Source: Paraliobacillus zengyii (GTDB lineage: Bacteria; Bacillota; Bacilli; Bacillales; Amphibacillaceae). From it: DNA of 64,000 nt. The stretch spans positions 331,501 through 395,500 of the forward strand of contig NZ_CP029797.1 in the NCBI RefSeq assembly GCF_003268595.1, read 5' to 3'. This document shows, piece after piece, positions 1 through 64,000 of this stretch. Each line of letters starts with the position of its first letter. The stretch's first letter is position 1. The notes beneath the pieces are model-generated. The model ran no database searches and was not told where the DNA came from. It worked only from the letters and a program-made list of their open reading frames with translations. Made by a program: the position numbers and the translations under genes.

Positions 1-534
1 AGTAGGTCCGGTAGCGCCAGAGGCTCCGATAGGTCCAGTAGGTCCTGCTTCCCCGTCACCAATAGCGTCAAGTAAAGCAACATCATCAATAAATATGAAT
101 GGTGTATTTAATGCACTATTCGGTTTACTGATAATTACTTGTGCCTGTGTTGTGCCCACGGGTGCTGTAGAAGTAGTTTGATAAATTTCGTTCCAGTTAT
201 CGTCTATAACAAGTGGAAGTGTGTCATATGCAATTGTCACGTCTAATCCAGTACCTATTACACTATCTGTAGCGTCTAAGAATAATACTTCGAGAAAAAT
301 AGTAGGACTTGCTTGAAGTTTAAACTTTGCTAAAGACACGATCAATTCAAAGCTATCTCCAGACTCAGCGGAAACTGTTTGTGAGATTGAAGCAGGTGCT
401 ACACTACTGGGGAATCGTGCAGAATAGTATCCTGAATGGGATTGTTGAACTGTTACAGTTGTGTTTAGAGAATCCCATCCCGTTAAATCACCTGTTTCAA
501 AACTTCCATTTATTATTAAATTTTGGATTGGCAT
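1..534 (-). CDS. Collagen-like surface protein with N-terminal NTTRR-F1-type domain (3' part outside window)
   Basis: The gene runs off the left edge, so only the first 178 codons are present. It starts at ATG 534-532 behind the Shine-Dalgarno sequence AGGGAGGAA. Residues 1 to about 160 form a beta-rich domain opening MPIQNLIINGSFETGDL, the pattern of the NTTRR-F1 domain that precedes collagen-like repeats in Bacillus proteins. From about residue 163 the translation becomes Gly-X-Y triplets (GEA GPT GPI GAS GAT GPT). Such proteins form trimeric filaments on exosporium or cell surfaces. No signal peptide is seen, which favours a spore-coat or exosporium protein made in the mother cell. The neighbouring sugar genes could supply its glycan; this is inference. 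Confidence 0.85.
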   Translation of the reverse strand, partial: MPIQNLIINGSFETGDLTGWDSLNTTVTVQQSHSGYYSARFPSSVAPASISQTVSAESGDSFELIVSLAKFKLQASPTIFLEVLFLDATDSVIGTGLDVTIAYDTLPLVIDDNWNEIYQTTSTAPVGTTQAQVIISKPNSALNTPFIFIDDVALLDAIGDGEAGPTGPIGASGATGPT

Positions 535-601
535 AAAAAAATTCCTCCCTTCAATATATTTGAGATACATTGCTAGTTTCACTAGAAATGCAACTCAATA
601 G

Positions 602-610
602 TATAGTATG
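602..610 (-). promoter_or_regulatory. SigK-like -10 element upstream of the collagen-like gene
   Basis: On the minus strand CATACTATA matches the late mother-cell sigma factor -10 consensus CATANNNTA exactly. It lies about 70 nt before the start codon of the collagen-like gene. The expected AC of the -35 region is not present at the right distance, so the call is weak. The rest of 535-786 holds no gene that I can support. Confidence 0.3.
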
Positions 611-786
611 AGAGGGAGAAGAAATTGCAAAGGCGCTTAACTTAAGAGCTGAGGTCCAATCTGAGAATGTGCGAAATTCTAGTAGATTATAATAATGCTA
701 ATTGTAGTTTTATGCCGAAAGAATAGTTTAAAGAAAGTGATAACAGAAAAGGTAAGCATTTTTCGTTTGGTTATCTAATCAATCAT

Positions 787-1488
787 TTATTTCTCTAGTT
801 CTTTTCCAGCGACTCCAATAACTGTTTTATGGTCTGGAACATCATGGACGACCACTGTTCCAGCACCGATAGTAGACTCTCTCCCAATCGTAACGTTAGG
901 GAGTAGTGTTGCATTGTTTCCTATTTTAGCTCCAAATTTAATGAGTGGGCCTCTAAGTCCAACCCCACCAGAACGCATATATTTATCATTGGAAGTAGAA
1001 CAACAGGGACCTATAAAAACATCATCTTCAATCTCCATAAAGGCAGTGATATAACATCCTGTTTGTATGGTAACGTTATTGCCGATTAAAGTATTGTTTT
1101 CTATTATCGCATTGCGTCCTACTACACTTTGTTTTCCGATTTCTACATGTTCTCTTACGCTAGCTAAATCACCAATAAAAATTGAATCGTGTAAAATACT
1201 GCCGCGATAGATCACGCAGTTATCTCCAATCTTCACACCATTCCCAATAACTAATGGTGGTAAATCGGATATTTTATTTTTAACTTGGTTCATCTGCTTA
1301 TTCCCAGAAGGTGATTTACCCAGAGAAGTCATATTTCCAACAGTAACGTAGTCGTCAATGACAGTATCTTTTTTAATAACACTATGATGGCCAATTGTGA
1401 CGAAATCCCCTATTATTGCATCCTTTTCAATCACTACGTTTTCTCCTAATGTTACATTTTTTCCTATAAAAGCTCGCTCATCAATCAT
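787..1488 (-). CDS. Hexapeptide-repeat (left-handed beta-helix) sugar N-acetyltransferase, WbpD/WlbB-like
   Basis: The 233-residue protein is built almost entirely of [LIV]-G-x4 hexapeptide turns, the fold of left-handed beta-helix acyltransferases. The segment around residues 150-185 (IEDDVFIGPCCSTSNDKY) is typical of acetyl-CoA-dependent amino-sugar acetyltransferases of the WlbB/WbpD group. It is longer than the usual ~190 residues because it has extra N-terminal helix coils. It is the last gene of a three-gene operon and its start overlaps the stop of the oxidoreductase gene by one base. In the WbpA-B-E-D scheme it would acetylate the 3-amino group of a UDP-GlcNAc(3NH2) uronic acid. The exact substrate is inferred from context. 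Confidence 0.8.
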   Translation of the reverse strand: MIDERAFIGKNVTLGENVVIEKDAIIGDFVTIGHHSVIKKDTVIDDYVTVGNMTSLGKSPSGNKQMNQVKNKISDLPPLVIGNGVKIGDNCVIYRGSILHDSIFIGDLASVREHVEIGKQSVVGRNAIIENNTLIGNNVTIQTGCYITAFMEIEDDVFIGPCCSTSNDKYMRSGGVGLRGPLIKFGAKIGNNATLLPNVTIGRESTIGAGTVVVHDVPDHKTVIGVAGKELEK

Positions 1489-2576
1489 TATTTTCCCTCC
1501 TTATCTGAATTCTGTTGCATTTGGATTGTTGAAAAGTCAGTAATAGGGAAGCGAACTTCTTTGTTCAATTTATCCGAATAATACAATCCAAAAATGAACT
1601 CAAGTACTTTTTTCGCCTCATAAACATCTATTGTTGCGGTGTGTTCTGGGTTTGTTAAGGCTTGATAAAAATCTTTATACATATAAAGTCTATCTTCATG
1701 ATCCATTGCAATCTCGCGTACTTCTTTTTCTGAAATGGACTCATTTTCAAGATAAAAACGCTCTACTTGGTTTAAAGCAGGTCCGCTAAAAGCTACTGTT
1801 CCATTTTCACTAACAACATGTAGGGCATAGCCAATGTTTTTTGGTTGTGTTAGAGCATTTGCAGAAATCGTTCCAGGCACATCGTTTTTAAATTGAATCG
1901 TACCAACTGCGACGTCTTCCGTTTCTTTCCATGACGCAAAGTTTTTTGTTTTTCCATAAATGGATTGGATATCTCCCATAAACCAAAGAAGCAGGTCTGC
2001 TACATGCAACCCCTGATTCAGCAACATACCACCATCATCTTCCCAAGTACCTCTCCAACTTGCCTGTTGATAATATTCTTTGGGTCGATTGATTTGAACA
2101 GATGCAGAGGCAGTATATAACTTCCCAAATTGGTTTTGCTCAATTAATGCCTTGGTTTTTTGGAAAATCGGTCGATAACGAAGTTGATGACACACAAGAA
2201 CTTGTCGATTACATGCTTCAGATAGAGCGATAATTTCATTTGCGTCTTTTAAAGATAAAACGAATGGCTTTTCAACAATGACATGCTTTCCTTTACTTAG
2301 TGCTTGTTTAATCATCGTACTGTGTAAACCAGAAGGCGTAGTGATGATGACGACGTCAATTTCTCCCAATTCTAATAGTGCTTGGTAATCGGTGAATAAA
2401 GCTACTGTCTTTTCTTCCTTATTAGTTGGAAGAAGTGCTTTGATTTTATCTGCCCTTCCTAAATCAGAATCGGCTACAGCAATTAAGTGAAACTTATCTT
2501 TCAACTGGGAAAGGATTTGAACGTGTTTCTCTGAAATGAATCCACACCCAATTAATCCAGCGTTTAGTAGCGTCAT
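1488..2576 (-). CDS. Gfo/Idh/MocA-family NAD-dependent sugar oxidoreductase, WbpB/WlbA-like
   Basis: The 362-residue protein begins with a Rossmann motif (GLIGCGFISEKHV) and carries the EKPF motif near residue 97 that holds the catalytic lysine of the Gfo/Idh/MocA family, followed by the family's C-terminal beta-sheet domain. In nucleotide-sugar clusters such enzymes oxidise C3 of UDP-N-acetyl-glucuronic acid before transamination. The ATG overlaps the stop of the upstream aminotransferase gene (ATGA-type, 4 bp), so the genes are translationally coupled. Family assignment is firm. The role at C3 is inferred from the neighbouring aminotransferase, acetyltransferase and UDP-sugar dehydrogenase. 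Confidence 0.85.
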   Translation of the reverse strand: MTLLNAGLIGCGFISEKHVQILSQLKDKFHLIAVADSDLGRADKIKALLPTNKEEKTVALFTDYQALLELGEIDVVIITTPSGLHSTMIKQALSKGKHVIVEKPFVLSLKDANEIIALSEACNRQVLVCHQLRYRPIFQKTKALIEQNQFGKLYTASASVQINRPKEYYQQASWRGTWEDDGGMLLNQGLHVADLLLWFMGDIQSIYGKTKNFASWKETEDVAVGTIQFKNDVPGTISANALTQPKNIGYALHVVSENGTVAFSGPALNQVERFYLENESISEKEVREIAMDHEDRLYMYKDFYQALTNPEHTATIDVYEAKKVLEFIFGLYYSDKLNKEVRFPITDFSTIQMQQNSDKEGK

Positions 2577-3676
2577 TGTAAATCAACTTCTTTTATCGAA
2601 TTGATAATTTTTCTTTGTTCTTCATTTGTTAGAAATGGATGCATTGGAATAGATAAGACAGATTTAGATAATGTTTCTGCCTCAGGGAAATCGCCTACTT
2701 GATAATGAAGATCTGCGTATGCTTTTTGTAAATGAAGACAGCAAGGATAATAAATTGCTGCTGCTATTTCGTTTTTCTTTAGGTTTGTAATAATCGCATC
2801 TCTATTGGTGCTCTTTAGGCAAAAAAGATGATAAACATGCTTGTTATCCTGCTTCTCATTGAGAAATTCAACTGTTGAAAGAGAGCTTAATTGATCTATA
2901 TAAACCTTTGCTGCTTTTCGTCTCTTTTCATTCCAATTGTCTATATGGTCTAGACACACTAGTAAAATTGCAGCTTGGAGTGAGTCTAGCCTACTGTTAT
3001 AACCAACTTCATCGTGATAGTACTTTTTATTACTTCCGTGTACACGAAGTTGGCGAATGCGATTTGCTATTTGTGTGTTATTGGTTGTGACAATCCCTCC
3101 ATCTCCAATTCCACCAAGATTTTTAGTCGGAAAAAAAGAAAAGCATGCTGCATCTCCTAAACTTCCTACTGGTCTATCCTTATACGTAGCTCCATAGGCT
3201 TGACATGCATCCTCAATAACTATTAAATTATTATCTTTGGCAATTTGGTTGATTTGATCCATTTCAGCTGCTTGCCCAAATAAATGAATGGGAATAATAC
3301 ATTTCGTTTTTCTGGTAATATGTTTCCTTATTTGAGCTGGATCAATTAAACCTGTTGCAGAATCGACATCAGCAAATACCGGTCTTGCACCAATACGACT
3401 AATGGCCTCTGCTGTTGCAATAAATGTAAATGGCGAAGTAATAACTTCATCTCCCTTTCCAATCCCATAAGCGTGAAGCGTTAATATTAATGCATCTGTT
3501 CCGCTTGCTACAGTGATTGCATCTGAAACAAGCAAATTAGTCGCAACCCTTTTTTCCAACTGTGCTACTTCTGGTCCTAAAATAAAGTTTCCACTTTGCA
3601 ATACATTTTTCATTGTTTCTAGAAGTTCTGTTTCAATCGATTGATACTGTCTTTTTAAATCTATTAGGCGAATCAT
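2573..3676 (-). CDS. DegT/DnrJ/EryC1/StrS-family PLP-dependent sugar aminotransferase, WbpE/WlbC-like
   Basis: The 367-residue protein has the sugar-aminotransferase layout. The N-terminal line DLKRQYQSIETEL is followed by SGTDALILTL, which binds PLP phosphate, the conserved EDACQA, and the PLP lysine in SFFPTKNLGGIGDGG near residue 185. It would transfer an amino group, usually from glutamate, to the keto-sugar made by the adjacent oxidoreductase. It is the first gene of the minus-strand operon and is divergent from the nucleotide-sugar dehydrogenase at 3886. The ~210-bp divergent region must carry promoters for both; none stands out clearly. Confidence 0.88.
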   Translation of the reverse strand: MIRLIDLKRQYQSIETELLETMKNVLQSGNFILGPEVAQLEKRVATNLLVSDAITVASGTDALILTLHAYGIGKGDEVITSPFTFIATAEAISRIGARPVFADVDSATGLIDPAQIRKHITRKTKCIIPIHLFGQAAEMDQINQIAKDNNLIVIEDACQAYGATYKDRPVGSLGDAACFSFFPTKNLGGIGDGGIVTTNNTQIANRIRQLRVHGSNKKYYHDEVGYNSRLDSLQAAILLVCLDHIDNWNEKRRKAAKVYIDQLSSLSTVEFLNEKQDNKHVYHLFCLKSTNRDAIITNLKKNEIAAAIYYPCCLHLQKAYADLHYQVGDFPEAETLSKSVLSIPMHPFLTNEEQRKIINSIKEVDLQ

Positions 3677-3885
3677 ACAAAATCTCCTTTCTAATGTTTA
3701 CATACTCTAGTTACCTTATGACTATGTCGTAAGAGAAGGAACGGCAAGTAACTAAAGGCGCGTGGGTATGATCACTGATTTTAAAAACTAGTAGCATCGC
3801 CTTTTTTAGAAGAAACAAGAACTTGATTCAGTCAAATCTCATATAAAGAAGTAGATTACTATAAATTAGAGAGGATAAATTTGGT

Positions 3886-5208
3886 ATGAAAATTAAAACG
3901 GATTCAAATGATCATGTAGTGCAGATGAGTGAAAAGACAATTGGGGTAGTTGGACTTGGTTATGTTGGCTTACCAGCAGCAATCTGTTTTGCTGAGAAGT
4001 ATCAAGTTATCGGATATGATATTAATGTCAATAAAGTTGAAGCGTTGATAAATGGAAAAGATGAAACGGGTGAGGTAACAAAGGAGCAGTTGCAAGAAAC
4101 AACGTGTATATTTACAACAGAAGCTGAAAATTTGAGGGCTTGTGACTTTATAGTTGTAGCTGTTCCGACACCGCTTGACCAGGAGAATAAGCCTGATCTA
4201 TCTTATGTGAAGGACGCAACAAAACTGATTGGAAGAAACATGAAACAAGGTGCAATTGTTATTTATGAATCAACAGTTTATCCTGGTGCAACAGAAGAAA
4301 TTTGTTTACCACTATTAGAAAAAGAATCTGGATTAACAATAGAAATGGACTTTTCAATAGGGTATTCACCTGAACGAATTAATCCTGGAGACAAAAAGAA
4401 TACATTTAAAACAATTGGAAAAGTAGTTTCAGGATATAACGAAAAAACTACAAAAAGTATAGAACTGTTATATGCAAGTGTCTTAGAAGCTCCCGTTTAT
4501 CGAGCAACATCGATTAAGGTAGCTGAGGCATCAAAAGTGGTTGAAAATACGCAAAGAGATATTAATATAGCTTTTATGAATGAGTTAGCGATGCTATTTG
4601 ATCATATCGGGATAAATACAAACGATGTGTTAGCTGCTTCACGAACAAAATGGAACTTTCATCCCTTTACACCAGGTTTAGTTGGCGGACATTGTATTAG
4701 TGTAGATCCTTATTATTTAATTGAAAAGGCTGAGCAAATGGGTTATTCACCAACCTTTATGAAAGAAGCGAGAAAAATCAATGCTTTTATGCCTCGATTT
4801 GTAATTGATAAAATTAAACACTATAGTCAACAGCAACAAATTGAATTACATCAGTTAAGTGTCAATATATTAGGAATAACTTTCAAGGAAAATGTACCAG
4901 ATTTAAGAAATTCTAAAACATTCGAAATCGTAAAAGGGCTACGAAATTTAGGCGCGCACGTTACTATTAGTGACCCACATGCAAGTGGAAAAGAGGTAAT
5001 GGATATTATGGGGGAGCCGCTTATTCCATTTCAATCATTACCAGAGGCGCATATCAATTTACTTGCAGTTCCTCATCTTGCTTTTAAAGATCAAATCACG
5101 CATTCTTATAAGAAGTTATTTGTAAATGATCAGGGATTAATGATCGATCTAAAAGGATTTTTATCCCCAGAGAAATTTCCTGATACAATTGAATGGTGGA
5201 CACTATAA
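3886..5208 (+). CDS. Nucleotide-sugar (UDP-HexNAc) 6-dehydrogenase, WbpA/TviB type
   Basis: The 440-residue protein has the N-terminal NAD-binding motif GVVGLGYVGLP at residues 20-30, the ESTVYPG motif seen in the TviB/WbpA subgroup, and the catalytic cysteine C270 in GGHCISVDPYYL. The C-terminal UDP-binding domain begins near residue 325 (GITFKENVPDLRNS). These enzymes oxidise C6 of a UDP-N-acetylhexosamine twice to give the uronic acid. Together with the three divergent genes at 787-3676 it completes the four-enzyme set WbpA, B, E and D for UDP-2,3-diacetamido-2,3-dideoxy-glucuronic acid. An IS1182-family element begins 8 bp after its stop codon. Confidence 0.9.
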   Translation: MKIKTDSNDHVVQMSEKTIGVVGLGYVGLPAAICFAEKYQVIGYDINVNKVEALINGKDETGEVTKEQLQETTCIFTTEAENLRACDFIVVAVPTPLDQENKPDLSYVKDATKLIGRNMKQGAIVIYESTVYPGATEEICLPLLEKESGLTIEMDFSIGYSPERINPGDKKNTFKTIGKVVSGYNEKTTKSIELLYASVLEAPVYRATSIKVAEASKVVENTQRDINIAFMNELAMLFDHIGINTNDVLAASRTKWNFHPFTPGLVGGHCISVDPYYLIEKAEQMGYSPTFMKEARKINAFMPRFVIDKIKHYSQQQQIELHQLSVNILGITFKENVPDLRNSKTFEIVKGLRNLGAHVTISDPHASGKEVMDIMGEPLIPFQSLPEAHINLLAVPHLAFKDQITHSYKKLFVNDQGLMIDLKGFLSPEKFPDTIEWWTL

Positions 5209-5250
5209 GTAAAGAAAAAGAGGCTGGGACAAAACTCAGATAAACAATAA

Positions 5251-5293
5251 AAAGTTGCATCTTCCAACGGTAGTTGGAAGATGCAACTTTTTT
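5251..5293 (+). terminator. Hairpin terminator inside the left end of the IS
   Basis: A perfect 18-bp stem (5251-5268 with 5273-5290) closes a GGTA loop and is followed by a T run. It can stop transcription entering from the upstream dehydrogenase gene before it reaches the transposase, a common self-limiting device in insertion sequences. Confidence 0.8.
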
Positions 5294-5377
5294 ATAAAAT
5301 CGAAAATTTTAGTAAGTAAAAAAGGATACCTTCTGATAAAATTAAAGTACCACACAATAACAATCGGAGGTATCCTT

Positions 5378-7093
5378 ATGTTTAAAGATTATAACATGAA
5401 TCAAGTAATTCTGCCGTTAGATTTTGAAATGAAATTACAAAAAAATGATATTGCCTATACGATCCATGACTTAGTAGAACAAATACCTGATAAAGCATTT
5501 TCTGTTTTCTTACATGAAACAGGTTGTCCTCCTTATCATCCACGCATGATGATGAAGGTTATTTTATGTGCTTACACGCAATCTGTTTTCTCTGGAAGAA
5601 AAATTGAATCATTACTGAAAGATAGTGTACGCATGATGTGGTTAGCGCAAGGTTATGAGCCAAGCTATCGAACGATTAATCGTTTTCGAGTCAATGAAGA
5701 AGTACAAGAACTGTTACGCCAATGTTTTGTACAATTTCGATGCCAACTGGTGAAAGAAGAGCTGATTGACCAGGAAGCGATCTTTATTGATGGCACCAAA
5801 ATAGAAGCAAATGCCAATAAATTTACGTTTGTTTGGCGAAAAGCGATTGAAAAATACAGTGCGAATTTGGTGGAGAAATCAAATCAACTGTACGATGAAT
5901 TATTGGCAAACGAAATTATTCCAGAAATAGAACGCGAAAGTACGGAAGAACTATCCACTAAAGAACTCGAAAAAGTAGTTGAGAAACTAGAGAAGACCGT
6001 TGAAGGATACGACAAACAGATCGAAGAAAGTAAAGATGTCAGCAAACGAAAGCAGCTTCGCTCTGCAAGGAAAACACCAAAAAAATACCGCAAACAGTTT
6101 AAAGATTACGTAGCACGCAAACAAAAATACGAAAAGGATAGGCTTATATTTGAAGCGCGCAATAGTTATTCAAAGACAGACCATGATGCCACCTTTATGC
6201 GCATGAAAGACGATTATATGAATAATGGCCAATTAAAAGCAGGTTACAATGTACAAATTGCGACCGAAGGACAATATACACTCGCATATGACGTATTTCC
6301 CAATCCAACTGATGTACGCACATTCACTCCTTTTCTAGATAAAATCGAGGAAAGCTTCTTTGAACTTCCCACATATATCGTAGCTGATGCATGGTATGGA
6401 AGTGAACAGAATTATGAAGATGTCCGCATTAATCGGGAGCGCATCCCGCTGATTACATACAATAGGTATCGAAAAGAGAAGACAAAGAAATATAAGCAAG
6501 ACCCTTTTAACACAATGAACTGGGCGTATGATGAAGCGAGTGATTCTTTCCGTTGTCCAAATGATAAAAAAGTGGCTTTCCAGTATCTATCTAATCGAAC
6601 AGGTAAAGATGACTTCACCCGATCCTTTAAAGTCTATGAATGTGAAGACTGTTCGGATTGTCCGTTGCGTTCCCACTGTACAAAAGCAAAGGAAGGAAAT
6701 AATCGAAAAATTTATTATAATGAAAAATGGGAACAACAAAAAGCATACACAAAACAGCAGCTTTCAGAAAAAGAAACCGGTAAAATCTATGGCAAACGAA
6801 AAATAGATGTAGAACCAGTCTTCGGATTTTTGAAGGCTAATTTGCGTTTCACTCGTATGTCAGTAAGAGGCAAGAAGAAAGTGGAAAATGAATTAGGATT
6901 TGCATTCATGGCGGTGAACTTGAGAAAGTACACGGCTAAGCATGCGCATGGTGCAACAAATCCTGAAAATAATCCAACAAAAAAAGATTCCGACCATCTT
7001 CCTAAGATGATCGGAATCTTTTTCGTTATTTTGGCTAGTTATGTCCCAGCCTCTTTAATCGAGGGATTTGACTTTATTCCAGAGCTTTTTTAA
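5378..7093 (+). CDS. IS1182-family transposase
   Basis: The likely start is ATG 5378 behind CGGAGG, giving 571 residues (MFKDYNMNQVILPLDF). A longer reading frame extends upstream but covers the left-end hairpin and lacks a ribosome-binding site. The N-terminal part is the usual transposase InsH/DUF772 region, the middle has FIDGTKIEANANKFTFVW, and the C-terminal DDE region has YNVQIATEG, ADAWYGSEQNY and the invariant glutamate in DVEPVFGFLKANLRF. The frame runs through the right inverted repeat into flanking DNA, so the stop codon at 7091-7093 belongs to the host sequence. It appears intact. Confidence 0.92.
   Translation: MFKDYNMNQVILPLDFEMKLQKNDIAYTIHDLVEQIPDKAFSVFLHETGCPPYHPRMMMKVILCAYTQSVFSGRKIESLLKDSVRMMWLAQGYEPSYRTINRFRVNEEVQELLRQCFVQFRCQLVKEELIDQEAIFIDGTKIEANANKFTFVWRKAIEKYSANLVEKSNQLYDELLANEIIPEIERESTEELSTKELEKVVEKLEKTVEGYDKQIEESKDVSKRKQLRSARKTPKKYRKQFKDYVARKQKYEKDRLIFEARNSYSKTDHDATFMRMKDDYMNNGQLKAGYNVQIATEGQYTLAYDVFPNPTDVRTFTPFLDKIEESFFELPTYIVADAWYGSEQNYEDVRINRERIPLITYNRYRKEKTKKYKQDPFNTMNWAYDEASDSFRCPNDKKVAFQYLSNRTGKDDFTRSFKVYECEDCSDCPLRSHCTKAKEGNNRKIYYNEKWEQQKAYTKQQLSEKETGKIYGKRKIDVEPVFGFLKANLRFTRMSVRGKKKVENELGFAFMAVNLRKYTAKHAHGATNPENNPTKKDSDHLPKMIGIFFVILASYVPASLIEGFDFIPELF
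6981..7023. terminator. Hairpin terminator inside the right end of the IS
   Basis: AAAAAGATTCCGA (6981-6993) pairs with 7011-7023, extended by CATCTT/AAGATG around a CCT loop. Flanking A and T runs make it usable in both directions. It overlaps the 3' end of the transposase reading frame and would also end transcripts arriving from the convergent coiled-coil gene. Confidence 0.75.
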
Positions 7094-8035
7094 AAATGTC
7101 TCTGTTTCTGGTACGACTTCTTTTTCAATGGGATCGTTATTAATAGTATTTTCAATTGTTTCTTCTTGAACTGTTTCTACTTTATCAGTAATTAGAGGAC
7201 TAGTTTCTACTTTTTCCTCTGTTGGTATCTTTTCTTTAATCAGAGGTTCTTTCTCTTTATTTAACCGAGGATTAAAACTAGTTGCCTTTTGAAGTTGATT
7301 TTGTTTAATTTTTTGAATTGTTTTCATTTTTTGGTTAAAAATAGAATTTTGTTTTAAATCATTTTCTTCATCTTTTAGGTTATTTTCTGGGAGTAAATAA
7401 GCTGACTTATAAGATTGTAAATCTTTAAAGTAGAATTGCTTTGGTTTTTGAATTGGCTCAATTTCAGCCGTTTTTTCTACTGGATTTTCTTTAATTTCTG
7501 GTTTTACTTCATTCTCAGATCGTTGAATAACAGATAAAAATTGCCCTTGACTTACTTCCTTGCTTTCTCCAGCGACATTAGAAGGATTTTGTGATTCTTC
7601 TGTCTTGTTTGTATTAAAATTATCCATGATATCAAACACCTCCTTATTTGCAGCGTTTTGATCAAGCATCATCAATACATCAGAAAGATGATAAATTAGA
7701 AATAAATGACGTTGCAACTCTTTTGTAACCGTATCCTGAAGTTGTTGGATAATGTTATTAGTAGTTGAAGAACTGTTATTAGTGAATTCGTTTCTTAATC
7801 GTTTGTTTTCTGCAATAATTTCTTGAAGCTCATTCTCCTTGTTAGTTAATTGATTATTTAATTTTTCTATTACCACTGTTTGTTGGTTAATTTTCTCGGT
7901 CAGATTTTCATTCACCTTTTTTGCCTGACTATATTCTCTACTTATATCATTAATTTGATAACTTTTAATTAGCTTTTTATAACGTTTTTGTTTTTCTAAT
8001 AGGTAATTCATATCCATGCCTTGTGAATACTTCAA
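7055..8035 (-). CDS. Coiled-coil acidic/basic low-complexity protein, probable spore-surface component
   Basis: The product of about 326 residues is not recognised. It begins at TTG 8035 seven bases after GAGGTG. Residues 15-85 form a predicted coiled coil rich in Lys, Asn, Glu and Gln, residues 95-125 are more hydrophobic, and residues 135 to the end are a Glu/Lys/Thr/Pro-rich low-complexity tail. There is no signal peptide. A SigK-like promoter precedes it, which suggests late mother-cell expression and a coat or exosporium place. The IS inserted exactly at its 3' end: the TAA stop is formed by the last two IS bases plus the next base, so the original C-terminus may be shortened. Confidence 0.6.
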   Translation of the reverse strand: MKYSQGMDMNYLLEKQKRYKKLIKSYQINDISREYSQAKKVNENLTEKINQQTVVIEKLNNQLTNKENELQEIIAENKRLRNEFTNNSSSTTNNIIQQLQDTVTKELQRHLFLIYHLSDVLMMLDQNAANKEVFDIMDNFNTNKTEESQNPSNVAGESKEVSQGQFLSVIQRSENEVKPEIKENPVEKTAEIEPIQKPKQFYFKDLQSYKSAYLLPENNLKDEENDLKQNSIFNQKMKTIQKIKQNQLQKATSFNPRLNKEKEPLIKEKIPTEEKVETSPLITDKVETVQEETIENTINNDPIEKEVVPETETFLKKLWNKVKSLD

Positions 8036-8067
8036 TGCCTGTCACCTCTGGAATTACAAGTATGTGA

Positions 8068-8095
8068 TAGTATATGTTTTTTAAAAAGGAAATGT
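8068..8095 (-). promoter_or_regulatory. SigK-like promoter of the coiled-coil gene
   Basis: On the minus strand the -10 element CATATACTA (8076-8068) fits CATANNNTA exactly, and AC (8095-8094) lies 17 bases upstream, as expected for the SigK -35 element. It lies 33 bp before the start codon. The short -35 element makes chance matches possible. Confidence 0.45.
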
Positions 8096-8258
8096 GTCCT
8101 ATAAATATAAGAAAAGGAATTAATACATTTGACTATGGGTATAGCGCCCTTTTTTTAGCAAAATCAGAGAAAACTAGACCTTTGTACATGGCACAATCGG
8201 GTGATTGACATACTTTGATATTGACTTAAAAATAAATTGAGTAAAGGAGTTAGATAAA

Positions 8259-8960
8259 ATGCAGAGTCAATCATCGCAAGGAGCACAGGAGCTTCTTTGC
8301 TTTAATGCAGAAAAAGTATATGACTGGGTTATTTTACAAGAGACTGTTAATCAAATTATATCTGCAGAAGAGATTGGTGTATTACCAATTGATCCTGGAG
8401 ATCCAGCAGTAAGCAATTTAACTACTACGTGTTATTTGGTAGATCCTATAACAGGAAACCCATTACCACCAAATGCTTTATTAGAGGTGGTAGAATCAGA
8501 TGACAGACAAGATAGACAATTTATAATTGATGGTTGCCAAGTTACGTTACAACGCGTTAGCTTTGTCAAAACACTTAACGTTGTAATTGAATTTAGTGGA
8601 TTTGATGGAACAACACCATTCGTAGAAATATCCAATGCAATTGAGATAGAAATACCTGAATCAGTATTTCTTTGTGCACCAGAAGGAACAAGATTAGTCG
8701 TTCGCTTATCTGATGTTAGTTGTAGTGCTAGTGTTAATATTGTAGCTGGTACGCTAGAAAGCGTTAATCTTTCTTTAGATGTTTGTCAAAGCGTACAAAG
8801 CGTTGCTGATGTAACATTAGAATTAGTTGCAGATTTCTGTGAACCACGTGATGTATTAGTGTCAGAGGAATGCCCTTCGCCGGTCATCCCGCCACAGTGT
8901 CCAGTTGTATTTCCGGGTATCACACACCCTCATAAACCTATACCGAAAAGTATAGACTAA
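8259..8960 (+). CDS. Cysteine-containing hypothetical protein, possible spore coat/exosporium protein
   Basis: The 233-residue protein is not recognised with certainty. It starts at ATG 8259 behind AAAGGAG. It has no signal peptide or membrane segment. About nine cysteines are spread through the chain, many next to beta-strand-like Val/Leu/Ile stretches (for example TTTCYLVDP, DVSCSASVNIV, ADFCEPRDV). It ends in a Pro/Cys/His-rich tail (ECPSPVIPPQCPVVFPG). Disulfide-linked, cysteine-rich cytosolic proteins of this type are common in Bacillus spore coats. The neighbours (collagen-like protein, coiled-coil protein behind a SigK-like promoter) support a spore-surface role, but that is inference. 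Confidence 0.6.
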   Translation: MQSQSSQGAQELLCFNAEKVYDWVILQETVNQIISAEEIGVLPIDPGDPAVSNLTTTCYLVDPITGNPLPPNALLEVVESDDRQDRQFIIDGCQVTLQRVSFVKTLNVVIEFSGFDGTTPFVEISNAIEIEIPESVFLCAPEGTRLVVRLSDVSCSASVNIVAGTLESVNLSLDVCQSVQSVADVTLELVADFCEPRDVLVSEECPSPVIPPQCPVVFPGITHPHKPIPKSID

Positions 8961-8980
8961 TTATTTCTTACTATATAGAG

Positions 8981-9018
8981 CTATATTTCATTTACGTGAA
9001 ATATAGTTCTCTTTTTTT
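8981..9018 (+). terminator. Rho-independent terminator after the Cys-rich gene
   Basis: CTATATTTCA (8981-8990) pairs with TGAAATATAG (8997-9006), followed by a run of seven T residues after TTCTC. It closes the unit begun at 8259. Confidence 0.75.
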
Positions 9019-9087
9019 ATTATATTAATTTTTTCCTAGGCTGTTACATAAGAATATATAGATGTAATTTTACGAGGAGGTTTTATA

Positions 9088-9648
9088 ATGAATGAAACGG
9101 AAATATTGCAAAACAAAATGTTGGAATGGAATAAACAATCAGAAGCATATCTTAAAAAAATAGAAAAAGAATTAGAACAATTAAATAATATGGTATTACC
9201 AACAACAGATAATGGTCTAATAGCCTACTACACCTATTCGTTTAATATCACGTATCGCGAGGCTGAAGAGAATCTTATCATTGGTAACCTTCATGTGCAA
9301 AATAGAACAAACGAAATGGTTAACAATCTCTCTATTTGTCTACTAATACAAACGACAGATAGCTATCAATTTTCAGGTAAGTATACAACTGTAAATAGTG
9401 GCCCGCAATCAAAATCCGATGCCGTGTATTGGAAGCGTATTGATATGGATGAGGAAGAAGGAGCGTATTGGTTTACACTGATGGAAAATAAAACATTGGC
9501 ACCTTCTGAAACAATTTCATTTTCTGATTTTTCACTTGCTTGGGAACAGGGCAGGAACTTCTCTTGTAGAGTTAATGGACTTATATACACAGAGAAAGAA
9601 GAAGGAATAGCGGCATTAAACGCAATTAATATACATACAGAGATCTAA
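9088..9648 (+). CDS. Hypothetical protein, first gene of a two-gene unit in the surface island
   Basis: The 186-residue product is not recognised. It starts at ATG 9088 behind a strong GAGGAGG. Residues 1-35 look like an amphipathic helix or coiled coil (EWNKQSEAYLKKIEKELEQLNN). The rest is a predicted beta-rich domain (YTYSFNITYREAEENLIIGNLHVQN) with two cysteines. There is no signal peptide or membrane segment. A second small gene follows 22 bp downstream and shares its terminator. Its position among surface-type genes suggests a structural spore protein, without direct proof. Confidence 0.6.
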   Translation: MNETEILQNKMLEWNKQSEAYLKKIEKELEQLNNMVLPTTDNGLIAYYTYSFNITYREAEENLIIGNLHVQNRTNEMVNNLSICLLIQTTDSYQFSGKYTTVNSGPQSKSDAVYWKRIDMDEEEGAYWFTLMENKTLAPSETISFSDFSLAWEQGRNFSCRVNGLIYTEKEEGIAALNAINIHTEI

Positions 9649-9670
9649 TTTCGGAATGGAGGTTTTAGGT

Positions 9671-9928
9671 GTGAATGAAGATGTCTTGTGGAGTTTAATT
9701 GAAAATGTAACAAAAGAGCATATTGATAATCTGGGGGGGAATAAGACAGTAGATGATGCAATCTTATTATTGCTGATCCAATTAAAACGCCGTTCCAGCT
9801 CAACTGAACAACGACTAGAAGATAAGGTGGTAAACTTGGATGTAATCGATCAATTAATTGAAAAAAATAGACTTCAATTTGAGAATGTTTTGAAGTTAAT
9901 AGCTAACAAAAAAAGTAGAACGAACTAG
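9671..9928 (+). CDS. Small hypothetical protein
   Basis: The 85-residue product is not recognised. The start chosen is GTG 9671 because GGAGG at 9658-9662 is then spaced 8 bases away. An in-frame ATG at 9656 overlaps that ribosome-binding site and is unlikely to be used. The protein is helical and charged with a hydrophobic patch (DDAILLLLIQLKRR) and no signal sequence. It follows the 9088 gene by 22 bp and its stop codon lies inside the terminator hairpin. Confidence 0.6.
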   Translation: MNEDVLWSLIENVTKEHIDNLGGNKTVDDAILLLLIQLKRRSSSTEQRLEDKVVNLDVIDQLIEKNRLQFENVLKLIANKKSRTN

Positions 9929-9941
9929 TTCTACTTTTTTT
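9908..9941. terminator. Bidirectional hairpin terminator
   Basis: A perfect 14-bp stem, AAAAAAAGTAGAAC (9908-9921) with 9928-9941, has a 6-nt loop and flanking A and T runs. It overlaps the last codons of the small gene at 9671-9928. Confidence 0.85.
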
Positions 9942-10012
9942 GTATAAATAATGCCGCTAGTAAACAAAGATGCTACAATAATAATAGTTTATTAGTTAAG
10001 GTGTGGGTTAGT

Positions 10013-10699
10013 ATGATGCGAAATAAGTTTACTAGAAAAACTAAAAAGTGGCTAAAAGCTACCCTGTTGACAGGGGCTGTTACAGCTTTTGTGGCTTTTG
10101 TATTGGTTGTTGTTATGATTTTGGCAAATTATGTACAAGAAGAAGAAACAAATTCAATTCCAAATAACTTGACTGAATCTGTTGTTTCTTACCAACCGTT
10201 AATAGAGCGACACTTGAAAGAAATGGGTAAAGAAGCGTATACGGCAGTCATAATGGCATTGATGATGCAGGAATCAGGTGGTAGAGGAAATGATCCGATG
10301 CAAGCGTCTGAAAGTTATTGTGGTGAGATTGGTTGTATTAGTGATCCAGAGGTTTCAATTGATAAAGGTATAGATTATTTTGTTAATGTCTTAGAAAAAA
10401 CAGACGGTGATGTGAAACTCGCCCTACAATCCTATAATTTTGGTGAAGGATTTATTGATTACGTTAAAGAAAATGGTGGAAGCTATACACAAGTATTAGC
10501 AATAGCTTTTTCTAAACTGAAATATGAAGAATTAAAAGATACAGGGGATTATAGCTGTATTCGAACAGAAGCGGAAGCATATGATGCCTGTTATGGTGAT
10601 ATTTATTATGTCGATGCGGTAATGAGTTATTACCCAAGTGCACTAGCAAAGACAAGTGAAACGGTTCAAGTTGCACAGATCGGTCTTGAAACAAATTAG
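10013..10699 (+). CDS. Membrane-anchored lysozyme-like muramidase (CwlT/Tn916 Orf14 N-domain type)
   Basis: The start taken is ATG 10013 because TAAGGTG then serves as ribosome-binding site, giving 228 residues. Residues 1-15 are basic and residues 16-38 form one membrane segment, so the enzyme domain faces outside. The domain contains MALMMQESGG with the probable catalytic Glu87, followed by ASES and the SYNFGEGFIDYV segment, the signature of the lysozyme-like domain of CwlT and Tn916 Orf14. It lacks the second NlpC/P60 peptidase domain found in CwlT. It would cut glycan strands of peptidoglycan. No conjugation genes are nearby, so this is a stand-alone cell-wall hydrolase. Confidence 0.82.
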   Translation: MMRNKFTRKTKKWLKATLLTGAVTAFVAFVLVVVMILANYVQEEETNSIPNNLTESVVSYQPLIERHLKEMGKEAYTAVIMALMMQESGGRGNDPMQASESYCGEIGCISDPEVSIDKGIDYFVNVLEKTDGDVKLALQSYNFGEGFIDYVKENGGSYTQVLAIAFSKLKYEELKDTGDYSCIRTEAEAYDACYGDIYYVDAVMSYYPSALAKTSETVQVAQIGLETN

Positions 10700-10780
10700 A
10701 TAATAATGTCGAATTTTGCAAAGAAAATATAGTACAATATAATATAAACCAATTAATTATAGTAAAGGGGACAGAAAAAC

Positions 10781-11719
10781 ATGACAAACAAAGTTTATTT
10801 TAATCACGATGCTGGAGTGGATGATCTAGTATCCTTGTTTTTACTTACACAAATGGAAGATGTTGAATTAACTGGCGTCTCCGTTATACCGGCAGATGGT
10901 TATTTGGAGCCTGGTATAAACGCTAGTCGTAAAATTATTGATCGATTTAATGCTTATTCAGTAGAAGTAGCAAAATCAAATTCTCGTGGAGAAAATCCAT
11001 TTCCAAATGATTGGCGTTTACACACGTTTACAGTCGATGCATTACCTATTTTAAATGAGAGTGGTGAAATGAAAACACCATTGAGTAATTCATATGCGCA
11101 TCAACACATGATTGAAAAATTGATGGAAACAAAAGGAAAGACAACACTATTATTTACGGGTCCTTTAACAGATCTTGCTCGGGCACTAGATGAAGCACCA
11201 GAAATAGAAGATAAAATTGAAAAGTTAGTTTGGATGGGTGGAACATTTCAAGAAGTCGGTAATGTGCAAGAGCCAGAGCATGACGGAACAGCAGAATGGA
11301 ATGCCTTTTGGGACCCAACAGCGGTCCAACGAGTATGGGCAAGTGGGCTAAAAATAGAAATGATCGCTTTAGAAAGTACACAACAAGTACCTTTAACATT
11401 AGATGTACGTCAAAAATGGGCATCTCTACGTAAATATCAGGGTGTTGATTTCTTGGGTCAATGTTATGCTGCGGTACCACCACTAGTTTATGGAGAAACA
11501 AATTCCACGTATTATTTATGGGACGTGCTGACGACTGCTTTTATTGGAAAACCAGAACTAGTGAAAACAAAATCAGTAATGAGCACTGTATTGACAGAAG
11601 TACCTAGTCAAGGTAGAACGGTAGAATCTGAATCTGGTCGTGAAGTGAGTGTAGTATATGATGTTGATGCAAGTGATTTCTTCGATTATTTAACGAGTCT
11701 TGCACAGCAGGTTAAATAG
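10781..11719 (+). CDS. Inosine/uridine-preferring nucleoside hydrolase family protein (copy 1)
   Basis: The 312-residue protein belongs to the nucleoside hydrolase family, which splits the N-glycosidic bond of ribonucleosides. The N-terminal calcium/ribose-binding motif, normally DxDxxxDD, reads NHDAGVDD, so the first aspartate is replaced by asparagine. The middle has the family segments LLFTGPLTDLARAL and WMGGTF, and the C-terminal WDVLTTAFI supplies the usual late aspartate. It starts at ATG 10781 behind AAAGGGG and is followed 12 bp later by a second family member. The changed motif may alter activity or specificity. Confidence 0.85.
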   Translation: MTNKVYFNHDAGVDDLVSLFLLTQMEDVELTGVSVIPADGYLEPGINASRKIIDRFNAYSVEVAKSNSRGENPFPNDWRLHTFTVDALPILNESGEMKTPLSNSYAHQHMIEKLMETKGKTTLLFTGPLTDLARALDEAPEIEDKIEKLVWMGGTFQEVGNVQEPEHDGTAEWNAFWDPTAVQRVWASGLKIEMIALESTQQVPLTLDVRQKWASLRKYQGVDFLGQCYAAVPPLVYGETNSTYYLWDVLTTAFIGKPELVKTKSVMSTVLTEVPSQGRTVESESGREVSVVYDVDASDFFDYLTSLAQQVK

Positions 11720-11731
11720 GGGGTAAAACAG

Positions 11732-12679
11732 ATGAAGCAAGTGATTATTGATACGGATACTGCTGGGGATGATACAATCGCAATTCTGATGGCTCTTCAT
11801 CATTTTCAAGTCGAAGGCGTCATGATAACAGGAGGAAATGTTCAATTTGACCAACAAGTTGAAAATGCCCTTTATACTATTGAAGTTTCTGGAAAGGGTG
11901 GCCAAGTTCCAGTATTTAAAGGGCACCAAGGGCCGATTTTACAACTTGGTAAAGCGCAACATCGTACGGTAGAAGATGTACATGGTTCAGATGGTATGGG
12001 TGGCGCGAATTTTCCAAAGGCAAGACAAAAACCTGAAACACAACATGCAGTAGATTTTTTAATTGAAAAAATTCATGCTAATCCAGGAGAAATATCATTA
12101 TTAGCAATTGCACCTCTGACTAACATTGCAATGGCACTAAAAAAGGATCCATCAATTGCGACGGAGATAAAAGAACTCTTTATTATGGGTGGCACAAATA
12201 ACTATTTAGGTAATATCACACCTGCTGCTGAATATAACTTTTATGTTGATCCAGAAGCAGCGCGAATTGTTTTACACTCGGGTATACCGATGACAATGGT
12301 TGGTTGGGAAATGTGCACGCAATATTCTATTATGAATGATGCGGATCATCTTGATATAGAAGGACTTCGAACCAAAGGATCAGAATTTTTTATTTCGGTT
12401 AATCAAGTTGTGAAAAATTTTAATAGAGATGTCCATCGCCTTGAGGGTACAACACATCCAGATACGCTGTTAGTCGCGATAGCTGCTCAAAAGCAAATAA
12501 TGAGAGAAGCTAATACATATTATGTTGATGTTGAAACAAAAGGTGAGTTTACAAGAGGTTATAGTGTAGTTGATATTAATAGTAGGTTAAACAAAGAACC
12601 TAATGTACGTGTATGTGAAGTAGTTGATCGTGCATTATTCAAAGAGTCGTTGTTAAATTGTTTGAAAGCAATTGAATAA
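11732..12679 (+). CDS. Inosine/uridine-preferring nucleoside hydrolase family protein (copy 2)
   Basis: The 315-residue protein carries the intact N-terminal motif DTDTAGDD at residues 6-13, then LLAIAPLTNIAMALK, MGGT and the C-terminal THPDTLLVAIA. It starts behind GGGGGT 12 bp after the first hydrolase gene and is clearly co-transcribed with it. The two copies are diverged, so this is not a recent duplication. Together they probably serve nucleoside salvage; substrates cannot be told from sequence. No nucleoside transporter lies next to them and no terminator is seen after the stop. Confidence 0.88.
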   Translation: MKQVIIDTDTAGDDTIAILMALHHFQVEGVMITGGNVQFDQQVENALYTIEVSGKGGQVPVFKGHQGPILQLGKAQHRTVEDVHGSDGMGGANFPKARQKPETQHAVDFLIEKIHANPGEISLLAIAPLTNIAMALKKDPSIATEIKELFIMGGTNNYLGNITPAAEYNFYVDPEAARIVLHSGIPMTMVGWEMCTQYSIMNDADHLDIEGLRTKGSEFFISVNQVVKNFNRDVHRLEGTTHPDTLLVAIAAQKQIMREANTYYVDVETKGEFTRGYSVVDINSRLNKEPNVRVCEVVDRALFKESLLNCLKAIE

Positions 12680-12684
12680 CATAG

Positions 12685-12730
12685 ACTAATCGTTGAACTG
12701 TTTTAAGTTCGGAGTATCGCTGTTATATTG
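12685..12730. repeat. Dispersed ~46-bp repeat, copy A
   Basis: The segment beginning ACTAATCGTTG and ending CTGTTATATTG is repeated, with about eight differences, at 62259-62303. Both copies are intergenic. The remaining part of this gap (12731-12843) has a short palindrome AGACTTAAGTCT (12742-12753) and nothing else I can support. Confidence 0.55.
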
Positions 12731-12843
12731 TATAGTTACCAAGACTTAAGTCTGTGAGAGTTTGAATTAGAAAGTAGCAGAAGGTAATGAAACAGCTATT
12801 TGATTTATAAAATAAACTTAATTAATTGAAAAGTGATGAGAAT

Positions 12844-13659
12844 ATGATGGGTAGAGTCCTAAAAAGAACAAAGGATATACGTACGAAAGAAACTTTATCT
12901 TATGACTTGCAAAATTTAGGTTTAAAAAAAGGAATGACTATAATTGTGCATTCTTCCTTATCCTCACTTGGTTCTGTGAAAGGCGGTCCAATAACAGTAA
13001 TCCAAGCAATAATGGAGATTTTAACAGAAGAGGGTACGATAATGATGCCAACCCAATCTGTCGATTTATCTGATCCGTCTAGTTGGGATCAACCGTCTGT
13101 ACCTGAAAAAAAATGGGAAGAAATTCGTAAGGCTATGCAACCCTACCATCCACTTTATACACCGACGTCATATATGGGTAGAATAGTGGAGGTGTTTCTC
13201 ACTTGCCCAGAAGTAAAACGAAGTAGTCACCCCAATTATTCATTTGCAGCTTGGGGTAAGTATAAAGATAGGTTAATAAACAACCATGAATTGAATTATG
13301 GATTAGGAGATACATCCCCGCTTGGTAGATTATACGATATAGACAATGCCTATGTATTGTTGCTGGGTGTAGATTATGCGAGTTGTACAGCTTTTCATTT
13401 GGCAGAATATCGGATACCTTACCAAAAGATAATTAACCATACAGCTCCTATTTTAGAAGATAACAAAAAGGTATGGAAAACGTATCAAGAATTAGAATTC
13501 AGAGGCAGTTTATTTACTTATTTAGGAAAAAGTTTTGAAGATGAAACTTATGTAAAAAAAAGAAAAGTTGGTTCTGCACAAGCGCGACTCTTTCAAGTGA
13601 AATGTGCGGTAGATTATGCGAAATCATGGTTAACTATGCGGGATCATTATAATAAATGA
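12844..13659 (+). CDS. Aminoglycoside N3-acetyltransferase family protein (AAC(3), YokD-like)
   Basis: With ATG 12844 as start the protein has 271 residues; 12826 (TTG) and 12847 (ATG) are alternatives and no strong ribosome-binding site decides between them. The AAC(3) signature HSSLSSLGSVKGGP is near the N-terminus, MMPTQSVDLSDPSSW follows, and LLGVDYASCTAFHLAEYR lies in the C-terminal half. The family uses acetyl-CoA to acetylate the 3-amino group of 2-deoxystreptamine antibiotics. Many chromosomal members have other or unknown substrates, so resistance should not be assumed. It stands alone and ends in a shared terminator. Confidence 0.85.
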   Translation: MMGRVLKRTKDIRTKETLSYDLQNLGLKKGMTIIVHSSLSSLGSVKGGPITVIQAIMEILTEEGTIMMPTQSVDLSDPSSWDQPSVPEKKWEEIRKAMQPYHPLYTPTSYMGRIVEVFLTCPEVKRSSHPNYSFAAWGKYKDRLINNHELNYGLGDTSPLGRLYDIDNAYVLLLGVDYASCTAFHLAEYRIPYQKIINHTAPILEDNKKVWKTYQELEFRGSLFTYLGKSFEDETYVKKRKVGSAQARLFQVKCAVDYAKSWLTMRDHYNK

Positions 13660-13697
13660 AGAGCTACTGTCTGAACCAGTGCTCTTCATTTTCATTT
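13655..13697. terminator. Bidirectional terminator between convergent genes
   Basis: AATGAAGAGC (13655-13664) pairs with GCTCTTCATT (13681-13690), and ACTG/CAGT extends the stem. A T-rich tail follows. It serves both the acetyltransferase gene and the convergent SDR gene. Confidence 0.75.
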
Positions 13698-14501
13698 TTA
13701 ACGCATGACAGACCCTCCAGAAATCTTAACGGATTCACCCACGATATTGGTAGCTGCATCAGATGATAAAAAAGCTATTGTGTTGGCTACTTCTTCAGGT
13801 GTTGTAATTCTTCCAGAAGGTAAGCTTTGACAAGCTTTTTTATATTGTTCTTCAAAAGAGCGATTTTCACGATCTGCCTTATCCAGAATTGCCTGTTTAC
13901 CCATTTCAGTTTCCACATAACCTGGACATACAGCATTTACCCTTATGCCATCTTGAATCGCTTCAAGAGCAAACGATTGTGTAAAACCAATTAAAGCAAA
14001 TTTTGAGCCACAATAGGCAGTTCCACCAAATGTTCCGCGTAAGCCTGATAAGGAAGCGACGTTTACAATTACGCCTTCTTTTTTCTGTTTCATTTTTTTG
14101 AAAACTTCTTGTGTCAATAAAATAGGAACGGTATAGTTTAGATGCATTGTCTCTTCCAGTTGTGATTGAGAGATTTCTTCTACTTTGCCATTTCCTAAAA
14201 TTCCAGCCGAGTTGATCAAGATTGATATATAACCAAATGTTTTTTCAGCGTTCTCAACTAGCTGCATACGTTCCTTGTCGTTTGTTAAGTCTGTTACTTG
14301 AATGAAGATATTTGCATCTGGATCTTTAATAAGTATTTCGTCTCTTAGTTGTTGTAACTTTTCTTTTCTTCTTCCTGTGATGGTTACATTTGCACCCATT
14401 TGAGATAGTAATAGCGCAGTAGCATAGCCAATACCCCCACTTGCTCCAGTTATTAAAGCATGCTTATTTGATAATGAATGATTGGTGAAGATACTACTCA
14501 T
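13698..14501 (-). CDS. Short-chain dehydrogenase/reductase (3-oxoacyl reductase-like)
   Basis: The 267-residue protein has the classical SDR features: the TGASGGIG nucleotide-binding motif at residues 17-24, NSAG (residues 96-99), the catalytic serine in VASLSG, and YCGSK with the catalytic Tyr and Lys. The arginine of TGRRKEK after the second beta-strand points to NADP(H). It stands alone and convergent to the AAC(3) gene. The substrate is unknown. Confidence 0.85.
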   Translation of the reverse strand: MSSIFTNHSLSNKHALITGASGGIGYATALLLSQMGANVTITGRRKEKLQQLRDEILIKDPDANIFIQVTDLTNDKERMQLVENAEKTFGYISILINSAGILGNGKVEEISQSQLEETMHLNYTVPILLTQEVFKKMKQKKEGVIVNVASLSGLRGTFGGTAYCGSKFALIGFTQSFALEAIQDGIRVNAVCPGYVETEMGKQAILDKADRENRSFEEQYKKACQSLPSGRITTPEEVANTIAFLSSDAATNIVGESVKISGGSVMR

Positions 14502-14560
14502 TTCATGTTACTCCTCTCGATTTTTATATTGGTTAGATTAACACGAAAAACTTAAAAATA

Positions 14561-14594
14561 AAAACGGTATGATCTAAGATGATCATACCGTTTT
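14561..14594 (-). terminator. Terminator of the adhE operon
   Basis: AAAACGGTATGATC (14561-14574) pairs perfectly with 14581-14594 around a 6-nt loop. On the minus strand the hairpin is followed by a T-rich tail. It lies 26 bp after the adhE stop. Confidence 0.8.
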
Positions 14595-14619
14595 GTATAG
14601 TAATGGAAGGAGTTTAGTC

Positions 14620-17217
14620 TTAACCTTTAAACGTATTGCGATATACTTCTGCTAATTCAGTTACAAGCGGTAATTTTGGATTAGCTGTAGTACATTGATC
14701 TTCAAATGCACGGTCAGCTAAATAATCTACTTTGGCTTCGAATGCTTTTTTGTCGACACCATTTTCCGCAATACTCATTGGTATATTTAAATCTTTTGCT
14801 AATTTATAAATTGCTTGAACTAAGCTTTCAACGCCTTCTTCAGTTGTTGTAGCTGGTAATCCTAACACTCTAGCAATATCGGCATAACGTTGGTCTGCAA
14901 CAAAGTTTGTATATTTAGGGAATGAAACAAACTTTGTTGGCTTTTTGGCGTTATAACGAATAACATGTGGCATTAAAATTGCATTTGCACGACCGTGAGC
15001 AATATGGAATTCTGCTCCTAGTTTATGAGCTAAACTATGGTTAATACCTAAGAAAGCATTAGCAAAAGCCATTCCAGCTATTGTAGATGCATTATGCATT
15101 TTCTCGCGTGCTAATTCATTGCTTCCATCTCTATATGCAAGTGGTAAATATTCAAAAACTAATTGTATTGCTTTAATTGCTAGCCCATCAGTATAATCAT
15201 TTGCCATATTAGAAACATACGCTTCTATAGCATGCGTTAATACATCCATTCCTGTGTCTGCTGTAATAACCTTTGGTACTGTCATAACAAATTGAGAATC
15301 AATTATAGCTACGTCGGGTGTAAGCTCATAGTCAGCCAACGGATACTTAATGTTATTCTCTTTATCTGTAATAACAGCGAAAGATGTTACTTCTGATCCT
15401 GTACCAGATGTAGTAGGAATCGCTACAAATTGTGCTCGGTTACCCAATTCAGGATATTTGTATACACGTTTGCGAATGTCTAGGAACTTCTGCTTTAAAC
15501 CGTTAAAATCTGTTTCTGGATGTTCGTGGAATAACCACATGCCTTTAGCGGCATCCATTGCAGATCCTCCACCAAGTGCGATGATACAATCTGGTTGAAA
15601 AGTATCCATTGCTGCTGCACCGCGCATAACTGTATCTTTAGATGGATCTGGTTCTACATCAGAAAAAATTTCACAGTGGACATAATCAGAACGTTTTCGT
15701 AGGTAATATAGTACTTTATCTACATAACCTAGTTCAACCATCATTGGGTCAGTTACAATAAATGCTTTTGTGATATTAGGCATTTTAGATAGATACTGCA
15801 CAGAATTTTTCTCGAAATAAATTTTTGGTGGAACTTTAAACCACTGCATATTAACATTCCTTTTTGCCATTTTTTTAACATTGATTAAATGTACTGCACC
15901 AACGTTTGAAGATACTGAGTTTCCGCCATAAGATCCACAACCAAGTGTTAATGAAGGCATATATGCGTTGTAGATATCACCAATTGCGCCTTGGGAAGAA
16001 GGGGCATTGACAATAATACGACCAGCTTTCATACGTAAACCAAATGCGTCAATTACATCTTGATTATTTGAATGGATAACAGCAGAATGTCCTAATCCAC
16101 CAAATTCTAACATTTGTTCCGCTCTATCTAAACCTTCTTCACTATTGTTTACTTTATAAGCAGCTAATACTGGGCTTAATTTTTCACGAGATAATGGGTG
16201 GTCCGGACCAACTCCAGTTAACTCAGCTACTAATATTTTTGTTTCTTCTGGAACTTTAATACCAGCTAATTCAGCAATTCGTGCTGGTTTCATTCCAACA
16301 ATAGCAGGATTTACTGCACAAGTATCCTCATTTATTACTAATTTTTCAACTTTAGCTTTTTCAGCTGGTGTTAAGAAATGACAGCTATTATAAACCATTT
16401 CATTTTTAACTTCTTCATATATCTCTTTATCAATAATAACCGCTTGTTCTGAAGCGCAAATCATGCCATTATCGAAGGTTTTAGATAAAATCAAGTCATT
16501 GACAGCACGTTTAACATTTACTGTTTTTTCAAAGTAACATGGTACGTTACCAGCTCCAACTCCTAATGCTGGTTTTCCAGAACTATAAGCGGATTTCACC
16601 ATTCCAGGCCCACCAGTAGCCAATATTGTTGCTACACCGTCATGTTTCATTAAAGTTTGTGTTGCTTCGATTGATGGTTTCTCAACCCATTGGATACAAT
16701 CTTTTGGTGCTCCTGCTTTCACAGCAGCTTCGTAAACGACTCTTGCAGCAGCTGAACTAGATCTCTGTGCAGAAGGGTGAAAAGCAAAAATGATAGGATT
16801 ACCAGTTTTAATAGATATAAGTGATTTAAATAAAGTAGTAGAAGTAGGGTTTGTTACAGGTGTAACCCCAGCAACTACACCGATTGGTTCAGCGATTTCT
16901 ACTACACCATCTTGTTCATTTTCGCTAATTACGCCAATTGTTTTGTCGTTTTTGATATTGTGATAGACATATTCAGTAGCGAATAAATTCTTGATGATCT
17001 TATCTTCATAAACACCACGTTTTGTTTCTTCTACAGCAAGCTTTGCTAATTGCATGTGTTGATCTAAACCAGCAAGTGCCATTTCCTTTACTATATTATC
17101 AACTTGTTCTTGATTTAATGTTCTCATTTCAGTTAAAGCTTGTTGTGCATTCCTAACTAATAAGTCAATACTTTCCGTAACGGTAACTTCTGATTTCTGT
17201 TCTGTTTTGGCAACCAT
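14620..17217 (-). CDS. adhE: Bifunctional acetaldehyde-CoA/alcohol dehydrogenase
   Basis: The 865-residue protein is a full-length AdhE. Residues 1 to about 440 are the CoA-acylating aldehyde dehydrogenase half, with catalytic Cys254 in GMICASEQ and GVVAGVTPVTNPTST. Residues 450-865 are the iron-dependent alcohol dehydrogenase half, with GGGSAMDAAKG and the metal-binding HSLAHKLGAEFHIAHGRAN. It turns acetyl-CoA into ethanol in two NADH-dependent steps and so recycles NADH in fermentation. It works with the pyruvate formate-lyase encoded at 24.3 kb. A small gene lies 63 bp upstream and a perfect Rex operator lies before that, so the unit is probably repressed when NAD+ is plentiful. Confidence 0.97.
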   Translation of the reverse strand: MVAKTEQKSEVTVTESIDLLVRNAQQALTEMRTLNQEQVDNIVKEMALAGLDQHMQLAKLAVEETKRGVYEDKIIKNLFATEYVYHNIKNDKTIGVISENEQDGVVEIAEPIGVVAGVTPVTNPTSTTLFKSLISIKTGNPIIFAFHPSAQRSSSAAARVVYEAAVKAGAPKDCIQWVEKPSIEATQTLMKHDGVATILATGGPGMVKSAYSSGKPALGVGAGNVPCYFEKTVNVKRAVNDLILSKTFDNGMICASEQAVIIDKEIYEEVKNEMVYNSCHFLTPAEKAKVEKLVINEDTCAVNPAIVGMKPARIAELAGIKVPEETKILVAELTGVGPDHPLSREKLSPVLAAYKVNNSEEGLDRAEQMLEFGGLGHSAVIHSNNQDVIDAFGLRMKAGRIIVNAPSSQGAIGDIYNAYMPSLTLGCGSYGGNSVSSNVGAVHLINVKKMAKRNVNMQWFKVPPKIYFEKNSVQYLSKMPNITKAFIVTDPMMVELGYVDKVLYYLRKRSDYVHCEIFSDVEPDPSKDTVMRGAAAMDTFQPDCIIALGGGSAMDAAKGMWLFHEHPETDFNGLKQKFLDIRKRVYKYPELGNRAQFVAIPTTSGTGSEVTSFAVITDKENNIKYPLADYELTPDVAIIDSQFVMTVPKVITADTGMDVLTHAIEAYVSNMANDYTDGLAIKAIQLVFEYLPLAYRDGSNELAREKMHNASTIAGMAFANAFLGINHSLAHKLGAEFHIAHGRANAILMPHVIRYNAKKPTKFVSFPKYTNFVADQRYADIARVLGLPATTTEEGVESLVQAIYKLAKDLNIPMSIAENGVDKKAFEAKVDYLADRAFEDQCTTANPKLPLVTELAEVYRNTFKG

Positions 17218-17280
17218 GTGAATCCCTCCTAATATTTATGTGAAACAATGAGCAAGTAAGGTCAAAAAATAATTCGTTTA

Positions 17281-17520
17281 TTAAGCAATTACTGATGGAT
17301 GACGGGGAATCTTAACAAAAGATACATCATTAATCATTCGTGTGTTTGCTTTAATGATCACCACATTGTTTTTTGTCCAAATATAGTGTGGAATATCTTT
17401 TCCGTCTTCTAAACACAATGCTTCAAAGACATCACCAATTTGTTCTTCAAAACTTTCTTGTGTGTAAAAATCAGCATCTGTTCCAAAGTCTTTCCATTCA
17501 TTTAATATCACTTTTATCAC
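17281..17520 (-). CDS. Small hypothetical protein upstream of adhE
   Basis: The 79-residue product is not recognised. It starts at ATG 17520 behind AAAGGAGTG. It is soluble, with an acidic first half (residues 3-40) and a beta-like second half (YIWTKNNVVIIKANTRM). It sits between the Rex operator and adhE with 63 bp to adhE and no terminator between, so the two are probably co-transcribed and induced together under reducing conditions. A role in AdhE assembly or regulation is possible but only a guess. Confidence 0.65.
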   Translation of the reverse strand: MIKVILNEWKDFGTDADFYTQESFEEQIGDVFEALCLEDGKDIPHYIWTKNNVVIIKANTRMINDVSFVKIPRHPSVIA

Positions 17521-17588
17521 TCCTTTGCTCTTTCTGATATCATCATAACACCTGTTAGCGTTTACAAAACATTAGGTTTGTGACAAGT

Positions 17589-17606
17589 TTGTGAATTAAT
17601 TCACAA
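17589..17606 (-). promoter_or_regulatory. Rex (redox repressor) operator of the adhE operon
   Basis: TTGTGAATTAATTCACAA is a perfect 18-bp palindrome that fits the Gram-positive Rex consensus TTGTGAAnnnnTTCACAA. It lies 69 bp upstream of the small gene that precedes adhE. Rex binds NADH/NAD+ and represses fermentation genes at low NADH. The threonine aldolase gene is divergent from the same region, 81 bp away. Confidence 0.85.
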
Positions 17607-17686
17607 ATATAGATGGCATTGATATTTTCTCGTCCAATTATTTGTAGTAAGATAAGATAAGCGACAAGTAGAGGGGGCAAAAAGAT

Positions 17687-18709
17687 ATGATTGATTTGCG
17701 TAGTGATACAGTTACAAAGCCATCAACTGAAATGAGGAAGGCTGCGTATGAGGCAGAAGTAGGGGATGATGTGTATGGAGAAGATGTAACTGTTAAAAAA
17801 CTTGAGGAAATGGCAGCTGAACATTTAGGTAAAGAAGCTGCACTGTTTGTTACTAGTGGTACACAAGGAAATCAGATTGCTGTTTTAAAGCATTGCAAAC
17901 CGGGAGATGAGTTAATCTTAGAAGCGAATGCACATACTTATCTTTATGAAGGTGCAGCAGTTTCAGCATTAGCTGGAGTGCAGTCACGACCTATTCAAGG
18001 AATAAGAGGGGCTATGGATCCACACGAGGTAAAACAAGCAATTCGTGCAGATGACATACATTTTCCAGAGACATCGCTGATCTGTTTAGAGAATACACAT
18101 AATAAAGCAGGCGGAGCGGTTTTACCACTAGAAAATATGAAGGAAATCTATCATATTGCACAAGAATCTAATGTAGCTGTTCATTTAGATGGGGCTCGTT
18201 TATTTAACGCTGCAGTAGCTTCAGGGATTTCTGTGAAAGCGTACGCTGAATTCACTGATACCGTTCAATTCTGCTTATCTAAAGGTTTAGGGGCGCCTGT
18301 GGGTTCTATCATCGCAGGAGATCATACCTTTATTAAGCATGCAAAGAAATGGAGAAAGCGACTAGGTGGGGGATTAAGGCAAGCGGGTATTATAGCTGCA
18401 CCTGGTATTATAGCATTAGAGCATAATATTGAAAGACTAGCAGAGGACCATGCTAATGCTAAAATACTTGCAGAAGGTTTAGCTAACATAAAAGGACTAA
18501 AGGTAATCAATGAAATAGAAACAAATATCATTCTAGTAGATGTTACGGAAACTGGCCTATCTGAAGCTGTTTTTTTAGAAGCAATCAAAGAAAAAGGTGT
18601 ATTAGCAGGATCGTACGGAACTAATTTTGTCAGATTTGTAACGCATTTGAACGTTTCAAAAGAGGATATCCAAACTACATTACAAAAAATAACACAAACA
18701 TTAGTTTGA
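17687..18709 (+). CDS. ltaE: Low-specificity L-threonine aldolase
   Basis: The 340-residue PLP enzyme opens with MIDLRSDTVTKPS and has GDDVYGEDVTV, LHLDGAR-type HLDGARLFNA, and the PLP lysine in CLSKGLGAPVGS near residue 199, all hallmarks of threonine aldolase. It cleaves threonine or allo-threonine to glycine and acetaldehyde. Start ATG 17687 follows AGAGGGGGC. It is divergent from the adhE unit and ends in a bidirectional terminator. Acetaldehyde is also an AdhE intermediate, which may or may not be meaningful. Confidence 0.93.
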   Translation: MIDLRSDTVTKPSTEMRKAAYEAEVGDDVYGEDVTVKKLEEMAAEHLGKEAALFVTSGTQGNQIAVLKHCKPGDELILEANAHTYLYEGAAVSALAGVQSRPIQGIRGAMDPHEVKQAIRADDIHFPETSLICLENTHNKAGGAVLPLENMKEIYHIAQESNVAVHLDGARLFNAAVASGISVKAYAEFTDTVQFCLSKGLGAPVGSIIAGDHTFIKHAKKWRKRLGGGLRQAGIIAAPGIIALEHNIERLAEDHANAKILAEGLANIKGLKVINEIETNIILVDVTETGLSEAVFLEAIKEKGVLAGSYGTNFVRFVTHLNVSKEDIQTTLQKITQTLV

Positions 18710-18713
18710 AATT

Positions 18714-18744
18714 AAAAACACAGATCAACATGATCTGTGTTTTT
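18714..18744. terminator. Bidirectional terminator
   Basis: AAAAACACAGATCA (18714-18727) pairs perfectly with 18731-18744 around an ACA loop. It lies between the convergent threonine aldolase and general stress protein genes. Confidence 0.85.
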
Positions 18745-18758
18745 AGGATTTAACGTCT

Positions 18759-19193
18759 TTAAAAAGAAGCAATATCTTTAAGTTTATGCGTTTTTGCATC
18801 ACCTGTGTTTTTTAAACGAATTTCAGTAGGTGATATTTTTAGAACAATATAGTTTGGATCATCAGGTCCTGAAAACCAAGGTTCTAATTTCTCATTCCAT
18901 AGATGTTGCTTCATTTTTTCATCATCATGGATTGATGCTTCGCCTTCTACCTCAATATACTCATCTGTTGTTCCGTCAAATGTGTAACCAATTAAGATGT
19001 GAACATTAGCATTCTGTTTGATATCTTCTACTTTATGTGTTTCCTTATTTGTTGCAGTGTAGAAAGTTATTCCTTCATTAAAAAAAGTCATGTAACGTGA
19101 ATAGGGTTTATTATTTTCAATTGTAGCTAATGTACCTATTTGATGATCATCAATGATTTTAATAATTGTTTGTTTAAGTTTTTGCTGATCCAT
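18759..19193 (-). CDS. Pyridoxamine 5'-phosphate oxidase-family general stress protein (Gsp26/YdaG-like)
   Basis: The 144-residue protein has the split-barrel flavin-binding fold of the PPOX family: HQIGTLATIENNKPYSRYMTF at residues 17-37, then ITFYTATNKETHKVEDIKQN and a C-terminal KISPTEIRL. B. subtilis homologues are SigB-dependent general stress proteins of unknown reaction. It starts behind GGAGG and stands alone. No SigB-type promoter was obvious upstream. Confidence 0.82.
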   Translation of the reverse strand: MDQQKLKQTIIKIIDDHQIGTLATIENNKPYSRYMTFFNEGITFYTATNKETHKVEDIKQNANVHILIGYTFDGTTDEYIEVEGEASIHDDEKMKQHLWNEKLEPWFSGPDDPNYIVLKISPTEIRLKNTGDAKTHKLKDIASF

Positions 19194-19312
19194 TTCTTAA
19201 AACCTCCTAGTTACTATCTAATTGCTATTATTAGAATGTTTATTTGGAATTATGCATCGGCACATAGCAAAATAAGTACCATAATAATTTCAGATACTTA
19301 TTTCGCATATTT

Positions 19313-20479
19313 TTATAAGCTAGCTTGATAAATCGTTACAGCATCGTCTCTTGTTAACTTTTTAAAATTACCAAACTCAGGACGAGCAAGAACTGTTTTA
19401 TCAGCCATTTGTTCAATTGAGTCCTCCGTAATATCATAATCAGCTAATCGTGAAGGAGCACCAATTTTATTCCAGAATTCACGTAAAGCTTTAATCCCTT
19501 CTAATGCTATATCGTGGTCAGTTTTTCCTTTAGGATCCACATCAAATACTCGAGTTGCAAGTTGTGTAAATCTAGCTGTGTTGGCTTCTAATGTATGTTC
19601 CATCCAATGTGGGAATAGTATTGCTAATCCGCCACCATGTGGAATATCATGCACTGCTGAAACAGCGTGTTCTAAATTATGCGATGCCCAATCACCTTGA
19701 TACCCCATACTAACCATACCATTTAACGCCATCGTGCCGTTATAAAGAATGGTCGCACGATGTTCGTAATTTTCTAGGTCATCTAATAATTTTGGTCCGG
19801 TTTCAATTACTGTGCGTAGAATACCCTCAACCATATAATCTTGAAGTAATGTATTTTCTTCATGATGGAAATAATGCTCTAGTGCATGTGACATCATATC
19901 CACAATTCCATAAATTGTTTGATTTTTTGGTACCGAAAATGTGTTAACAGGGTCAAGAATTGAAAATTGTGGATAGGTGGCAGGGCTACCCCAACCATGC
20001 TTTTCATTTGTTTCCCAATTAGTTATAACAGATCCAGCATTCATCTCAGAGCCAGTTGCGGCAAGTGTAAGAACTGTGCCAAAAGGAAGTGCTTCTTTTG
20101 CAAATGCTTTTTTAGTAACGATATCCCAAATATCATCGTCTGATTTTGCTCCTGCTGCAATAGCTTTAGTACAGTCAATTGTACTACCACCACCAACAGC
20201 TAGTATAAATTCAATACCCTCTTCTTTACAGATATTTACACCTTTTCTTGCAGTCGTAACACGTGGATTTGGTTCTACCCCAGATAATTCAAATACATCC
20301 GCATTAATATCCTTTAATATTTGAATAACTTCATCATATAGACCGTTACGCTTAATGCTACCACCGCCATAGACGAGCAGTACCTTTTTGCCGTAATTTG
20401 GTACCTCTTCTTTTAATTGAGCTACCGTATCTTTTCCGAAAATAAGTTTTGTTGGATTGTAATATGTGAAATTTTGCAT
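19313..20479 (-). CDS. Iron-containing NAD(P)H-dependent alcohol (butanol) dehydrogenase, YugJ/BdhA-like
   Basis: The 388-residue protein belongs to family III iron-dependent alcohol dehydrogenases. [16 protein letters not shown] binds the cofactor diphosphate, and the metal ligands are supplied by [11 protein letters not shown] and [20 protein letters not shown]. The N-terminal [14 protein letters not shown] is typical of YugJ/YugK and clostridial BdhA proteins, which reduce butyraldehyde and similar aldehydes. It starts at ATG 20479 behind AGGAGGT. No Rex box is visible upstream. It probably adds to NADH or NADPH disposal beside AdhE. Confidence 0.9.
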
Positions 20480-20556
20480 GTTTGATCGACCTCCTATATC
20501 TATAATGGCAAGAACAGAAAAAGAAGTAAAGTAATAAGCGCTCCACCCCTTAGCTA

Positions 20557-21435
20557 TTATGAACTAACCATGGTGCCGCCATTCACATGAATCACTTGAC
20601 CAGAGACATAGGAAGAGTCTGAAGAAGCAAGGTATACATAAGCCGGAGCGAGTTCGTAAGGTTGGCCTGGACGTTTAAAAGGTGGGTTCTTACCGAATTC
20701 AGTAGCAATAAACGTAGCTGAGAAACTAGCTGGAATAAGTGGTGTCCAAATTGGCCCTGGGGCTACCGCATTTACACGAATTGCGCTTTTGGCTAAATTT
20801 TGTGAAAGGGAGCGGGTAAAACCAACAATTGCCCCCTTAGTAGCAGAATAATCAATTAGCTGTTCATTCCCTTCATAAGCTACTATCGATGCGGTATTAA
20901 TAATGGCGCTTCCTTTATTTAAATGAGGTAAAGCAGCTTTTGCTAAATAAAAGAAAGAAAATATATTCGTTTCAAAAGTAGCACGTAATTGTTCGGAACT
21001 AATATCTAACAAATTATCTTGAGCGAATTGAACACCGTGATTATTTACTAAAATATCTAGTTTTCCAAAATGCTTGATTGTTTGTTCGACTAAATAGGAA
21101 CAGTTATGTTCAGAGCGTAAATCACCGACTAATAGCAAACACTGTCTTCCAAGTGCTTCAATTCGATCTCTTGTACGAAACGCATCTTCATTTTCGTACT
21201 CATAATAATAGGCTATAACGACATTGGCGCCTTCCTTAGCAAAGGCTATTGCTGTTGCTGCACCAATTCCACTATCTCCGCCCGTAATTATTGCTACTTT
21301 ATCATATAATTTATTTGATCCTTTATAGTTGTAATCTTCAATAATAGGCTTTGGTGTCATTAAACCTTCAATTCCTGGTTGCTGTGGCTGATGTTGGGGT
21401 GGTAAGTTATGAAGTGGATTTTTACTATTTTTCAT
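20557..21435 (-). CDS. SDR-family oxidoreductase of the YhdF/YdaD general-stress type
   Basis: The 292-residue protein has a ~40-residue N-terminal extension rich in Pro, His and Gln ([15 protein letters not shown]), then the SDR domain with [14 protein letters not shown], the catalytic Ser in NTASIV, YSATK (Tyr/Lys) and a C-terminal [13 protein letters not shown]. This layout matches the YhdF/YdaD group of Bacillus general stress dehydrogenases and E. coli YghA. It starts behind AAGGAGG and ends 78 bp before the alcohol dehydrogenase gene, so co-transcription with it is possible. Confidence 0.87.
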
Positions 21436-21571
21436 GTTGAAATCCTCCTTAAAAAGTTAATCTTCTTCCTATCTATATGTGAGGGAATAAAAAAGATTCA
21501 AGTCTAATCAGTTGACTGCTCTAATGAGATTGATTATAATAACTTTTGTTCTAAAAACTCGCAAGTTTAAA

Positions 21572-21589
21572 AATGACTTGTTGGTCATT
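21572..21589. promoter_or_regulatory. Probable TetR-family operator upstream of the regulator/efflux operon
   Basis: AATGAC-TTGTTG-GTCATT is a perfect palindrome with 6-bp arms, ending 26 bp before the regulator start codon. The size and position fit autoregulation by the TetR-family protein encoded at 21616. Confidence 0.6.
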
Positions 21590-21615
21590 CGATTCCGATT
21601 ATTGGGGGTAATGTA

Positions 21616-22500
21616 GTGGAAGATAGAAAAATTGATATTATGCAAGCTGCAATGCGCTTCTTCTCAAAAAAGGGATTTCAATCTACATCTATGCAGGAAA
21701 TTGCTAATGAAGCAGGTATGTCAAAAGGTTCTTTGTATAAATATTTTGAATCTAAAGAAGAGCTATTAATAGAAGTTTTTAAATTTAATCATGATAACAT
21801 GGTGGGAAATGCTAAATATATAAATATTAATGATTCTTTAAATCCTAAAGAAAAATTCAAAAAAATGTTAATTGTTGAATTTGAAGGGATTCTGGAGAAT
21901 AAGGAATATTATAATCTACTAACAAAGTCTTTACTTCTTGAAAAGAACAAACAAATTCGTCCTTTAATGCAGCAAGTTCGAGCAGAGTTGACCGATTGGC
22001 ATAAAGAAGTATTATTACAGGTTTATGGAGATGACGTGGAACCTATAATATGGGATACAGTGATCACATTACAAGGTATCTTCAAAGAATATATGTCAAT
22101 TGTTATTCAAGATACGCAAAAACTTTCTCTTTCAGATATTGCTACATATGTTGTTGATAGTATAGATGCTATCATTCAGCATCAAAAACATAGTAAACCA
22201 TTATTAAAAGACGAGATGATGACTAATTATAAAATTCTAAAAAACAATAAAAAAAGGTTATCAGTTGAAGAACAACTTTCGCAAATGCTAACGCATTTGC
22301 GTTTAACAATAGAAACAGAAGAGGCATCTCTAGAAATACGTAAAGAATTAGAAAACACGATTTCATTTTTTAAGCAAGAATTAAAGGAAAAAACGCCTAG
22401 GATATTTTTATTAAATTCTTTACTCGCAAACCTAGAAAATAAAACAAATAAAACAGAAGATTTAAAGACAATGAAAACATTAATCGATTTATTAGATTAG
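21616..22500 (+). CDS. TetR/AcrR-family transcriptional regulator
   Basis: The 294-residue protein starts at GTG 21616 behind GGGGGT. Residues 5-50 form the TetR helix-turn-helix (AAMRFFSKKGFQSTSMQEIANEAGMSKGSLYKYFESKEEL). The protein is long for the family (about 200 is usual); residues 200-294 form an extra helical, Lys/Glu-rich extension. The MFS exporter gene follows 27 bp downstream, so it most likely represses its own operon through the palindrome at 21572-21589. Confidence 0.88.
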   Translation: MEDRKIDIMQAAMRFFSKKGFQSTSMQEIANEAGMSKGSLYKYFESKEELLIEVFKFNHDNMVGNAKYININDSLNPKEKFKKMLIVEFEGILENKEYYNLLTKSLLLEKNKQIRPLMQQVRAELTDWHKEVLLQVYGDDVEPIIWDTVITLQGIFKEYMSIVIQDTQKLSLSDIATYVVDSIDAIIQHQKHSKPLLKDEMMTNYKILKNNKKRLSVEEQLSQMLTHLRLTIETEEASLEIRKELENTISFFKQELKEKTPRIFLLNSLLANLENKTNKTEDLKTMKTLIDLLD

Positions 22501-22527
22501 CAAGAGATATAAAGGGGTGGAGAAATC

Positions 22528-23958
22528 ATGACAACAGAACACACAGAAAGTACAACTCCGATCAATCGTAAACTTATCGTTTCCATATTGCTCGCCGGGG
22601 GATTTGTTGCGATATTAAATCAAACTCTATTTGCAACAGCTACACCACATGTAATGAATGATTTTCAAATTAGTGAAAATATTGCACAATGGCTAACAAC
22701 AATCTTTATGCTGGTTAATGGTGTAATGATTCCAATTACTGCATTTTTAATTGAAACATTTACTACAAGAAGATTAGTATTATCAGCATTAGTCATTTTT
22801 GCTATAGGTACGTTAGTATGTGGTATTGCACCTACATATCCAATATTACTAGTCGGACGGGTAATACAAGCAAGTGGTGCGGGTATCATCATGCCAGTTA
22901 TGATGACTGTATTCCTAACCATTTTCCCAATTGAAAAACGTGGTTCAGCAATGGGATTGGTTGGACTAGTTATATCATTTGCGCCAGCAATTGGCCCGAC
23001 ACTGTCAGGTTGGATTGTTGAGAATCATCCTTGGAGATTGATGTTTTTTATCATCTTACCAATCATTTTACTTGATATTATTCTTGTATACTTCTTTATG
23101 GAGAATGTAACAGAACGTACTTTTCCTAAAATAGACATTCTTTCTATTATATTATCAACATTTGGATTTGGAGGATTATTATTCGGGTTTAGTAGTGCTG
23201 GAAGCGGCAATTGGGTTGATCCAGTTGTTATTATTTCCTTAATAGTTGGTATAGTTTCCTTGATCACATTTATTAGGCGTCAATTTACGTTAAAACAACC
23301 TATTTTAGAGTTTCGGGTGTTTAAGTCTCGTACATTCACCATAACAACAATAATAGGAATGATTGTGTTTGTTGGTTTAATTGGTTCTGAAACAATTTTA
23401 CCTATTTACATGCAACAGTATGCAGGGTTCACTGCATTAGAATCAGGACTTATGATAATGCCAGGCGCAATATTAATGGGATTGATGTCACCGATAACCG
23501 GTAAAATTTTTGACAAAATAGGTGCTAAATATTTAGCGATTGTTGGTTTATCGTTAATGACTGTAACAACCTTTTTGTTTACTAATTTATCTACAGAGAC
23601 ACCTTTGATGTTCTTAACAATTGTTTTTGGTATTCGTATGTTTGGGATGTCAATGGTAATGATGCCTGTAACAACTGCTGGACTTAATCAATTACCGATG
23701 CGTTTAATTGCACATGGAACAGCGATGAATAATACGATGCGACAAGTTTCCGCATCTATTGGTACGGCGGTATTGGTTACGATTATGACAACCAGTGCAC
23801 TGGATAGTGGACCAAATGCTGCTCCTAGTGCATTAATACATGGTGTAAACATAGCGTTTTATGCAGCGACAGGTTTATCCCTTATAGGATTGTTTTTATC
23901 ATTCTTTATTAAAGGAACAAAGCCGTCTGAACAACGAGGAACATATGAAATAGAGTAG
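22528..23958 (+). CDS. DHA2-family (14-TM, EmrB/QacA type) MFS multidrug efflux transporter
   Basis: The 476-residue protein is hydrophobic with about 14 predicted membrane segments. It contains the MFS motif A-like region and the proton-antiporter motif C-like stretch LVGLVISFAPAIGPTLSGWI in the fifth helix. The N-terminal ILNQTLFATATPHVMNDF resembles the D1 motif of drug/H+ antiporters, in which LNxTivnvAlP is typical. It is translated from ATG 22528 behind AAAGGGGTGG, in an operon with the TetR regulator. The drug or metabolite exported is unknown. Confidence 0.9.
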   Translation: MTTEHTESTTPINRKLIVSILLAGGFVAILNQTLFATATPHVMNDFQISENIAQWLTTIFMLVNGVMIPITAFLIETFTTRRLVLSALVIFAIGTLVCGIAPTYPILLVGRVIQASGAGIIMPVMMTVFLTIFPIEKRGSAMGLVGLVISFAPAIGPTLSGWIVENHPWRLMFFIILPIILLDIILVYFFMENVTERTFPKIDILSIILSTFGFGGLLFGFSSAGSGNWVDPVVIISLIVGIVSLITFIRRQFTLKQPILEFRVFKSRTFTITTIIGMIVFVGLIGSETILPIYMQQYAGFTALESGLMIMPGAILMGLMSPITGKIFDKIGAKYLAIVGLSLMTVTTFLFTNLSTETPLMFLTIVFGIRMFGMSMVMMPVTTAGLNQLPMRLIAHGTAMNNTMRQVSASIGTAVLVTIMTTSALDSGPNAAPSALIHGVNIAFYAATGLSLIGLFLSFFIKGTKPSEQRGTYEIE

Positions 23959-23965
23959 TAAAAGG

Positions 23966-23991
23966 AAGCGCCACAGTTGTGGTGCTTTTTT
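23966..23991 (+). terminator. Terminator of the TetR-MFS operon
   Basis: AAGCGCCACA (23966-23975) pairs with TGTGGTGCTT (23978-23987, one G-T pair), followed by T residues. The rest of the 364-bp gap to pflB holds the FNR-type promoter and a Rex-like palindrome. Confidence 0.75.
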
Positions 23992-24211
23992 AGTTTTAAT
24001 CTCTGTACCTATTGAGAGTACTCAAATGACTATAACAGTATAGTACAGCGTCGTATTTGTTACTATTTTCTATGCGTGAGTAATAATTGGATACCTGCTA
24101 AATTGTTAATTTATATGGATTGTGCCTATATAATTATATAAATATATTTAAAGAACCTTTTATTACTAAAATTTGAACATTTTAAGAACTTTTATTGAAA
24201 CAGTTTTTAAA

Positions 24212-24255
24212 TGTGATCTTTTTCACTTCTTTTTTAGCATGTTTAAGTATATACT
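24212..24255 (+). promoter_or_regulatory. FNR-dependent promoter of pflBA
   Basis: TGTGA-TCTTTT-TCACT (24212-24227) fits the B. subtilis FNR/CRP consensus TGTGA-N6-TCACT exactly. A -10 hexamer TATACT lies at 24250-24255, which places the FNR site centre near -42, the usual class II activation distance. There is no good -35 hexamer, as expected for an activated promoter. This predicts oxygen-limited induction of pyruvate formate-lyase. Confidence 0.78.
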
Positions 24256-24272
24256 ATATTTAAGATAATAGA

Positions 24273-24290
24273 TTGTTCATCAGTGAGCAA
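24273..24290 (+). promoter_or_regulatory. Possible Rex-like palindrome in the pflB leader
   Basis: TTGTTCATCAGTGAGCAA has TTG/CAA ends and 18-bp spacing like a Rex site, but its inner bases differ from TTGTGAA/TTCACAA. It lies just downstream of the expected transcription start, where a repressor would block. It is a weak candidate only. Confidence 0.3.
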
Positions 24291-24322
24291 AGTTATGTGA
24301 TAATAATTAAGGAGGTAACGAA

Positions 24323-26578
24323 ATGAAAATAGCAGAAGAAGTTACACAAAGAAACCCTTGGGATGGCTTCCATGATGGAAGATGGCAAAAAGAAATTGAC
24401 GTCCGTGATTTTATTTTAAAGAACTTTACCTTATATGAAGGAAATGAAGAATTTCTAGAAAGCGCAACTGAAGCAACGAAAGCTTTATGGGATCGTGTAA
24501 TGGATTTAACAAAACAGGAACGAGAAAATGGTGGTGTTTTAGACCTTGATACAAAAATTGTTTCTACAATTACATCACATGGACCTGGATATTTAAATAA
24601 AGATAGTGAAAAAGTGGTTGGTGTGCAAACAGATGAGCCTTTTAAACGTTCATTACAACCAAATGGTGGTATTCGTATGGCGGTAGCCGCAGCAGAATCT
24701 TATGGATTTAAGATTGATGAAGAAGTAGTGAAGACATTTTCCGAACATCGCAAAACACACAATCAAGGTGTTTTTGATGCATATACACCAGAAATAATGA
24801 CTGCACGTAAGGCTGGTATTGTAACTGGATTACCAGATGCGTACGGTCGAGGTCGTATAATCGGTGATTACCGACGTGTTTCTCTTTATGGTGTAGACCA
24901 CTTGGTTGCTGAAAAGAAAAAAGAGTTAGCTTTAATAGGTAACGGCACCATGATAGAAGATATTATTCGTGATCGCGAAGAGACAACAGAACAGATTCGT
25001 GCACTTCAAGAACTGAAACAATTGGGTGCTACGTATGGCTTTGATATTTCAAAACCAGCGAAAACTGCTCAAGAAGCTTTCCAATGGTTGTACTTTGGTT
25101 ATTTAGCGGCGATTAAAGAGCAAAATGGTGCAGCAATGAGTCTAGGGCGCGTATCTACTTTCTTAGATATTTATATTGAAAGAGATATTGAAAATGGTTT
25201 GTTGACGGAAGAACAAGCTCAAGAGCTTGTTGATCACTTTGTTATGAAATTGCGTCTTGTTAAATTTGCAAGAACTCCTGAATACAATGAATTATTTAGT
25301 GGTGATCCAACTTGGGTAACAGAATCACTAGCTGGTATGGCACAAGATGGAAGGCCGTTGGTTACGAAGAGCTCCTATCGTTTCTTGCACACTTTAGATA
25401 ATTTAGGTCCTGCCCCTGAACCAAACTTAACAGTACTATGGTCAGTGAAATTGCCTGAAAACTATAAAAAGTATTGTGCAAGTATGTCTATTAAATCAAG
25501 TTCTATTCAATATGAAAATGATGATTTGATGCGTGATATTTATGGTGATGACTATGGTATTGCTTGTTGTGTATCTGCGATGCGTATTGGTAAGCAAATG
25601 CAATTTTTTGGGGCACGTGCTAACTTAGCAAAAGCTTTACTATATTCTATTAATGGCGGTATGGATGAGAAGCTTAAAATTCAAGTAGCTCCTAACTATG
25701 CACCGATTACTTCTGAGTATTTAGATTATGATGAAGTGATGAAAAAATATGATACCATGTTAGATTGGTTATCTGGTATGTATGTAAATGCATTAAATAT
25801 CATTCACTATATGCACGATAAATACAGCTATGAAAGAATAGAAATGGCGTTACATGATCGAGAAGTACTACGTACAATGGCTTGTGGAATTGCAGGATTA
25901 TCTGTTGTTGCTGACTCGCTTAGTGCCATTAAATATGCAAAAGTAAGAACAATTCGTGATGAAGATGGTTTAGTAGTAGATTATGAAACAGAAGGTGATT
26001 TTCCTAAATACGGTAATAATGATGACCGTGTTGATGATATTGCTGCTGATTTAGTTAAAATGTTTATGAACAAAATTAAGAAACACCAAACGTATCGAAA
26101 TTCCGTGCACACACAATCAATTTTAACAATTACTTCAAACGTTGTGTATGGTAAGAAAACTGGGAATACACCGGATGGACGAAAAGCTGGTGAACCATTT
26201 GCGCCAGGTGCAAATCCATTACACGGTCGTGATCAAAATGGCGCTTTAGCATCATTAAGTTCAGTCGCTAAAATGCCATATGAGTATTCCTTAGATGGCA
26301 TTTCTAATACTTTCTCTATAGTACCTAAGGCATTAGGTAAAAATGAAGAAGCTAGAAAGGCTAATTTAGCGGGAATGCTTGATGGATATGTAACGAAGAA
26401 AGGTCATCACTTAAATGTAAACGTGTTTGATCGCGAGACACTTTTAGATGCAATGGATCGTCCAGAAGAATACCCGCAATTAACAATTCGTGTATCTGGT
26501 TATGCAGTAAACTTTATTAAATTAACGAGAGAACAACAAATAGATGTGATAAACCGTACGTTCCATGATGGAATGTAA
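24323..26578 (+). CDS. pflB: Formate C-acetyltransferase (pyruvate formate-lyase)
   Basis: The 751-residue glycyl-radical enzyme has the active-site cysteine pair Cys415-Cys416 (IACCVSAM) and the radical glycine Gly726 in the C-terminal RVSGYAV motif. It cleaves pyruvate with CoA to acetyl-CoA and formate under anaerobic conditions. The length is typical of the family. It starts at ATG 24323 behind AAGGAGG, downstream of an FNR-type promoter. The activating enzyme gene follows 74 bp later. Acetyl-CoA made here can feed AdhE. Confidence 0.97.
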
Positions 26579-26652
26579 TAAGTAAATAAGTGGTTATGGA
26601 GGGGTAAAGATGAGCCCCTCTTGTTCTAAATAAGGCAAGGAGGGCGAACAAC

Positions 26653-27393
26653 ATGAAAGGTCGAATACATTCTATAGAAACAATGGGAACAGTAGATGGT
26701 CCTGGCTTACGTTATGTTATTTTCACGCAGGGGTGCTTATTACGTTGTAAATTTTGTCATAACCCTGATACGTGGAAAATGGGTCAAGGAAAGGAAATGA
26801 CAGTTGCAGAAATGGTTAAAGATATCAAAGACTATCTTCCCTTCTTCCAATCCACTAATGGTGGTGTAACTGTAAGTGGTGGGGAGCCGTTGCTACAACT
26901 TGAATTCTTAATAGAATTATTCACAGAACTAAAAAAAATGGGAGTTCATACAACCATTGACAGTTCAGCTGGATGTTTTAGTCGCTCTCCACGCTTTATG
27001 AAAAACTTAGATAAACTGTTAGAAGTTACGGATTTAGTATTACTAGATTTGAAACATATCGATCCAATTGAACATAAGGAACTGACTGGTATGTCTAATG
27101 AACATATTATCGATATGGCTAGATATTTGGATGAAAGAAATATCCCAATATGGGTGCGTCATGTACTTGTTCCTGGTATTAGTGATAAAGATGAGTATTT
27201 ACAACAGCTTTCAGATTTTATTGCTACATTAAGGAATGTAGAACAAATTGATGTCTTACCTTATCATAAATTGGGTGTTTACAAGTGGGAGACTTTAGGT
27301 ATTAAATATCCGCTTGAGGGAGTAGAGCCTCCAACAGAAGATCGTGTAAAGAATGCAGAAGATATTTTAAATAGAGTGAAAGTCTTATCATAA
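26653..27393 (+). CDS. pflA: Pyruvate formate-lyase-activating enzyme (radical SAM)
   Basis: The 246-residue protein has the radical-SAM cluster motif CLLRCKFC (CX3CX2C) at residues 29-36 and the glycine-rich VSGGEPLLQ. It uses S-adenosylmethionine and a 4Fe-4S cluster to place the glycyl radical on Gly726 of PflB. It starts behind AAGGAGGG and forms an operon with pflB, closed by a hairpin terminator. Confidence 0.96.
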   Translation: MKGRIHSIETMGTVDGPGLRYVIFTQGCLLRCKFCHNPDTWKMGQGKEMTVAEMVKDIKDYLPFFQSTNGGVTVSGGEPLLQLEFLIELFTELKKMGVHTTIDSSAGCFSRSPRFMKNLDKLLEVTDLVLLDLKHIDPIEHKELTGMSNEHIIDMARYLDERNIPIWVRHVLVPGISDKDEYLQQLSDFIATLRNVEQIDVLPYHKLGVYKWETLGIKYPLEGVEPPTEDRVKNAEDILNRVKVLS

Positions 27394-27432
27394 AATACAC
27401 AGGAAGCCTTAAAGCGGTTTCCTGTGTATTTT
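27392..27432. terminator. Terminator of the pflBA operon
   Basis: AAAATACACAGGAA (27392-27405) pairs perfectly with 27419-27432 around a 13-nt loop; a T-rich tail follows. It overlaps the pflA stop codon. Confidence 0.8.
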
Positions 27433-27615
27433 CGTGTTTTCTAAACGACGAGGATAAATGCGACCTATATCACTTATTTGGTATGCCGTGCTTGATAATT
27501 TTTCCTCAATAGCCAATCTTATAATATAATCTTTTTTAACAAAAAAAGAATAAATCGCTATAAAGTGGTTTAAATTTAACTATAAAAGGAATACTCCCTA
27601 TAGAACATCAAACAG

Positions 27616-27636
27616 AATGATCATTTGAATGATCAA
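27616..27636. promoter_or_regulatory. Palindromic candidate operator upstream of ohr
   Basis: TGATCATT-TG-AATGATCA (27618-27635) is a perfect palindrome; it also contains the direct repeat GAATGATCA. It lies 26 bp before the ohr start codon and would overlap the promoter or transcript start. It is not the sequence I know for the B. subtilis OhrR operator, and no regulator gene is adjacent. Confidence 0.45.
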
Positions 27637-27661
27637 ATTAATAGAAGGAGTGTTTCAGATC

Positions 27662-28075
27662 ATGAGTATTAAATTTACTGCACATGCAACAGCTAAAGGC
27701 GGACGCGAAGGACATGTTAAGTCAGATGACGGTTTAATTGACTTAAACTTAGTTCAACCTGGTTCAAATGCTGGAAAAGGCTCTAATCCAGAACAGTTAT
27801 TTGCAGCTGGTTATGCGGCTTGTTATGATGGAGCGCTTAATCACATGGCTAGAGAAGCAAAAAAAGAAATTGATTCTACTATCACTGCAGATGTTAGTTT
27901 GATGGATGATGAAGAAGATGGTGGATTTCAAATTGGTGTAACCTTAAATGTCGAGATAAAAGGTGTTAACCAAGAAGAAGCAGAAGACTTAGCTAAAAAA
28001 GCACACGGTTTTTGCCCTTATTCTAAAGCAACCCGTGGTAATATTAATGTAGAAGTAAAAGCAAAAGCAATATAA
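27662..28075 (+). CDS. ohr: Organic hydroperoxide resistance protein (Ohr)
   Basis: The start taken is ATG 27662 behind AGAAGGAG; a longer in-frame reading from 27629 would overlap the palindromic operator. The 137-residue product has the two Ohr cysteine motifs, YAACYDGA and HGFCPYSKATRGN, which hold the reactive cysteine and its resolving partner. Ohr reduces organic and fatty-acid hydroperoxides with lipoyl-dependent thiol reduction. It is a single-gene unit between two terminators. Confidence 0.92.
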   Translation: MSIKFTAHATAKGGREGHVKSDDGLIDLNLVQPGSNAGKGSNPEQLFAAGYAACYDGALNHMAREAKKEIDSTITADVSLMDDEEDGGFQIGVTLNVEIKGVNQEEAEDLAKKAHGFCPYSKATRGNINVEVKAKAI

Positions 28076-28081
28076 GTAGAT

Positions 28082-28120
28082 AAAAGAAGGTATCCTTGAG
28101 AGAAAAGGATACCTTCTTTT
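28082..28120. terminator. Bidirectional terminator between ohr and yidC2
   Basis: AAAAGAAGGTATCCTT (28082-28097) pairs perfectly with AAGGATACCTTCTTTT (28105-28120). The A and T runs on the two sides make it active for both convergent units. Confidence 0.85.
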
Positions 28121-28126
28121 TAGTTT

Positions 28127-28939
28127 TTAGCGACTGTGGAGGGGGGTTGCTACTTTTGGTTGATAAAGTTTTTTAGATAATAATTGTTGTACAATTAAAA
28201 ATGTTCCCCCGACTGTCCAGTATAGTGGAAGTGCAGCTGGTGCGTTAAACGAAACAAAACCAATCATTAGCGGGGATAGGATCCCCATGAATGCCATTTG
28301 TTTCTTTTGTTTCGGTTCAATCCCAATTTGAGTTACTCTAAATTGAATGAAGTAAATAGCAGCTGCAACAAAAGTCATTACTAGATCAGATTGCCCCAAG
28401 TTGAACCAAAGGAAAGAATGGCTAGCAATTTCTGGTGTTGATCGAATCGCATAGTAAAAGCCAATCAGAATAGGGAATTGAATAATCATTGGTAAACAAC
28501 CAATAGATGCAATCGGATTAAAATTGTGTTTCTTATATAGTTCCATCGTTTCTTGTTGCATTATTTTTTGAGAAGCACTATCTTTCTTGTTTTTATAAGA
28601 AGCTTGTAATGCCTCTAATTCAGGCTTCATACTAGCCATTTTGTCACGCATCTGAAAACCATTTTTCGATTGTTTTAACATAAGTGGCATTAAAATTAAG
28701 CGTATTGTCAATGTCACTAAAACGATCGAAAGACCGTAGTTTCCGTCAAAGAATGTTGCTACACCTTTAATGATAATAGAAAAGGTGTTAACAAAGTATT
28801 TATCAAAAAAACCTGCTGTGTCAGGATCAACAGCTTCACCAGTGGCTGCGGATTGGCAACCAGATAATATAAAGAGTAATACGATTAAACTAACAAAGCG
28901 ATATTTCTTAAAGAATGTGAACACAGATTGCTTAGACAT
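28127..28939 (-). CDS. yidC2: YidC/Oxa1-family membrane protein insertase, YidC2 (YqjG) type
   Basis: The 270-residue protein is a lipoprotein-type YidC with lipobox LSGC (Cys28). About five membrane segments follow. The conserved arginine of the hydrophilic groove lies in VTLTIRLILMPLM, and the C1 region has the charged helices MRDKMASMKPELEALQASYKNKK. It inserts proteins into the membrane alone or with SecYEG. It starts at ATG 28939 behind GAGGAGG (28946-28952). That ribosome-binding site can pair with an upstream CCTCCTC inside the preceding MifM-like gene, so expression is probably controlled by nascent-chain arrest, as for B. subtilis yidC2. This is why I call it YidC2 rather than SpoIIIJ. 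Confidence 0.93.
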   Translation of the reverse strand: MSKQSVFTFFKKYRFVSLIVLLFILSGCQSAATGEAVDPDTAGFFDKYFVNTFSIIIKGVATFFDGNYGLSIVLVTLTIRLILMPLMLKQSKNGFQMRDKMASMKPELEALQASYKNKKDSASQKIMQQETMELYKKHNFNPIASIGCLPMIIQFPILIGFYYAIRSTPEIASHSFLWFNLGQSDLVMTFVAAAIYFIQFRVTQIGIEPKQKKQMAFMGILSPLMIGFVSFNAPAALPLYWTVGGTFLIVQQLLSKKLYQPKVATPLHSR

Positions 28940-29268
28940 GATTTTCCTCCTCGTAATAGTAAAAATAAATCATTAGTTGAGGAGGTGTGATTGTCTTCAT
29001 CATCATCAGGAGCATCTTTGCGTTTCATCTTTTTAGTAATCCAATTGTGAATAGCTCGTATTTGGCTTAAAAGATGAAACAACTCTCGTAAATCTAAGTA
29101 TGATATTCGTTGGTGTTGACTCATAAAACCGTTTTGCTTTGTTAAATGATAGTTTGCAACATAAACCATACCGTAAGAGCAAAGTATCGTCATATATAAG
29201 GTAAGATACAAATACATTGGGTGGATATCATTGTTTAGTTGACTAATAATATCTAAGACCATCTGCAT
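28885..29268 (-). CDS. mifM: MifM-like membrane-anchored regulatory arrest peptide upstream of yidC2
   Basis: The 127-codon frame starts at ATG 29268 behind a near-perfect GAAAGGAGGTGA. Residues 18-40 form one membrane segment (PMYLYLTLYMTILCSYGMVYVA). Residues 71-93 read RAIHN followed by WITKKMKRKDAPDDDEDN, closely resembling the MifM arrest region as I recall it (R-I-x-x-W-I, basic stretch, Pro, acidic run). In B. subtilis, MifM stalls its own ribosome unless the insertase pulls on it, and the stall opens a hairpin that hides the yidC2 ribosome-binding site. Here the CCTCCTC strand falls in codons 95-97, just after the acidic run, where a stalled ribosome would melt it. Unlike MifM (95 residues), the frame continues 54 bp into yidC2 in another frame. 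Confidence 0.8.
   Translation of the reverse strand: MQMVLDIISQLNNDIHPMYLYLTLYMTILCSYGMVYVANYHLTKQNGFMSQHQRISYLDLRELFHLLSQIRAIHNWITKKMKRKDAPDDDEDNHTSSTNDLFLLLRGGKSCLSNLCSHSLRNIALLV
28946..28985 (-). promoter_or_regulatory. RNA hairpin sequestering the yidC2 ribosome-binding site
   Basis: On the minus strand CCTCCTC (28985-28979) is perfectly complementary to GAGGAGG (28952-28946), the yidC2 Shine-Dalgarno sequence, with a 26-nt A/T-rich loop. The 5' strand lies inside the MifM-like gene a few codons after its acidic arrest region. The arrangement equals the MifM-yidC2 translational switch. Confidence 0.8.
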
Positions 29269-29369
29269 TCACCTCCTTTCATTACCTTCTGTTTTTTCTT
29301 CTTTTCTATCATGATACAATACGTATATAAAGTCAAAGGAAGTTTTAGTAACAAATGCTATAACTATTG

Positions 29370-29417
29370 AAACCTGGCTACTAGTCGAGACGTAATATAT
29401 AAATAGTATGCAGGTTT
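29370..29417 (+). other. Long imperfect hairpin in the proC leader region
   Basis: AAACCTG (29370-29376) pairs with CAGGTTT (29411-29417), and TACTA (29379-29383) with TAGTA (29404-29408), leaving a 20-nt loop. It lies 94 bp upstream of proC and after the divergent mifM start. It could be a leader structure or a terminator-like element; it fits no riboswitch I know. Confidence 0.35.
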
Positions 29418-29510
29418 ATTTTGTATTATATCATTGGGATAAGAATCATTAGAAAGCTAATTAGAATGACGTGTTTAAAAAGTATGTAAGAATGAAAGGA
29501 TGAAAAGTAA

Positions 29511-30305
29511 ATGACTACACATATAAGAAAGGTATTATTTATAGGGGCTGGAAGAATGGCTCAAGCAATTATTGCAGGTTTAAGCAAAACGGAAATGACA
29601 ATTGTGGCAAGCAACAACGGAGATGTAAAACGCTTAGAGGAAGTAGAAAATAAGTATGGTGTAAGCACAACAGACAGTTGGAAAGAAGAAGTCGATGGTG
29701 CTGATATAATTGTCTTGGCGATGCCACCTGAGGCGCATGAATCTGTTCTAAAAGAAGTAGCCTTGTTTGTTGATAATCAATTTATTGTAACATTAGCTGC
29801 TGGAATCGATCCGACCTATTTAGAAAAGAATTTACCAGCAGAAACACCAACAGCTTGGATGATGCCAAATCCAGCTGCTTCATTAGGCAAATCAGTTACG
29901 CTTTATGCGCTAGGTCAATATGCTGATGAACAGCATCAAATAATGTTGGAAGAATTATTGGAGAGCATTGGTTCATCAGAAAAGGTGACAGAAGAGCAAG
30001 TACATGCATTGACACCGATTACGGGAAGTGGTTCAGCATTTGTTTATCGAATGGCTGAGTCGCTCATTCAGTCAGCTTTGAAAACTGGGGTGACGGCAGA
30101 TCAAGCAAAAAAATTAGTTGCAGATATGATTCATGGTGCAGCAGCTATGTTACAAACAGGAGAAGATACGGAGCGACTGCTGGATCAAATTGCAAGTCCG
30201 GGAGGGGTAACAGCAGCAGGTCTCGAAGTAATGGATGAAAGGGAATTTGATCAGATGATGAAAGATGTTATAACAGCGTGCCATAAGCGTGCAAAAAATA
30301 TATAA
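29511..30305 (+). CDS. proC: Pyrroline-5-carboxylate reductase
   Basis: The 264-residue protein has the N-terminal Rossmann motif FIGAGRMAQAII and the C-terminal P5C reductase signature TPITGSGSAFVYRMAESLI followed by IASPGGVTAAGLEVMDE. It reduces 1-pyrroline-5-carboxylate to proline with NAD(P)H, the last step of proline synthesis; proline is also a compatible solute in halotolerant Bacillaceae. It starts behind GAAAGGATG and forms a single-gene unit ending in a bidirectional terminator. Confidence 0.93.
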   Translation: MTTHIRKVLFIGAGRMAQAIIAGLSKTEMTIVASNNGDVKRLEEVENKYGVSTTDSWKEEVDGADIIVLAMPPEAHESVLKEVALFVDNQFIVTLAAGIDPTYLEKNLPAETPTAWMMPNPAASLGKSVTLYALGQYADEQHQIMLEELLESIGSSEKVTEEQVHALTPITGSGSAFVYRMAESLIQSALKTGVTADQAKKLVADMIHGAAAMLQTGEDTERLLDQIASPGGVTAAGLEVMDEREFDQMMKDVITACHKRAKNI

Positions 30306-30350
30306 AAGAAAACCTCGATGCTTGGTGAGAAGCTATCGAGGTTTTCTTTT
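30304..30350. terminator. Bidirectional terminator between proC and floT
   Basis: AAAAGAAAACCTCGAT (30304-30319) pairs perfectly with ATCGAGGTTTTCTTTT (30335-30350). An inner GCTT/AAGC pairing shortens the loop. It lies between convergent genes. Confidence 0.85.
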
Positions 30351-30353
30351 ATA

Positions 30354-31820
30354 TTATTCAGTAGTAGTTGAATCTTTCTTAGCATCCAATTTGCTGTCGT
30401 TTACTCTTTGTTGCCCTTTTGCTGTAATCTGATCTAGCATCCCTGTCAAATCAACACCAGATACATCTTTTAGTGTTTCGGGTAATTGACTCATTAATTT
30501 TGTTACATAGCTACTCATGCGGGTTGCACCATCTCCTTCACCGTTACCACTATCAATAACAGTTAGTTTATCAATGGAGGCAATAGGCTCTGCAATCTTG
30601 CCAGCGAATTCAGGTAACATTTTAACTATCATTTCTAGCATAGCTGCTTCACCGTACTTAGCCATTGCGTCAGCAATTTTTTCTTTTGCCTCTGCTTCTG
30701 CGAAACCTTTCAAACGAATTGCTTCTGCTTCCGCTTGACCATCGAGGCGAATTTCTTCTGCTTCTGCTTCGGCGTTCTTAACGCGTGTAACTTTATCTGC
30801 TTCGGCTTTTTGTTCAGTTGCATAACGTTCTGCCTCTGCCTTTTTCGAAATTTCCGCTTCATATTGACGCTGTTTACGAATAACTTCTTTTTCATCAATT
30901 TCAATTTGTTTGTTCTTCTCTACTAATTGAATTTGCATTTCTTCTTGTTTTACTTGTTGTTCTGATATCGCTTCTTGTAGTTTATACGACATGTCTGCTT
31001 CTGCTTTAGCCTTGTCTTGATCGCGTTTATAGGCAGCAGTTTTTAATTCTTTATCCTTCGTTGCTTCAGCAATTCGTGTTTCACTTAATAACTCAGCGCT
31101 TTTACCTTCACGTTCTGCTTCCGCTTTTTTAATTCTTGAATCACGCATTGCGTTTGCTTCTGCAATTTGGGCATCACGTTTCACTTCTGAAATACGAGGT
31201 TTACCTAAGGCTTCTAAGTAACCATTTTCATCTCGAACATCTTTAATGGTGAAAGAAACAATTTGCAGTCCCATTTTTCTTAAATCAACTGCTGCTTGTG
31301 TTTGAACCTCTTGAGCAAAACGTTCGCGATTTTTGTAAATCTCTTCAACTGTCATTGTACCTAGGATAGCGCGTAAATGACCTTCTAGTACTTCTTGTGC
31401 TTGTTTGCGTAGTTCTTTGTCGTCTTTCCCTAAAAACTGTTCAGCTGCTGTAGCGATTCCTTCTGTTGTACTTTGCACCTTGATAATCGCTGTTCCATCT
31501 GCCATTACCGGTACGCCATTTTCAGTATAGACATTTGGTGTAGAAATATCTAAACTGTGTGAACGTAAACTAAGTGTTTCAGATTGCTGGAAAATCGGTA
31601 TAATAAATGCACCGCCACCGCGTACAATTTTGATACCACTTCCACCATCATCTTTATGCACATTTTTACTTCCAAGAAAACTACCGGTTACAATCATTGC
31701 ATCATCTGCACCGACTGTTTTAAAACGTACGGCGAAAAGAAGAGCAAAAGCAAGTATCACACCTACAACAACACCAATAATAATAATTAAATCCATACTT
31801 AAATCTGTAGCTAAATCCAT
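30354..31820 (-). CDS. floT: Flotillin (YuaG/FloT family)
   Basis: The 488-residue protein has an N-terminal membrane hairpin or segment (residues 9-31), an SPFH/PHB domain (about residues 35-210) and a long Ala/Glu/Lys-rich coiled coil (about 210-400) with repeated EAEA motifs, typical of flotillins. These proteins form membrane-fluidity domains and affect signalling, secretion and sporulation. It starts behind AAAGGAGG, 17 bp after the NfeD-like gene, and the two-gene order matches B. subtilis yuaF-yuaG. The upstream ECF-type promoter suggests induction by envelope stress. Confidence 0.94.
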   Translation of the reverse strand: MDLATDLSMDLIIIIGVVVGVILAFALLFAVRFKTVGADDAMIVTGSFLGSKNVHKDDGGSGIKIVRGGGAFIIPIFQQSETLSLRSHSLDISTPNVYTENGVPVMADGTAIIKVQSTTEGIATAAEQFLGKDDKELRKQAQEVLEGHLRAILGTMTVEEIYKNRERFAQEVQTQAAVDLRKMGLQIVSFTIKDVRDENGYLEALGKPRISEVKRDAQIAEANAMRDSRIKKAEAEREGKSAELLSETRIAEATKDKELKTAAYKRDQDKAKAEADMSYKLQEAISEQQVKQEEMQIQLVEKNKQIEIDEKEVIRKQRQYEAEISKKAEAERYATEQKAEADKVTRVKNAEAEAEEIRLDGQAEAEAIRLKGFAEAEAKEKIADAMAKYGEAAMLEMIVKMLPEFAGKIAEPIASIDKLTVIDSGNGEGDGATRMSSYVTKLMSQLPETLKDVSGVDLTGMLDQITAKGQQRVNDSKLDAKKDSTTTE

Positions 31821-31837
31821 ATTATTCCTCCTTTGAA

Positions 31838-32365
31838 TTATAAATCAGATAGTTCAGATACATATAAGACTTGATCTTTAACTTCTACAACAACAATTGA
31901 TAGGCCTTGCATCATTTCCACGCCATCAAAACTTTTAGCTGATTCACTACGACTTCCATATGTAGATTTGATAAAGACTTCTCCATATCCGTCTGCTGGA
32001 ATAGTTGTAGTAACTTCACCAGTTTTACCTATTAAATCATAGATGGAAATAGAAGTGGAAGCTTCTGCGTTGGACATAGGAATGACGAGCAAATAATAAA
32101 TTAGGAAATAGGCACCAATCCCAATGAACAAACTAATAGCTAAGACATACCAATCAGGTAGACTAGAGTATTTCGTTAGCAAAACTCCAGAGCCACTAAC
32201 AACAGCTAACGTTCCAAAAGTTAATAAAGGGTTAAAAAATTCACCAATACTATCGAAAAGACCATCTAATAATCCTTCAAATAGGTCCCCTAAAAATAAG
32301 GAAATAATAGCAACACCTAGACTTCCCCACAACAACCACCAATATATATCTACAATCTCGATCAC
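31838..32365 (-). CDS. NfeD-like membrane protein (YuaF family)
   Basis: The start chosen is GTG 32365 because AGGAGG lies just before it; an in-frame ATG at 32398 would place the ribosome-binding site inside the gene. The 175-residue product has about four membrane segments (near residues 5-30, 45-70 and 75-105) and a C-terminal OB-fold-like soluble domain (SIYDLIGKTGEVTTTIPADGYGEVFIK), the NfeD pattern. NfeD proteins are encoded next to flotillins and modulate their assembly. Confidence 0.88.
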   Translation of the reverse strand: MIEIVDIYWWLLWGSLGVAIISLFLGDLFEGLLDGLFDSIGEFFNPLLTFGTLAVVSGSGVLLTKYSSLPDWYVLAISLFIGIGAYFLIYYLLVIPMSNAEASTSISIYDLIGKTGEVTTTIPADGYGEVFIKSTYGSRSESAKSFDGVEMMQGLSIVVVEVKDQVLYVSELSDL

Positions 32366-32402
32366 TTTACCTCCTCTCAAAAAAAGAAACGTTACCATAT
32401 AT

Positions 32403-32428
32403 TACGTATCAACTACTAAAAAAGTTCC
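32403..32428 (-). promoter_or_regulatory. ECF (SigW-type) promoter of the NfeD-flotillin operon
   Basis: On the minus strand GGAAC (32428-32424) and CGTA (32406-32403) are separated by 17 bases, resembling the ECF/SigW consensus TGAAAC-N16-CGTA. It lies about 38 bp before the GTG start. B. subtilis yuaFG is a known SigW operon, which supports the call. Confidence 0.6.
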
Positions 32429-32460
32429 GTTTTTATATCGAGTAATATCTTCTAGAAAAA

Positions 32461-32490
32461 TTGACATTGATAATCGTTATCAATTAATAT
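32461..32490 (+). promoter_or_regulatory. Fur-controlled promoter of the flavodoxin gene
   Basis: TGATAATCGTTATCA (32468-32482) matches the 7-1-7 Fur box of Bacillus (TGATAATnATTATCA) with one change. It lies between a perfect -35 TTGACA (32461-32466) and a -10 TAATAT (32485-32490), so Fur binding would block polymerase. This predicts flavodoxin production at low iron. Confidence 0.8.
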
Positions 32491-32521
32491 GGAGTTAAGT
32501 ACCTCAAAGGAGAGTTTTGTA

Positions 32522-32971
32522 ATGGTTAATATTGTTATCGTATTTGCAAGTATGACTGGAAATACAGAAGAAATTGCTGAAATTATTGAAGCTAAAATAA
32601 AATCATTAAACGTTCCTGTTTCCACGTTTCAAATTGATTTTGATGATATAAGTGCAGAAGATTTAAGTAGTTATGATGGAATCTTATTAGGGACATATAC
32701 TTGGGGAGACGGTGATCTACCCTACGAAGTAGAAGATTTTTATGATGATCTAGAAGACATAGATTTAACCGGAAAGAAGATAGGGTTATTTGGTTCTTGT
32801 GATTCCTTTTATCCGGAATACGGTGGAGCAATTGATAAAATGGGTGATCGCTTTAAAGAAATTGGGGCAGAAATTATTTTGGATCACTTAAAGATTGATT
32901 TAACACCAGAAGACGAAGATGTGAAAAGCTGTGAGGCCTTTGCTGAAGCGTTTATAAGCAAGTTGACTTAA
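32522..32971 (+). CDS. Flavodoxin
   Basis: The start chosen is ATG 32522 behind AAAGGAGAG; an in-frame ATG at 32489 lies inside the promoter. The 149-residue protein has the FMN-phosphate loop SMTGNTEEIA at residues 10-19, then GTYTWGDGDLP and FGSCDSFYPEY around the isoalloxazine ring. It is a small acidic electron carrier that replaces ferredoxin when iron is scarce. The Fur box in its promoter fits that role. It may also serve as electron donor for radical-SAM activation such as PflA; that is inference. Confidence 0.93.
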   Translation: MVNIVIVFASMTGNTEEIAEIIEAKIKSLNVPVSTFQIDFDDISAEDLSSYDGILLGTYTWGDGDLPYEVEDFYDDLEDIDLTGKKIGLFGSCDSFYPEYGGAIDKMGDRFKEIGAEIILDHLKIDLTPEDEDVKSCEAFAEAFISKLT

Positions 32972-33030
32972 TAGCTTGCTTAAGTAATGAAAATAAGCGA
33001 TAATTTTCTTAGTTAATAAGAGGTGATTAT

Positions 33031-33459
33031 ATGAAATTCATCAAAAGGTTCGTACTAACTTTATTCATTTTAGGGTTAGTTGGTTATGGTGTTTATTATT
33101 TTGGTATGAACTATTTAGCCAATAAAGTGGTAACAGAAGTTGATGCCCAATTGACAGATGAAGATAGAGAAGAAGTAAGAGCTTATGTGGAAAGTGTTCC
33201 AACTTTAAAGGGTTATATTGAAGAGGCACCTTCGATAGATGAGACATCGCTTCCTTTTACTACAAAAGAAGAAGCCGCAAAGCAACTTGTAAAAAAGTTC
33301 TCTGTTTCTGAAATACAAAATATTCAAGCTGCTTTTCAAACTGGGATGTCGCAAGCGGAACAGCAAGTTTTAATAAGTGAATTAGAAAATAAGTTAACTC
33401 CAGAGGAATTAGATGCTTTAAAAGTAATTGTTTATAAAGAGCTATATCAAAAAAATTAG
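33031..33459 (+). CDS. Hypothetical membrane-anchored protein
   Basis: The 142-residue protein is not recognised as a named family. Residues 5-28 form one N-terminal membrane anchor (VLTLFILGLVGYGVYYFGMNYLA), and the rest is an acidic, helical extracytoplasmic domain (residues 35-142) without cysteines. It starts at ATG 33031 behind AAGAGGTGA, 59 bp after the flavodoxin gene, with a terminator after it. It may be read through from the flavodoxin promoter. Confidence 0.7.
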   Translation: MKFIKRFVLTLFILGLVGYGVYYFGMNYLANKVVTEVDAQLTDEDREEVRAYVESVPTLKGYIEEAPSIDETSLPFTTKEEAAKQLVKKFSVSEIQNIQAAFQTGMSQAEQQVLISELENKLTPEELDALKVIVYKELYQKN

Positions 33460-33464
33460 ATGAT

Positions 33465-33503
33465 AAAAAAATCTCATCCTATTATTTAGAATGAGATTTT
33501 TTT
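33465..33503. terminator. Bidirectional terminator
   Basis: Seven A residues plus TCTCAT (33465-33477) pair with ATGAGA plus a T run (33491-33503), with a 13-nt loop. It separates the convergent membrane-protein and MFS genes. Confidence 0.75.
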
Positions 33504-33510
33504 TATGCAT

Positions 33511-34689
33511 TTAAACAAATTTATCTCTTGTTGCTCCTAAACCAAATGATGTCATTATAACTGATATAACGATAATAACAACTAGTGGTATACCCCATGT
33601 TTGGGTTAAATCATATATTAAACCGATCGCGATTGGACCAACTGCAGCTAAGAGGTATCCAAATGATTGGGCCATACCTGATAATTCTGCAGCTTGTTTT
33701 GCGGTTGTTGCTCTCATTCCTAATAAGGCAAGTGCTAAGCTAATACTTGAACCGAGAGCGAATCCGATAAGTGTGATTGCTACAATGGTAAAGGCTAAAG
33801 ATCCTCCGAAAAAGAGAGCACCATACCCAAGTAAAGCAACGATTCCGATCCCAATCATAATACCTTGTTGGTTCCGCATGCGTCCTGCTAGAATGGGTGT
33901 TAAAAACGTGGCTGGTAAACTGACAAATTGCATATAAGATAGTAACCAACCACCAGTCGCAATAGTAAAGCCCTGGGCATGAATGATTTCAGGTAACCAA
34001 GATATCGTTACATAAAACATAAAGGACTGCATACCCATAAAAAGGGTAACCTGCCAAGCAAGAGGTGATTGGTATAAACGGCTTCCAGAAGTCGTATAGT
34101 ACTCCGTTTCCACCTCTTTTGGTTGTTTTCGATAAAGTAAAAACCAAACAGTGATCCCGATAATTGCGAGTAACGCCCATAGACCTAAAGCATTTTGCCA
34201 TCCAAGGCCAAGGTTTTTTGCTAAGGGAATACTAATACCTGAAGCTATTGCAGCGAATATCGACATACAAGTCGTATAAACGCCAGTCATCGTTCCGATA
34301 TGTTTAGGGAACTTCTCTTTAATAATCCCTGGTAAAAGCACATTGCAGATTGCAATCCCTAATCCAACAAATATTGTTCCTAAATAGAGTGTTGGACTGG
34401 TTACAATCATTCGAATTAAAATGCCGATAAGTAAAAAGACTAATCCAATTAATATTGTTGCCTCATTACCATATTTGTTACGTAATTTAGGTGCGATTGG
34501 TGACATACAGGCAAATGCTAGTAACGGTAAACTAGTAATTAAACCCGCATTCCAATTAGCTAATCCCATTTGGTCACGAATTGTGCCAATTAAAGGTCCT
34601 ACAGAAGTAATTGCAGGACGTAAGTTAAAAGATACAAGAATAATGCCAATCATAAAAAAGATCTGTTTTCCAGTAAAACGGCGTGTCAT
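33511..34689 (-). CDS. MFS transporter of the cyanate/nitroimidazole (CynX/NimT, YycB) family
   Basis: The start taken is ATG 34689 because GGAG then lies 9 bases upstream, giving 392 residues. About 12 membrane segments are predicted. The N-terminal FNLRPAITSVGPLIGTIRDQMG is the signature of the CynX/NimT/YycB/YeaN subgroup of the major facilitator superfamily. Members are proposed to carry cyanate, nitroimidazoles or other small organic anions; the substrate is unknown here. It is a single-gene unit. Confidence 0.88.
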   Translation of the reverse strand: MTRRFTGKQIFFMIGIILVSFNLRPAITSVGPLIGTIRDQMGLANWNAGLITSLPLLAFACMSPIAPKLRNKYGNEATILIGLVFLLIGILIRMIVTSPTLYLGTIFVGLGIAICNVLLPGIIKEKFPKHIGTMTGVYTTCMSIFAAIASGISIPLAKNLGLGWQNALGLWALLAIIGITVWFLLYRKQPKEVETEYYTTSGSRLYQSPLAWQVTLFMGMQSFMFYVTISWLPEIIHAQGFTIATGGWLLSYMQFVSLPATFLTPILAGRMRNQQGIMIGIGIVALLGYGALFFGGSLAFTIVAITLIGFALGSSISLALALLGMRATTAKQAAELSGMAQSFGYLLAAVGPIAIGLIYDLTQTWGIPLVVIIVISVIMTSFGLGATRDKFV

Positions 34690-34906
34690 ATAATCTATCT
34701 CCATCTATCATTTTTTGTGAACAGGACTTAGTATAGAATAATAACTGCACTAGATCAAATTAATCTTAGCTAACTCTTTTGTTTAAAGTGATATAAGTGG
34801 TAGGAAGAGGTAGTTATAAAGTATAATAAGGCAGGAAGTAGTTACTTATTTATCACAAATTAACTTCAATTAGTTCACTATAAAATTTTAAAAAGGAATG
34901 AAGCAA

Positions 34907-35455
34907 ATGATAGTATCGTTTTTCAGAGAAATATTCTCATGGATAAAAGCAATTGCAATTGCATTAATCATTGTATTTGTCGTAAGAGAATTTTTAGTGA
35001 CGCCCTCGATTGTTAAAGGAGAATCGATGATGCCTAGCTTGCAGGACGGTGATAGAATTATCATTAGTAAGTTAACATCAATTGATCGCTTTGACGAGAT
35101 TGCATTTCAATCACCTGACAGAGATGAGAAGTACGTAAAACGTGTGATAGGTGTTGCAGGTGATTCAATTAAAATGGAAAATGATATTTTATATATAAAT
35201 GGAATAGCTTATGATGAACCATACCTCGAAAAATTCAAGCAAAGCTTAAGTGGTGAGCAAAGTCTGACCGATGATTTTGATCTTGAAGCATTAACTGGAG
35301 AAACGATTGTTCCAGATGGTAAATTATTTGTATTAGGTGACAATCGATTGGTGAGCAGAGATAGCAGAGCGTTTGGCCTGATTACAGAGGAATCTGTGAT
35401 TGGTGATGTTGTTTTTCGTATTTGGCCATTAGATCAATTTGGTATTCCAGAATAA
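34907..35455 (+). CDS. Type I signal peptidase (SipS/LepB family)
   Basis: The preferred start is ATG 34907 with AAAAGGA spaced about 10 bases away; ATG 34898 is too close to it. The 182-residue protein has one N-terminal membrane anchor (residues 9-28), the catalytic Ser40 in GESMMPSL, the catalytic Lys78 in KYVKRVIG, and the later box LGDNRLVSRDSRAFG. It removes signal peptides from secreted proteins outside the membrane. It is a single-gene unit, of the short Gram-positive type with one anchor. Confidence 0.93.
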   Translation: MIVSFFREIFSWIKAIAIALIIVFVVREFLVTPSIVKGESMMPSLQDGDRIIISKLTSIDRFDEIAFQSPDRDEKYVKRVIGVAGDSIKMENDILYINGIAYDEPYLEKFKQSLSGEQSLTDDFDLEALTGETIVPDGKLFVLGDNRLVSRDSRAFGLITEESVIGDVVFRIWPLDQFGIPE

Positions 35456-35463
35456 TCTACAAA

Positions 35464-35494
35464 TAAATAAATGGAATCGTTTTGGTACATAATA
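35464..35494 (+). promoter_or_regulatory. SigG-like promoter of splAB
   Basis: TAAATA (35464-35469) and CATAATA (35488-35494) are separated by 18 bases, close to the forespore sigma-G consensus TGAATA-N17/18-CATACTA. B. subtilis splAB is transcribed by sigma-G, which supports the call. Confidence 0.6.
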
Positions 35495-35524
35495 AAGCCA
35501 TCTTGAGAAAAGTTAGGTGAAAAG

Positions 35525-35785
35525 ATGGAAATAAATAATTTATTGTATAACCCAGGTGATGTAGTCTATGTGATTATTAGGAATCCACATGTACAAGGAG
35601 CGGCCAATGTTCAACAAGCAGCTGTTGTGCATGATCCTGACCAACCGACTGACCTAGCTTTGTTTATATATGAAACGTATTATCCGTTAACAGATGAAGT
35701 TGCAATTTACCAATCTGAAACAGAAGCAGAAGAAGCTTTTTTAGAAGTGTTTGGTTCACCAGAAATTGAGGGTTATCATGGTTAA
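35525..35785 (+). CDS. splA: SplA, regulator of the spore photoproduct lyase operon
   Basis: The 86-residue protein resembles SplA of B. subtilis (YNPGDVVYVIIRNPHVQGAANVQQAAVVHDP), a small TRAP-like protein reported to lower expression of splB. It starts behind TTAGGTGA and its stop overlaps the first codons of splB by 8 bp, so the two are translationally coupled. Function in this organism is inferred by orthology and gene order. Confidence 0.88.
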   Translation: MEINNLLYNPGDVVYVIIRNPHVQGAANVQQAAVVHDPDQPTDLALFIYETYYPLTDEVAIYQSETEAEEAFLEVFGSPEIEGYHG

Positions 35786-36806
35786 ACCATTTGTACCACA
35801 ACTTGTTTACTTTGAACCTCGTGCTTTGGAATATCCGTTAGGGAAGACATTGCATGACAAATTTTCAAAAATGGATATTGAAATAAGAGAAACAACTTCG
35901 CATAATCAAGTACGCAATTTACCTGGGGAGAATGATTTTCAAAAGTATCGTGTTGCAAAGTCAACATTAGTAGTAGGTTTAAGGAAGACATTGAAATTTG
36001 ATACATCAAAACCATCGGCTGAATATGCAATTCCATTTGCGACAGGATGTATGGGACACTGTCACTATTGTTACTTGCAGACTACTATGGGGAGCAAGCC
36101 TTATATCAGAACTTATGTTAATACAGAAGAGATTTTTGAGACAGCTGAAGCATATATGAAAGAGCGTGCACCTGAGATTACTCGATTTGAAGCCTCTTGT
36201 ACCTCTGACATTGTTGGAATTGATCATTTAACGCATACCCTTAAAGAGGCGATTGAATATTTTGGGCGATCAAAGTATGGTTTATTACGATTTGTTACAA
36301 AATTTGCGCATGTTGACCATTTACTAGATGCTGATCACAGAGGTCGTACAAGGTTTCGCTTTAGTATCAACGATGATTATGTCATTAAATTTTTTGAACC
36401 AGGTACTTCGCGTTTAAATGAAAGGGTAGAGGCTGCTGTTAAAGTTGCAGAGGCAGGTTATCCATTGGGGTTTATTATTGCACCAATATATTTACACGAG
36501 GGTTGGCGTGAAGGATATCAGTTGATGTTAGAAAGATTAGCAGATACGTTACCTGATACTGCCAAACGTGATTTAACCTTTGAGCTGATCCAGCATCGAT
36601 TTACAGGACCCGCTAAACGTGTGATTCAAAAAAACTACCCGATGACAAAACTCGAGCTGGATGAATCAAAAAGAAAAACAAAGTGGGGCAGGTACGGTAT
36701 TTGGAAATATGTTTATCAGGATAATGAACAAGAAGAAATGAAAGATCTTTTTATGAATACAATACCAAAATTATTTCCGAAAGCCAAAATTGAATATTTT
36801 ACTTAA
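35778..36806 (+). CDS. splB: Spore photoproduct lyase (radical SAM DNA repair enzyme)
   Basis: ATG 35778 gives 342 residues, the same length as the B. subtilis enzyme; a longer frame from 35751 lies inside splA. The radical-SAM cysteines are Cys91, Cys95 and Cys98 (CMGHCHYC), and the hydrogen-donor Cys141 is present in EASCTSD, both at the B. subtilis positions. It repairs 5-thyminyl-5,6-dihydrothymine, the UV lesion of spore DNA, during germination. Its presence shows that the organism makes endospores. Confidence 0.96.
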   Translation: MVKPFVPQLVYFEPRALEYPLGKTLHDKFSKMDIEIRETTSHNQVRNLPGENDFQKYRVAKSTLVVGLRKTLKFDTSKPSAEYAIPFATGCMGHCHYCYLQTTMGSKPYIRTYVNTEEIFETAEAYMKERAPEITRFEASCTSDIVGIDHLTHTLKEAIEYFGRSKYGLLRFVTKFAHVDHLLDADHRGRTRFRFSINDDYVIKFFEPGTSRLNERVEAAVKVAEAGYPLGFIIAPIYLHEGWREGYQLMLERLADTLPDTAKRDLTFELIQHRFTGPAKRVIQKNYPMTKLELDESKRKTKWGRYGIWKYVYQDNEQEEMKDLFMNTIPKLFPKAKIEYFT

Positions 36807-36813
36807 TAACAAC

Positions 36814-36853
36814 AAAAAATACCTCATCCACTTTAATGGACAAGGTATTTTTT
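36814..36853. terminator. Bidirectional terminator between splB and gbsA
   Basis: AAAAAATACCT (36814-36824) pairs with AGGTATTTTTT (36843-36853), with an inner TCCA/TGGA stem. A and T runs on both sides serve the two convergent genes. Confidence 0.8.
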
Positions 36854-36864
36854 ATTGTACGCTA

Positions 36865-38343
36865 TTAGAACCAGTTAATTGCTTCAGGTTTAAGATTATG
36901 AAAGATATGTTTTGTTTCTGTATATTCTTCAATTCCTAATTTACCAAGCTCACGTCCAATTCCTGATTGCTTATAGCCACCCCATGGTGCATGCGGGAAA
37001 TATAGGTTGAATTCATTAATCCATACTGTTCCCATGCGCATTTTTGCAACACAGCGTTCAGCTTTAACAATATCATTTGTCCATACACCACCAGCAAGTC
37101 CGTAAATAGAATCATTAGCTAAGTTAATCGCTTCCTCTTCTGTTTTAAACTTTTCAACTGTAATAATAGGACCAAATGCTTCATCTTGTACTACTTTCAT
37201 GTCTGTTGTACAATTTGTGAAAATAGTTGGTAAGTAGAAGAATCCATCTTGAAGTTCTGCGTCTTCTGGACGCTTGCCACCTACAGCAACTGTTGCGCCT
37301 TCTTGTTTGCCCATTTCTACATACTTTTCCACTTTTGCAAGATGTTCAGCGGAAATAAGTGGGCCCATTTGTGTAGCTTCATCAAAACCACTACCAAGTT
37401 TTATATGTTGAACACGTTTGACAAGTGCTTCAACAAAATCATCATGAATACTTTCTTCTAATATAAGTCGTGTTCCAGCTGAACAAATTTGTCCAGCGTG
37501 AAAATATACAGCATTTAGAGCTTGATCAATTGCATTGTCAATATCCGCATCTGCAAAGACAACATTAGGATTCTTTCCGCCTAATTCTAAAGCAAGTTTT
37601 TTCACATTTATACTTGCTGCCTGCATAATTTTCTTTCCAGTAACGATTCCACCAGTAAAGGAAATTAAATCAACGTCGGTGCTACTAGCGAGTTCAGCTC
37701 CAACAGTCATTCCAGAGCCAAGCACAAGGTTAGCAACACCTTTAGGAACACCGGCTTCTTCTATTAATTCAAATACTTTTACTGTAGTTAGTGGTGTAAT
37801 TTCACTTGGCTTCATTATTAATGTGTTTCCTGTTGCTAACGCAGGCGCTAATTTCCACGATGCTTGTAGCAATGGATAATTCCAAGGTGTAATTTGTCCA
37901 CAGACACCAACTGGTTCATGAACAACTTTACTAATAGAGTTTGGAACAGGAGAATCAATTATTTCGCCACCGTTTTTATCAGCAATTTGGGCGTAATAAC
38001 GAAATACGCCAGCGATATCATCCATATCCCCACGACTTTCTTCTACTGTCTTTCCTGTATCTAATGACTCTAATTCAGCTAATTCTTCTTTATCTCTTTC
38101 AATTAATTCGGCAATTTTTCTAACGATATTGCCTCGTTCAGTTGCAGGTGTTAATGGCCACTTGCCATGATCAAACGCTTCTCTTGCCGCAGCAATTGCA
38201 GCTTTAGAATCCGATTCGTCGCCTTCAGCAGCGGAAGCTATTATTTCTTGGTTAAAAGGGTTAATAATTTCTCTAGTCTTTCCTGATTTTGCTGTTACCC
38301 ATTCTCCATTAATGTACTGTTTTAGTAAACGCAAATAATTCAC
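36865..38343 (-). CDS. gbsA: Betaine-aldehyde dehydrogenase
   Basis: The 492-residue aldehyde dehydrogenase has catalytic Glu253 (LELGGKNP) and catalytic Cys287 (GQICSAGTRL), GQITPWNYPLLQ for cofactor binding, and a C-terminal SGIGRELGKLGIEEYTE typical of GbsA/BADH. It oxidises betaine aldehyde to the osmoprotectant glycine betaine. The partner choline dehydrogenase gene gbsB is not next to it. A GbsR-type regulator is divergent at 38715, and an AACGTTTT motif lies 30 bp before the start. Confidence 0.92.
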   Translation of the reverse strand: MNYLRLLKQYINGEWVTAKSGKTREIINPFNQEIIASAAEGDESDSKAAIAAAREAFDHGKWPLTPATERGNIVRKIAELIERDKEELAELESLDTGKTVEESRGDMDDIAGVFRYYAQIADKNGGEIIDSPVPNSISKVVHEPVGVCGQITPWNYPLLQASWKLAPALATGNTLIMKPSEITPLTTVKVFELIEEAGVPKGVANLVLGSGMTVGAELASSTDVDLISFTGGIVTGKKIMQAASINVKKLALELGGKNPNVVFADADIDNAIDQALNAVYFHAGQICSAGTRLILEESIHDDFVEALVKRVQHIKLGSGFDEATQMGPLISAEHLAKVEKYVEMGKQEGATVAVGGKRPEDAELQDGFFYLPTIFTNCTTDMKVVQDEAFGPIITVEKFKTEEEAINLANDSIYGLAGGVWTNDIVKAERCVAKMRMGTVWINEFNLYFPHAPWGGYKQSGIGRELGKLGIEEYTETKHIFHNLKPEAINWF

Positions 38344-38372
38344 TCCAATTTATTAAGTTTGTTAAAAAAATA

Positions 38373-38383
38373 TTTAACGTTTT
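38373..38383. promoter_or_regulatory. Candidate shared operator upstream of gbsA
   Basis: TTTAACGTTTT recurs at 39370-39380 upstream of the betaine-binding protein gene, in both cases about 30 bp from the start codon. It may be a GbsR site. The remaining part of the 371-bp gbsA-gbsR gap is A/T-rich with no other feature that I can support. Confidence 0.4.
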
Positions 38384-38714
38384 GAATTATATAAATTCTA
38401 ACATGATGCTTATATTGTGTCAAAGTCAAAAAGTCGTTGAATGAACAACAAATAAGCGATTAATTTCGCGCTAAGGAATATATATAACACTATCGCTGAT
38501 TTGAAAATCCTCATTTTATATAGAAGAATTAGTAATTTGCATTAACAATTAAAAAAATATTATAAAGGCTCTAAGTACCTATATTATCATGATTTTAACC
38601 TATAAAACGCACTGAATTTGACTGTTTGCATTTGACATTTAATTTATAGTAGCTAACATTAAAGCTATAAAGAATAATTTTAATTCATTTAATTCTTTGG
38701 AGAAGGTGCCTTTA

Positions 38715-39260
38715 ATGAATAATAAAGAGAATTCAAAAGCTAAACAGCAAATTGAAGCGGCTCAAGATATAGTGATTGGATCTATTACAGAAACGATGGA
38801 TCTTTATGGTGTCACACCATCAGCAGCTAATTTATATGCTACGATGTATTTTAAAGATCAAATGACTTTGGATGAAATGCGTGAGGAATTAGAAATGAGT
38901 AAGCCTAGTATGAGCACCAGCGTACGTAAACTTCAGGAATTTGAAATGGTGAAAAAGACGTTCACACGTGGAAGTAGAAAACATACTTATGTAGCTGAAA
39001 AAAACTTTTTTCGATCGTTTATGGCGTTTTACTGTCAAATGTGGGAAAGAGAAGTCAAGACAAACATGGAGGCTATCAATCAATCCCAATTAGAGCTAAG
39101 TGAGGTAGTTGAAGACAAAACTGCTAGTCCACAAGATAGTGAGATGGCAAAAAAAACGTATGATCAATTAGAAGAGTCAAAAGTATACTATAATTGGTTG
39201 TCGCGTTTAGTTTCAAGTATAAGAAGTGAAGAAATATTTGAATTTTTACCTAAAGATTAG
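38715..39260 (+). CDS. gbsR: GbsR/MarR-like transcriptional repressor of betaine synthesis genes
   Basis: The start taken is ATG 38715 behind GGAGAAGGTG; an upstream in-frame TTG overlaps that site. The 181-residue protein has a winged helix-turn-helix in residues 25-85 (LYATMYFKDQMTLDEMREELEMSKPSMSTSVRKLQ) and a helical C-terminal part, as in GbsR of B. subtilis, which represses gbsAB and choline uptake and is released by choline. The divergent gbsA and the downstream betaine-binding protein gene are the likely targets. Confidence 0.9.
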   Translation: MNNKENSKAKQQIEAAQDIVIGSITETMDLYGVTPSAANLYATMYFKDQMTLDEMREELEMSKPSMSTSVRKLQEFEMVKKTFTRGSRKHTYVAEKNFFRSFMAFYCQMWEREVKTNMEAINQSQLELSEVVEDKTASPQDSEMAKKTYDQLEESKVYYNWLSRLVSSIRSEEIFEFLPKD

Positions 39261-39289
39261 AGAATTATTAGGCAATATAATTGTCTCAT

Positions 39290-39328
39290 AAAAATGCTCT
39301 TTAATGAAAACTATTAGAGAGTATTTTT
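39290..39328 (+). terminator. Terminator after gbsR
   Basis: AAAAATGCTCT plus TTAAT (39290-39305) pairs with ATTAGAGAGTATTTTT (39313-39328) with one G-T pair and one mismatch; a T run follows. Confidence 0.7.
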
Positions 39329-39361
39329 ATCTAAACTGTGTTAAATAAATACTTAATTAAT

Positions 39362-39380
39362 AAAACGTTTTTAACGTTTT
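39362..39380. promoter_or_regulatory. Palindromic candidate operator upstream of the betaine-binding protein
   Basis: AAAACGTT-TTT-AACGTTTT is a perfect inverted repeat 29 bp before the start codon. Its right half with flank (TTTAACGTTTT) is shared with the gbsA upstream region, which suggests a common regulator, possibly GbsR. Confidence 0.5.
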
Positions 39381-39409
39381 AAATATATAGAAACAAGGAG
39401 AGGGTAAGA

Positions 39410-40300
39410 ATGAATAAGGTCAAAAAGGGGTTATTGAGTTTATTGTTCTTAACACTATTTGCTGTACTAATGGCTTGTGGTAGCGAGAATGCAGAGGATA
39501 CGAGTAGTGAGGAAGAAACTAATAAAGGAACGATTAGTATCGGTCAAATTGATTGGGCTGAGAACATTGCTGTAACGAATATGTGGAAGTATATTCTTGA
39601 AGATGAAGGATATGACGTTGAACTAACCGTAATAGGTATGGGAACAACAATGCAAGCACTAGAAAGCCAGGAACTGGATGCTAGTTTAGAAATTTGGCTT
39701 CCGGTCCAAGATAAAAACTATTATGAAGAATACAATGAAGTTATTAATTTTTCTGAGGAAACATGGTTTGATAATGCAAAAGTAGGTTTAGTAGTTCCTT
39801 CGTATCTTGAAGATATTAATAGTGTAGAAGACTTAAATGCTAACAAGGAATTATTTAATTCAGAAATTACTGGATTTGGTCCTGGAGCTGGTACGATGGA
39901 AGTAACAGAGGAATTAATCACAGCTTATGACCTTGATTATGAGTTATTATCGAGTTCTGAACCTGCTATGATTGCAGCAATAGATCAAGCTATCAAAAAT
40001 GAAGAGGCGATTGTATCTCCACTTTGGACACCACACTGGGTTTTCTCAGAATATGATTTAAAATTCTTAGATGATCCTGAAAATATTTATGGTGGCGTTG
40101 AAAAAATTCATCATGCGACTAGACATGGTTTTGAAGAGGATTTTGAAGAAGTTGATCAATGGTTTAAGAATTGGAAAATGAATGACGAACAAATTGGTGA
40201 ATTAATAAATTATGTTGAAGATGCAGAAGAGCCTATTGATGGAGCTGGAGAATGGGTTGAAGAAAATAGAGACTTAATTGGCGAATGGATGAATAATTAA
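39410..40300 (+). CDS. Glycine betaine/proline ABC transporter substrate-binding lipoprotein (OpuAC type)
   Basis: The 296-residue protein has a lipoprotein signal (residues 1-23, lipobox LMAC) and an OpuAC-family domain: GQIDWAENIAVTNMWKYIL, a Trp-rich ligand site (LEIWLPVQD, SPLWTPHWVF) and GTTMQALESQELDAS. It would bind quaternary amines such as glycine betaine outside the membrane. No ATPase or permease gene is adjacent, so it must serve a transporter encoded elsewhere. It follows gbsR after a terminator and has its own candidate operator. Confidence 0.88.
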   Translation: MNKVKKGLLSLLFLTLFAVLMACGSENAEDTSSEEETNKGTISIGQIDWAENIAVTNMWKYILEDEGYDVELTVIGMGTTMQALESQELDASLEIWLPVQDKNYYEEYNEVINFSEETWFDNAKVGLVVPSYLEDINSVEDLNANKELFNSEITGFGPGAGTMEVTEELITAYDLDYELLSSSEPAMIAAIDQAIKNEEAIVSPLWTPHWVFSEYDLKFLDDPENIYGGVEKIHHATRHGFEEDFEEVDQWFKNWKMNDEQIGELINYVEDAEEPIDGAGEWVEENRDLIGEWMNN

Positions 40301-40308
40301 ATTAAAAT

Positions 40309-40350
40309 AAAACCTATGTTGATCAGTTAGCTGATTTACATAGGTTTTTT
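40309..40350 (+). terminator. Terminator after the betaine-binding protein gene
   Basis: AAAACCTATGT (40309-40319) pairs perfectly with ACATAGG plus T residues (from 40338), with an inner ATCAG/CTGAT stem and a long T run. Confidence 0.85.
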
Positions 40351-40422
40351 TGTTTCTGAAAATGTATCTATTTGACAATTAAGTTTAGACGTGATTAAGT
40401 AGAAGTATAATTTAATTAGTAA

Positions 40423-40510
40423 TCCACTAGGGGCGCCATTTGGCTGAGATAAAGAGTTTTCTTTGGTCCCTTTGAACCTGAACTAGGTAATACTAGCGTA
40501 GGAAAGTGGA
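40423..40510 (+). promoter_or_regulatory. TPP (THI-box) riboswitch
   Basis: The conserved aptamer parts are all present: GGGGCGCC, GGCTGAGA, CCCTTTGAACCTGA, CTAGGTAATACTAGCGTAGG and the closing P1 stem TCCAC (40423-40427) with GTGGA (40506-40510). It lies 139 bp upstream of thiD and is followed by a terminator, so thiamine pyrophosphate should stop transcription of thiDME. Confidence 0.96.
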
Positions 40511-40553
40511 GTTGGGACCCGTTCGCATACTATTTGTGAATATATTAAAAGGA

Positions 40554-40582
40554 AACCGCTCCATTTTTGGGGGCGGTTTTTT
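40554..40582 (+). terminator. Terminator of the TPP riboswitch expression platform
   Basis: CCGCTCC pairs with GGGGCGG (one G-T pair) with an A/T loop, followed by a T run. It lies between the aptamer and thiD and is the expected off-state hairpin. Confidence 0.85.
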
Positions 40583-40648
40583 GTATGGAAAAAATTAATA
40601 TGATTATTGTAAAAAGGTTTAAATTAAATAAGGAGAGGGGTTGTATTA

Positions 40649-41470
40649 ATGATAAAAATACCTACAGCACTGACGATTGCAGGTACTGATCCAACAGGTG
40701 GGGCAGGGATTCAAGCTGATTTAAAGTCATTTCAAGAAAGAGAAGTATATGGAATGAGTATTCTAACTTCTGCAGTTGCACAAAACACGCGTGGTGTTAG
40801 TGATCTGCATCATATGCCAATTGGATTTATTGAAAAGCAGATGCAAGCAGTGTTTGATGATATACCGCCAGATGCGATAAAAACAGGGATGGTTTCAACA
40901 ATAGAAATGATGGAATTAATTGCAATGTATGTTAAAAAGCAAGATTCACCATATGTGATTGATCCAGTAATGGTTGCGACAAGTGGGCATGCTTTAATGG
41001 AAAAAGAGTCACGTCAAGTGATTCGAGATTTACTTATTCCACTTGCTACAATAGTTACTCCTAATGTTCCAGAAGCGGAAATATTAGTGAACTTTAAGAT
41101 TGAGGATGTAGAAGATTTAAAGAAAGCAGCGAAGGTCATCGTTGATGAATTAGGGGCTGCTGCGGCAGTTGTCAAAGGTGGACATCTAGAAGGTAAAGCG
41201 GTTGATGTTTTGTATGATAAGCAAGTTTTTCATTTATTAGAAGCAGAACGTACGTATACAAAGCATACGCATGGAACTGGTTGTACGTTCTCGGCTGTGA
41301 TTACAGCTGAATTAGCAAAAGGTCAACCTGTATTAGATGCAGTTACGATTGGTAAGCAGTTTATTACAGATGCGATTCGGTATACATTAAATATTGGTAC
41401 AGGAAGCGGTCCAACAAATCATTGGGGTCATCGCTTGCAAGGTTTGCCAAATCAAAAGAAGGAGGAATAA
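40649..41470 (+). CDS. thiD: Hydroxymethylpyrimidine/phosphomethylpyrimidine kinase
   Basis: The 273-residue ribokinase-family protein has TIAGTDPTGGAGIQADLKSF at the N-terminus, VIDPVMVATSGHALM, and the C-terminal anion-hole GTGCTFSAVI. It phosphorylates HMP and HMP-P to HMP-PP for thiamine synthesis. It starts behind GGAGAGGGG downstream of a TPP riboswitch. It is the first gene of the thiDME operon; the thiM gene follows after 3 bp. Confidence 0.95.
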   Translation: MIKIPTALTIAGTDPTGGAGIQADLKSFQEREVYGMSILTSAVAQNTRGVSDLHHMPIGFIEKQMQAVFDDIPPDAIKTGMVSTIEMMELIAMYVKKQDSPYVIDPVMVATSGHALMEKESRQVIRDLLIPLATIVTPNVPEAEILVNFKIEDVEDLKKAAKVIVDELGAAAAVVKGGHLEGKAVDVLYDKQVFHLLEAERTYTKHTHGTGCTFSAVITAELAKGQPVLDAVTIGKQFITDAIRYTLNIGTGSGPTNHWGHRLQGLPNQKKEE

Positions 41471-41473
41471 ATA

Positions 41474-42280
41474 ATGAATAAGATTACGAGAATGATTGAA
41501 TTGGTTAGAGAAAAAGAACCATTGGTACATAACATTACCAATGAGGTGGTCGTGAACTTTACTGCAAATGGTCTATATGCGATCGGTGCATCCCCTGTGA
41601 TGGCAAGTGCAATCGAAGAGGTAGGAGAGATGGCGAAAAACGCTGACGGTTTGCTATTGAATATTGGAACATTAACTAGTAATCAAGCAGAGGCAATGAT
41701 AGTCGCAGGAAAAGCTGCAAATGAAAAAGGTATCCCAGTGGTGCTTGATCCTGTAGCTGTTGGTGCTACATCATTACGTAGTGAAGTTGCTTCACGTATT
41801 TTAGAAGAGGTAAAGATTTCGTTAATACGAGGTAATGCAGGAGAGATAAGTAATTTATCTGGTGCGAAAGCAGAAGTAAGGGGTGTGGATTCTGTCGGTA
41901 CACTTGATAATCGAAGTGTGGCCATTCATGCTGCTAAGCAATTGGGTGTGCCTGTAATGGTTACTGGTGTGAAAGATGTAATTACAGATGGTAAAGAATT
42001 ATATACTATTTCAAATGGAACACAATTATTAACTAAAGTAACAGGAACTGGCTGTCTATTAGGTGCGGTTATAGCTGCTTTTTTAACAACCGGAGAAAAA
42101 CCATTACTAGCAGCAACAGCAGCTGTGGCTTTTTATGATGTAGCAGCAGAACGTGCAAGACAAAACGCTTCTGCACCTGGGAGTTTTCAGATAGCCTTTT
42201 TAGATGCTTTATTTGAAACGAATGCACAGCATGTTTCAGAAAAAATAAATATAACACATGATAGTCTAGATGAGGATTAA
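41474..42280 (+). CDS. thiM: Hydroxyethylthiazole kinase
   Basis: The 268-residue protein has PLVHNITNEVVVNFTANG near the N-terminus, GASPVMA, LDPVAVGAT and the catalytic KVTGTGCLLGAVIAAF, all typical of ThiM. It phosphorylates hydroxyethylthiazole for salvage. It starts 3 bp after thiD behind AAGGAGG and precedes thiE by 3 bp. Confidence 0.95.
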   Translation: MNKITRMIELVREKEPLVHNITNEVVVNFTANGLYAIGASPVMASAIEEVGEMAKNADGLLLNIGTLTSNQAEAMIVAGKAANEKGIPVVLDPVAVGATSLRSEVASRILEEVKISLIRGNAGEISNLSGAKAEVRGVDSVGTLDNRSVAIHAAKQLGVPVMVTGVKDVITDGKELYTISNGTQLLTKVTGTGCLLGAVIAAFLTTGEKPLLAATAAVAFYDVAAERARQNASAPGSFQIAFLDALFETNAQHVSEKINITHDSLDED

Positions 42281-42283
42281 GAT

Positions 42284-42925
42284 ATGATCTTTACAAGAAA
42301 AGATTTACGCGTTTATTTTATTATGGGTAGCAATAATTGTGACCACTACTCTCCTTTGACCATCTTGGAGGGAGCATTAAAGGGCGGAGTCACGATGTTC
42401 CAGTTCCGTGAAAAAGGAATGGGGGCAAAGACGGGAGTAGATAAAAAGCAATTAGCACAAGATATGCAAAGGTTATGTCGAAAATATCAGGTGCCGTTTA
42501 TTGTGAATGATGACCTTGATTTAGCTTTAGAAATAAAAGCAGATGGTGTTCATGTAGGACAGGAAGACGCTGGAATTGATAAAGTAAAGCTACTTTGCCC
42601 AAATGACTTTCTAGTAGGTGTATCAGCTACGAATGAGAAAGAAGCTGTCCAGGCGATGAAGAATGGTGCTGATTACATCGGTGTAGGTCCGATTTTCACT
42701 ACAACTTCGAAATCGGATGCCAAAGAGCCTATTGATATAGAAGGAATTATTCGTATTAGAAGTTTAGTTGGCAACACGCCAATAGTTGCAATTGGTGGAA
42801 TTAAGCAAAAGCATGTAGGCTCAATTATTTCTGCAGGGGCAGATGGTGTTTCTGTTATAGGAGCTATCACTCAAGCTTCTTCGCCTGAGAAAGCAACAAA
42901 AGAACTTTTAAGTAATTTCAGGTAA
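42284..42925 (+). CDS. thiE: Thiamine-phosphate synthase
   Basis: The 213-residue TIM-barrel protein has FQFREKG (pyrophosphate binding), FIVNDDLDLALEIKADGVHVGQED, and the C-terminal GIKQKHVGSIISAGADGVSVIGAI. It joins HMP-PP and thiazole phosphate to thiamine phosphate. It is the last gene of thiDME. With thiD and thiM but no thiC, thiG or thiS nearby, this locus serves salvage from HMP and thiazole. A weak hairpin (42943-42960) follows. Confidence 0.95.
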   Translation: MIFTRKDLRVYFIMGSNNCDHYSPLTILEGALKGGVTMFQFREKGMGAKTGVDKKQLAQDMQRLCRKYQVPFIVNDDLDLALEIKADGVHVGQEDAGIDKVKLLCPNDFLVGVSATNEKEAVQAMKNGADYIGVGPIFTTTSKSDAKEPIDIEGIIRIRSLVGNTPIVAIGGIKQKHVGSIISAGADGVSVIGAITQASSPEKATKELLSNFR

Positions 42926-43035
42926 TAGAAAAGCTGCTTCTTACTGTTTTGAAAAACAGTTTCTGTGAAATAATAGTATTTCTCTATATAAATTGATTTA
43001 AATATGCTATTTTTATAGAAAAGAGGTGATAGGAT

Positions 43036-43581
43036 TTGTTCACATATAAAATTGATGATGACTTGGAACTGAAACTATTAGACTTACAAGATGCACCGCG
43101 AACTTTCGCTTTGGTTGATCAATCTAGAGAACATCTAAGAAATTGGTTAGCTTGGGTTGACAAAACGAATACTGTTAAAGATAGTGAAAAATTTATTCAA
43201 GCTACTATGAAGGGGTTTGTTGATCGTCAATCATTAAATACTGCTATTATATACAAAGGCGAGATGGTAGGTATTGCGGGATATAACGAATTAGATTGGA
43301 CTAACAAAGTAGCGTATATTGGGTATTGGTTAGGACAGGACTATCAAGGTTATGGAATTATGACGAAGGTTACGAAAAGGTTAACAGATTATGCAATAAA
43401 TGATTTAGAGTTAAATCGTGTTGATATTCGTGCAGCGGTAGAGAATAAAAAAAGTAGAGCGATTCCAGAACGCCTTGGTTTCAAAATGGAAGGCCAATTA
43501 AGACAAGCAGAATACGTGAATGACAAGTATCTGGATCACGTCGTATATAGCATGCTAGCAGCAGACTGGAAAGTAATATAA
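43036..43581 (+). CDS. GNAT-family N-acetyltransferase (RimL/YdaF type)
   Basis: The 181-residue protein starts at TTG 43036, eight bases after GAGGTGAT. It has the GNAT layout of the ribosomal-protein serine acetyltransferase-like group: SREHLRNWLAWVD, the acetyl-CoA motif IGYWLGQDYQGYGIMTKV (a variant of Q/RxxGxG/A) and RVDIRAAVENKKSRAIPERLGF. The substrate is unknown. It stands alone. Confidence 0.85.
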   Translation: MFTYKIDDDLELKLLDLQDAPRTFALVDQSREHLRNWLAWVDKTNTVKDSEKFIQATMKGFVDRQSLNTAIIYKGEMVGIAGYNELDWTNKVAYIGYWLGQDYQGYGIMTKVTKRLTDYAINDLELNRVDIRAAVENKKSRAIPERLGFKMEGQLRQAEYVNDKYLDHVVYSMLAADWKVI

Positions 43582-43762
43582 AAAACTTCTCCAAAATTAT
43601 TGCATTAAAAACGTTTTCCTTCGCATGATGTACTATTGTCGAAGCAATCTTTGTCATACAAGAAAGTGTGATTCAGCAGAAGCAGTGACAATTTCATTTG
43701 ATAGACTAAATTGAATCAAAAACAATGAGTTATGATTCTGTGTTAAATTGGATCCTCAGAAT

Positions 43763-43896
43763 AGCGGAGGAAGCAAATGGGTGACACTCTAGTGGGAACA
43801 GCAGAAGCCGAAGATCCACTTGGTAAAGTGTTTTTCTTTACCAAGTTAGCTGAGGCTGTGCCCGCAGAAAGGGAGCCCATTTGCTTGCGTAGCGGG
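43763..43896. repeat. Structured dispersed repeat, copy 1 (probable RNA element or MITE)
   Basis: The 134-bp segment from AGCGGAGGAAGC to TAGCGGG recurs at 62459-62593. Stem A is GCAAATGGG (43773-43781) with CCCATTTGC (43876-43884). Stem B is GTGGG (43792-43796) with CCCGC (43861-43865), continued by ACAGC with GCTGT. Stem C is a perfect 11-bp apical hairpin, 43818-43828 with 43836-43846. Copy 2 has a different apical sequence that still pairs. It lies in the 432-bp gap between a GNAT gene and a nucleotidyltransferase gene; the rest of this gap holds nothing I can support. Small reading frames over it are not believable genes. Confidence 0.8.
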
Positions 43897-44013
43897 TCAT
43901 GAAATTCAGTTGCGTCGGAGAAATTTGTGAATTCAATTGCTTTCATTGGAAAAAATAGTGGGCCATTTGCATAAGATACTTAGATTGGACTAAGTATACA
44001 AAGGATGGTTCTG

Positions 44014-44724
44014 ATGAAAAGATTGCCAGCGAAAGAAGCAGCAAAAAAGTTTGTTGATATGGAGTATCCAAACTGTGATGGGGCATTATTAGCAGGAAGT
44101 GTTGTCCGCGGAGAAGCAACACAAACCTCGGATTTAGATATTGTTATTTTTGACCAGAGTTTAACTTATAGTTATAGAGAATCACTAATCAAATTTGATT
44201 GGCCGATTGAAGTTTTTGTTCATAATCTTGCATCTTATAAAAGTTTTATTGCAATGGATGCCGCTAAAGGATTATCCTCATTACCACGTATGGTTGTCGA
44301 TGGTTTTGTATTACGTGATTTAGGAATGATAGATAAAATAAAAGAAGAGGCACAGGAATTAATTGATAAAGGTCCTTCTTCATGGTCAATGGAAACGATT
44401 CAAACAAGACGGTATACGATAACGGATATGGTGGATGACTTGTTGGGCAGTAAAAAACGAGAAGAAGATATATGTATTGTGATGAGTGTAGCGCCACTCA
44501 TCCCTGAATTTTATTTGCGTACGAATCATCAATGGATTGGTGAGTCAAAATGGATCCACCGTGCTTTGAAAAAATATGATCCATCTTTTGCAAATAGGTA
44601 TACACAAGCATTTGAGGATTTCTTTCAAACAGGTACAAAGGCAGAGATTGTTAATATAATTGATGAAGTTCTAGCGCCATTTGGAGGAAGATTGTTTGAA
44701 GGTTTCTCATTAGGGAAACAATAA
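44014..44724 (+). CDS. Nucleotidyltransferase-domain protein (aminoglycoside-nucleotidyltransferase-like)
   Basis: The start taken is ATG 44014 with AAAGGATGG upstream, giving 236 residues. The minimal nucleotidyltransferase motif is at residues 27-46: GS followed by VVRGEATQTSDLDIVIF, with the two metal-binding aspartates in DLD. A C-terminal helical domain follows. Such proteins include aminoglycoside nucleotidyltransferases and many of unknown substrate. It stands alone downstream of repeat copy 1. Confidence 0.82.
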   Translation: MKRLPAKEAAKKFVDMEYPNCDGALLAGSVVRGEATQTSDLDIVIFDQSLTYSYRESLIKFDWPIEVFVHNLASYKSFIAMDAAKGLSSLPRMVVDGFVLRDLGMIDKIKEEAQELIDKGPSSWSMETIQTRRYTITDMVDDLLGSKKREEDICIVMSVAPLIPEFYLRTNHQWIGESKWIHRALKKYDPSFANRYTQAFEDFFQTGTKAEIVNIIDEVLAPFGGRLFEGFSLGKQ

Positions 44725-44793
44725 TAAGAGGAAGTATTCTAATTTAATTTAAAAGTTTGATAGAATAGACTTAAGATAAAAAGGAGGCAAATC

Positions 44794-45318
44794 ATGCGTT
44801 TAAAAAATAAGAAGGTAATCGCCTTAGTAGAAAGTGACTTTGAAGACTTAGAATTATGGTATCCGATATTAAGATTACGTGAAGAAGGCGCTACAGTTGA
44901 TTTAGTTGGTAAGGAAGCAAATAAGATATATATAGGTAAATATGGTGTTCCTGCCGAGTCAGATAAAGCATTTAAGGATATAGATGTTGATGCGTATGAT
45001 GCGATTCTTGTACCTGGAGGATGGGCACCTGATAAATTACGTCGCTATCCAGAAGTACTTGATTTTGTGAAAGCAATGGATCAAGCAAAGAAACCAATTG
45101 GACAAATATGTCATGCGGGTTGGGTGCTTATTTCAGCACATATCTTACAGGATGTTAAAGTGACAAGTACGCCAGGCATTAAAGATGACATGACAAATGG
45201 TGGTGCAATTTGGCTTGATGAACCTGTTGTTGTTGATGGTCATATCATTTCAAGTCGTCGTCCACCCGACTTACCGCCTTATGTAAAAGCTTTTGCTGAT
45301 AAATTAGCTGAATCATAA
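44794..45318 (+). CDS. DJ-1/PfpI-family protein (type 1 glutamine amidotransferase-like)
   Basis: The 174-residue protein has KKVIALVESDFEDLELWYPILRLREEG, VPGGWAPDKLR and the nucleophile elbow IGQICHAGWVLISA with the reactive cysteine, and the C-terminal SRRPPDLPPYVKAF. It belongs to the PfpI/YfkM general stress group, whose members act as deglycases, chaperones or proteases depending on study. It starts behind AAGGAGG and ends in a hairpin terminator. Confidence 0.88.
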   Translation: MRLKNKKVIALVESDFEDLELWYPILRLREEGATVDLVGKEANKIYIGKYGVPAESDKAFKDIDVDAYDAILVPGGWAPDKLRRYPEVLDFVKAMDQAKKPIGQICHAGWVLISAHILQDVKVTSTPGIKDDMTNGGAIWLDEPVVVDGHIISSRRPPDLPPYVKAFADKLAES

Positions 45319-45323
45319 GAATT

Positions 45324-45356
45324 AAAACTCCTCTTCTGATTCGAAGGGGAGTTTTT
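45324..45356 (+). terminator. Terminator after the PfpI-family gene
   Basis: AAAACTCCTCTTC (45324-45336) pairs with GAAGGGGAGTTTT (45343-45355) with one G-T pair and a 6-nt loop. Confidence 0.8.
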
Positions 45357-45388
45357 GTCTGTAAATATATAAGGAAGAGGTGTGCCAC

Positions 45389-45868
45389 TTGGATTTGATA
45401 ATATGGTTACTGATCATTATTAGTTTTATATTAAGTTTTGTCGGTATTATTTATCCAATTATTCCATCTCCACTTGTGTTATGGATTGGATTTTTACTAT
45501 ATTACTTTTTAATAAATAATGATCTATCCGGATTTTTTTGGTTGGCAATGATAATATTGACTATCATTTTGATTGTTTCTGACATAATCGCAAATAGTTA
45601 TTTTGTCAAAAAATATGGGGGTAGTAAATGGGGAGAACGTGTAGCGGGAATTGGTGTTATTGTAGGTTCCTTTATTGTACCGCCTTTTGGCATTATTATC
45701 GTTCCGTTTTTTGCAGTCATTGTAGTTGAAATGCTTCAGAAAAGGTCGACGGAAGAGGCCTTAAGAGCAGCAATTGGTTCGTTGCTAGGATTTTTGGGTG
45801 GAGCTATTTCGAAAGTAGTAATACAGCTCGTAATGATTGGTTGGTTCTTTGTTTCCGTTATTTGGTGA
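45389..45868 (+). CDS. DUF456-family membrane protein
   Basis: The start chosen is TTG 45389 with AGAGGTG upstream, giving 159 residues. About four to five membrane segments cover most of the chain (near residues 1-18, 22-44, 46-66, 84-108 and 135-158). The pattern GIIYPIIPSPLVLWIGFLLY and WGERVAGIGVIVG fits DUF456 proteins (YqgC-like) of unknown function. The pdxK-like gene follows after 35 bp and may be co-transcribed. Confidence 0.8.
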   Translation: MDLIIWLLIIISFILSFVGIIYPIIPSPLVLWIGFLLYYFLINNDLSGFFWLAMIILTIILIVSDIIANSYFVKKYGGSKWGERVAGIGVIVGSFIVPPFGIIIVPFFAVIVVEMLQKRSTEEALRAAIGSLLGFLGGAISKVVIQLVMIGWFFVSVIW

Positions 45869-45903
45869 GTATTAACATAGTGAAAGGTTTGGAGTGATCT
45901 ATT

Positions 45904-46713
45904 GTGACAATAAAACGTGTTTTATCAATTGCTGGTTCCGCAGCACAAGGAAGTGCTGGTATTCAGGCTGATCTAAAAACGTTTCAAGAACGAGATGTGT
46001 ATGGAATGGCTGCGATCACTGCAATTGTTGCTAATAATTCTAAGACGAATAATGGAATATTTATTCATTCAATCGAAGAGATAGAAGCGCAATATCATGC
46101 TGCTATAGAACATGTTGGGGTGGACGCTATAAAATCAGGTATGCTTTTCTCGAAGGAAATTATTGAACGTGTTGCATTATTACTTGAAGAAGCGCCTACT
46201 GATAATATTGTGGTTGATCCAGTTATGATTGGTAAAATGGGATCACAGTTATTACATGAGGATGCGATAGTTGCAGTAAGAGAAAAACTAATTCCAATTG
46301 CCAAAATTATTACCCCTAATTTACATGAAGCGGCAAAGTTGTTAGAAGTAGAACCAATTAAAACTGTAGCGAAAATGAAAGACGCTGCAGAAAGATTACA
46401 TCAGTTAGGATCAAGATATGTTTTGATTAAGGGTGGCGCATTGGATGGTGAAGCCGTCGATGTTTTATTTGATGGAAGAAGTTTTACTTCGTATAGTCAG
46501 CCTAGAATAAATACTATTCATACAAGTGGAGCGGGATGTAGTTATTCATCTGCTATTGCAGCGGAGTTAGCTAAAGGGAAAGTGGTAGAAGAAGCAATCA
46601 GATTAGCAAAGGATTATGTTCATGCGGGTATTACATATGCGTTATCATTTGATCGAGGAATCGGCTCAACGTATCATGCCGCTTTAAGAAAGTATGGATT
46701 ACCAGAAGGTTAG
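45904..46713 (+). CDS. pdxK: Pyridoxine/pyridoxal kinase of the ThiD-like family (PdxK)
   Basis: The 269-residue protein is a paralogue of the ThiD at 40649 but resembles B. subtilis PdxK (YwdB): SIAGSAAQGSAGIQADLKTFQERDVYGM, VVDPVMIGKMGSQLL and HTSGAGCSYSSAIAAEL. ThiD has TDPTGGAGIQ at the first site; here the aspartate is replaced by alanine and one glycine by serine. It probably phosphorylates pyridoxal or pyridoxine at the 5' position for PLP salvage. It is not under a TPP riboswitch, which fits a role other than thiamine synthesis. Confidence 0.85.
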   Translation: MTIKRVLSIAGSAAQGSAGIQADLKTFQERDVYGMAAITAIVANNSKTNNGIFIHSIEEIEAQYHAAIEHVGVDAIKSGMLFSKEIIERVALLLEEAPTDNIVVDPVMIGKMGSQLLHEDAIVAVREKLIPIAKIITPNLHEAAKLLEVEPIKTVAKMKDAAERLHQLGSRYVLIKGGALDGEAVDVLFDGRSFTSYSQPRINTIHTSGAGCSYSSAIAAELAKGKVVEEAIRLAKDYVHAGITYALSFDRGIGSTYHAALRKYGLPEG

Positions 46714-46731
46714 AAGATGAATTTAAAAAAA

Positions 46732-46762
46732 GACGATTGCATAAGTTATGCAATCGTCCTTT
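46732..46762. terminator. Bidirectional terminator between pdxK and amt
   Basis: GACGATTGCAT (46732-46742) pairs perfectly with ATGCAATCGTC (46748-46758) with flanking A and T runs. Confidence 0.85.
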
Positions 46763-46767
46763 TAAAT

Positions 46768-48129
46768 TTAAGATGTTTTTTGACTTTCAGGTAAGCTATT
46801 CAAACGATCTGCTAAACCAAATTCACCATGTAATGGAGAAGGTTCAGAAGTTAATAATGTGTCTTTGAATGCATATGCACTAGATCCGTGCTCTGCGAAA
46901 TCCAGACCAGAGATTTCTTCTTCTTCTGATACACGAATAGAAGAGAAACGAGTAAGGATGAAAGTGAATAGACCAACTACTACCATTGTCCAAGCAATTA
47001 CTGCGACAACCCCAACAGCTTGAATACCTAATTGCGAGATACCATTGCCATAGAATAAACCAGTATTTGTAGAGAAGAATCCGATAGCTAATGTACCCCA
47101 GATACCACAAATTCCGTGTACAGAAATGGCACCAACTGGATCATCAATTCTAAGTTTTGTATCAAGGAATGTAATAGCTTCAACTAAAATTACGCCAGAG
47201 ATTAAACCAACGATGATAGAACCACCTAATGAAATTTCAGCACAACCAGCAGTAATACCAACTAGACCTGCTAATACACCATTAAGTGAAAGTGATGCAT
47301 CAACACGATTGAAACGTAATTTAGAATATGCTGCAGATGCTACTAACGCAGCAGATGTTGATAGTAAAGTAGTACCAATAACCATTGGAACTAAACTAGG
47401 GTCAGCTGCTAATGTACTACCACCATTGAAACCAAACCAACCTAACCATAGAATAAACACACCTAATGCACCCATTGGAATATTGTGACCAGGAATAACG
47501 TTGATCTTCTTACCAACATATTTCCCTTTACGAGCACCAAGGAATAAAACAACTGTTAATGCACCAACTGCACCTGTTAAGTGAACAACAGTAGATCCAG
47601 CGAAATCACTAAATCCTAATGCTGTTAACCAACCATCGCCTTGCCAAATCCAATGACCTACAACAGGATAAACAAATGCTGTCATTGCAATAACAATCCA
47701 AATGTAGCTGCCAAGTTTCATGCGTTCTGCAACTGCACCAGATATAATTGTCGCACAAGTTGCTACAAACATTGCTTGGAAAACAAAGAATCCAATGTCG
47801 TCAACGCCACTAAGTAAAAAGCCATCTGAACCAATAAATGTTCCAAGAGAAGTACCGAACATAATTCCATAACCTACTAAGAAGAATAGAATAGCTGCGA
47901 TACTAATTGTTAAGAAGTTTTTCATGATGATATTTAGAGAGTTTTTAGATCTTGTAAATCCTGACTCTACCATTGCAAATCCAGCATGCATAAAGAATAC
48001 CAAGATTGCTGCTAACATCACCCAAACAAGGTCAACAGATAGTTGTAAAGACTCTGTTGTTGGCGCTGCGTATGCAGGTGATGCGATAAGTAAAACTAGA
48101 AAAAATAAAAGTGCACTTTTCTTAAGCAT
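46768..48129 (-). CDS. amt: Ammonium transporter
   Basis: The 453-residue protein has a cleavable signal-like N-terminus (residues 1-21, ending PAYA), then about 11 membrane segments of the Amt/Rh fold. Typical parts are FFMHAGFAMVESGFTRSKN, HWIWQGDGWL and the second pore histidine in ISVHGICGIWGTLA, and DFAGSTVVHLTGA. It moves ammonium or ammonia across the membrane. It is co-transcribed with the upstream PII gene (19 bp gap) and is probably gated by it. The C-terminal tail after residue 405 is cytosolic. Confidence 0.95.
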   Translation of the reverse strand: MLKKSALLFFLVLLIASPAYAAPTTESLQLSVDLVWVMLAAILVFFMHAGFAMVESGFTRSKNSLNIIMKNFLTISIAAILFFLVGYGIMFGTSLGTFIGSDGFLLSGVDDIGFFVFQAMFVATCATIISGAVAERMKLGSYIWIVIAMTAFVYPVVGHWIWQGDGWLTALGFSDFAGSTVVHLTGAVGALTVVLFLGARKGKYVGKKINVIPGHNIPMGALGVFILWLGWFGFNGGSTLAADPSLVPMVIGTTLLSTSAALVASAAYSKLRFNRVDASLSLNGVLAGLVGITAGCAEISLGGSIIVGLISGVILVEAITFLDTKLRIDDPVGAISVHGICGIWGTLAIGFFSTNTGLFYGNGISQLGIQAVGVVAVIAWTMVVVGLFTFILTRFSSIRVSEEEEISGLDFAEHGSSAYAFKDTLLTSEPSPLHGEFGLADRLNSLPESQKTS

Positions 48130-48147
48130 ATAAAATCCTCCTCTTTT

Positions 48148-48489
48148 TTATAGAACTGCTTCTTTACCGCGTTCGCCAGTTCGAATACGAATAGAGTCTT
48201 CTACTGGATAGACAAATATTTTACCATCACCTATATTCCCAGTACTACATGTAGCAATAATTAGATCAACTATTTCATCTAACTGTGTTGCTGGAACAAC
48301 CAATTCTAATTTAATTTTAGGGAGTAATTGTATCTGAAATGTTGTGCCGCGAAAAACCCCTGTTTGTCCCTTTTGCTTACCAGTACCTGCTGCTTCCGTA
48401 ACGGTTAAGCCCCCAATACCAATCTCTGATAATTTGTCGCGTAGTTCTTGAAACTTTTCTGGACGAATGATCGCTTCAATTTTTTTCAT
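48148..48489 (-). CDS. glnK: PII-family nitrogen regulatory protein (GlnK/NrgB)
   Basis: The 113-residue protein has the PII signature MKKIEAIIRPEKFQELRDKL and the T-loop GKQKGQTGVFRGTTFQIQLLPKIKLE. The tyrosine uridylylated in enterobacteria (Tyr51, in RGAEY) is phenylalanine here, so control by uridylylation is not expected, in line with Bacillus. It senses ATP/ADP and 2-oxoglutarate and blocks the ammonium channel. The order glnK then amt is the reverse of B. subtilis nrgAB. A TnrA-type site lies upstream. Confidence 0.94.
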   Translation of the reverse strand: MKKIEAIIRPEKFQELRDKLSEIGIGGLTVTEAAGTGKQKGQTGVFRGTTFQIQLLPKIKLELVVPATQLDEIVDLIIATCSTGNIGDGKIFVYPVEDSIRIRTGERGKEAVL

Positions 48490-48512
48490 TTAAAATCCTC
48501 CTTTCAATATTG

Positions 48513-48529
48513 TGTAAGGTTATTTAACA
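48513..48529 (-). promoter_or_regulatory. TnrA/GlnR-type operator upstream of glnK-amt
   Basis: On the minus strand TGTTAAATAACCTTACA matches TGTNA-N7-TNACA exactly. It lies 24 bp before the glnK start, closer than usual for a TnrA activator site, so it might act as a GlnR repressor site or the gene start/promoter lies unusually close. Confidence 0.6.
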
Positions 48530-48739
48530 TATTAAGTTATGTTTATTATCATAATGTCTTACAAAGAAAATATCAAGTGTTTTTAGCAAATTTTTTGAAA
48601 ATTTTGAAGTAAACGATTTCAAAGGATTTCATAGGTCTTAAGAACGACTTTTAAAAATATTTAATGCAATGTGAAACGAAATGGATGTTTTTACCGTATT
48701 AGTTGTTAAGTACTGTTTTTAGAAGGGATGAGGATATAA

Positions 48740-49660
48740 ATGACAGAGCCAGCAATGCAATTAATTGAATTAAGAAAAACGATAGGAAAGAAACAAATTA
48801 TTAAGAATTTGAACTTTTCGATTTATCCAGGTGAAGTTTTTGGGTTTTTGGGACCAAATGGTGCTGGTAAGACTACAACGATCAGAATGATGGTCGGTTT
48901 AATGAAAATAACTTCCGGTGAAGTATTAATTCAGGGAAAGAGCATTAAATCTGAATTTAAAAACGCAATTAAAGAAGTGGGTGCAATTGTTGAAAATCCA
49001 GAGATGTATCCATTTATGAGTGGATGGAAGAATCTAGTGCATTATGCACGAATGGTACCTGGTGTGACAGAAGATAGAATAATGGAAGTTATCCAACTTG
49101 TCGGTTTAGAACATGCAATTAAAGAGAAGGTTGGTCGCTATTCTCTAGGAATGCGACAACGCTTAGGAATTGCGCAAGCTCTATTGCATCGACCATCTAT
49201 TTTAATATTAGATGAGCCAACTAACGGATTGGATCCGTCAGGTATTAAAGAAATTAGACATTATATTCGCAAATTAGCAGCCGAAGAAAACGTAGCTGTA
49301 ATCGTGTCAAGCCACATGTTAGCTGAGATGGAAATGATGTGTGATCGGATTGGCATTATAAAAAATGGCGAGTTAATTGCAATAAATAACGTTAATGAAG
49401 AAGGTAATCATGAAGATGTTCAAGTAGTTCATATTGTGGCTGAACCTTTAATAGAAGCTAAAGAACTTATAGAACGTAGATTTGAAATAGAAGTGAATAG
49501 AGATAAGGAGACATTGATTTTATCTATTGATAGGAAATCTATACCTGATATTGTTAAAGAGTTAGCGACAGAAGGAATTAATATTTATTACGTTCAAGCG
49601 CATAAAACAAATCTAGAGGATAAATTTATGGCTTTGATAGGAGAGAATACAATTGGTTAA
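48740..49660 (+). CDS. ABC transporter ATP-binding protein (ABC-2/bacitracin-export type)
   Basis: The 306-residue protein has Walker A GPNGAGKTTT, the signature YSLGMRQRLGIAQAL, Walker B ILILDEPTNGLDP and the switch histidine in SSHML. The C-terminal ~80 residues are an accessory domain, common in BcrA-type exporters. Its stop overlaps the start of the permease gene by 8 bp, so the two form one exporter. The substrate is unknown. Confidence 0.9.
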   Translation: MTEPAMQLIELRKTIGKKQIIKNLNFSIYPGEVFGFLGPNGAGKTTTIRMMVGLMKITSGEVLIQGKSIKSEFKNAIKEVGAIVENPEMYPFMSGWKNLVHYARMVPGVTEDRIMEVIQLVGLEHAIKEKVGRYSLGMRQRLGIAQALLHRPSILILDEPTNGLDPSGIKEIRHYIRKLAAEENVAVIVSSHMLAEMEMMCDRIGIIKNGELIAINNVNEEGNHEDVQVVHIVAEPLIEAKELIERRFEIEVNRDKETLILSIDRKSIPDIVKELATEGINIYYVQAHKTNLEDKFMALIGENTIG

Positions 49661-50594
49661 TTTTATACAACTAATAAGAAATGAAAATATGAAACTATAT
49701 GCAAAAAAGGCAACATGGATTATGATTGGTTTATTGGCTATCATTGTTTTGGCAGGAGGACTTCTTACCCGTTTCATGGATGATAATGTAACGAGAGAAT
49801 ATAGTGATGATTGGCGTGCGGAAATGCAAGAAGAAATTGCTACAACAGAGACTGAAGAGTATGCTGAATCAGCGGTCTACATAGATGTTGATAAAAATAT
49901 GTATCATTTAGAGAATGATATTGCACCTGTTGAGTATAGTGCGATGCAATTTGTTTATGAAAACATTGAGTTATCGATGTTGCTTAGTTTGTTTACTATT
50001 ATCGTTGCTGCAGGTATATTAGCAAATGAATTTCAATGGGGTACGATTAAGTTACTGTTAATAAGGCCTGTTACACGTTTGAAAATACTGGCTGCTAAAT
50101 ATGTTACTGTGTTATTCTATGCTTTAACACTACTTGTTTTTTTAGTTGTCTTTTCGTGGATAGTGGGCGCAATTTTGTTCGGTATGAATGGTGTTAATCC
50201 TTCAACGGTCGTTTATGAGTATGGTGGCTATAATGAAGTGAATTTAATGTCTGGAGTTGTGCAAGGTTTTGGTTATAAAATGGTTAATTTAGTAATGATG
50301 ACGACATTTGCTCTCATGGTCTCAACAATCTTTCGCAATGCTAGTATGGCAATTGGATTTGCGATATTTCTAATGTTATCAGGTAATTTGATTGTTGCTT
50401 TTGCGTCGGACTATGGCTTTGCAAAATATATATTATTTGCAAATACAGACTTAAGTCAATATCGTGAGGGTGCTACTCAAATGCTAGAAGGAATGAGTCT
50501 ATCATTTTCTATTACTATTTTATTAGTTTATTATGTTATTTTTTTAGTTGCATCTTGGTTTTCTTTTACAAAACGGGATGTTGCAGGGCATTAA
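49653..50594 (+). CDS. ABC-2-type permease
   Basis: The 313-residue protein starts at TTG 49653 behind GGAGAG, inside the end of the ATPase gene. It has one N-terminal membrane segment (near residues 20-40), a ~75-residue extracytoplasmic loop, then about five more segments, the pattern of ABC-2 permeases such as BcrB or YxlG. TIKLLLIRPVTRLKILAAKY is the typical cytosolic coupling region. It forms an exporter with the preceding ATPase. Confidence 0.87.
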   Translation: MVNFIQLIRNENMKLYAKKATWIMIGLLAIIVLAGGLLTRFMDDNVTREYSDDWRAEMQEEIATTETEEYAESAVYIDVDKNMYHLENDIAPVEYSAMQFVYENIELSMLLSLFTIIVAAGILANEFQWGTIKLLLIRPVTRLKILAAKYVTVLFYALTLLVFLVVFSWIVGAILFGMNGVNPSTVVYEYGGYNEVNLMSGVVQGFGYKMVNLVMMTTFALMVSTIFRNASMAIGFAIFLMLSGNLIVAFASDYGFAKYILFANTDLSQYREGATQMLEGMSLSFSITILLVYYVIFLVASWFSFTKRDVAGH

Positions 50595-50623
50595 AATAAA
50601 GAAAAAAGAGGGGAATGTTTTAG

Positions 50624-51046
50624 ATGAAGCGTACAGCAGAAGTAGTAATAGGAATTATTGGAGCGTTAGCATATGGTTTTCTTGCTGTAATTGGTGGGAT
50701 TATTGTTTGGTTACAAAGTAATGAGGATGTAGCAAGGGGATTTTACGACGATATGATGGCACAAAGTCCTGAATTAGAATTGCCTGATTATCAAGTCTTT
50801 CTTGATTCATTTGGTACAACGGGTATCATACTATTGATCGGTTCAATTCTAGCGATAGCAGTTGGTGTCGTTGCAATGGTTTTATTAAGAGGGAATAAAA
50901 AACCTAAAGTAGCTGGGATTATGTTTATTGTAACAGCAGTTCTTGTAGCGGTTATTTCGTTAGGTACAGGTGTTATTGCGGGAGCTTTCTATCTGATTGC
51001 AGGAATTATGTGTCTAGTTCGTAAACCAAAACAACTGATTGTCTAG
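50624..51046 (+). CDS. DUF4064-family membrane protein
   Basis: The 140-residue protein has three to four membrane segments (near residues 7-27, 63-86, 93-115 and 115-133) with an acidic loop between the first two, the DUF4064 layout. Function is unknown. It starts behind AGAGGGGAATG 29 bp after the ABC permease gene and shares the terminator that ends this operon, so it is probably part of the export unit. Confidence 0.8.
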   Translation: MKRTAEVVIGIIGALAYGFLAVIGGIIVWLQSNEDVARGFYDDMMAQSPELELPDYQVFLDSFGTTGIILLIGSILAIAVGVVAMVLLRGNKKPKVAGIMFIVTAVLVAVISLGTGVIAGAFYLIAGIMCLVRKPKQLIV

Positions 51047-51057
51047 TATAGTAATAA

Positions 51058-51100
51058 ATGAGAGGGAAGAATGCAACTACATTCTTCCCTCTCATTTTTC
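51058..51100. terminator. Bidirectional terminator
   Basis: ATGAGAGGGAAGAATG (51058-51073) pairs perfectly with CATTCTTCCCTCTCAT (51080-51095), followed by T residues. It lies between the ABC operon and the convergent amidase gene. Confidence 0.9.
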
Positions 51101-51110
51101 TGTTATATAG

Positions 51111-51899
51111 TTATAATCGATACATATCTGGTCTGCGATCAGAAAAAACAGGAATCGTATCACGAACTTTATCTACATCTTTTAAATTAATTTCTCCATA
51201 ATAGATACCTTCAACTTCTCCTGCGTCCATAATCATTTCTCCCCACGGTCCGATAATCATCGAATGCCCTCCGAATTGATTATTAGGATCTAAACCAACA
51301 CGATTACAAGCTATTACAAAGCATTGATTTTCAATTGCGCGACTCATCAATAATGCCTTCCAGTGATCGATCCGTGCTAAAGGCCATTCTGCTACAACAA
51401 AAAGCATTTTAGCACCATTAAGCATATGTGTGCGAATCCATTCAGGGAAACGAATATCATAGCAAATAACGCCAGCACTTGATTCGTTCTCCAGCTCGAA
51501 TGAACCGTTTGTTTTTCCTTCAATTAGATGCTTTTCTTCATTCATTAAACGAAAAAGGTGTGCCTTTTCATACTCCTTTAATAATTTACCATCTCTATTG
51601 ATAATAAGCATATTGTTTGTCACGCCTTTGTCGGTCTGTTTTGCAACCGATCCTCCAACTATATTCACCTGGTATTTTTGAGCTAATTCAGATAAAAATG
51701 CGATCGACCCCTCTGCGTTAGGATCAGCAATTTCATCCAATCTTGTAAGATCGTAACCAGTGGTCCATAGTTCTGGAAGCACAATAACGTCAACTTTTTT
51801 TTCGTCTATTTCCTTGAAAAAGTTTCTAACATTTTTTTGATTTGCTTCTGGATCACCAAAAATTATATCTATTTGAAATAAAGCAATTGATAATGTCAT
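51111..51899 (-). CDS. mtnU: Carbon-nitrogen hydrolase (nitrilase superfamily), methionine-salvage omega-amidase MtnU
   Basis: The 262-residue protein has the nitrilase triad: Glu in VLPELWTTGYDL, Lys in YEKAHLFRL and Cys in GVICYDIRFPEW. In Bacillus the homologue YkrU/MtnU lies next to mtnE and is thought to hydrolyse the alpha-keto-gamma-methylthiobutyramide or related amide formed when glutamine is amino donor. Here it is divergent from the mtnE-like aminotransferase (167 bp apart), which supports the role. Confidence 0.87.
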   Translation of the reverse strand: MTLSIALFQIDIIFGDPEANQKNVRNFFKEIDEKKVDVIVLPELWTTGYDLTRLDEIADPNAEGSIAFLSELAQKYQVNIVGGSVAKQTDKGVTNNMLIINRDGKLLKEYEKAHLFRLMNEEKHLIEGKTNGSFELENESSAGVICYDIRFPEWIRTHMLNGAKMLFVVAEWPLARIDHWKALLMSRAIENQCFVIACNRVGLDPNNQFGGHSMIIGPWGEMIMDAGEVEGIYYGEINLKDVDKVRDTIPVFSDRRPDMYRL

Positions 51900-52066
51900 T
51901 TGAATTATTCACTCCTAGTTATGAGTAGGGATTTTAACAGCTGTATTATCCCACCGAGCAATTATGCTGTCAATTCAATTATAAGTTAGTGCTTTACAAA
52001 AAGACAAATAATAGCTAAGATTAGAAATTAATATTTGATGGTTTAATTATGGGAGAGTGAATTTGT

Positions 52067-53254
52067 ATGCAACACTTCGAACAATCGGAAACGCTGAAAC
52101 GATTACCAAAACAATTTTTTGCAGGTTTAGTGCAAAAAGTGCAACATATGGTGAATCAAGGTTATGATGTGATAAATTTGGGACAGGGTAATCCAGATCT
52201 ACCTACCCCTCAACATATAGTAGAAGAATTAAAAGTCGCAGTAGATAATTCGCAGTATCATAAATATTCGCCATTTCGAGGGCAAGAATTTTTTAAAGAG
52301 GCTATCGCAAGCTTTTATAAAAGAGAGTTTGATGTTGATATTGATCCATCAACAGAAGTTGCGATTCTCTTTGGAACAAAAGCAGGTTTAGTAGAAATAA
52401 GTCAATGCCTATTAAATCCAGGAGATATTGCTTTAATGCCCGATCCTGGTTATCCAGACTACATGTCCGGCATAGCTTTGGCCAATGCCAAGCCTGTATT
52501 TATGCCATTGCAAGAAGAAAATAACTTTCTGCCTGATTATGAAGCATTAAATCAAGATCAATTAGATCAAGCTAAATTAATGTTCTTGAACTATCCAAAT
52601 AATCCTACGGCAGCAACAGCATCAGAAGAATTTTTTGATGAAACAATTGCGGTTGCCAAGAAACATGACATTTGTGTCTTGCACGACTTTGCTTATGGTG
52701 CAATAGGCTTTGATGGGGAAAAATCGCAAAGTTTCCTGCAGTCAGAAGGCGCGAAGGATGTTGGGATAGAAATGTATACACTTTCTAAAACATATAATAT
52801 GGCTGGTTGGCGTGCTGGATTTGCAGTTGGCAACCCTTCTGTTATCGAAAGTTTAAATTTGATTCAAGACCACATGTTTATGAGTTTGTTTGGGGCTGTG
52901 CAACAAGCAGCAACAAAGGCATTGTTGGCTGATCAATCAGAAGTAGAAAAATTAGTCAGTATATATGAAGAACGTCGGAATGTAATAATTGAAAAATTAA
53001 ATGAAATAGGCTGGCATGTAAAGGCGCCAAAAGGATCTTTTTTTGTTTGGTTAGCTGTACCAAGAGGTTTTACATCTGAGGAATTTGCTGATCTTTTATT
53101 AGAAAAAGCGCATGTAGCAGTTGCCCCAGGTAACGGTTTTGGTGAAATGGGTGAAGGCTACGTTAGAATTGGTTTGTTAGCGGAACCTGATCGTTTAAAA
53201 GAAGCCGCGGAAAGAATTGGTAAGTTAGAAGTGTTTCAAAATCACGATATATAA
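52067..53254 (+). CDS. mtnE: PLP-dependent aminotransferase of methionine salvage (MtnE-like)
   Basis: The 395-residue class I aminotransferase has NLGQGNPDLPTPQHIVEEL, KYSPFRGQEFFKEAIA, LNYPNNPTAATAS and the PLP lysine in YTLSKTYNMAGWRAGF. These match MtnE (YkrV), which transaminates ketomethylthiobutyrate to methionine. It is divergent from mtnU and is followed by the SAM riboswitch of metNIQ. I see no S-box upstream of it, unlike many Bacillus mtn units. Confidence 0.88.
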   Translation: MQHFEQSETLKRLPKQFFAGLVQKVQHMVNQGYDVINLGQGNPDLPTPQHIVEELKVAVDNSQYHKYSPFRGQEFFKEAIASFYKREFDVDIDPSTEVAILFGTKAGLVEISQCLLNPGDIALMPDPGYPDYMSGIALANAKPVFMPLQEENNFLPDYEALNQDQLDQAKLMFLNYPNNPTAATASEEFFDETIAVAKKHDICVLHDFAYGAIGFDGEKSQSFLQSEGAKDVGIEMYTLSKTYNMAGWRAGFAVGNPSVIESLNLIQDHMFMSLFGAVQQAATKALLADQSEVEKLVSIYEERRNVIIEKLNEIGWHVKAPKGSFFVWLAVPRGFTSEEFADLLLEKAHVAVAPGNGFGEMGEGYVRIGLLAEPDRLKEAAERIGKLEVFQNHDI

Positions 53255-53330
53255 CCCAGGTAATTACCGGTTGACAAATCATCAATCGACTATTAATATA
53301 TAAGCTAACTTAATAATAATATGCATTATA

Positions 53331-53436
53331 TCTTATCCAGAGTGACAGAGGGATCAGGCCCGTTGATGTCACAGCAACCTTCCAATAGGAGTGGTGCTAC
53401 TTCCTGCAGAATGTTTTTCGTTCTGAAAGATAAGGG
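53331..53436 (+). promoter_or_regulatory. SAM-I (S-box) riboswitch
   Basis: P1 is CTTATC (53332-53337) with GATAAG (53429-53434). Inside are the conserved AGAGTGACAGAGGGA, GGCCCGTTGATGTCACAGCAACC and a GTGGTGCTA segment, the S-box core. It lies 108 bp upstream of metN and is followed by a terminator, so high SAM should stop metNIQ transcription. Confidence 0.95.
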
Positions 53437-53458
53437 TTGACGTTTACACAATCAATTC

Positions 53459-53493
53459 AACTCTCTTTCGCGAAAACGAAAGGGAGTTTTTTT
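53459..53493 (+). terminator. Terminator of the SAM riboswitch
   Basis: AACTCTCTTTCG (53459-53470) pairs with CGAAAGGGAGTT (53477-53488, one G-T pair), followed by seven T residues. It is the off-state hairpin of the S-box. Confidence 0.88.
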
Positions 53494-53543
53494 AGATCCT
53501 GGTAAGAAGCTGCATAAACGTTAGATAAAGAGAGGTGAGAAAG

Positions 53544-54557
53544 ATGATTACGATAGAGCATGTTAGTAAAGTATTTAAGTCGAAAAAGAATAGTGTTATT
53601 GGTGTAGACGATGTTTCGATGCACGTTGAAAAAGGCGAAATATACGGCATTGTTGGGTATAGTGGTGCTGGAAAAAGTACCTTGTTGCGTTGTATTAATA
53701 TTTTGGAACGTCCTTCCGCAGGAAAAATAATTATTGATGATGTTGATTTATTGCAATTATCGTCTTATGAATTACGGCGAGCTAGGCAATCGATTGGTAT
53801 GATTTTTCAAGGTTTTTATCTCGCTTCAGCAAAGACAGTTTTTGAAAATGTTGCGTTTGCTTTAAAAGCAGCTGGAATACAAAAAGCGAAACGTAAAACA
53901 AGAGTATTAGAATTATTGGATCTTGTTGGTTTAGCGGATAAAGCAAATCAATATCCTGCACAATTAAGTGGTGGTCAAAAACAACGTGTAAGTATTGCGA
54001 GAGCTTTAGCGAATAATCCAAAGGTATTGCTATGTGACGAGGCAACTTCTGCTTTAGACCCTAGTACCACGAAATCGATTCTTGCATTGTTGAAGAAGAT
54101 TAATAAAGAATTTGGTATTACAATTGTGTTGATCACACATGAGATGGAGGTTGTCAAGGAGATATGTCATAAATGTGCGGTTATGCAAGATGGTAGAATG
54201 ATAGAACGCGGCTCCTCATATGAAATTTTCTCTAATCCTAAGGAAGCATTAACAAAACAATTTATTGATACCGTATTAAATTTTGAGTTGCCTCAAAAGC
54301 TCCTTGCAACGTGTCAAGGTACAATATTACAGCTTCAATTTAGGGGAGACTTAGCTAGCGATCCCGTTGTTTCCGATATGTTACAACGCTTTAAAGTTAG
54401 TGGTAATATTCTTCATGGAAAGGTCGAATATATTAATGAAACACCTTTAGGAATATTCATTATGGAACTGCTTGGGGATGCTGCAGAGGTTAAAGAAGCA
54501 ATTACTTATTTGGAACAACGCTTAAAACAGGTGGAGGTGATCCAACATGCTCGATAG
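53544..54557 (+). CDS. metN: Methionine ABC transporter ATP-binding protein
   Basis: The start taken is ATG 53544 with AGAGGTGA upstream; GTG 53535 overlaps that site. The 337-residue protein has Walker A GYSGAGKST, signature LSGGQKQRVSIARAL, Walker B VLLCDEATSALDP and the C-terminal NIL domain (about residues 260-337) that binds methionine for feedback inhibition. It is the first gene of metNIQ behind an S-box. Confidence 0.95.
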   Translation: MITIEHVSKVFKSKKNSVIGVDDVSMHVEKGEIYGIVGYSGAGKSTLLRCINILERPSAGKIIIDDVDLLQLSSYELRRARQSIGMIFQGFYLASAKTVFENVAFALKAAGIQKAKRKTRVLELLDLVGLADKANQYPAQLSGGQKQRVSIARALANNPKVLLCDEATSALDPSTTKSILALLKKINKEFGITIVLITHEMEVVKEICHKCAVMQDGRMIERGSSYEIFSNPKEALTKQFIDTVLNFELPQKLLATCQGTILQLQFRGDLASDPVVSDMLQRFKVSGNILHGKVEYINETPLGIFIMELLGDAAEVKEAITYLEQRLKQVEVIQHAR

Positions 54558-55209
54558 GATTATTGAAATATTACCTGAATTAAATGTAGCTTTTCTTGAA
54601 ACACTAACAATGGTTGGTATAGGATTGTTAGTCGCTATCATATTAGGATTACCTATTGGTATTTTATTATTTGTAACAGATCAAGGGCTCTTTTTAGAAA
54701 ACCGCGTTATTAAAATAGTTTTAGGTATTGTCATTAACTTAATTCGATCAATACCGTTTATTATTTTACTCGTATTTCTATTTCCGTTTACCGATTGGTT
54801 ACTTGGAAAAACAACAGGTCCATTTGCAGCTTCTGTCGCGTTATCCGTGGCCGCCATTCCGTTTTATGCGAGAATTGTCGAATCTGCAGCACGTGATATT
54901 GATAAAGGGGTGATCGAAGCTGCTATTGCAGTAGGTGCTTCACCTTGGTTAATTATTAAAGATATTATATTACCAGAAGTTAAATCGGGTTTAGTTAGTG
55001 GTTTAACGATTACGGCTATTAGTCTGGTTGGTTATTCCGCAATGGCAGGTACGATCGGTGGCGGTGGTATCGGTGATTTAGCTATTCGTTACGGTTATTA
55101 TCGTTATGATAATACGGTAATGTTCACGACAGTTGTTGTCTTAATCGTTTTAGTACAAGTTATGCAGTACCTTGGCGACTTTATTGCAAAAGCAGTAAAT
55201 AAACGCTGA
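54547..55209 (+). CDS. metI: Methionine ABC transporter permease
   Basis: The 220-residue protein has five to six membrane segments and the binding-protein-dependent permease loop EAAIAVGASPWLIIKDIILPE. It starts at ATG 54547 behind GGAGGTGAT and overlaps the end of metN by 11 bp. It forms the MetI channel of the MetNIQ importer. Confidence 0.95.
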   Translation: MLDRIIEILPELNVAFLETLTMVGIGLLVAIILGLPIGILLFVTDQGLFLENRVIKIVLGIVINLIRSIPFIILLVFLFPFTDWLLGKTTGPFAASVALSVAAIPFYARIVESAARDIDKGVIEAAIAVGASPWLIIKDIILPEVKSGLVSGLTITAISLVGYSAMAGTIGGGGIGDLAIRYGYYRYDNTVMFTTVVVLIVLVQVMQYLGDFIAKAVNKR

Positions 55210-55246
55210 GAAAAAATATAAACTAATTTTACAGGGGGAGAAAACA

Positions 55247-56074
55247 ATGAAAAAGATAGTAGCGCTTATATCAGTATTGTTTATTTTAATTTTAGCAGCA
55301 TGTGGTTCAGAAGAGGAGTCAAATAGTGCGGATGGAGAAAAGAAAACAATTGATTTTGGTGCAACAGTAGGGCCATATAGTGATATGGTGACAACAGCAA
55401 TTGCTCCACTTTTAGAAGAAAAGGGCTACGAAGTAACAAACCAAGAATTTACGGATTATGTTCAACCAAACAAAGTATTAGCTAATGGCGAGTTAGATGC
55501 AAACTTGTTCCAACATAAGATTTATATGGAAGCTTTTGCTGAAGAAAATGATTTAGACTTATCTGAGGTTATTATTGTTCCAACAGCACCAATGGGGTTA
55601 TATTCAGAAACATTTGATAGTATTGATGCAATTGAAGATGGCAGTTCGATTGCTATTGCTAATGATCCCACAAACTTGGCAAGAACGTTAGTAATGCTAC
55701 AAGATGAAGGTGTCATTACAATCAGTGAGGAAGTTGATCCATTAAGTGCTTCTGTAAATGATATTATTGAAAATCCAAAGAATTTAGATTTTGTTGAAGT
55801 AGAGGCAGCTCAATTACCACGTCTAGTAGAAAGTGAAGATTTGTCAGCTGTTCCTGGTAACTATGCATTAGCTGCTGATATGGATTTATTAGACGCTTTA
55901 GCGTTAGAGGATATGCCTGATGATTACCGAAATCGTGTTGTTGTAAATACAGAAGATTTAGATGCGCAATATGTTCAAGATATTAAAGAAGTAATTGAAT
56001 CCGATGAATTTGAAGCTATTATCGACGAAGAGTTTCAAGGATTTGGGAAACCTGAATGGATGACAGCCGAATAA
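55247..56074 (+). CDS. metQ: Methionine-binding lipoprotein
   Basis: The 275-residue protein has a lipoprotein signal with lipobox LAAC (Cys19) and the NlpA/MetQ fold: FGATVGPYSDMV, NQEFTDYVQPNKVLANGELDANLFQHKIYME and AIANDPTNLARTLVMLQDEG. It captures methionine for MetNI outside the membrane. It is the last gene of the operon, with a terminator 7 bp after the stop. Confidence 0.95.
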   Translation: MKKIVALISVLFILILAACGSEEESNSADGEKKTIDFGATVGPYSDMVTTAIAPLLEEKGYEVTNQEFTDYVQPNKVLANGELDANLFQHKIYMEAFAEENDLDLSEVIIVPTAPMGLYSETFDSIDAIEDGSSIAIANDPTNLARTLVMLQDEGVITISEEVDPLSASVNDIIENPKNLDFVEVEAAQLPRLVESEDLSAVPGNYALAADMDLLDALALEDMPDDYRNRVVVNTEDLDAQYVQDIKEVIESDEFEAIIDEEFQGFGKPEWMTAE

Positions 56075-56080
56075 TAACAA

Positions 56081-56112
56081 GAAGGACACCTTTAATTAGG
56101 TGTTCTTTTTTT
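56081..56112 (+). terminator. Terminator of metNIQ
   Basis: AAGGACACCT (56082-56091) pairs with AGGTGTTCTT (56098-56107, one G-T pair) and a T run follows. Confidence 0.82.
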
Positions 56113-56123
56113 GTGGAAATAAG

Positions 56124-56171
56124 TTGACACTTCTTTGCTTAGTGTATATATTGTATCTATAGTATATACAC
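56124..56171 (+). promoter_or_regulatory. Promoter and GntR/YtrA-type operator of the ABC-2 operon
   Basis: A -35 TTGACA (56124-56129) and -10 TATATT (56147-56152) are spaced 17 bp. The inverted repeat GTGTATATA (56142-56150) with TATATACAC (56163-56171), 12 bp apart, overlaps the -10 element and start site. This fits autorepression by the GntR-family protein encoded 27 bp downstream. Confidence 0.75.
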
Positions 56172-56197
56172 AATAATGATAATTTGAGGCGATACAG

Positions 56198-56566
56198 ATG
56201 AATGTTGTTCTTTCTAATACAAGTAAGGAACCTTTATTTCAACAAATAAAGGAACAGATAAGAAATCAAATCTATCAGGAAGTACTTAAAGAGGGTGATG
56301 CATTGCCGTCTATGCGTATTTTGGCAAAGCAGTTACAGGTTAGTGTTATTACAACTAAGCGTGCTTATGAAGATTTAGAAAAAGAAGGATTTCTTATCTC
56401 GTCAGTTGGGAAAGGAACGTTTGTATCTGGTCAACAGTCACACGTATTAAAGGAATGGAAGATTAGAGAAATAGAAAATGATTTAGAAAAAGTGATAGAA
56501 GATGCAAAACAATTAGGTTTAACAAAAGAAGCGATTATCGAACGGGTTACGTTATTCTTTGAATGA
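56198..56566 (+). CDS. GntR-family transcriptional regulator, YtrA subfamily
   Basis: The 122-residue protein has a GntR winged helix in residues 10-75 (PLFQQIKEQIRNQIYQEVLKEGDALPSMRILAKQLQVSVITTKRAYEDLEKEG) and only a ~45-residue helical tail, the size and pattern of the YtrA subfamily. These repressors usually control an adjacent ABC exporter operon and respond to cell-wall-active compounds. It is the first gene of the five-gene unit ending at 59434. Confidence 0.9.
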   Translation: MNVVLSNTSKEPLFQQIKEQIRNQIYQEVLKEGDALPSMRILAKQLQVSVITTKRAYEDLEKEGFLISSVGKGTFVSGQQSHVLKEWKIREIENDLEKVIEDAKQLGLTKEAIIERVTLFFE

Positions 56567-56593
56567 TTTTGTTGAAAAGGGAGTGGAAGCCAT

Positions 56594-57439
56594 ATGGAGC
56601 CATTTGAATTAAAAGGTGTAACAAAAAGAATGGGCGATTTTTCAATTAGAGACCTTAACTTTAAAATACCAAACGGTTATGTAACTGGATTTATTGGTCG
56701 TAACGGAAGTGGGAAAACAACGACGATTCAACTTATTGTGGACATTATCAAACCTAACCAAGGAGAAATTAGTTTATTTGGGGCCCCTAATACTGATCCA
56801 AAAACAAAGCAAAGAATAGGGTTTGTATATGATGAATTGTATATGTATGAAAACTTTACGATTAATCACATGCGCTCTTTTATTGCACCGTTATATGATA
56901 CATGGAGCGATCGTTTATTCTCGGAATATCTTTCGGAATTCGATTTACCATTGAAAAAAAAGCTGAAGCATTTTTCAAAAGGAATGAAAATGAAAACATC
57001 ACTATTATTTGCTTTAGCACATGATCCTGATTTATTAATCATGGATGAACCAACCGCAGGACTAGACCCCATTTTTCGGAGAGAATTGATGGATATCTTA
57101 CAAGAATTAATGACTGATGAAAAAAGAACTATTTTTTTCTCAACCCATATTACAACTGATTTAGATCGTATTGCTGATCATATTATTTTTATTGATGATG
57201 GTGTAATCAAATTAGAAAAAAGCATGATAGAAATTGAAGAGGAATTTCATCTTATTAAAGGTGAAATTAAAATGCTAGATGCTGATATTCGTAAAGAATT
57301 TTTGGGACTAGAAGAAACCCCACAAGGTTTTATCGGTCTATTACAAGGTGATCCTAGAGAGTTTGAAACAAGTGAGATGATAATCGAAAAAGCCTCCTTA
57401 GAAGATATTATGTATCTGATGACGAGAGAGAAAAGGTAA
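56594..57439 (+). CDS. ABC transporter ATP-binding protein (YtrB-like)
   Basis: The 281-residue protein has Walker A GRNGSGKTTT, a shortened signature FSKGMKMKTSLLFAL, Walker B LLIMDEPTAGLDP and the switch histidine in STHITTD. This form is typical of YtrB-type ATPases in GntR-controlled ABC-2 exporters. It starts at ATG 56594 behind AAAGGGAGTGG. Three permease-type genes follow, so one ATPase probably serves more than one membrane subunit. Confidence 0.9.
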   Translation: MEPFELKGVTKRMGDFSIRDLNFKIPNGYVTGFIGRNGSGKTTTIQLIVDIIKPNQGEISLFGAPNTDPKTKQRIGFVYDELYMYENFTINHMRSFIAPLYDTWSDRLFSEYLSEFDLPLKKKLKHFSKGMKMKTSLLFALAHDPDLLIMDEPTAGLDPIFRRELMDILQELMTDEKRTIFFSTHITTDLDRIADHIIFIDDGVIKLEKSMIEIEEEFHLIKGEIKMLDADIRKEFLGLEETPQGFIGLLQGDPREFETSEMIIEKASLEDIMYLMTREKR

Positions 57440-57459
57440 TAATTTGGAGAGGTGAGATT

Positions 57460-58107
57460 ATGTTTTCTTTAGTAATGAAAGATTATTATATTGATAGATC
57501 AGTTTTAGTTGGAATGTTAGTTTTACCGATATTAGGTATGGGTTTCATATTGGAATTCACTTATTTTCTTTTAATCGGTTCGATAATAATTAGTTTATTT
57601 TATTCCGATAGTAAAACGAAGATAGAGGTTTTTAACACAAGTTTACCAATTACATCGCTAGCTATTGTTAAAGGACGTTACCTGTTCATATTATTGTTAG
57701 CAATTTTTTTATTGGTCTTTCAATGGGGGATAGCACTTATATTTGATTTCACTCTGAATATTAGTAGTCCTTATCATTATCAATGGGAAGATCTCATTAT
57801 TATACTATCTGTTGTCTTAGGAATGACTGCAGTACTCGTACCGTTATTTTATTTGTTTAAGTCGCTTTATCTAGCTTTAACGATTCAATTCTTGTTGTTA
57901 TTGACTTTCTCTATAACAGTATTTGAAGTGGTTTTTCAGGTGCAAGATGGTTGGATTTACTTCGATAATCAAACCATTTTGTTACCTCCCTTTATTAGAG
58001 AAATAATGCCATTTCAAGGTCTTCCAGTCATAGCGGTGATTGCTGCCAGTAGCTATTATTTATCGATCCACTTATCCAGTCGATTATTACAAAAAAGGTT
58101 GCGTTAA
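57460..58107 (+). CDS. ABC-2 permease-like membrane protein, first of three
   Basis: The 215-residue protein has about six predicted membrane segments and the short N-terminal cytosolic segment MFSLVMKDYYIDRS typical of ABC-2 permease subunits. The family line KIEVFNTSLPITSLAIVKGRYL between segments 2 and 3 is the cytosolic coupling region (DxxxxxxSLPIxRxxIVxxKY pattern). The next permease gene starts 1 bp after its stop. Confidence 0.85.
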   Translation: MFSLVMKDYYIDRSVLVGMLVLPILGMGFILEFTYFLLIGSIIISLFYSDSKTKIEVFNTSLPITSLAIVKGRYLFILLLAIFLLVFQWGIALIFDFTLNISSPYHYQWEDLIIILSVVLGMTAVLVPLFYLFKSLYLALTIQFLLLLTFSITVFEVVFQVQDGWIYFDNQTILLPPFIREIMPFQGLPVIAVIAASSYYLSIHLSSRLLQKRLR

Positions 58108-58108
58108 C

Positions 58109-58774
58109 ATGTTATTTTTGAGAAGACTCGTGTCATTGTGGAAGAAAGATTTTTGGCTTAGTATGAAATTATTCCTTTTGTCTGCTTTTTTAATAATTCT
58201 AGTACCATCGACATTATTTCTCTGTTTTGCGATTGTGTTTTTAGTAATCCAATTATTCATTGATGAAAATCATAATAAAGTTAATGTTTTCATGAAGAGT
58301 TTACCGATAGGTCATTCATTGTTAGTAAGAAGTCGCTATATTTACGTATTTATAGAAGTAGTGATTTTTTTGTCACTATATTTTCTTATTAATGGTGGAC
58401 AATATAAATCTTCACAGACAAATATAGTTCTTTCTGTTTATGATTATAAGTGGGTAGATATCTATACAATCTTTAGTCTAGTTTTACTGATATTTGTAAT
58501 TATTATACCAGTCTTATATCTGTTTTCATCAAAGGTTATGTCGAACGCAATACTGGCTATCTTTGGAATTTGTTTTGTGTTTGGTATGTATAAAATGGAT
58601 CAACTTGCAAATCAACAGTTTGAATTTGTCCGCAAAGAACAAATAGAACAAGTGACAATGAAGTATTTTTATGACACCATACCTCTTTCACCATTCGTGT
58701 TTTTTATAGTTGTGGTCTTATTATATCTAGGTTCCATGTTTTGGTCTGAACAGATTCTGAAGCGTAAGATTTAG
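58109..58774 (+). CDS. ABC-2 permease-like membrane protein, second of three
   Basis: ATG 58109 lies 1 bp after the stop of the previous gene with AAAAAAGG upstream; a longer frame from 58040 overlaps the first permease. The 221-residue protein has about six membrane segments and the coupling segment KVNVFMKSLPIGHSLLVRSRYIY, like its neighbour. It is related to the first permease by pattern rather than close identity. Confidence 0.83.
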   Translation: MLFLRRLVSLWKKDFWLSMKLFLLSAFLIILVPSTLFLCFAIVFLVIQLFIDENHNKVNVFMKSLPIGHSLLVRSRYIYVFIEVVIFLSLYFLINGGQYKSSQTNIVLSVYDYKWVDIYTIFSLVLLIFVIIIPVLYLFSSKVMSNAILAIFGICFVFGMYKMDQLANQQFEFVRKEQIEQVTMKYFYDTIPLSPFVFFIVVVLLYLGSMFWSEQILKRKI

Positions 58775-58801
58775 GGAATGTCAGTTAGTAGGGGGGATTA
58801 G

Positions 58802-59434
58802 ATGCTTTTTTTTCGATCTTATATCAAAATGCATTGGAAAGAGTATCGCGACATGGTGCTTTTAAGTACGCTTTTTTTCATCGGTACGCTTTACTTTTCA
58901 AATCAGCCATATTTTATTGTTAGTTTATTGAACATTTTTTTTGTAAGTTCTTTATTTGAGCGACAAGAAAAAGTAAAACTTAATCGGTTTATCATAAGTA
59001 TGCCAGCAAACAGGAATATGCTTATTGTAAGCCAGTTTTATGGTTTTTTGTCATATGTTTGCTTGCTAGCGCTAATACAGTTCTTTTTGTATTATCTAAT
59101 TTCTAATAGTTTTCCTGGATTAGTGTTGGAAATCGATAGTTTAAAAGTTGTTAGTATAATAAGTTGCTTTATAATAGGCATTATTAGTATCTTAATGCTC
59201 GTTAGTTACAAAATGGATACAGACTCACTTAAGTATCGAGCCATCTGGTCATTTGGTTTGATATCACCAACCTATCTATTTTTTTTAGTAACAAATGATA
59301 ATGGACAATCAGCAATTGAAAGTATAATAAATACGAAATTAGATATATTTATTATGATACTTATAATGTTAGTTGTCTTCCTAATATCATTGCGTTATAC
59401 GATTAGCCTTTTTAATAAAAAAGAGCGTATTTAA
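58802..59434 (+). CDS. ABC-2 permease-like membrane protein, third of three
   Basis: The 210-residue protein starts at ATG 58802 behind AGGGGGG. It has about six membrane segments and the coupling segment KLNRFIISMPANRNMLIVSQFYGF. It closes the GntR-ATPase-permease operon. Three permease-type subunits for one ATPase suggests alternative or hetero-oligomeric channels. No substrate can be named. Confidence 0.83.
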   Translation: MLFFRSYIKMHWKEYRDMVLLSTLFFIGTLYFSNQPYFIVSLLNIFFVSSLFERQEKVKLNRFIISMPANRNMLIVSQFYGFLSYVCLLALIQFFLYYLISNSFPGLVLEIDSLKVVSIISCFIIGIISILMLVSYKMDTDSLKYRAIWSFGLISPTYLFFLVTNDNGQSAIESIINTKLDIFIMILIMLVVFLISLRYTISLFNKKERI

Positions 59435-59526
59435 GAAAAGATTTTTTCTCAAAACAAGCTTCAATATGGTATCTTAGGTATATGGTTTATTAAGAAGTTA
59501 GTTTTCGATAATGAAGGAGCATGGTT

Positions 59527-60627
59527 ATGGCAAAAGTAAAGGTTGGAATAGTATTTGGTGGGAAGTCAGCTGAACACGAGGTGTCACTACAATCAGCGAA
59601 AAACATTGTAGATGCAATTGATAAAACGAAGTATGATATCGTATTACTTGGTATAGATAAGCAAGGGAAATGGCATATAAACAACCCATCTTCTTATTTA
59701 ATTAATGAAGAGAATCCAAAATTAATTCAATTAAATAAAAGTAATCAACAAGTAGCAGTTATTCCAGGAGAAGCGCAGAACCAGCTTGTTAACGTATCAA
59801 ATTCAAGTGGTTTAGACCAGGTTGATGTCGTTTTCCCTATCGTACATGGAACACTTGGTGAAGACGGAAGTTTGCAGGGGATGCTTCGGATAGCAAATCT
59901 TCCGTTTGTAGGAACAGACTTGTTAGGTTCAGCTGTTAGCATGGATAAGGATATTGCTAAACGCTTACTAAAAGGTTCAGGAATTTCCGTTGCGAAAGGC
60001 TTAACTTTCAGAAGTCATCAACAACAAGACATTAATTTCGGAAAAGTACAGGCGGAATTAGGATTGCCCCTATTTATAAAACCTGCAAATCAAGGTTCTT
60101 CTGTTGGTGTTAGTAAAGTGCGTAATGAAGAAGAGTTTTATAATGGAATGAAAGAAGCCTTTTTATATGACAATAAAGTTTTGGTTGAAGAAGCAATTAT
60201 TGGTCGTGAAATTGAATGTGCTGTACTTGGAAATGAAGAGCCAATCGCATCTTTCCCTGGTGAAATCTTACCGAATACTGATTTTTACTCTTATGAGTCA
60301 AAATATATTGATGAAACAGGAGCAGAATTAGCAGCACCAGCTGATTTGACTGCAGTACAAACGAAGCGCGTGCAAGAAGCGGCTATTGAAGTTTTTAAAA
60401 CGCTTGAGTGTGAAGGGATGGCGCGTGTTGATTTCTTTATGCAAGAAGACGGTAATTTAGTTGTTAATGAAGTAAACACATTACCGGGTTTTACAAAAAT
60501 AAGTATGTATCCAAGATTATGGGATATTAGTGGTATTACGTATCCGGATTTAATAGACAGACTAATTACCCTTGGGATACAAAGACACGAGCGAAATAAC
60601 AAATTAAGAAATGCTGTTTGGGAATAA
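59527..60627 (+). CDS. ddl: D-alanine--D-alanine ligase
   Basis: ATG 59527 is preferred because GAAGGAG lies 7 bases upstream; ATG 59521 is too near it. The 366-residue ATP-grasp enzyme has VGIVFGGKSAEHEVSLQSA, HGTLGEDGSLQGML, KPANQGSSVGVSKV and the C-terminal DFFMQEDGNLVVNEVNTLPGFT. It joins two D-alanines for peptidoglycan. It is a single-gene unit with its own terminator. Confidence 0.95.
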   Translation: MAKVKVGIVFGGKSAEHEVSLQSAKNIVDAIDKTKYDIVLLGIDKQGKWHINNPSSYLINEENPKLIQLNKSNQQVAVIPGEAQNQLVNVSNSSGLDQVDVVFPIVHGTLGEDGSLQGMLRIANLPFVGTDLLGSAVSMDKDIAKRLLKGSGISVAKGLTFRSHQQQDINFGKVQAELGLPLFIKPANQGSSVGVSKVRNEEEFYNGMKEAFLYDNKVLVEEAIIGREIECAVLGNEEPIASFPGEILPNTDFYSYESKYIDETGAELAAPADLTAVQTKRVQEAAIEVFKTLECEGMARVDFFMQEDGNLVVNEVNTLPGFTKISMYPRLWDISGITYPDLIDRLITLGIQRHERNNKLRNAVWE

Positions 60628-60642
60628 TTTAAATAAAGAAGT

Positions 60643-60674
60643 AGATCAAATCACGTGTTGATTTGATCTTTTTT
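60643..60674 (+). terminator. Terminator of ddl
   Basis: AGATCAAATCA (60643-60653) pairs perfectly with TGATTTGATCT (60659-60669) around CGTGT, followed by T residues. Confidence 0.85.
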
Positions 60675-60735
60675 AAAAGATTAATGTAGTGATACCTAAA
60701 AAGACAAAGCGTATCGGTTATGGAAGGAGGCTGGC

Positions 60736-61299
60736 ATGGAAATCTCAATAATTAGACATGGTAAATCACAACATACCGAGAGACATAAATTAACGTGTTT
60801 TGAATTTAAGGACTGGATGAGGAAATATGATTCTAATGGCGTTTTTGAAAAAGAATCTTATCCCTCAATCACGTTGGAAAAAGTGAATATGGCCAATATA
60901 GTGATAACTAGTGATTTAAAGAGATCAATAGATTCAGCTGCATTGTTAACCAAAACAAACGAGAATATCTCTTATTCCTTATTTCGGGAAACCGAATTAC
61001 CAGCCTGTCCACCTCTATTATCAAAAATTAAATTAAATCCCACAATATGGGCTATTCTTTTAAGAGTGCTCTGGTTTAGTGGATATTCAAAAGAATGCGA
61101 ATCATTAAAGGATGCTAATGTGCGAGCGGAAAAGGCAACACAGAAGTTAATCGAATATGCTACAAAACATGATTCTGTTGTGTTGATAGGTCATGGTTTT
61201 TTTAATAGATTGATAGCCAAAGAATTGAAGGATCAAGGCTGGGAGGGGAAAAGAAGAACGGGTTTAACACACTGGAATTGTACAACATACTCCATGTGA
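60736..61299 (+). CDS. Histidine phosphatase (phosphoglycerate mutase-like) family protein
   Basis: The 187-residue protein has the phosphohistidine motif IIRHGKSQHTER at residues 5-16 and the second histidine in VLIGHGFFNRLIAKEL near residue 155, with SDLKRS in the middle. It is a small phosphatase of the RHG superfamily; the substrate is unknown. It starts behind GGAAGGAGG and stands alone. Confidence 0.85.
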   Translation: MEISIIRHGKSQHTERHKLTCFEFKDWMRKYDSNGVFEKESYPSITLEKVNMANIVITSDLKRSIDSAALLTKTNENISYSLFRETELPACPPLLSKIKLNPTIWAILLRVLWFSGYSKECESLKDANVRAEKATQKLIEYATKHDSVVLIGHGFFNRLIAKELKDQGWEGKRRTGLTHWNCTTYSM

Positions 61300-61311
61300 G
61301 AATGGTGAATG

Positions 61312-61581
61312 CTATTTGCCATCTTGTTCAAACCAATACTCTGGCTGGTAGCGATTAATTCTCTTCCAAACAATTATTGAGAAAGTAAGAAGTAAGCCGA
61401 TAATAAACGCTACTATTTTTACTTGGATGAAGATAACAGTCGTTACATAATTAATAAATAATAGAATCCCAATATGCCACCAAGAAAACTGTTTAAATTG
61501 CTTTTTCATGAAGATTAAAAGAAGCCAAGATGTTACTAAAACAATACCGATACCTATAAATATATTTTGTGTTAACTCCAT
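61312..61581 (-). CDS. Small hypothetical membrane protein
   Basis: The 89-residue product is not recognised. It has three predicted membrane segments (near residues 5-24, 32-50 and 52-70) and ends in a short polar tail (NRYQPEYWFEQDGK). The start ATG 61581 has no strong ribosome-binding site in view (GAGGAT upstream). It is convergent with the phosphatase gene. Confidence 0.55.
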   Translation of the reverse strand: MELTQNIFIGIGIVLVTSWLLLIFMKKQFKQFSWWHIGILLFINYVTTVIFIQVKIVAFIIGLLLTFSIIVWKRINRYQPEYWFEQDGK

Positions 61582-61673
61582 TGGATTATCCTCGCTTATA
61601 ATTAGTTAGTATGATTTTTTTTATGTTACCATGTTTGGTTTGAATGTTGCAATATGTGAACGCTTTGAAGCAT

Positions 61674-61940
61674 TTAAGCTACAAAAATAATGACAGATAA
61701 AGTTAAAATATAAATGCCGTTTTGTAATTCTGAATAATGGTCTTCCAGCTGAATATTTCTTTTTAAGCTAAATAAATTTTGTTTCATATGTGTTGCAACA
61801 ATGTTTTCTTTGCTATCTTTAATCTCACAGTAATTTCCTTTATGCATATATGGTTTCTTTATGTAAAATACTTCTTCTTCATATCTGAGTTTGAACGCTG
61901 TATAACCTTTAGAGAAAGTTTCTTTTATACCGGATAGCAT
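61674..61940 (-). CDS. Small hypothetical protein, possibly tubby/LURP-one-like
   Basis: The 88-residue product starts at ATG 61940, two bases after the stop of the previous gene, with GAAAAGGCG upstream. Repeating short strands (YIKKPYMHKGNYCEIKDSKENIVATHMKQ) recall tubby C-terminal-like proteins, which are usually about 170 residues. The chain ends in a hydrophobic segment (residues 72-88). The two adjacent small genes together approach the usual length, so this may be a split gene. The assignment is weak. Confidence 0.5.
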   Translation of the reverse strand: MLSGIKETFSKGYTAFKLRYEEEVFYIKKPYMHKGNYCEIKDSKENIVATHMKQNLFSLKRNIQLEDHYSELQNGIYILTLSVIIFVA

Positions 61941-61942
61941 TG

Positions 61943-62188
61943 TTAAATCGCCTTTTCACATTCTCTACCTTTAATACATAGTAATAGACGCCAGTTTCTT
62001 GCGCCGTTCTTTTTTTTGTTTTCAATAACCTTTATTATATGTCCTTTATAATTTATCTGATAAGATTGATGACTTTTAAATTGATGAACTAATTTAGTAG
62101 CTTTCAAGAAACCGACTTCTTTATCATCTTCCATAATTTTTTGTTTTAGTAATAGTGGAATAAACGGTGATTTTATAGTAGTAATCAT
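61943..62188 (-). CDS. Small hypothetical protein, partner of the 61674 gene
   Basis: The 81-residue product starts at ATG 62188 behind AAAGGAGTG. It is basic and beta-like (SYQINYKGHIIKVIENKKKNG). Its stop lies two bases before the next start, in a different frame, so the two are either translationally coupled or halves of one broken gene. I do not recognise a family with confidence. Confidence 0.5.
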   Translation of the reverse strand: MITTIKSPFIPLLLKQKIMEDDKEVGFLKATKLVHQFKSHQSYQINYKGHIIKVIENKKKNGARNWRLLLCIKGRECEKAI

Positions 62189-62258
62189 TTTAATTCACTC
62201 CTTTTACCTGAATTAGTTTTCAAATAAATAATATAACTTTCTCACCAAAAAAATAAGT

Positions 62259-62303
62259 ACTAATCGTTGACTGTGCTAAGTTTGGAATATAACTGTTATG
62301 TTG
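62259..62303. repeat. Dispersed ~46-bp repeat, copy B
   Basis: The segment starting ACTAATCGTTG and ending CTGTTATGTTG matches 12685-12730 with about eight differences. It lies 155 bp before copy 2 of the structured repeat, in the same gene-free stretch (62189-62681). Confidence 0.55.
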
Positions 62304-62458
62304 CTTTACGGTCTTTAAAAAAGCTTGCTCTCTAAAAAATTGATGTTTAATACTAACACTGCAATATAAGAAGAGTGTAAGATGCTTTAATGATTGTAAT
62401 TAAAATTCGAGTTAGAAACAGTAAAATTATTACCTGCATAAAAAAAGATGCGCTAACC

Positions 62459-62593
62459 AGCGGAGGAAGCAAATGGGTGACACTCCTGTGGGAACAGCAC
62501 AAGTTGAAGATCCACTCGGAAAGCGAATTTTGCTTATCCGAGTTAGCTGAGACTGTGCCCACGGAAAGGGAGCCCATTTGCTGACCTAGCGGG
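62459..62593. repeat. Structured dispersed repeat, copy 2
   Basis: This 135-bp segment matches copy 1 (43763-43896) over its whole length. Stem A is 62469-62477 with 62573-62581, identical to copy 1. Stem B is GTGGG (62488-62492) with CCCAC (62558-62562), continued by ACAG/CTGT. Stem C pairs 62514-62524 with 62532-62543 around a 7-nt loop with one bulged A. Four base pairs of stem C differ from copy 1 on both strands and remain paired. It lies between two minus-strand genes. Confidence 0.8.
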
Positions 62594-62624
62594 TAAGAAA
62601 GTTTTACTCTGCGAAAGTTGACCG

Positions 62625-62665
62625 AAAAAAACGTCCCACTCATTAGTAGTTTATCAGAGTGGGAC
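62625..62665 (-). terminator. Terminator of the DUF4349 lipoprotein gene
   Basis: GTCCCACTC (62633-62641) pairs perfectly with GAGTGGGAC (62657-62665); on the minus strand a run of T residues follows. It lies 17 bp after the stop of the 62682-63605 gene. Confidence 0.82.
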
Positions 62666-62681
62666 AATTATGTTAACTTGC

Positions 62682-63605
62682 TTATTCCTTTTTGTTTCGC
62701 TTCTGACGCTTCCAAAGATAATACCCAACCCCACCAATAATCGTAATAAGAAGAAGGATAGGTAAATTACCTATTAAAAATACAACCAAACCTGAGCCAG
62801 CAGATAATAAAAAATTAATACTTTTCATAAGTTGTTCTTTCGTTCTCTCCCATGTGTTCAGATCTTCATCGCGAACTAGGTCTAAACGATTTTCACGTAT
62901 AAAAAGAGTGACCGTAGCTAAATCGGATTTGTTTTCAAGGTAATTTAATTGTCCTGTGATTTGCTCTATTTCTTCTTGTACACTTGCAAGATCATTTGAA
63001 ATATTAAGTAAATCCTCTGTTTTTTCAGCTTGCTCCATAAATTCTAATAATCTTTCTTCGACAACTTCTTTCGATTTTAATCGAGATTCAAGGTCTACAT
63101 ATTGCTCGGTTACGTCTTCACCAGAAATACTCTTTTGTGTTACCTTCATATCTCCTTGTTCCACGACAGCTATGAAGGACTCGAATTGTTCTTGCGGAAT
63201 GCGAGCGGTAATAGTTCCTTCTTGTAAATCATCTTCGACTTGATAGGAATCAGAGCTGACGATATAACCATTCTTAGCAGTGATTTCTTGTTCAATTTGA
63301 TTAACGGCGTTCTGGTAATTATTTACTTCTATATCCAAGTTCGCGTTATAAATAATTTTCCTGTTAGATCCTGTTTCTTCTGGAATATCTTCATTAACTT
63401 GAGCTTCTTCTTGAACCTCAGATTCGATATCCTCTACATTACTACTATCTTCTGTAGTCAATTCTTGCCTCTCGATACTAGATTCAGCAGTATCTGTATC
63501 GCCACTTTCACTAACTAATTCATTACTTTCTTGACTACTACATGCAAAAAGTAAAGTAGATAATAAGGTAAGACTCATGATTATAAATAATTTATTGAAC
63601 TGCAT
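62682..63605 (-). CDS. DUF4349-domain lipoprotein
   Basis: The 307-residue protein has a lipoprotein signal with lipobox LFAC (Cys22), an acidic Ser/Glu-rich linker (about residues 25-80), the DUF4349 domain (about 82-270: KIIYNANLDIEVNNYQNAVNQIEQEI, GYIVSSDSYQ, SISGEDVTEQYVDLESRLKSKE), a coiled coil at 175-225 and a C-terminal membrane segment (275-297) followed by KRQKRNKKE. The function is unknown; members are envelope proteins anchored at both ends. It starts behind GAGGAGGTT. Confidence 0.88.
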   Translation of the reverse strand: MQFNKLFIIMSLTLLSTLLFACSSQESNELVSESGDTDTAESSIERQELTTEDSSNVEDIESEVQEEAQVNEDIPEETGSNRKIIYNANLDIEVNNYQNAVNQIEQEITAKNGYIVSSDSYQVEDDLQEGTITARIPQEQFESFIAVVEQGDMKVTQKSISGEDVTEQYVDLESRLKSKEVVEERLLEFMEQAEKTEDLLNISNDLASVQEEIEQITGQLNYLENKSDLATVTLFIRENRLDLVRDEDLNTWERTKEQLMKSINFLLSAGSGLVVFLIGNLPILLLITIIGGVGYYLWKRQKRNKKE

Positions 63606-63807
63606 ACAAAACCTCCTCGATTTGAACTTCTTACTGAATTAGTCGCATGCTTTCTTAAAAAGGTTACATATATGTATAATTATAATGATAAACTGTATAT
63701 TCTCTAATTCTAATCTAATTAATGGAATGTATGCACATTTAGCCTAATTTAATTATAGTATAGGTTTATCTCGTCTAAAAAAAATAAAAAAATCTTTGTA
63801 TAACACT

Positions 63808-63841
63808 TGAATTATTATACTTAATAGTGCATAATAATTCA
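63808..63841 (+). promoter_or_regulatory. Candidate ArgR operator upstream of argG
   Basis: TGAATTATTAT (63808-63818) and ATAATAATTCA (63831-63841) form a perfect 11-bp inverted repeat. Each half resembles an ARG box (TGAATAAAAATTCA type). It lies 54 bp before the argG start, in the expected promoter region, so arginine-dependent repression is plausible. Confidence 0.55.
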
Positions 63842-63895
63842 TACCAAATACATTTTGAACGAATTGATTTAAATAAGGGATTGGAGAGGTTATAA

Positions 63896-64000
63896 ATGGC
63901 AAAAGAAAAAATTGTTTTAGCATATTCTGGTGGATTAGATACATCTGTGGCAATTAAATGGTTACAGGATCAATATAAATATGATGTTATTGCAGTAGGT
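63896..64000 (+). CDS. argG: Argininosuccinate synthase, N-terminal part (runs off window)
   Basis: Only the first 35 codons are present. The start [20 protein letters not shown] contains the ATP pyrophosphatase P-loop SGGLDTS that defines argininosuccinate synthase. ATG 63896 follows TTGGAGAGGT. The enzyme joins citrulline and aspartate in arginine synthesis; argH normally follows downstream. Upstream lies an ArgR-like inverted repeat. Confidence 0.95.

Follow-up and report, generated by a model that had tools for sequence, protein, structure and literature searches.

The locus described here raises two questions: what does a small reading frame in front of a yidC-family gene do, and why does this frame run on into that gene? 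The window, a 64,000-nucleotide stretch of Paraliobacillus zengyii DNA, carries the gene, yidC2, on its minus strand (28127-28939, 270 aa, 60KD_IMP family). A 127-codon open reading frame is present on the same strand at 28885-29268, where a sequence-only reading had noted it as a gene for a MifM-like arrest peptide directly upstream of the yidC-family gene. The two do adjoin, but they also overlap by 55 nt, and that reading had missed both the overlap and the complementarity of the mifM start to yidC2 codons. Another YidC is located at G000 C1:3726643-3727356, and mifM is thus a small upstream ORF before a second yidC gene.

The leader frame and its start codon

The very strong ribosome-binding site attributed to the frame earlier is borne out by a Shine-Dalgarno (SD) sequence, AAGGAGGTGA, at 29269-29278 on the minus strand. 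In most relatives the stretch before the start reads GAATACAGATG, whereas the window has GAATGCAGATG, which creates an additional in-frame ATG upstream of the conserved start. Because most relatives have GAATACAGATG at this place, the upstream ATG of the window looks like a one-base accident, and the conserved mifM start is likely the second in-frame ATG, codon 3 of the frame (29260-29262). The MifM-type leader gene would then comprise 125 codons (28888-29262, minus strand, stop codon at 28885-28887, with the same 55-nt overlap) and yield a product of 125 aa.

This peptide has a single N-terminal hydrophobic segment at residues 18-36 (29155-29211, minus strand), whose Kyte-Doolittle mean of 1.49 lies under the usual cut of 1.6, a value reached in 100 of 163 loci. 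It is flanked by D4 and D12 before and by K42 and R52 after the segment; segment and charges were read from Kyte-Doolittle values and the sequence only. The corresponding segment of MifM spans the membrane with its N-terminus outside and its C-terminus inside. Further downstream, the combination of W-I, proline and acidic run described earlier is present as W76-I77, P87 and D88-D92 in the 127-codon numbering, although the stretch quoted for it covers residues 76-93 and not 71-93. The presumed arrest region W76-D92 occupies 28993-29043 on the minus strand. In the 125-aa numbering the acidic run is D86-D90 and falls inside residues 70-100, so that the frame fits the outline of MifM given in PMC10987492 (an upstream ORF of yidC with an N-terminal hydrophobic segment and an acidic stretch in residues 70-100).

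Around the two genes, a weak candidate promoter (TTGACT-17-CATGAT) lies at 29308-29336 on the minus strand, one of seven such sites in the region with 6.3 expected, and a terminator-like hairpin of 16 pairs is found 3' of yidC2 at 28082-28120 (one found, 0.7 expected). By reading, the N-terminus of YidC2 resembles a lipoprotein signal, with Pfam LPAM_1 below its cut-off.

Occurrence of the leader and its relation to MifM

Profile matches to the frame were obtained in 99 of 159 genomes of the window's family, in 104 of 397 genomes sampled from the order and in 23 of 398 sampled from the class, 13 of these 23 being already in the family or order sets. The locus set built from the family and order matches holds 167 loci, 99 of the family and 68 others; 30 of the 105 match rows of the order sample (E > about 2e-6) were left out, and one of the 68, L030, entered through yidC2. 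Among these 167 loci, all with a located downstream ORF, the ORF behind the frame is YidC-like in 166, and in the sole exception, L188, the wrong downstream ORF had been picked. The sequence-only reading had named loss of the frame beside a conserved yidC2 as an observation that would speak against it. In the window's genome and 36 relatives of the same genus or family, the frame accompanies the yidC2-type gene (E < 1e-70) in 20 of the 20 genomes that have one. The same reading saw value in finding a MifM-like device outside the B. subtilis group; such occurrence is already published, with 572 non-redundant MifM homologues described from 592 Firmicutes genomes (PMC10987492).

An alignment to MifM had been proposed as a check, and a profile of 37 relatives (set A2) indeed matches B. 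subtilis MifM: in a search of the whole PDB, chain 3j9w_AZ (MifM) is the best of three matches with an E value of 0.017, which is modest taken alone. The profile alignment spans residues 4-93 with two single-residue gaps. A PDB search with the single sequence of the frame gave no MifM match, no significant Pfam or NCBIfam match was found for it, and the four Rfam matches listed for 28000-29600 all lie far under the gathering scores of their families. These blank protein searches are what one would expect of a frame that is untranslated or unrelated to MifM, but the frame, its SD sequence and an arrest-like region recur throughout the 167 loci, nearly always before a YidC-like ORF, and the profile does match MifM, which makes such an explanation most improbable.

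The presumed arrest region and the hairpin over the yidC2 SD sequence

Two alignments of the arrest region were compared. The gap-free one, AIHNWITKKMKRKDAPDDDED against RITTWIRKVFRMNSPVNDEED of MifM, has 7 of 21 residues identical; the profile alignment puts one gap after W-I, with R83 falling on R79 and P87 on P83. The critical residues of MifM are R69, I70, W73, I74, M80, N81 and the DEED run at 86-89 (PMC6037786, PMC4423224). Both alignments retain I70, W73, I74 and the acidic run, whose counterpart is DDED without gaps and DEDN in the profile alignment, while R69 corresponds to an A with an R standing one residue upstream. The divergence of arrest residues that had been suggested is found at M80-N81, which is replaced by R-K in the gap-free and by K-D in the profile alignment. 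As B. subtilis D89 falls on D92 (gap-free) or N93 (profile), stalling should first occur at codon 92 or 93 in the 127-codon numbering.

Across the relatives, a W-[ILFVM] filter, which itself demands the W, was passed by 111 of the 118 loci whose mifM stop lies at +20 or further relative to the yidC2 start (called extended in the following; the other 49 are called short). Counted from the W in these 111 loci, R stands at +7 in 99, P at +11 in 81, D at +13 in 105 and D or E at +16 in 95. This spacing of R, P and D is a lineage-specific form of the arrest pattern. Measured from the end of the hydrophobic segment, the acidic run ends after a median of 55 residues (163 loci), next to a published MifM median of 54 (PMC10987492). 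Besides, the organism's own uL22 carries RPRAMGRA, with Met where B. subtilis has M90 as matched by the surrounding residues; in B. subtilis, uL22 Met90 favours stalling on MifM (PMC4423224).

Beyond the arrest region, the yidC2 SD sequence GAGGAGG (28946-28952, minus strand) forms the 3' arm of a hairpin with CCTCCTC at 28979-28985 (minus strand). The hairpin has a predicted energy of -17.2 kcal/mol (z -2.7; 3 of 200 shuffles are equally good), leaves the SD only 0.006 unpaired in the window fold, and scores 15 or higher in 117 of the 118 extended loci and in 46 of the 49 short ones. Its 5' arm sits 10-16 nt past the first base of codon D92, and a ribosome with D92 in the P site would reach into it. 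According to the masked model, the yidC2 SD becomes only 0.20 unpaired when a ribosome is arrested, both in the window and as the median of 25 loci. We picture the first gate as follows: the nascent MifM chain would hold the ribosome at about codon 92 unless its N-terminal segment is inserted with the help of YidC, which pulls the chain free, and the stalled ribosome would cover 28979-28985 and thereby expose the yidC2 SD. Such an SD-exposing stall is the published mechanism of MifM (PMC6037786, PMC4423224). Homology, position, the spacing between hydrophobic segment and presumed arrest region, the residue pattern in that region and the hairpin that hides the yidC2 SD thus agree with the earlier proposal of a MifM-type leader of yidC2. 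The frame is real and very probably a MifM-type monitor of this gene.

Extension of mifM into yidC2

The mifM frame of the window ends at +55 inside yidC2, and the early stop typical of B. subtilis MifM, which does not figure in the published outline of PMC10987492, is missing. Within the family, the stop lies inside yidC2 in 97 of 99 loci and at -25 in the other two. An extended mifM reads across the SD, the start and about 18 first codons of yidC2; stops range from +26 to +175, with 104 of 118 at +40 to +70. The stops of short loci lie between -32 and -2, with two outliers at +7 and -130 (L188). Nine further families of the order likewise contain extended loci, in seven of them with the pairing described below. 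On a tree of YidC2 fragments, which carries no support values, only five changes are needed between the extended and the short state, so that the association of overlap and pairing represents a few evolutionary events and not 167.

In 108 of the 112 extended loci with pairing, MifM is read in phase +1 relative to yidC2, and phase 2 is interrupted by a stop codon somewhere from -45 to the arm's end in 78 of the 112. The MifM stop codon starts past the 3' end of the arm in 111 of the 112, and the 46 short loci analysed split over the phases as 22, 13 and 11. Apart from the RNA pairing, the MifM reading frame in the overlap matters as well.

Pairing between the mifM ribosome-binding site and yidC2 codons

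The stretch from the SD through the spacer to the start codon of mifM (AAAGGAGGTGAATGCAGATGGT, 29258-29279, minus strand) is complementary to yidC2 codons 3-10 (GCAATCTGTGTTCACATTCTTT, 28910-28931, minus strand), which we refer to as the right arm or anti-RBS. The arms are separated by about 340 nt with the left arm upstream, and 20 of 22 positions pair in the window (16 Watson-Crick and 4 GU pairs, with two GA mismatches). The duplex has a predicted energy of -22.4 kcal/mol and a mean probability of 0.997 over ten core pairs, and the pairing is reached by chance with p 0.0004 (20,000 shuffles).

A uniform scan of the 167 loci gives a pairing score of at least 24 in 114 of 118 extended and in 1 of 49 short loci; this cut-off was set post hoc, after the pairing was seen, and about 1% of shuffled arms score as high. 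When a single start was picked automatically for each locus, pairing was present in 112 of 117 extended and 0 of 46 short loci (163 of the 167 loci; the chosen start is wrong for L021 and L194, and the Fisher value of this run ignores the relatedness of loci). The exceptions are L025, L191, L199 and L217, which are extended but unpaired, and L194, which is paired despite an early stop at -16; L237, with its stop at -27, has a pairing score of 27 without a null. The helix has a median length of 19 positions (range 10-29, mismatches included).

Covariation, tree, codon and leader-fold counts refer to 106 of the 118 extended loci. The 12 loci dropped for want of an anchor include L025, L191, L199 and L217, and pairing percentages within the 106 are therefore not estimates of prevalence. 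Watson-Crick pairs fill 1438 of 1908 cells, compared with 1304.7 (SD 9.4, maximum 1337) in 2000 permutations of the partners, and GU pairs fill 195 compared with 232.6. At pair 7 the types vary in step (C-G in 81, T-A in 11 and A-T in 9 of 106). On the YidC2-fragment tree, pairs 0-10 show 18 same-branch changes with 1.3 expected, and 15 of them are compensatory; registers slid from -3 to +3 give 0, 0, 0, (15), 1, 0 and 0 compensatory changes. Not every change preserves the helix: single-side changes at these pairs keep a standard pair in 28 cases and lose pairing in 34, and the 47 that lead away from Watson-Crick comprise 19 to GU, 7 to AC and 21 to other mismatches. In the unconstrained leader fold, 95 of the 106 RNAs form at least six of the ten core pairs.

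The coding side of the duplex tells the same. The block TCTGTATTCAC in yidC2 is conserved at positions silent for YidC2: Val in the right arm is GTA in 75 of 78 cases versus 145 of 495 further along yidC2, and Phe is TTC in 83 of 85 versus 214 of 698. This fixation of silent codons is likely due to their complementarity to the SD, spacer and start of mifM. One group of loci has GLLT in place of SVFT in YidC2 and AYS in place of LYS in the MifM tail; its spacer now reads GTGAGTAA and the pairing is intact. In the overlap it thus seems to be the RNA, rather than the MifM or the YidC2 peptide, that is kept. The conserved LYS tail, considered as a functional tail peptide, was given up on account of the covariation with the mifM RBS. 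Homology, hairpin, duplex, covariation and overlap are all supported by computation, and selection almost certainly acts on the RNA duplex. A distant anti-SD and covariation, the marks of long-distance SD sequestration, are both found here, by prediction and covariation only.

Outside this set, 13 Bacilli records with a yidC2-type match were inspected, at least several of which are genomes already counted; overlap and pairing are present in 12 of the 12 that were scored, in Oceanobacillus chungangensis over 26 positions. Evansella clarkii, left out of these 12, has GGAGGTGAATACAGATG and ATCTGTATTCACTTTC. In the class scan (11 loci, ten plus the control L121), scores over a wider area and without a null, which we regard as leads, were 25.0 for L230, 26.5 for L235, 33.0 for L236, 20.0 for L238, 28.5 for L240 and 22 for L242, with 31.0 for the control; yidC2 was not located in L243, L244 and L245. 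A scan of the spoIIIJ mRNA of L079 as a target in trans gave a best score of 28.0, without a null, in the coding part well past the start.

Proposed working of the second gate

From the duplex, a second gate can be proposed, in which yidC2 codons 3-10 would occlude mifM from its SD through the spacer to the start codon. In full-length mRNA free of ribosomes, the mifM and yidC2 starts would then both be closed. On nascent mRNA the mifM start is transcribed first and would be available to load ribosomes. A MifM ribosome released by insertion would pass the arrest site, read the extended tail and melt the duplex, and a stalled one would let yidC2 ribosomes cross the overlap, which should melt it too. 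Synthesis of the sensor would in this way be licensed by continuing ribosome traffic, with idle mRNA mute for both genes. Stalling, sequestration in vivo and this licensing are what we infer. We consider such a two-gate insertase monitor, with silent idle mRNA and a sensor licensed by traffic, somewhat probable as a whole, and give about even chances to its central element, a duplex that serves as a lock on mifM initiation and is cleared by ribosomes. Slightly short of even, in our estimate, is the further proposal that the second gate is old, that SVFTFFKKY and its variants at the N-terminus of YidC2 are no protein motif but the translation of the anti-RBS, and that the mifM frame was lengthened so that every successful insertion reopens the sensor start.

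All fold models, that of the leader included, contain 40 bases before the SD core that are perhaps partly untranscribed; nascent and full RNA were compared in 40 of the 106 loci. The mifM RBS is unpaired to a median of 0.37 in truncated nascent RNA versus 0.18 in full RNA, and on this greater openness the first ribosomes would load. If the anti-RBS is masked in addition to the mifM body, the mifM start gains a median of 0.21 in openness, and 35 of the 40 loci show a gain. The five loci with no gain include the window, where openness goes from 0.184 to 0.176; for the mifM SD alone, with the body free, it changes there from 0.117 to 0.173. The opening of the mifM start by release of its partner is the weakest point of the modelled second gate.

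Among arrest peptides that sense force, MifM is a standard case. If the second gate operates in cells, a large lineage controls whether the sensor gets made and not just what follows the stall, with ribosome traffic across an overlapping gene start as the key. If the duplex is indeed reopened as proposed, each successful insertion renews the start of the sensor, and sensing would be self-renewing. It would also be a warning that the conserved N-terminus of a protein, here YidC2, can be the shadow of an RNA pairing. The duplex between mifM and yidC2 is easily testable, having a synonymous side, a non-coding side and natural compensatory pairs.

Alternative explanations for the duplex

The duplex might mainly repress initiation at yidC2, with the mifM RBS merely serving as the partner strand. 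It begins at +8 of yidC2, inside a 30S footprint, and in the fold model of the window covering the right arm raises the openness of the yidC2 AUG from 0.08 to 0.75; the median over 25 loci goes from 0.47 to 0.75 and exceeds the effect on the mifM SD. Owing to this larger effect, repression of yidC2 keeps real weight, and mifM initiation would in that case be a precondition of yidC2 expression. However, the yidC2 SD is already shut by its local hairpin in the window, and the left arm is centred on the SD and start of mifM. Furthermore, the mifM SD is unusually strong in paired loci, with at least eight matching bases in 103 of 112 as compared with 8 of the 46 short loci, as would suit a start competing with a lock. 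Altogether we judge repression of yidC2 as the main role to be unlikely. Still less probable is a role in stability or processing, for example as a site for a double-strand-specific RNase that clears untranslated mRNA: the helix length, with its median of 19 positions and range of 10-29, speaks for it, and the two mismatches in the helix of the window speak against it.

Were the complementarity a DNA inverted repeat made of two operators of one co-evolving regulator, both arms would vary together between lineages as they do; yet one arm coincides exactly with the SD and start of mifM and the other falls within codons, and single-side changes favour GU over AC (19 versus 7, beside the 21 other mismatches). 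Moreover, a 19-nt segment taken from the right arm matches the genome at five places with no more than three mismatches, and exactly in yidC2 alone (the reversed control gives one place). We hold paired operators to be very improbable, and equally so selection on the extended tail peptide of MifM itself (LYS-type), for instance as a second arrest or degradation signal from which the complementarity would follow. For such a peptide speaks that variation occurs at third positions of MifM while the third positions of YidC2 are nearly fixed. On the other hand, SVFT to GLLT and LYS to AYS change together while the duplex is retained through changes in the non-coding spacer, and 4 of the 112 paired loci, in which MifM is read in another phase, still hold the arm.

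Comparison with known systems

The leader shares with the MifM (YqzJ)-yidC2 (yqjG) system of B. subtilis, as described in PMC6037786 and PMC4423224, the upstream ORF, an N-terminal hydrophobic and putatively membrane-spanning segment, a presumed arrest region with W-I and an acidic run, and an SD-sequestering hairpin beyond the predicted stall site. In contrast, B. subtilis MifM has 95 codons, stalls a few codons short of its stop and has an intergenic stem-loop (PMC6037786, PMC4423224), whereas mifM here runs about 35 codons beyond the arrest site into yidC2. The complementarity between the mifM RBS and yidC2 codons is a finding on the loci examined here. In the parts of the main text of PMC10987492 covered, overlap with yidC2 and a long-range duplex go unmentioned, and the same holds for the literature searched on MifM-YidC2, arrest peptides and yqzJ-yqjG. 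The overlap into yidC2 and the long-range duplex hence appear to be the new part, MifM homologues as such being already published.

In Clostridia, the arrest peptide CliM likewise monitors YidC and controls yidC2 through a stem-loop; it is described as lacking detectable sequence similarity to other arrest peptides; its structure is a stem-loop at the 3' end of cliM and the start of yidC2 (PMC13183943). A likeness to the putative lock is found in the hok and aapA3 toxin mRNAs, whose SD is paired in the full-length molecule with an anti-SD far downstream, and which share with mifM the question of how the nascent RNA behaves (PMC6733600). There, the lock guards a toxin and is relieved by 3' processing (PMC6733600), while here the anti-SD is part of the regulated gene's own codons, and the reading frame of the leader runs across it. 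The proposed clearing by ribosomes is reminiscent of coat-replicase coupling in phage MS2, in which a passing ribosome melts a structure that hides a start, and translation upstream opens the start downstream (PMC9894550). Unlike in MS2, it would here be passage over the 5' end of the downstream gene that reopens the upstream start.

Outside the order, the ribosome-binding site of mifM and the early yidC2 codons still appear complementary in three class-level genomes (loci L235, L236 and L240), as judged by pairing score without a null. The letters of the two arms differ there; one such pair is GTGAATCCCTTG and CAAGGGGTTCAC. This apparent complementarity hints that the lock, the long-range pairing of the mifM start region with yidC2, is of ancient origin. 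Pairing and overlap of the two frames do not always coincide. In L194 (genome G382) and L237 (genome G691), MifM stops ahead of yidC2, at -16 and -27 relative to its start, yet complementary arms are present; possibly, the overlap was lost recently or these loci carry a variant of the lock. Conversely, the MifM frames of L025 and L199 extend into yidC2 while the long-range pairing is absent, and here the MifM stop was apparently lost independently.

Within the genus, the one genus-mate searched (G001) has a single YidC match, and a profile search of this genome gave no mifM match; yidC2 and its leader therefore seem to have been gained or lost as a unit.

In the window, a terminator-like hairpin flanked on both sides by A/T runs (28082-28120) lies between yidC2 and a convergent gene (27629-28075). 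Near the locus, positions 24323-27393 hold what we take, by appearance, to be formate acetyltransferase and its activating enzyme.
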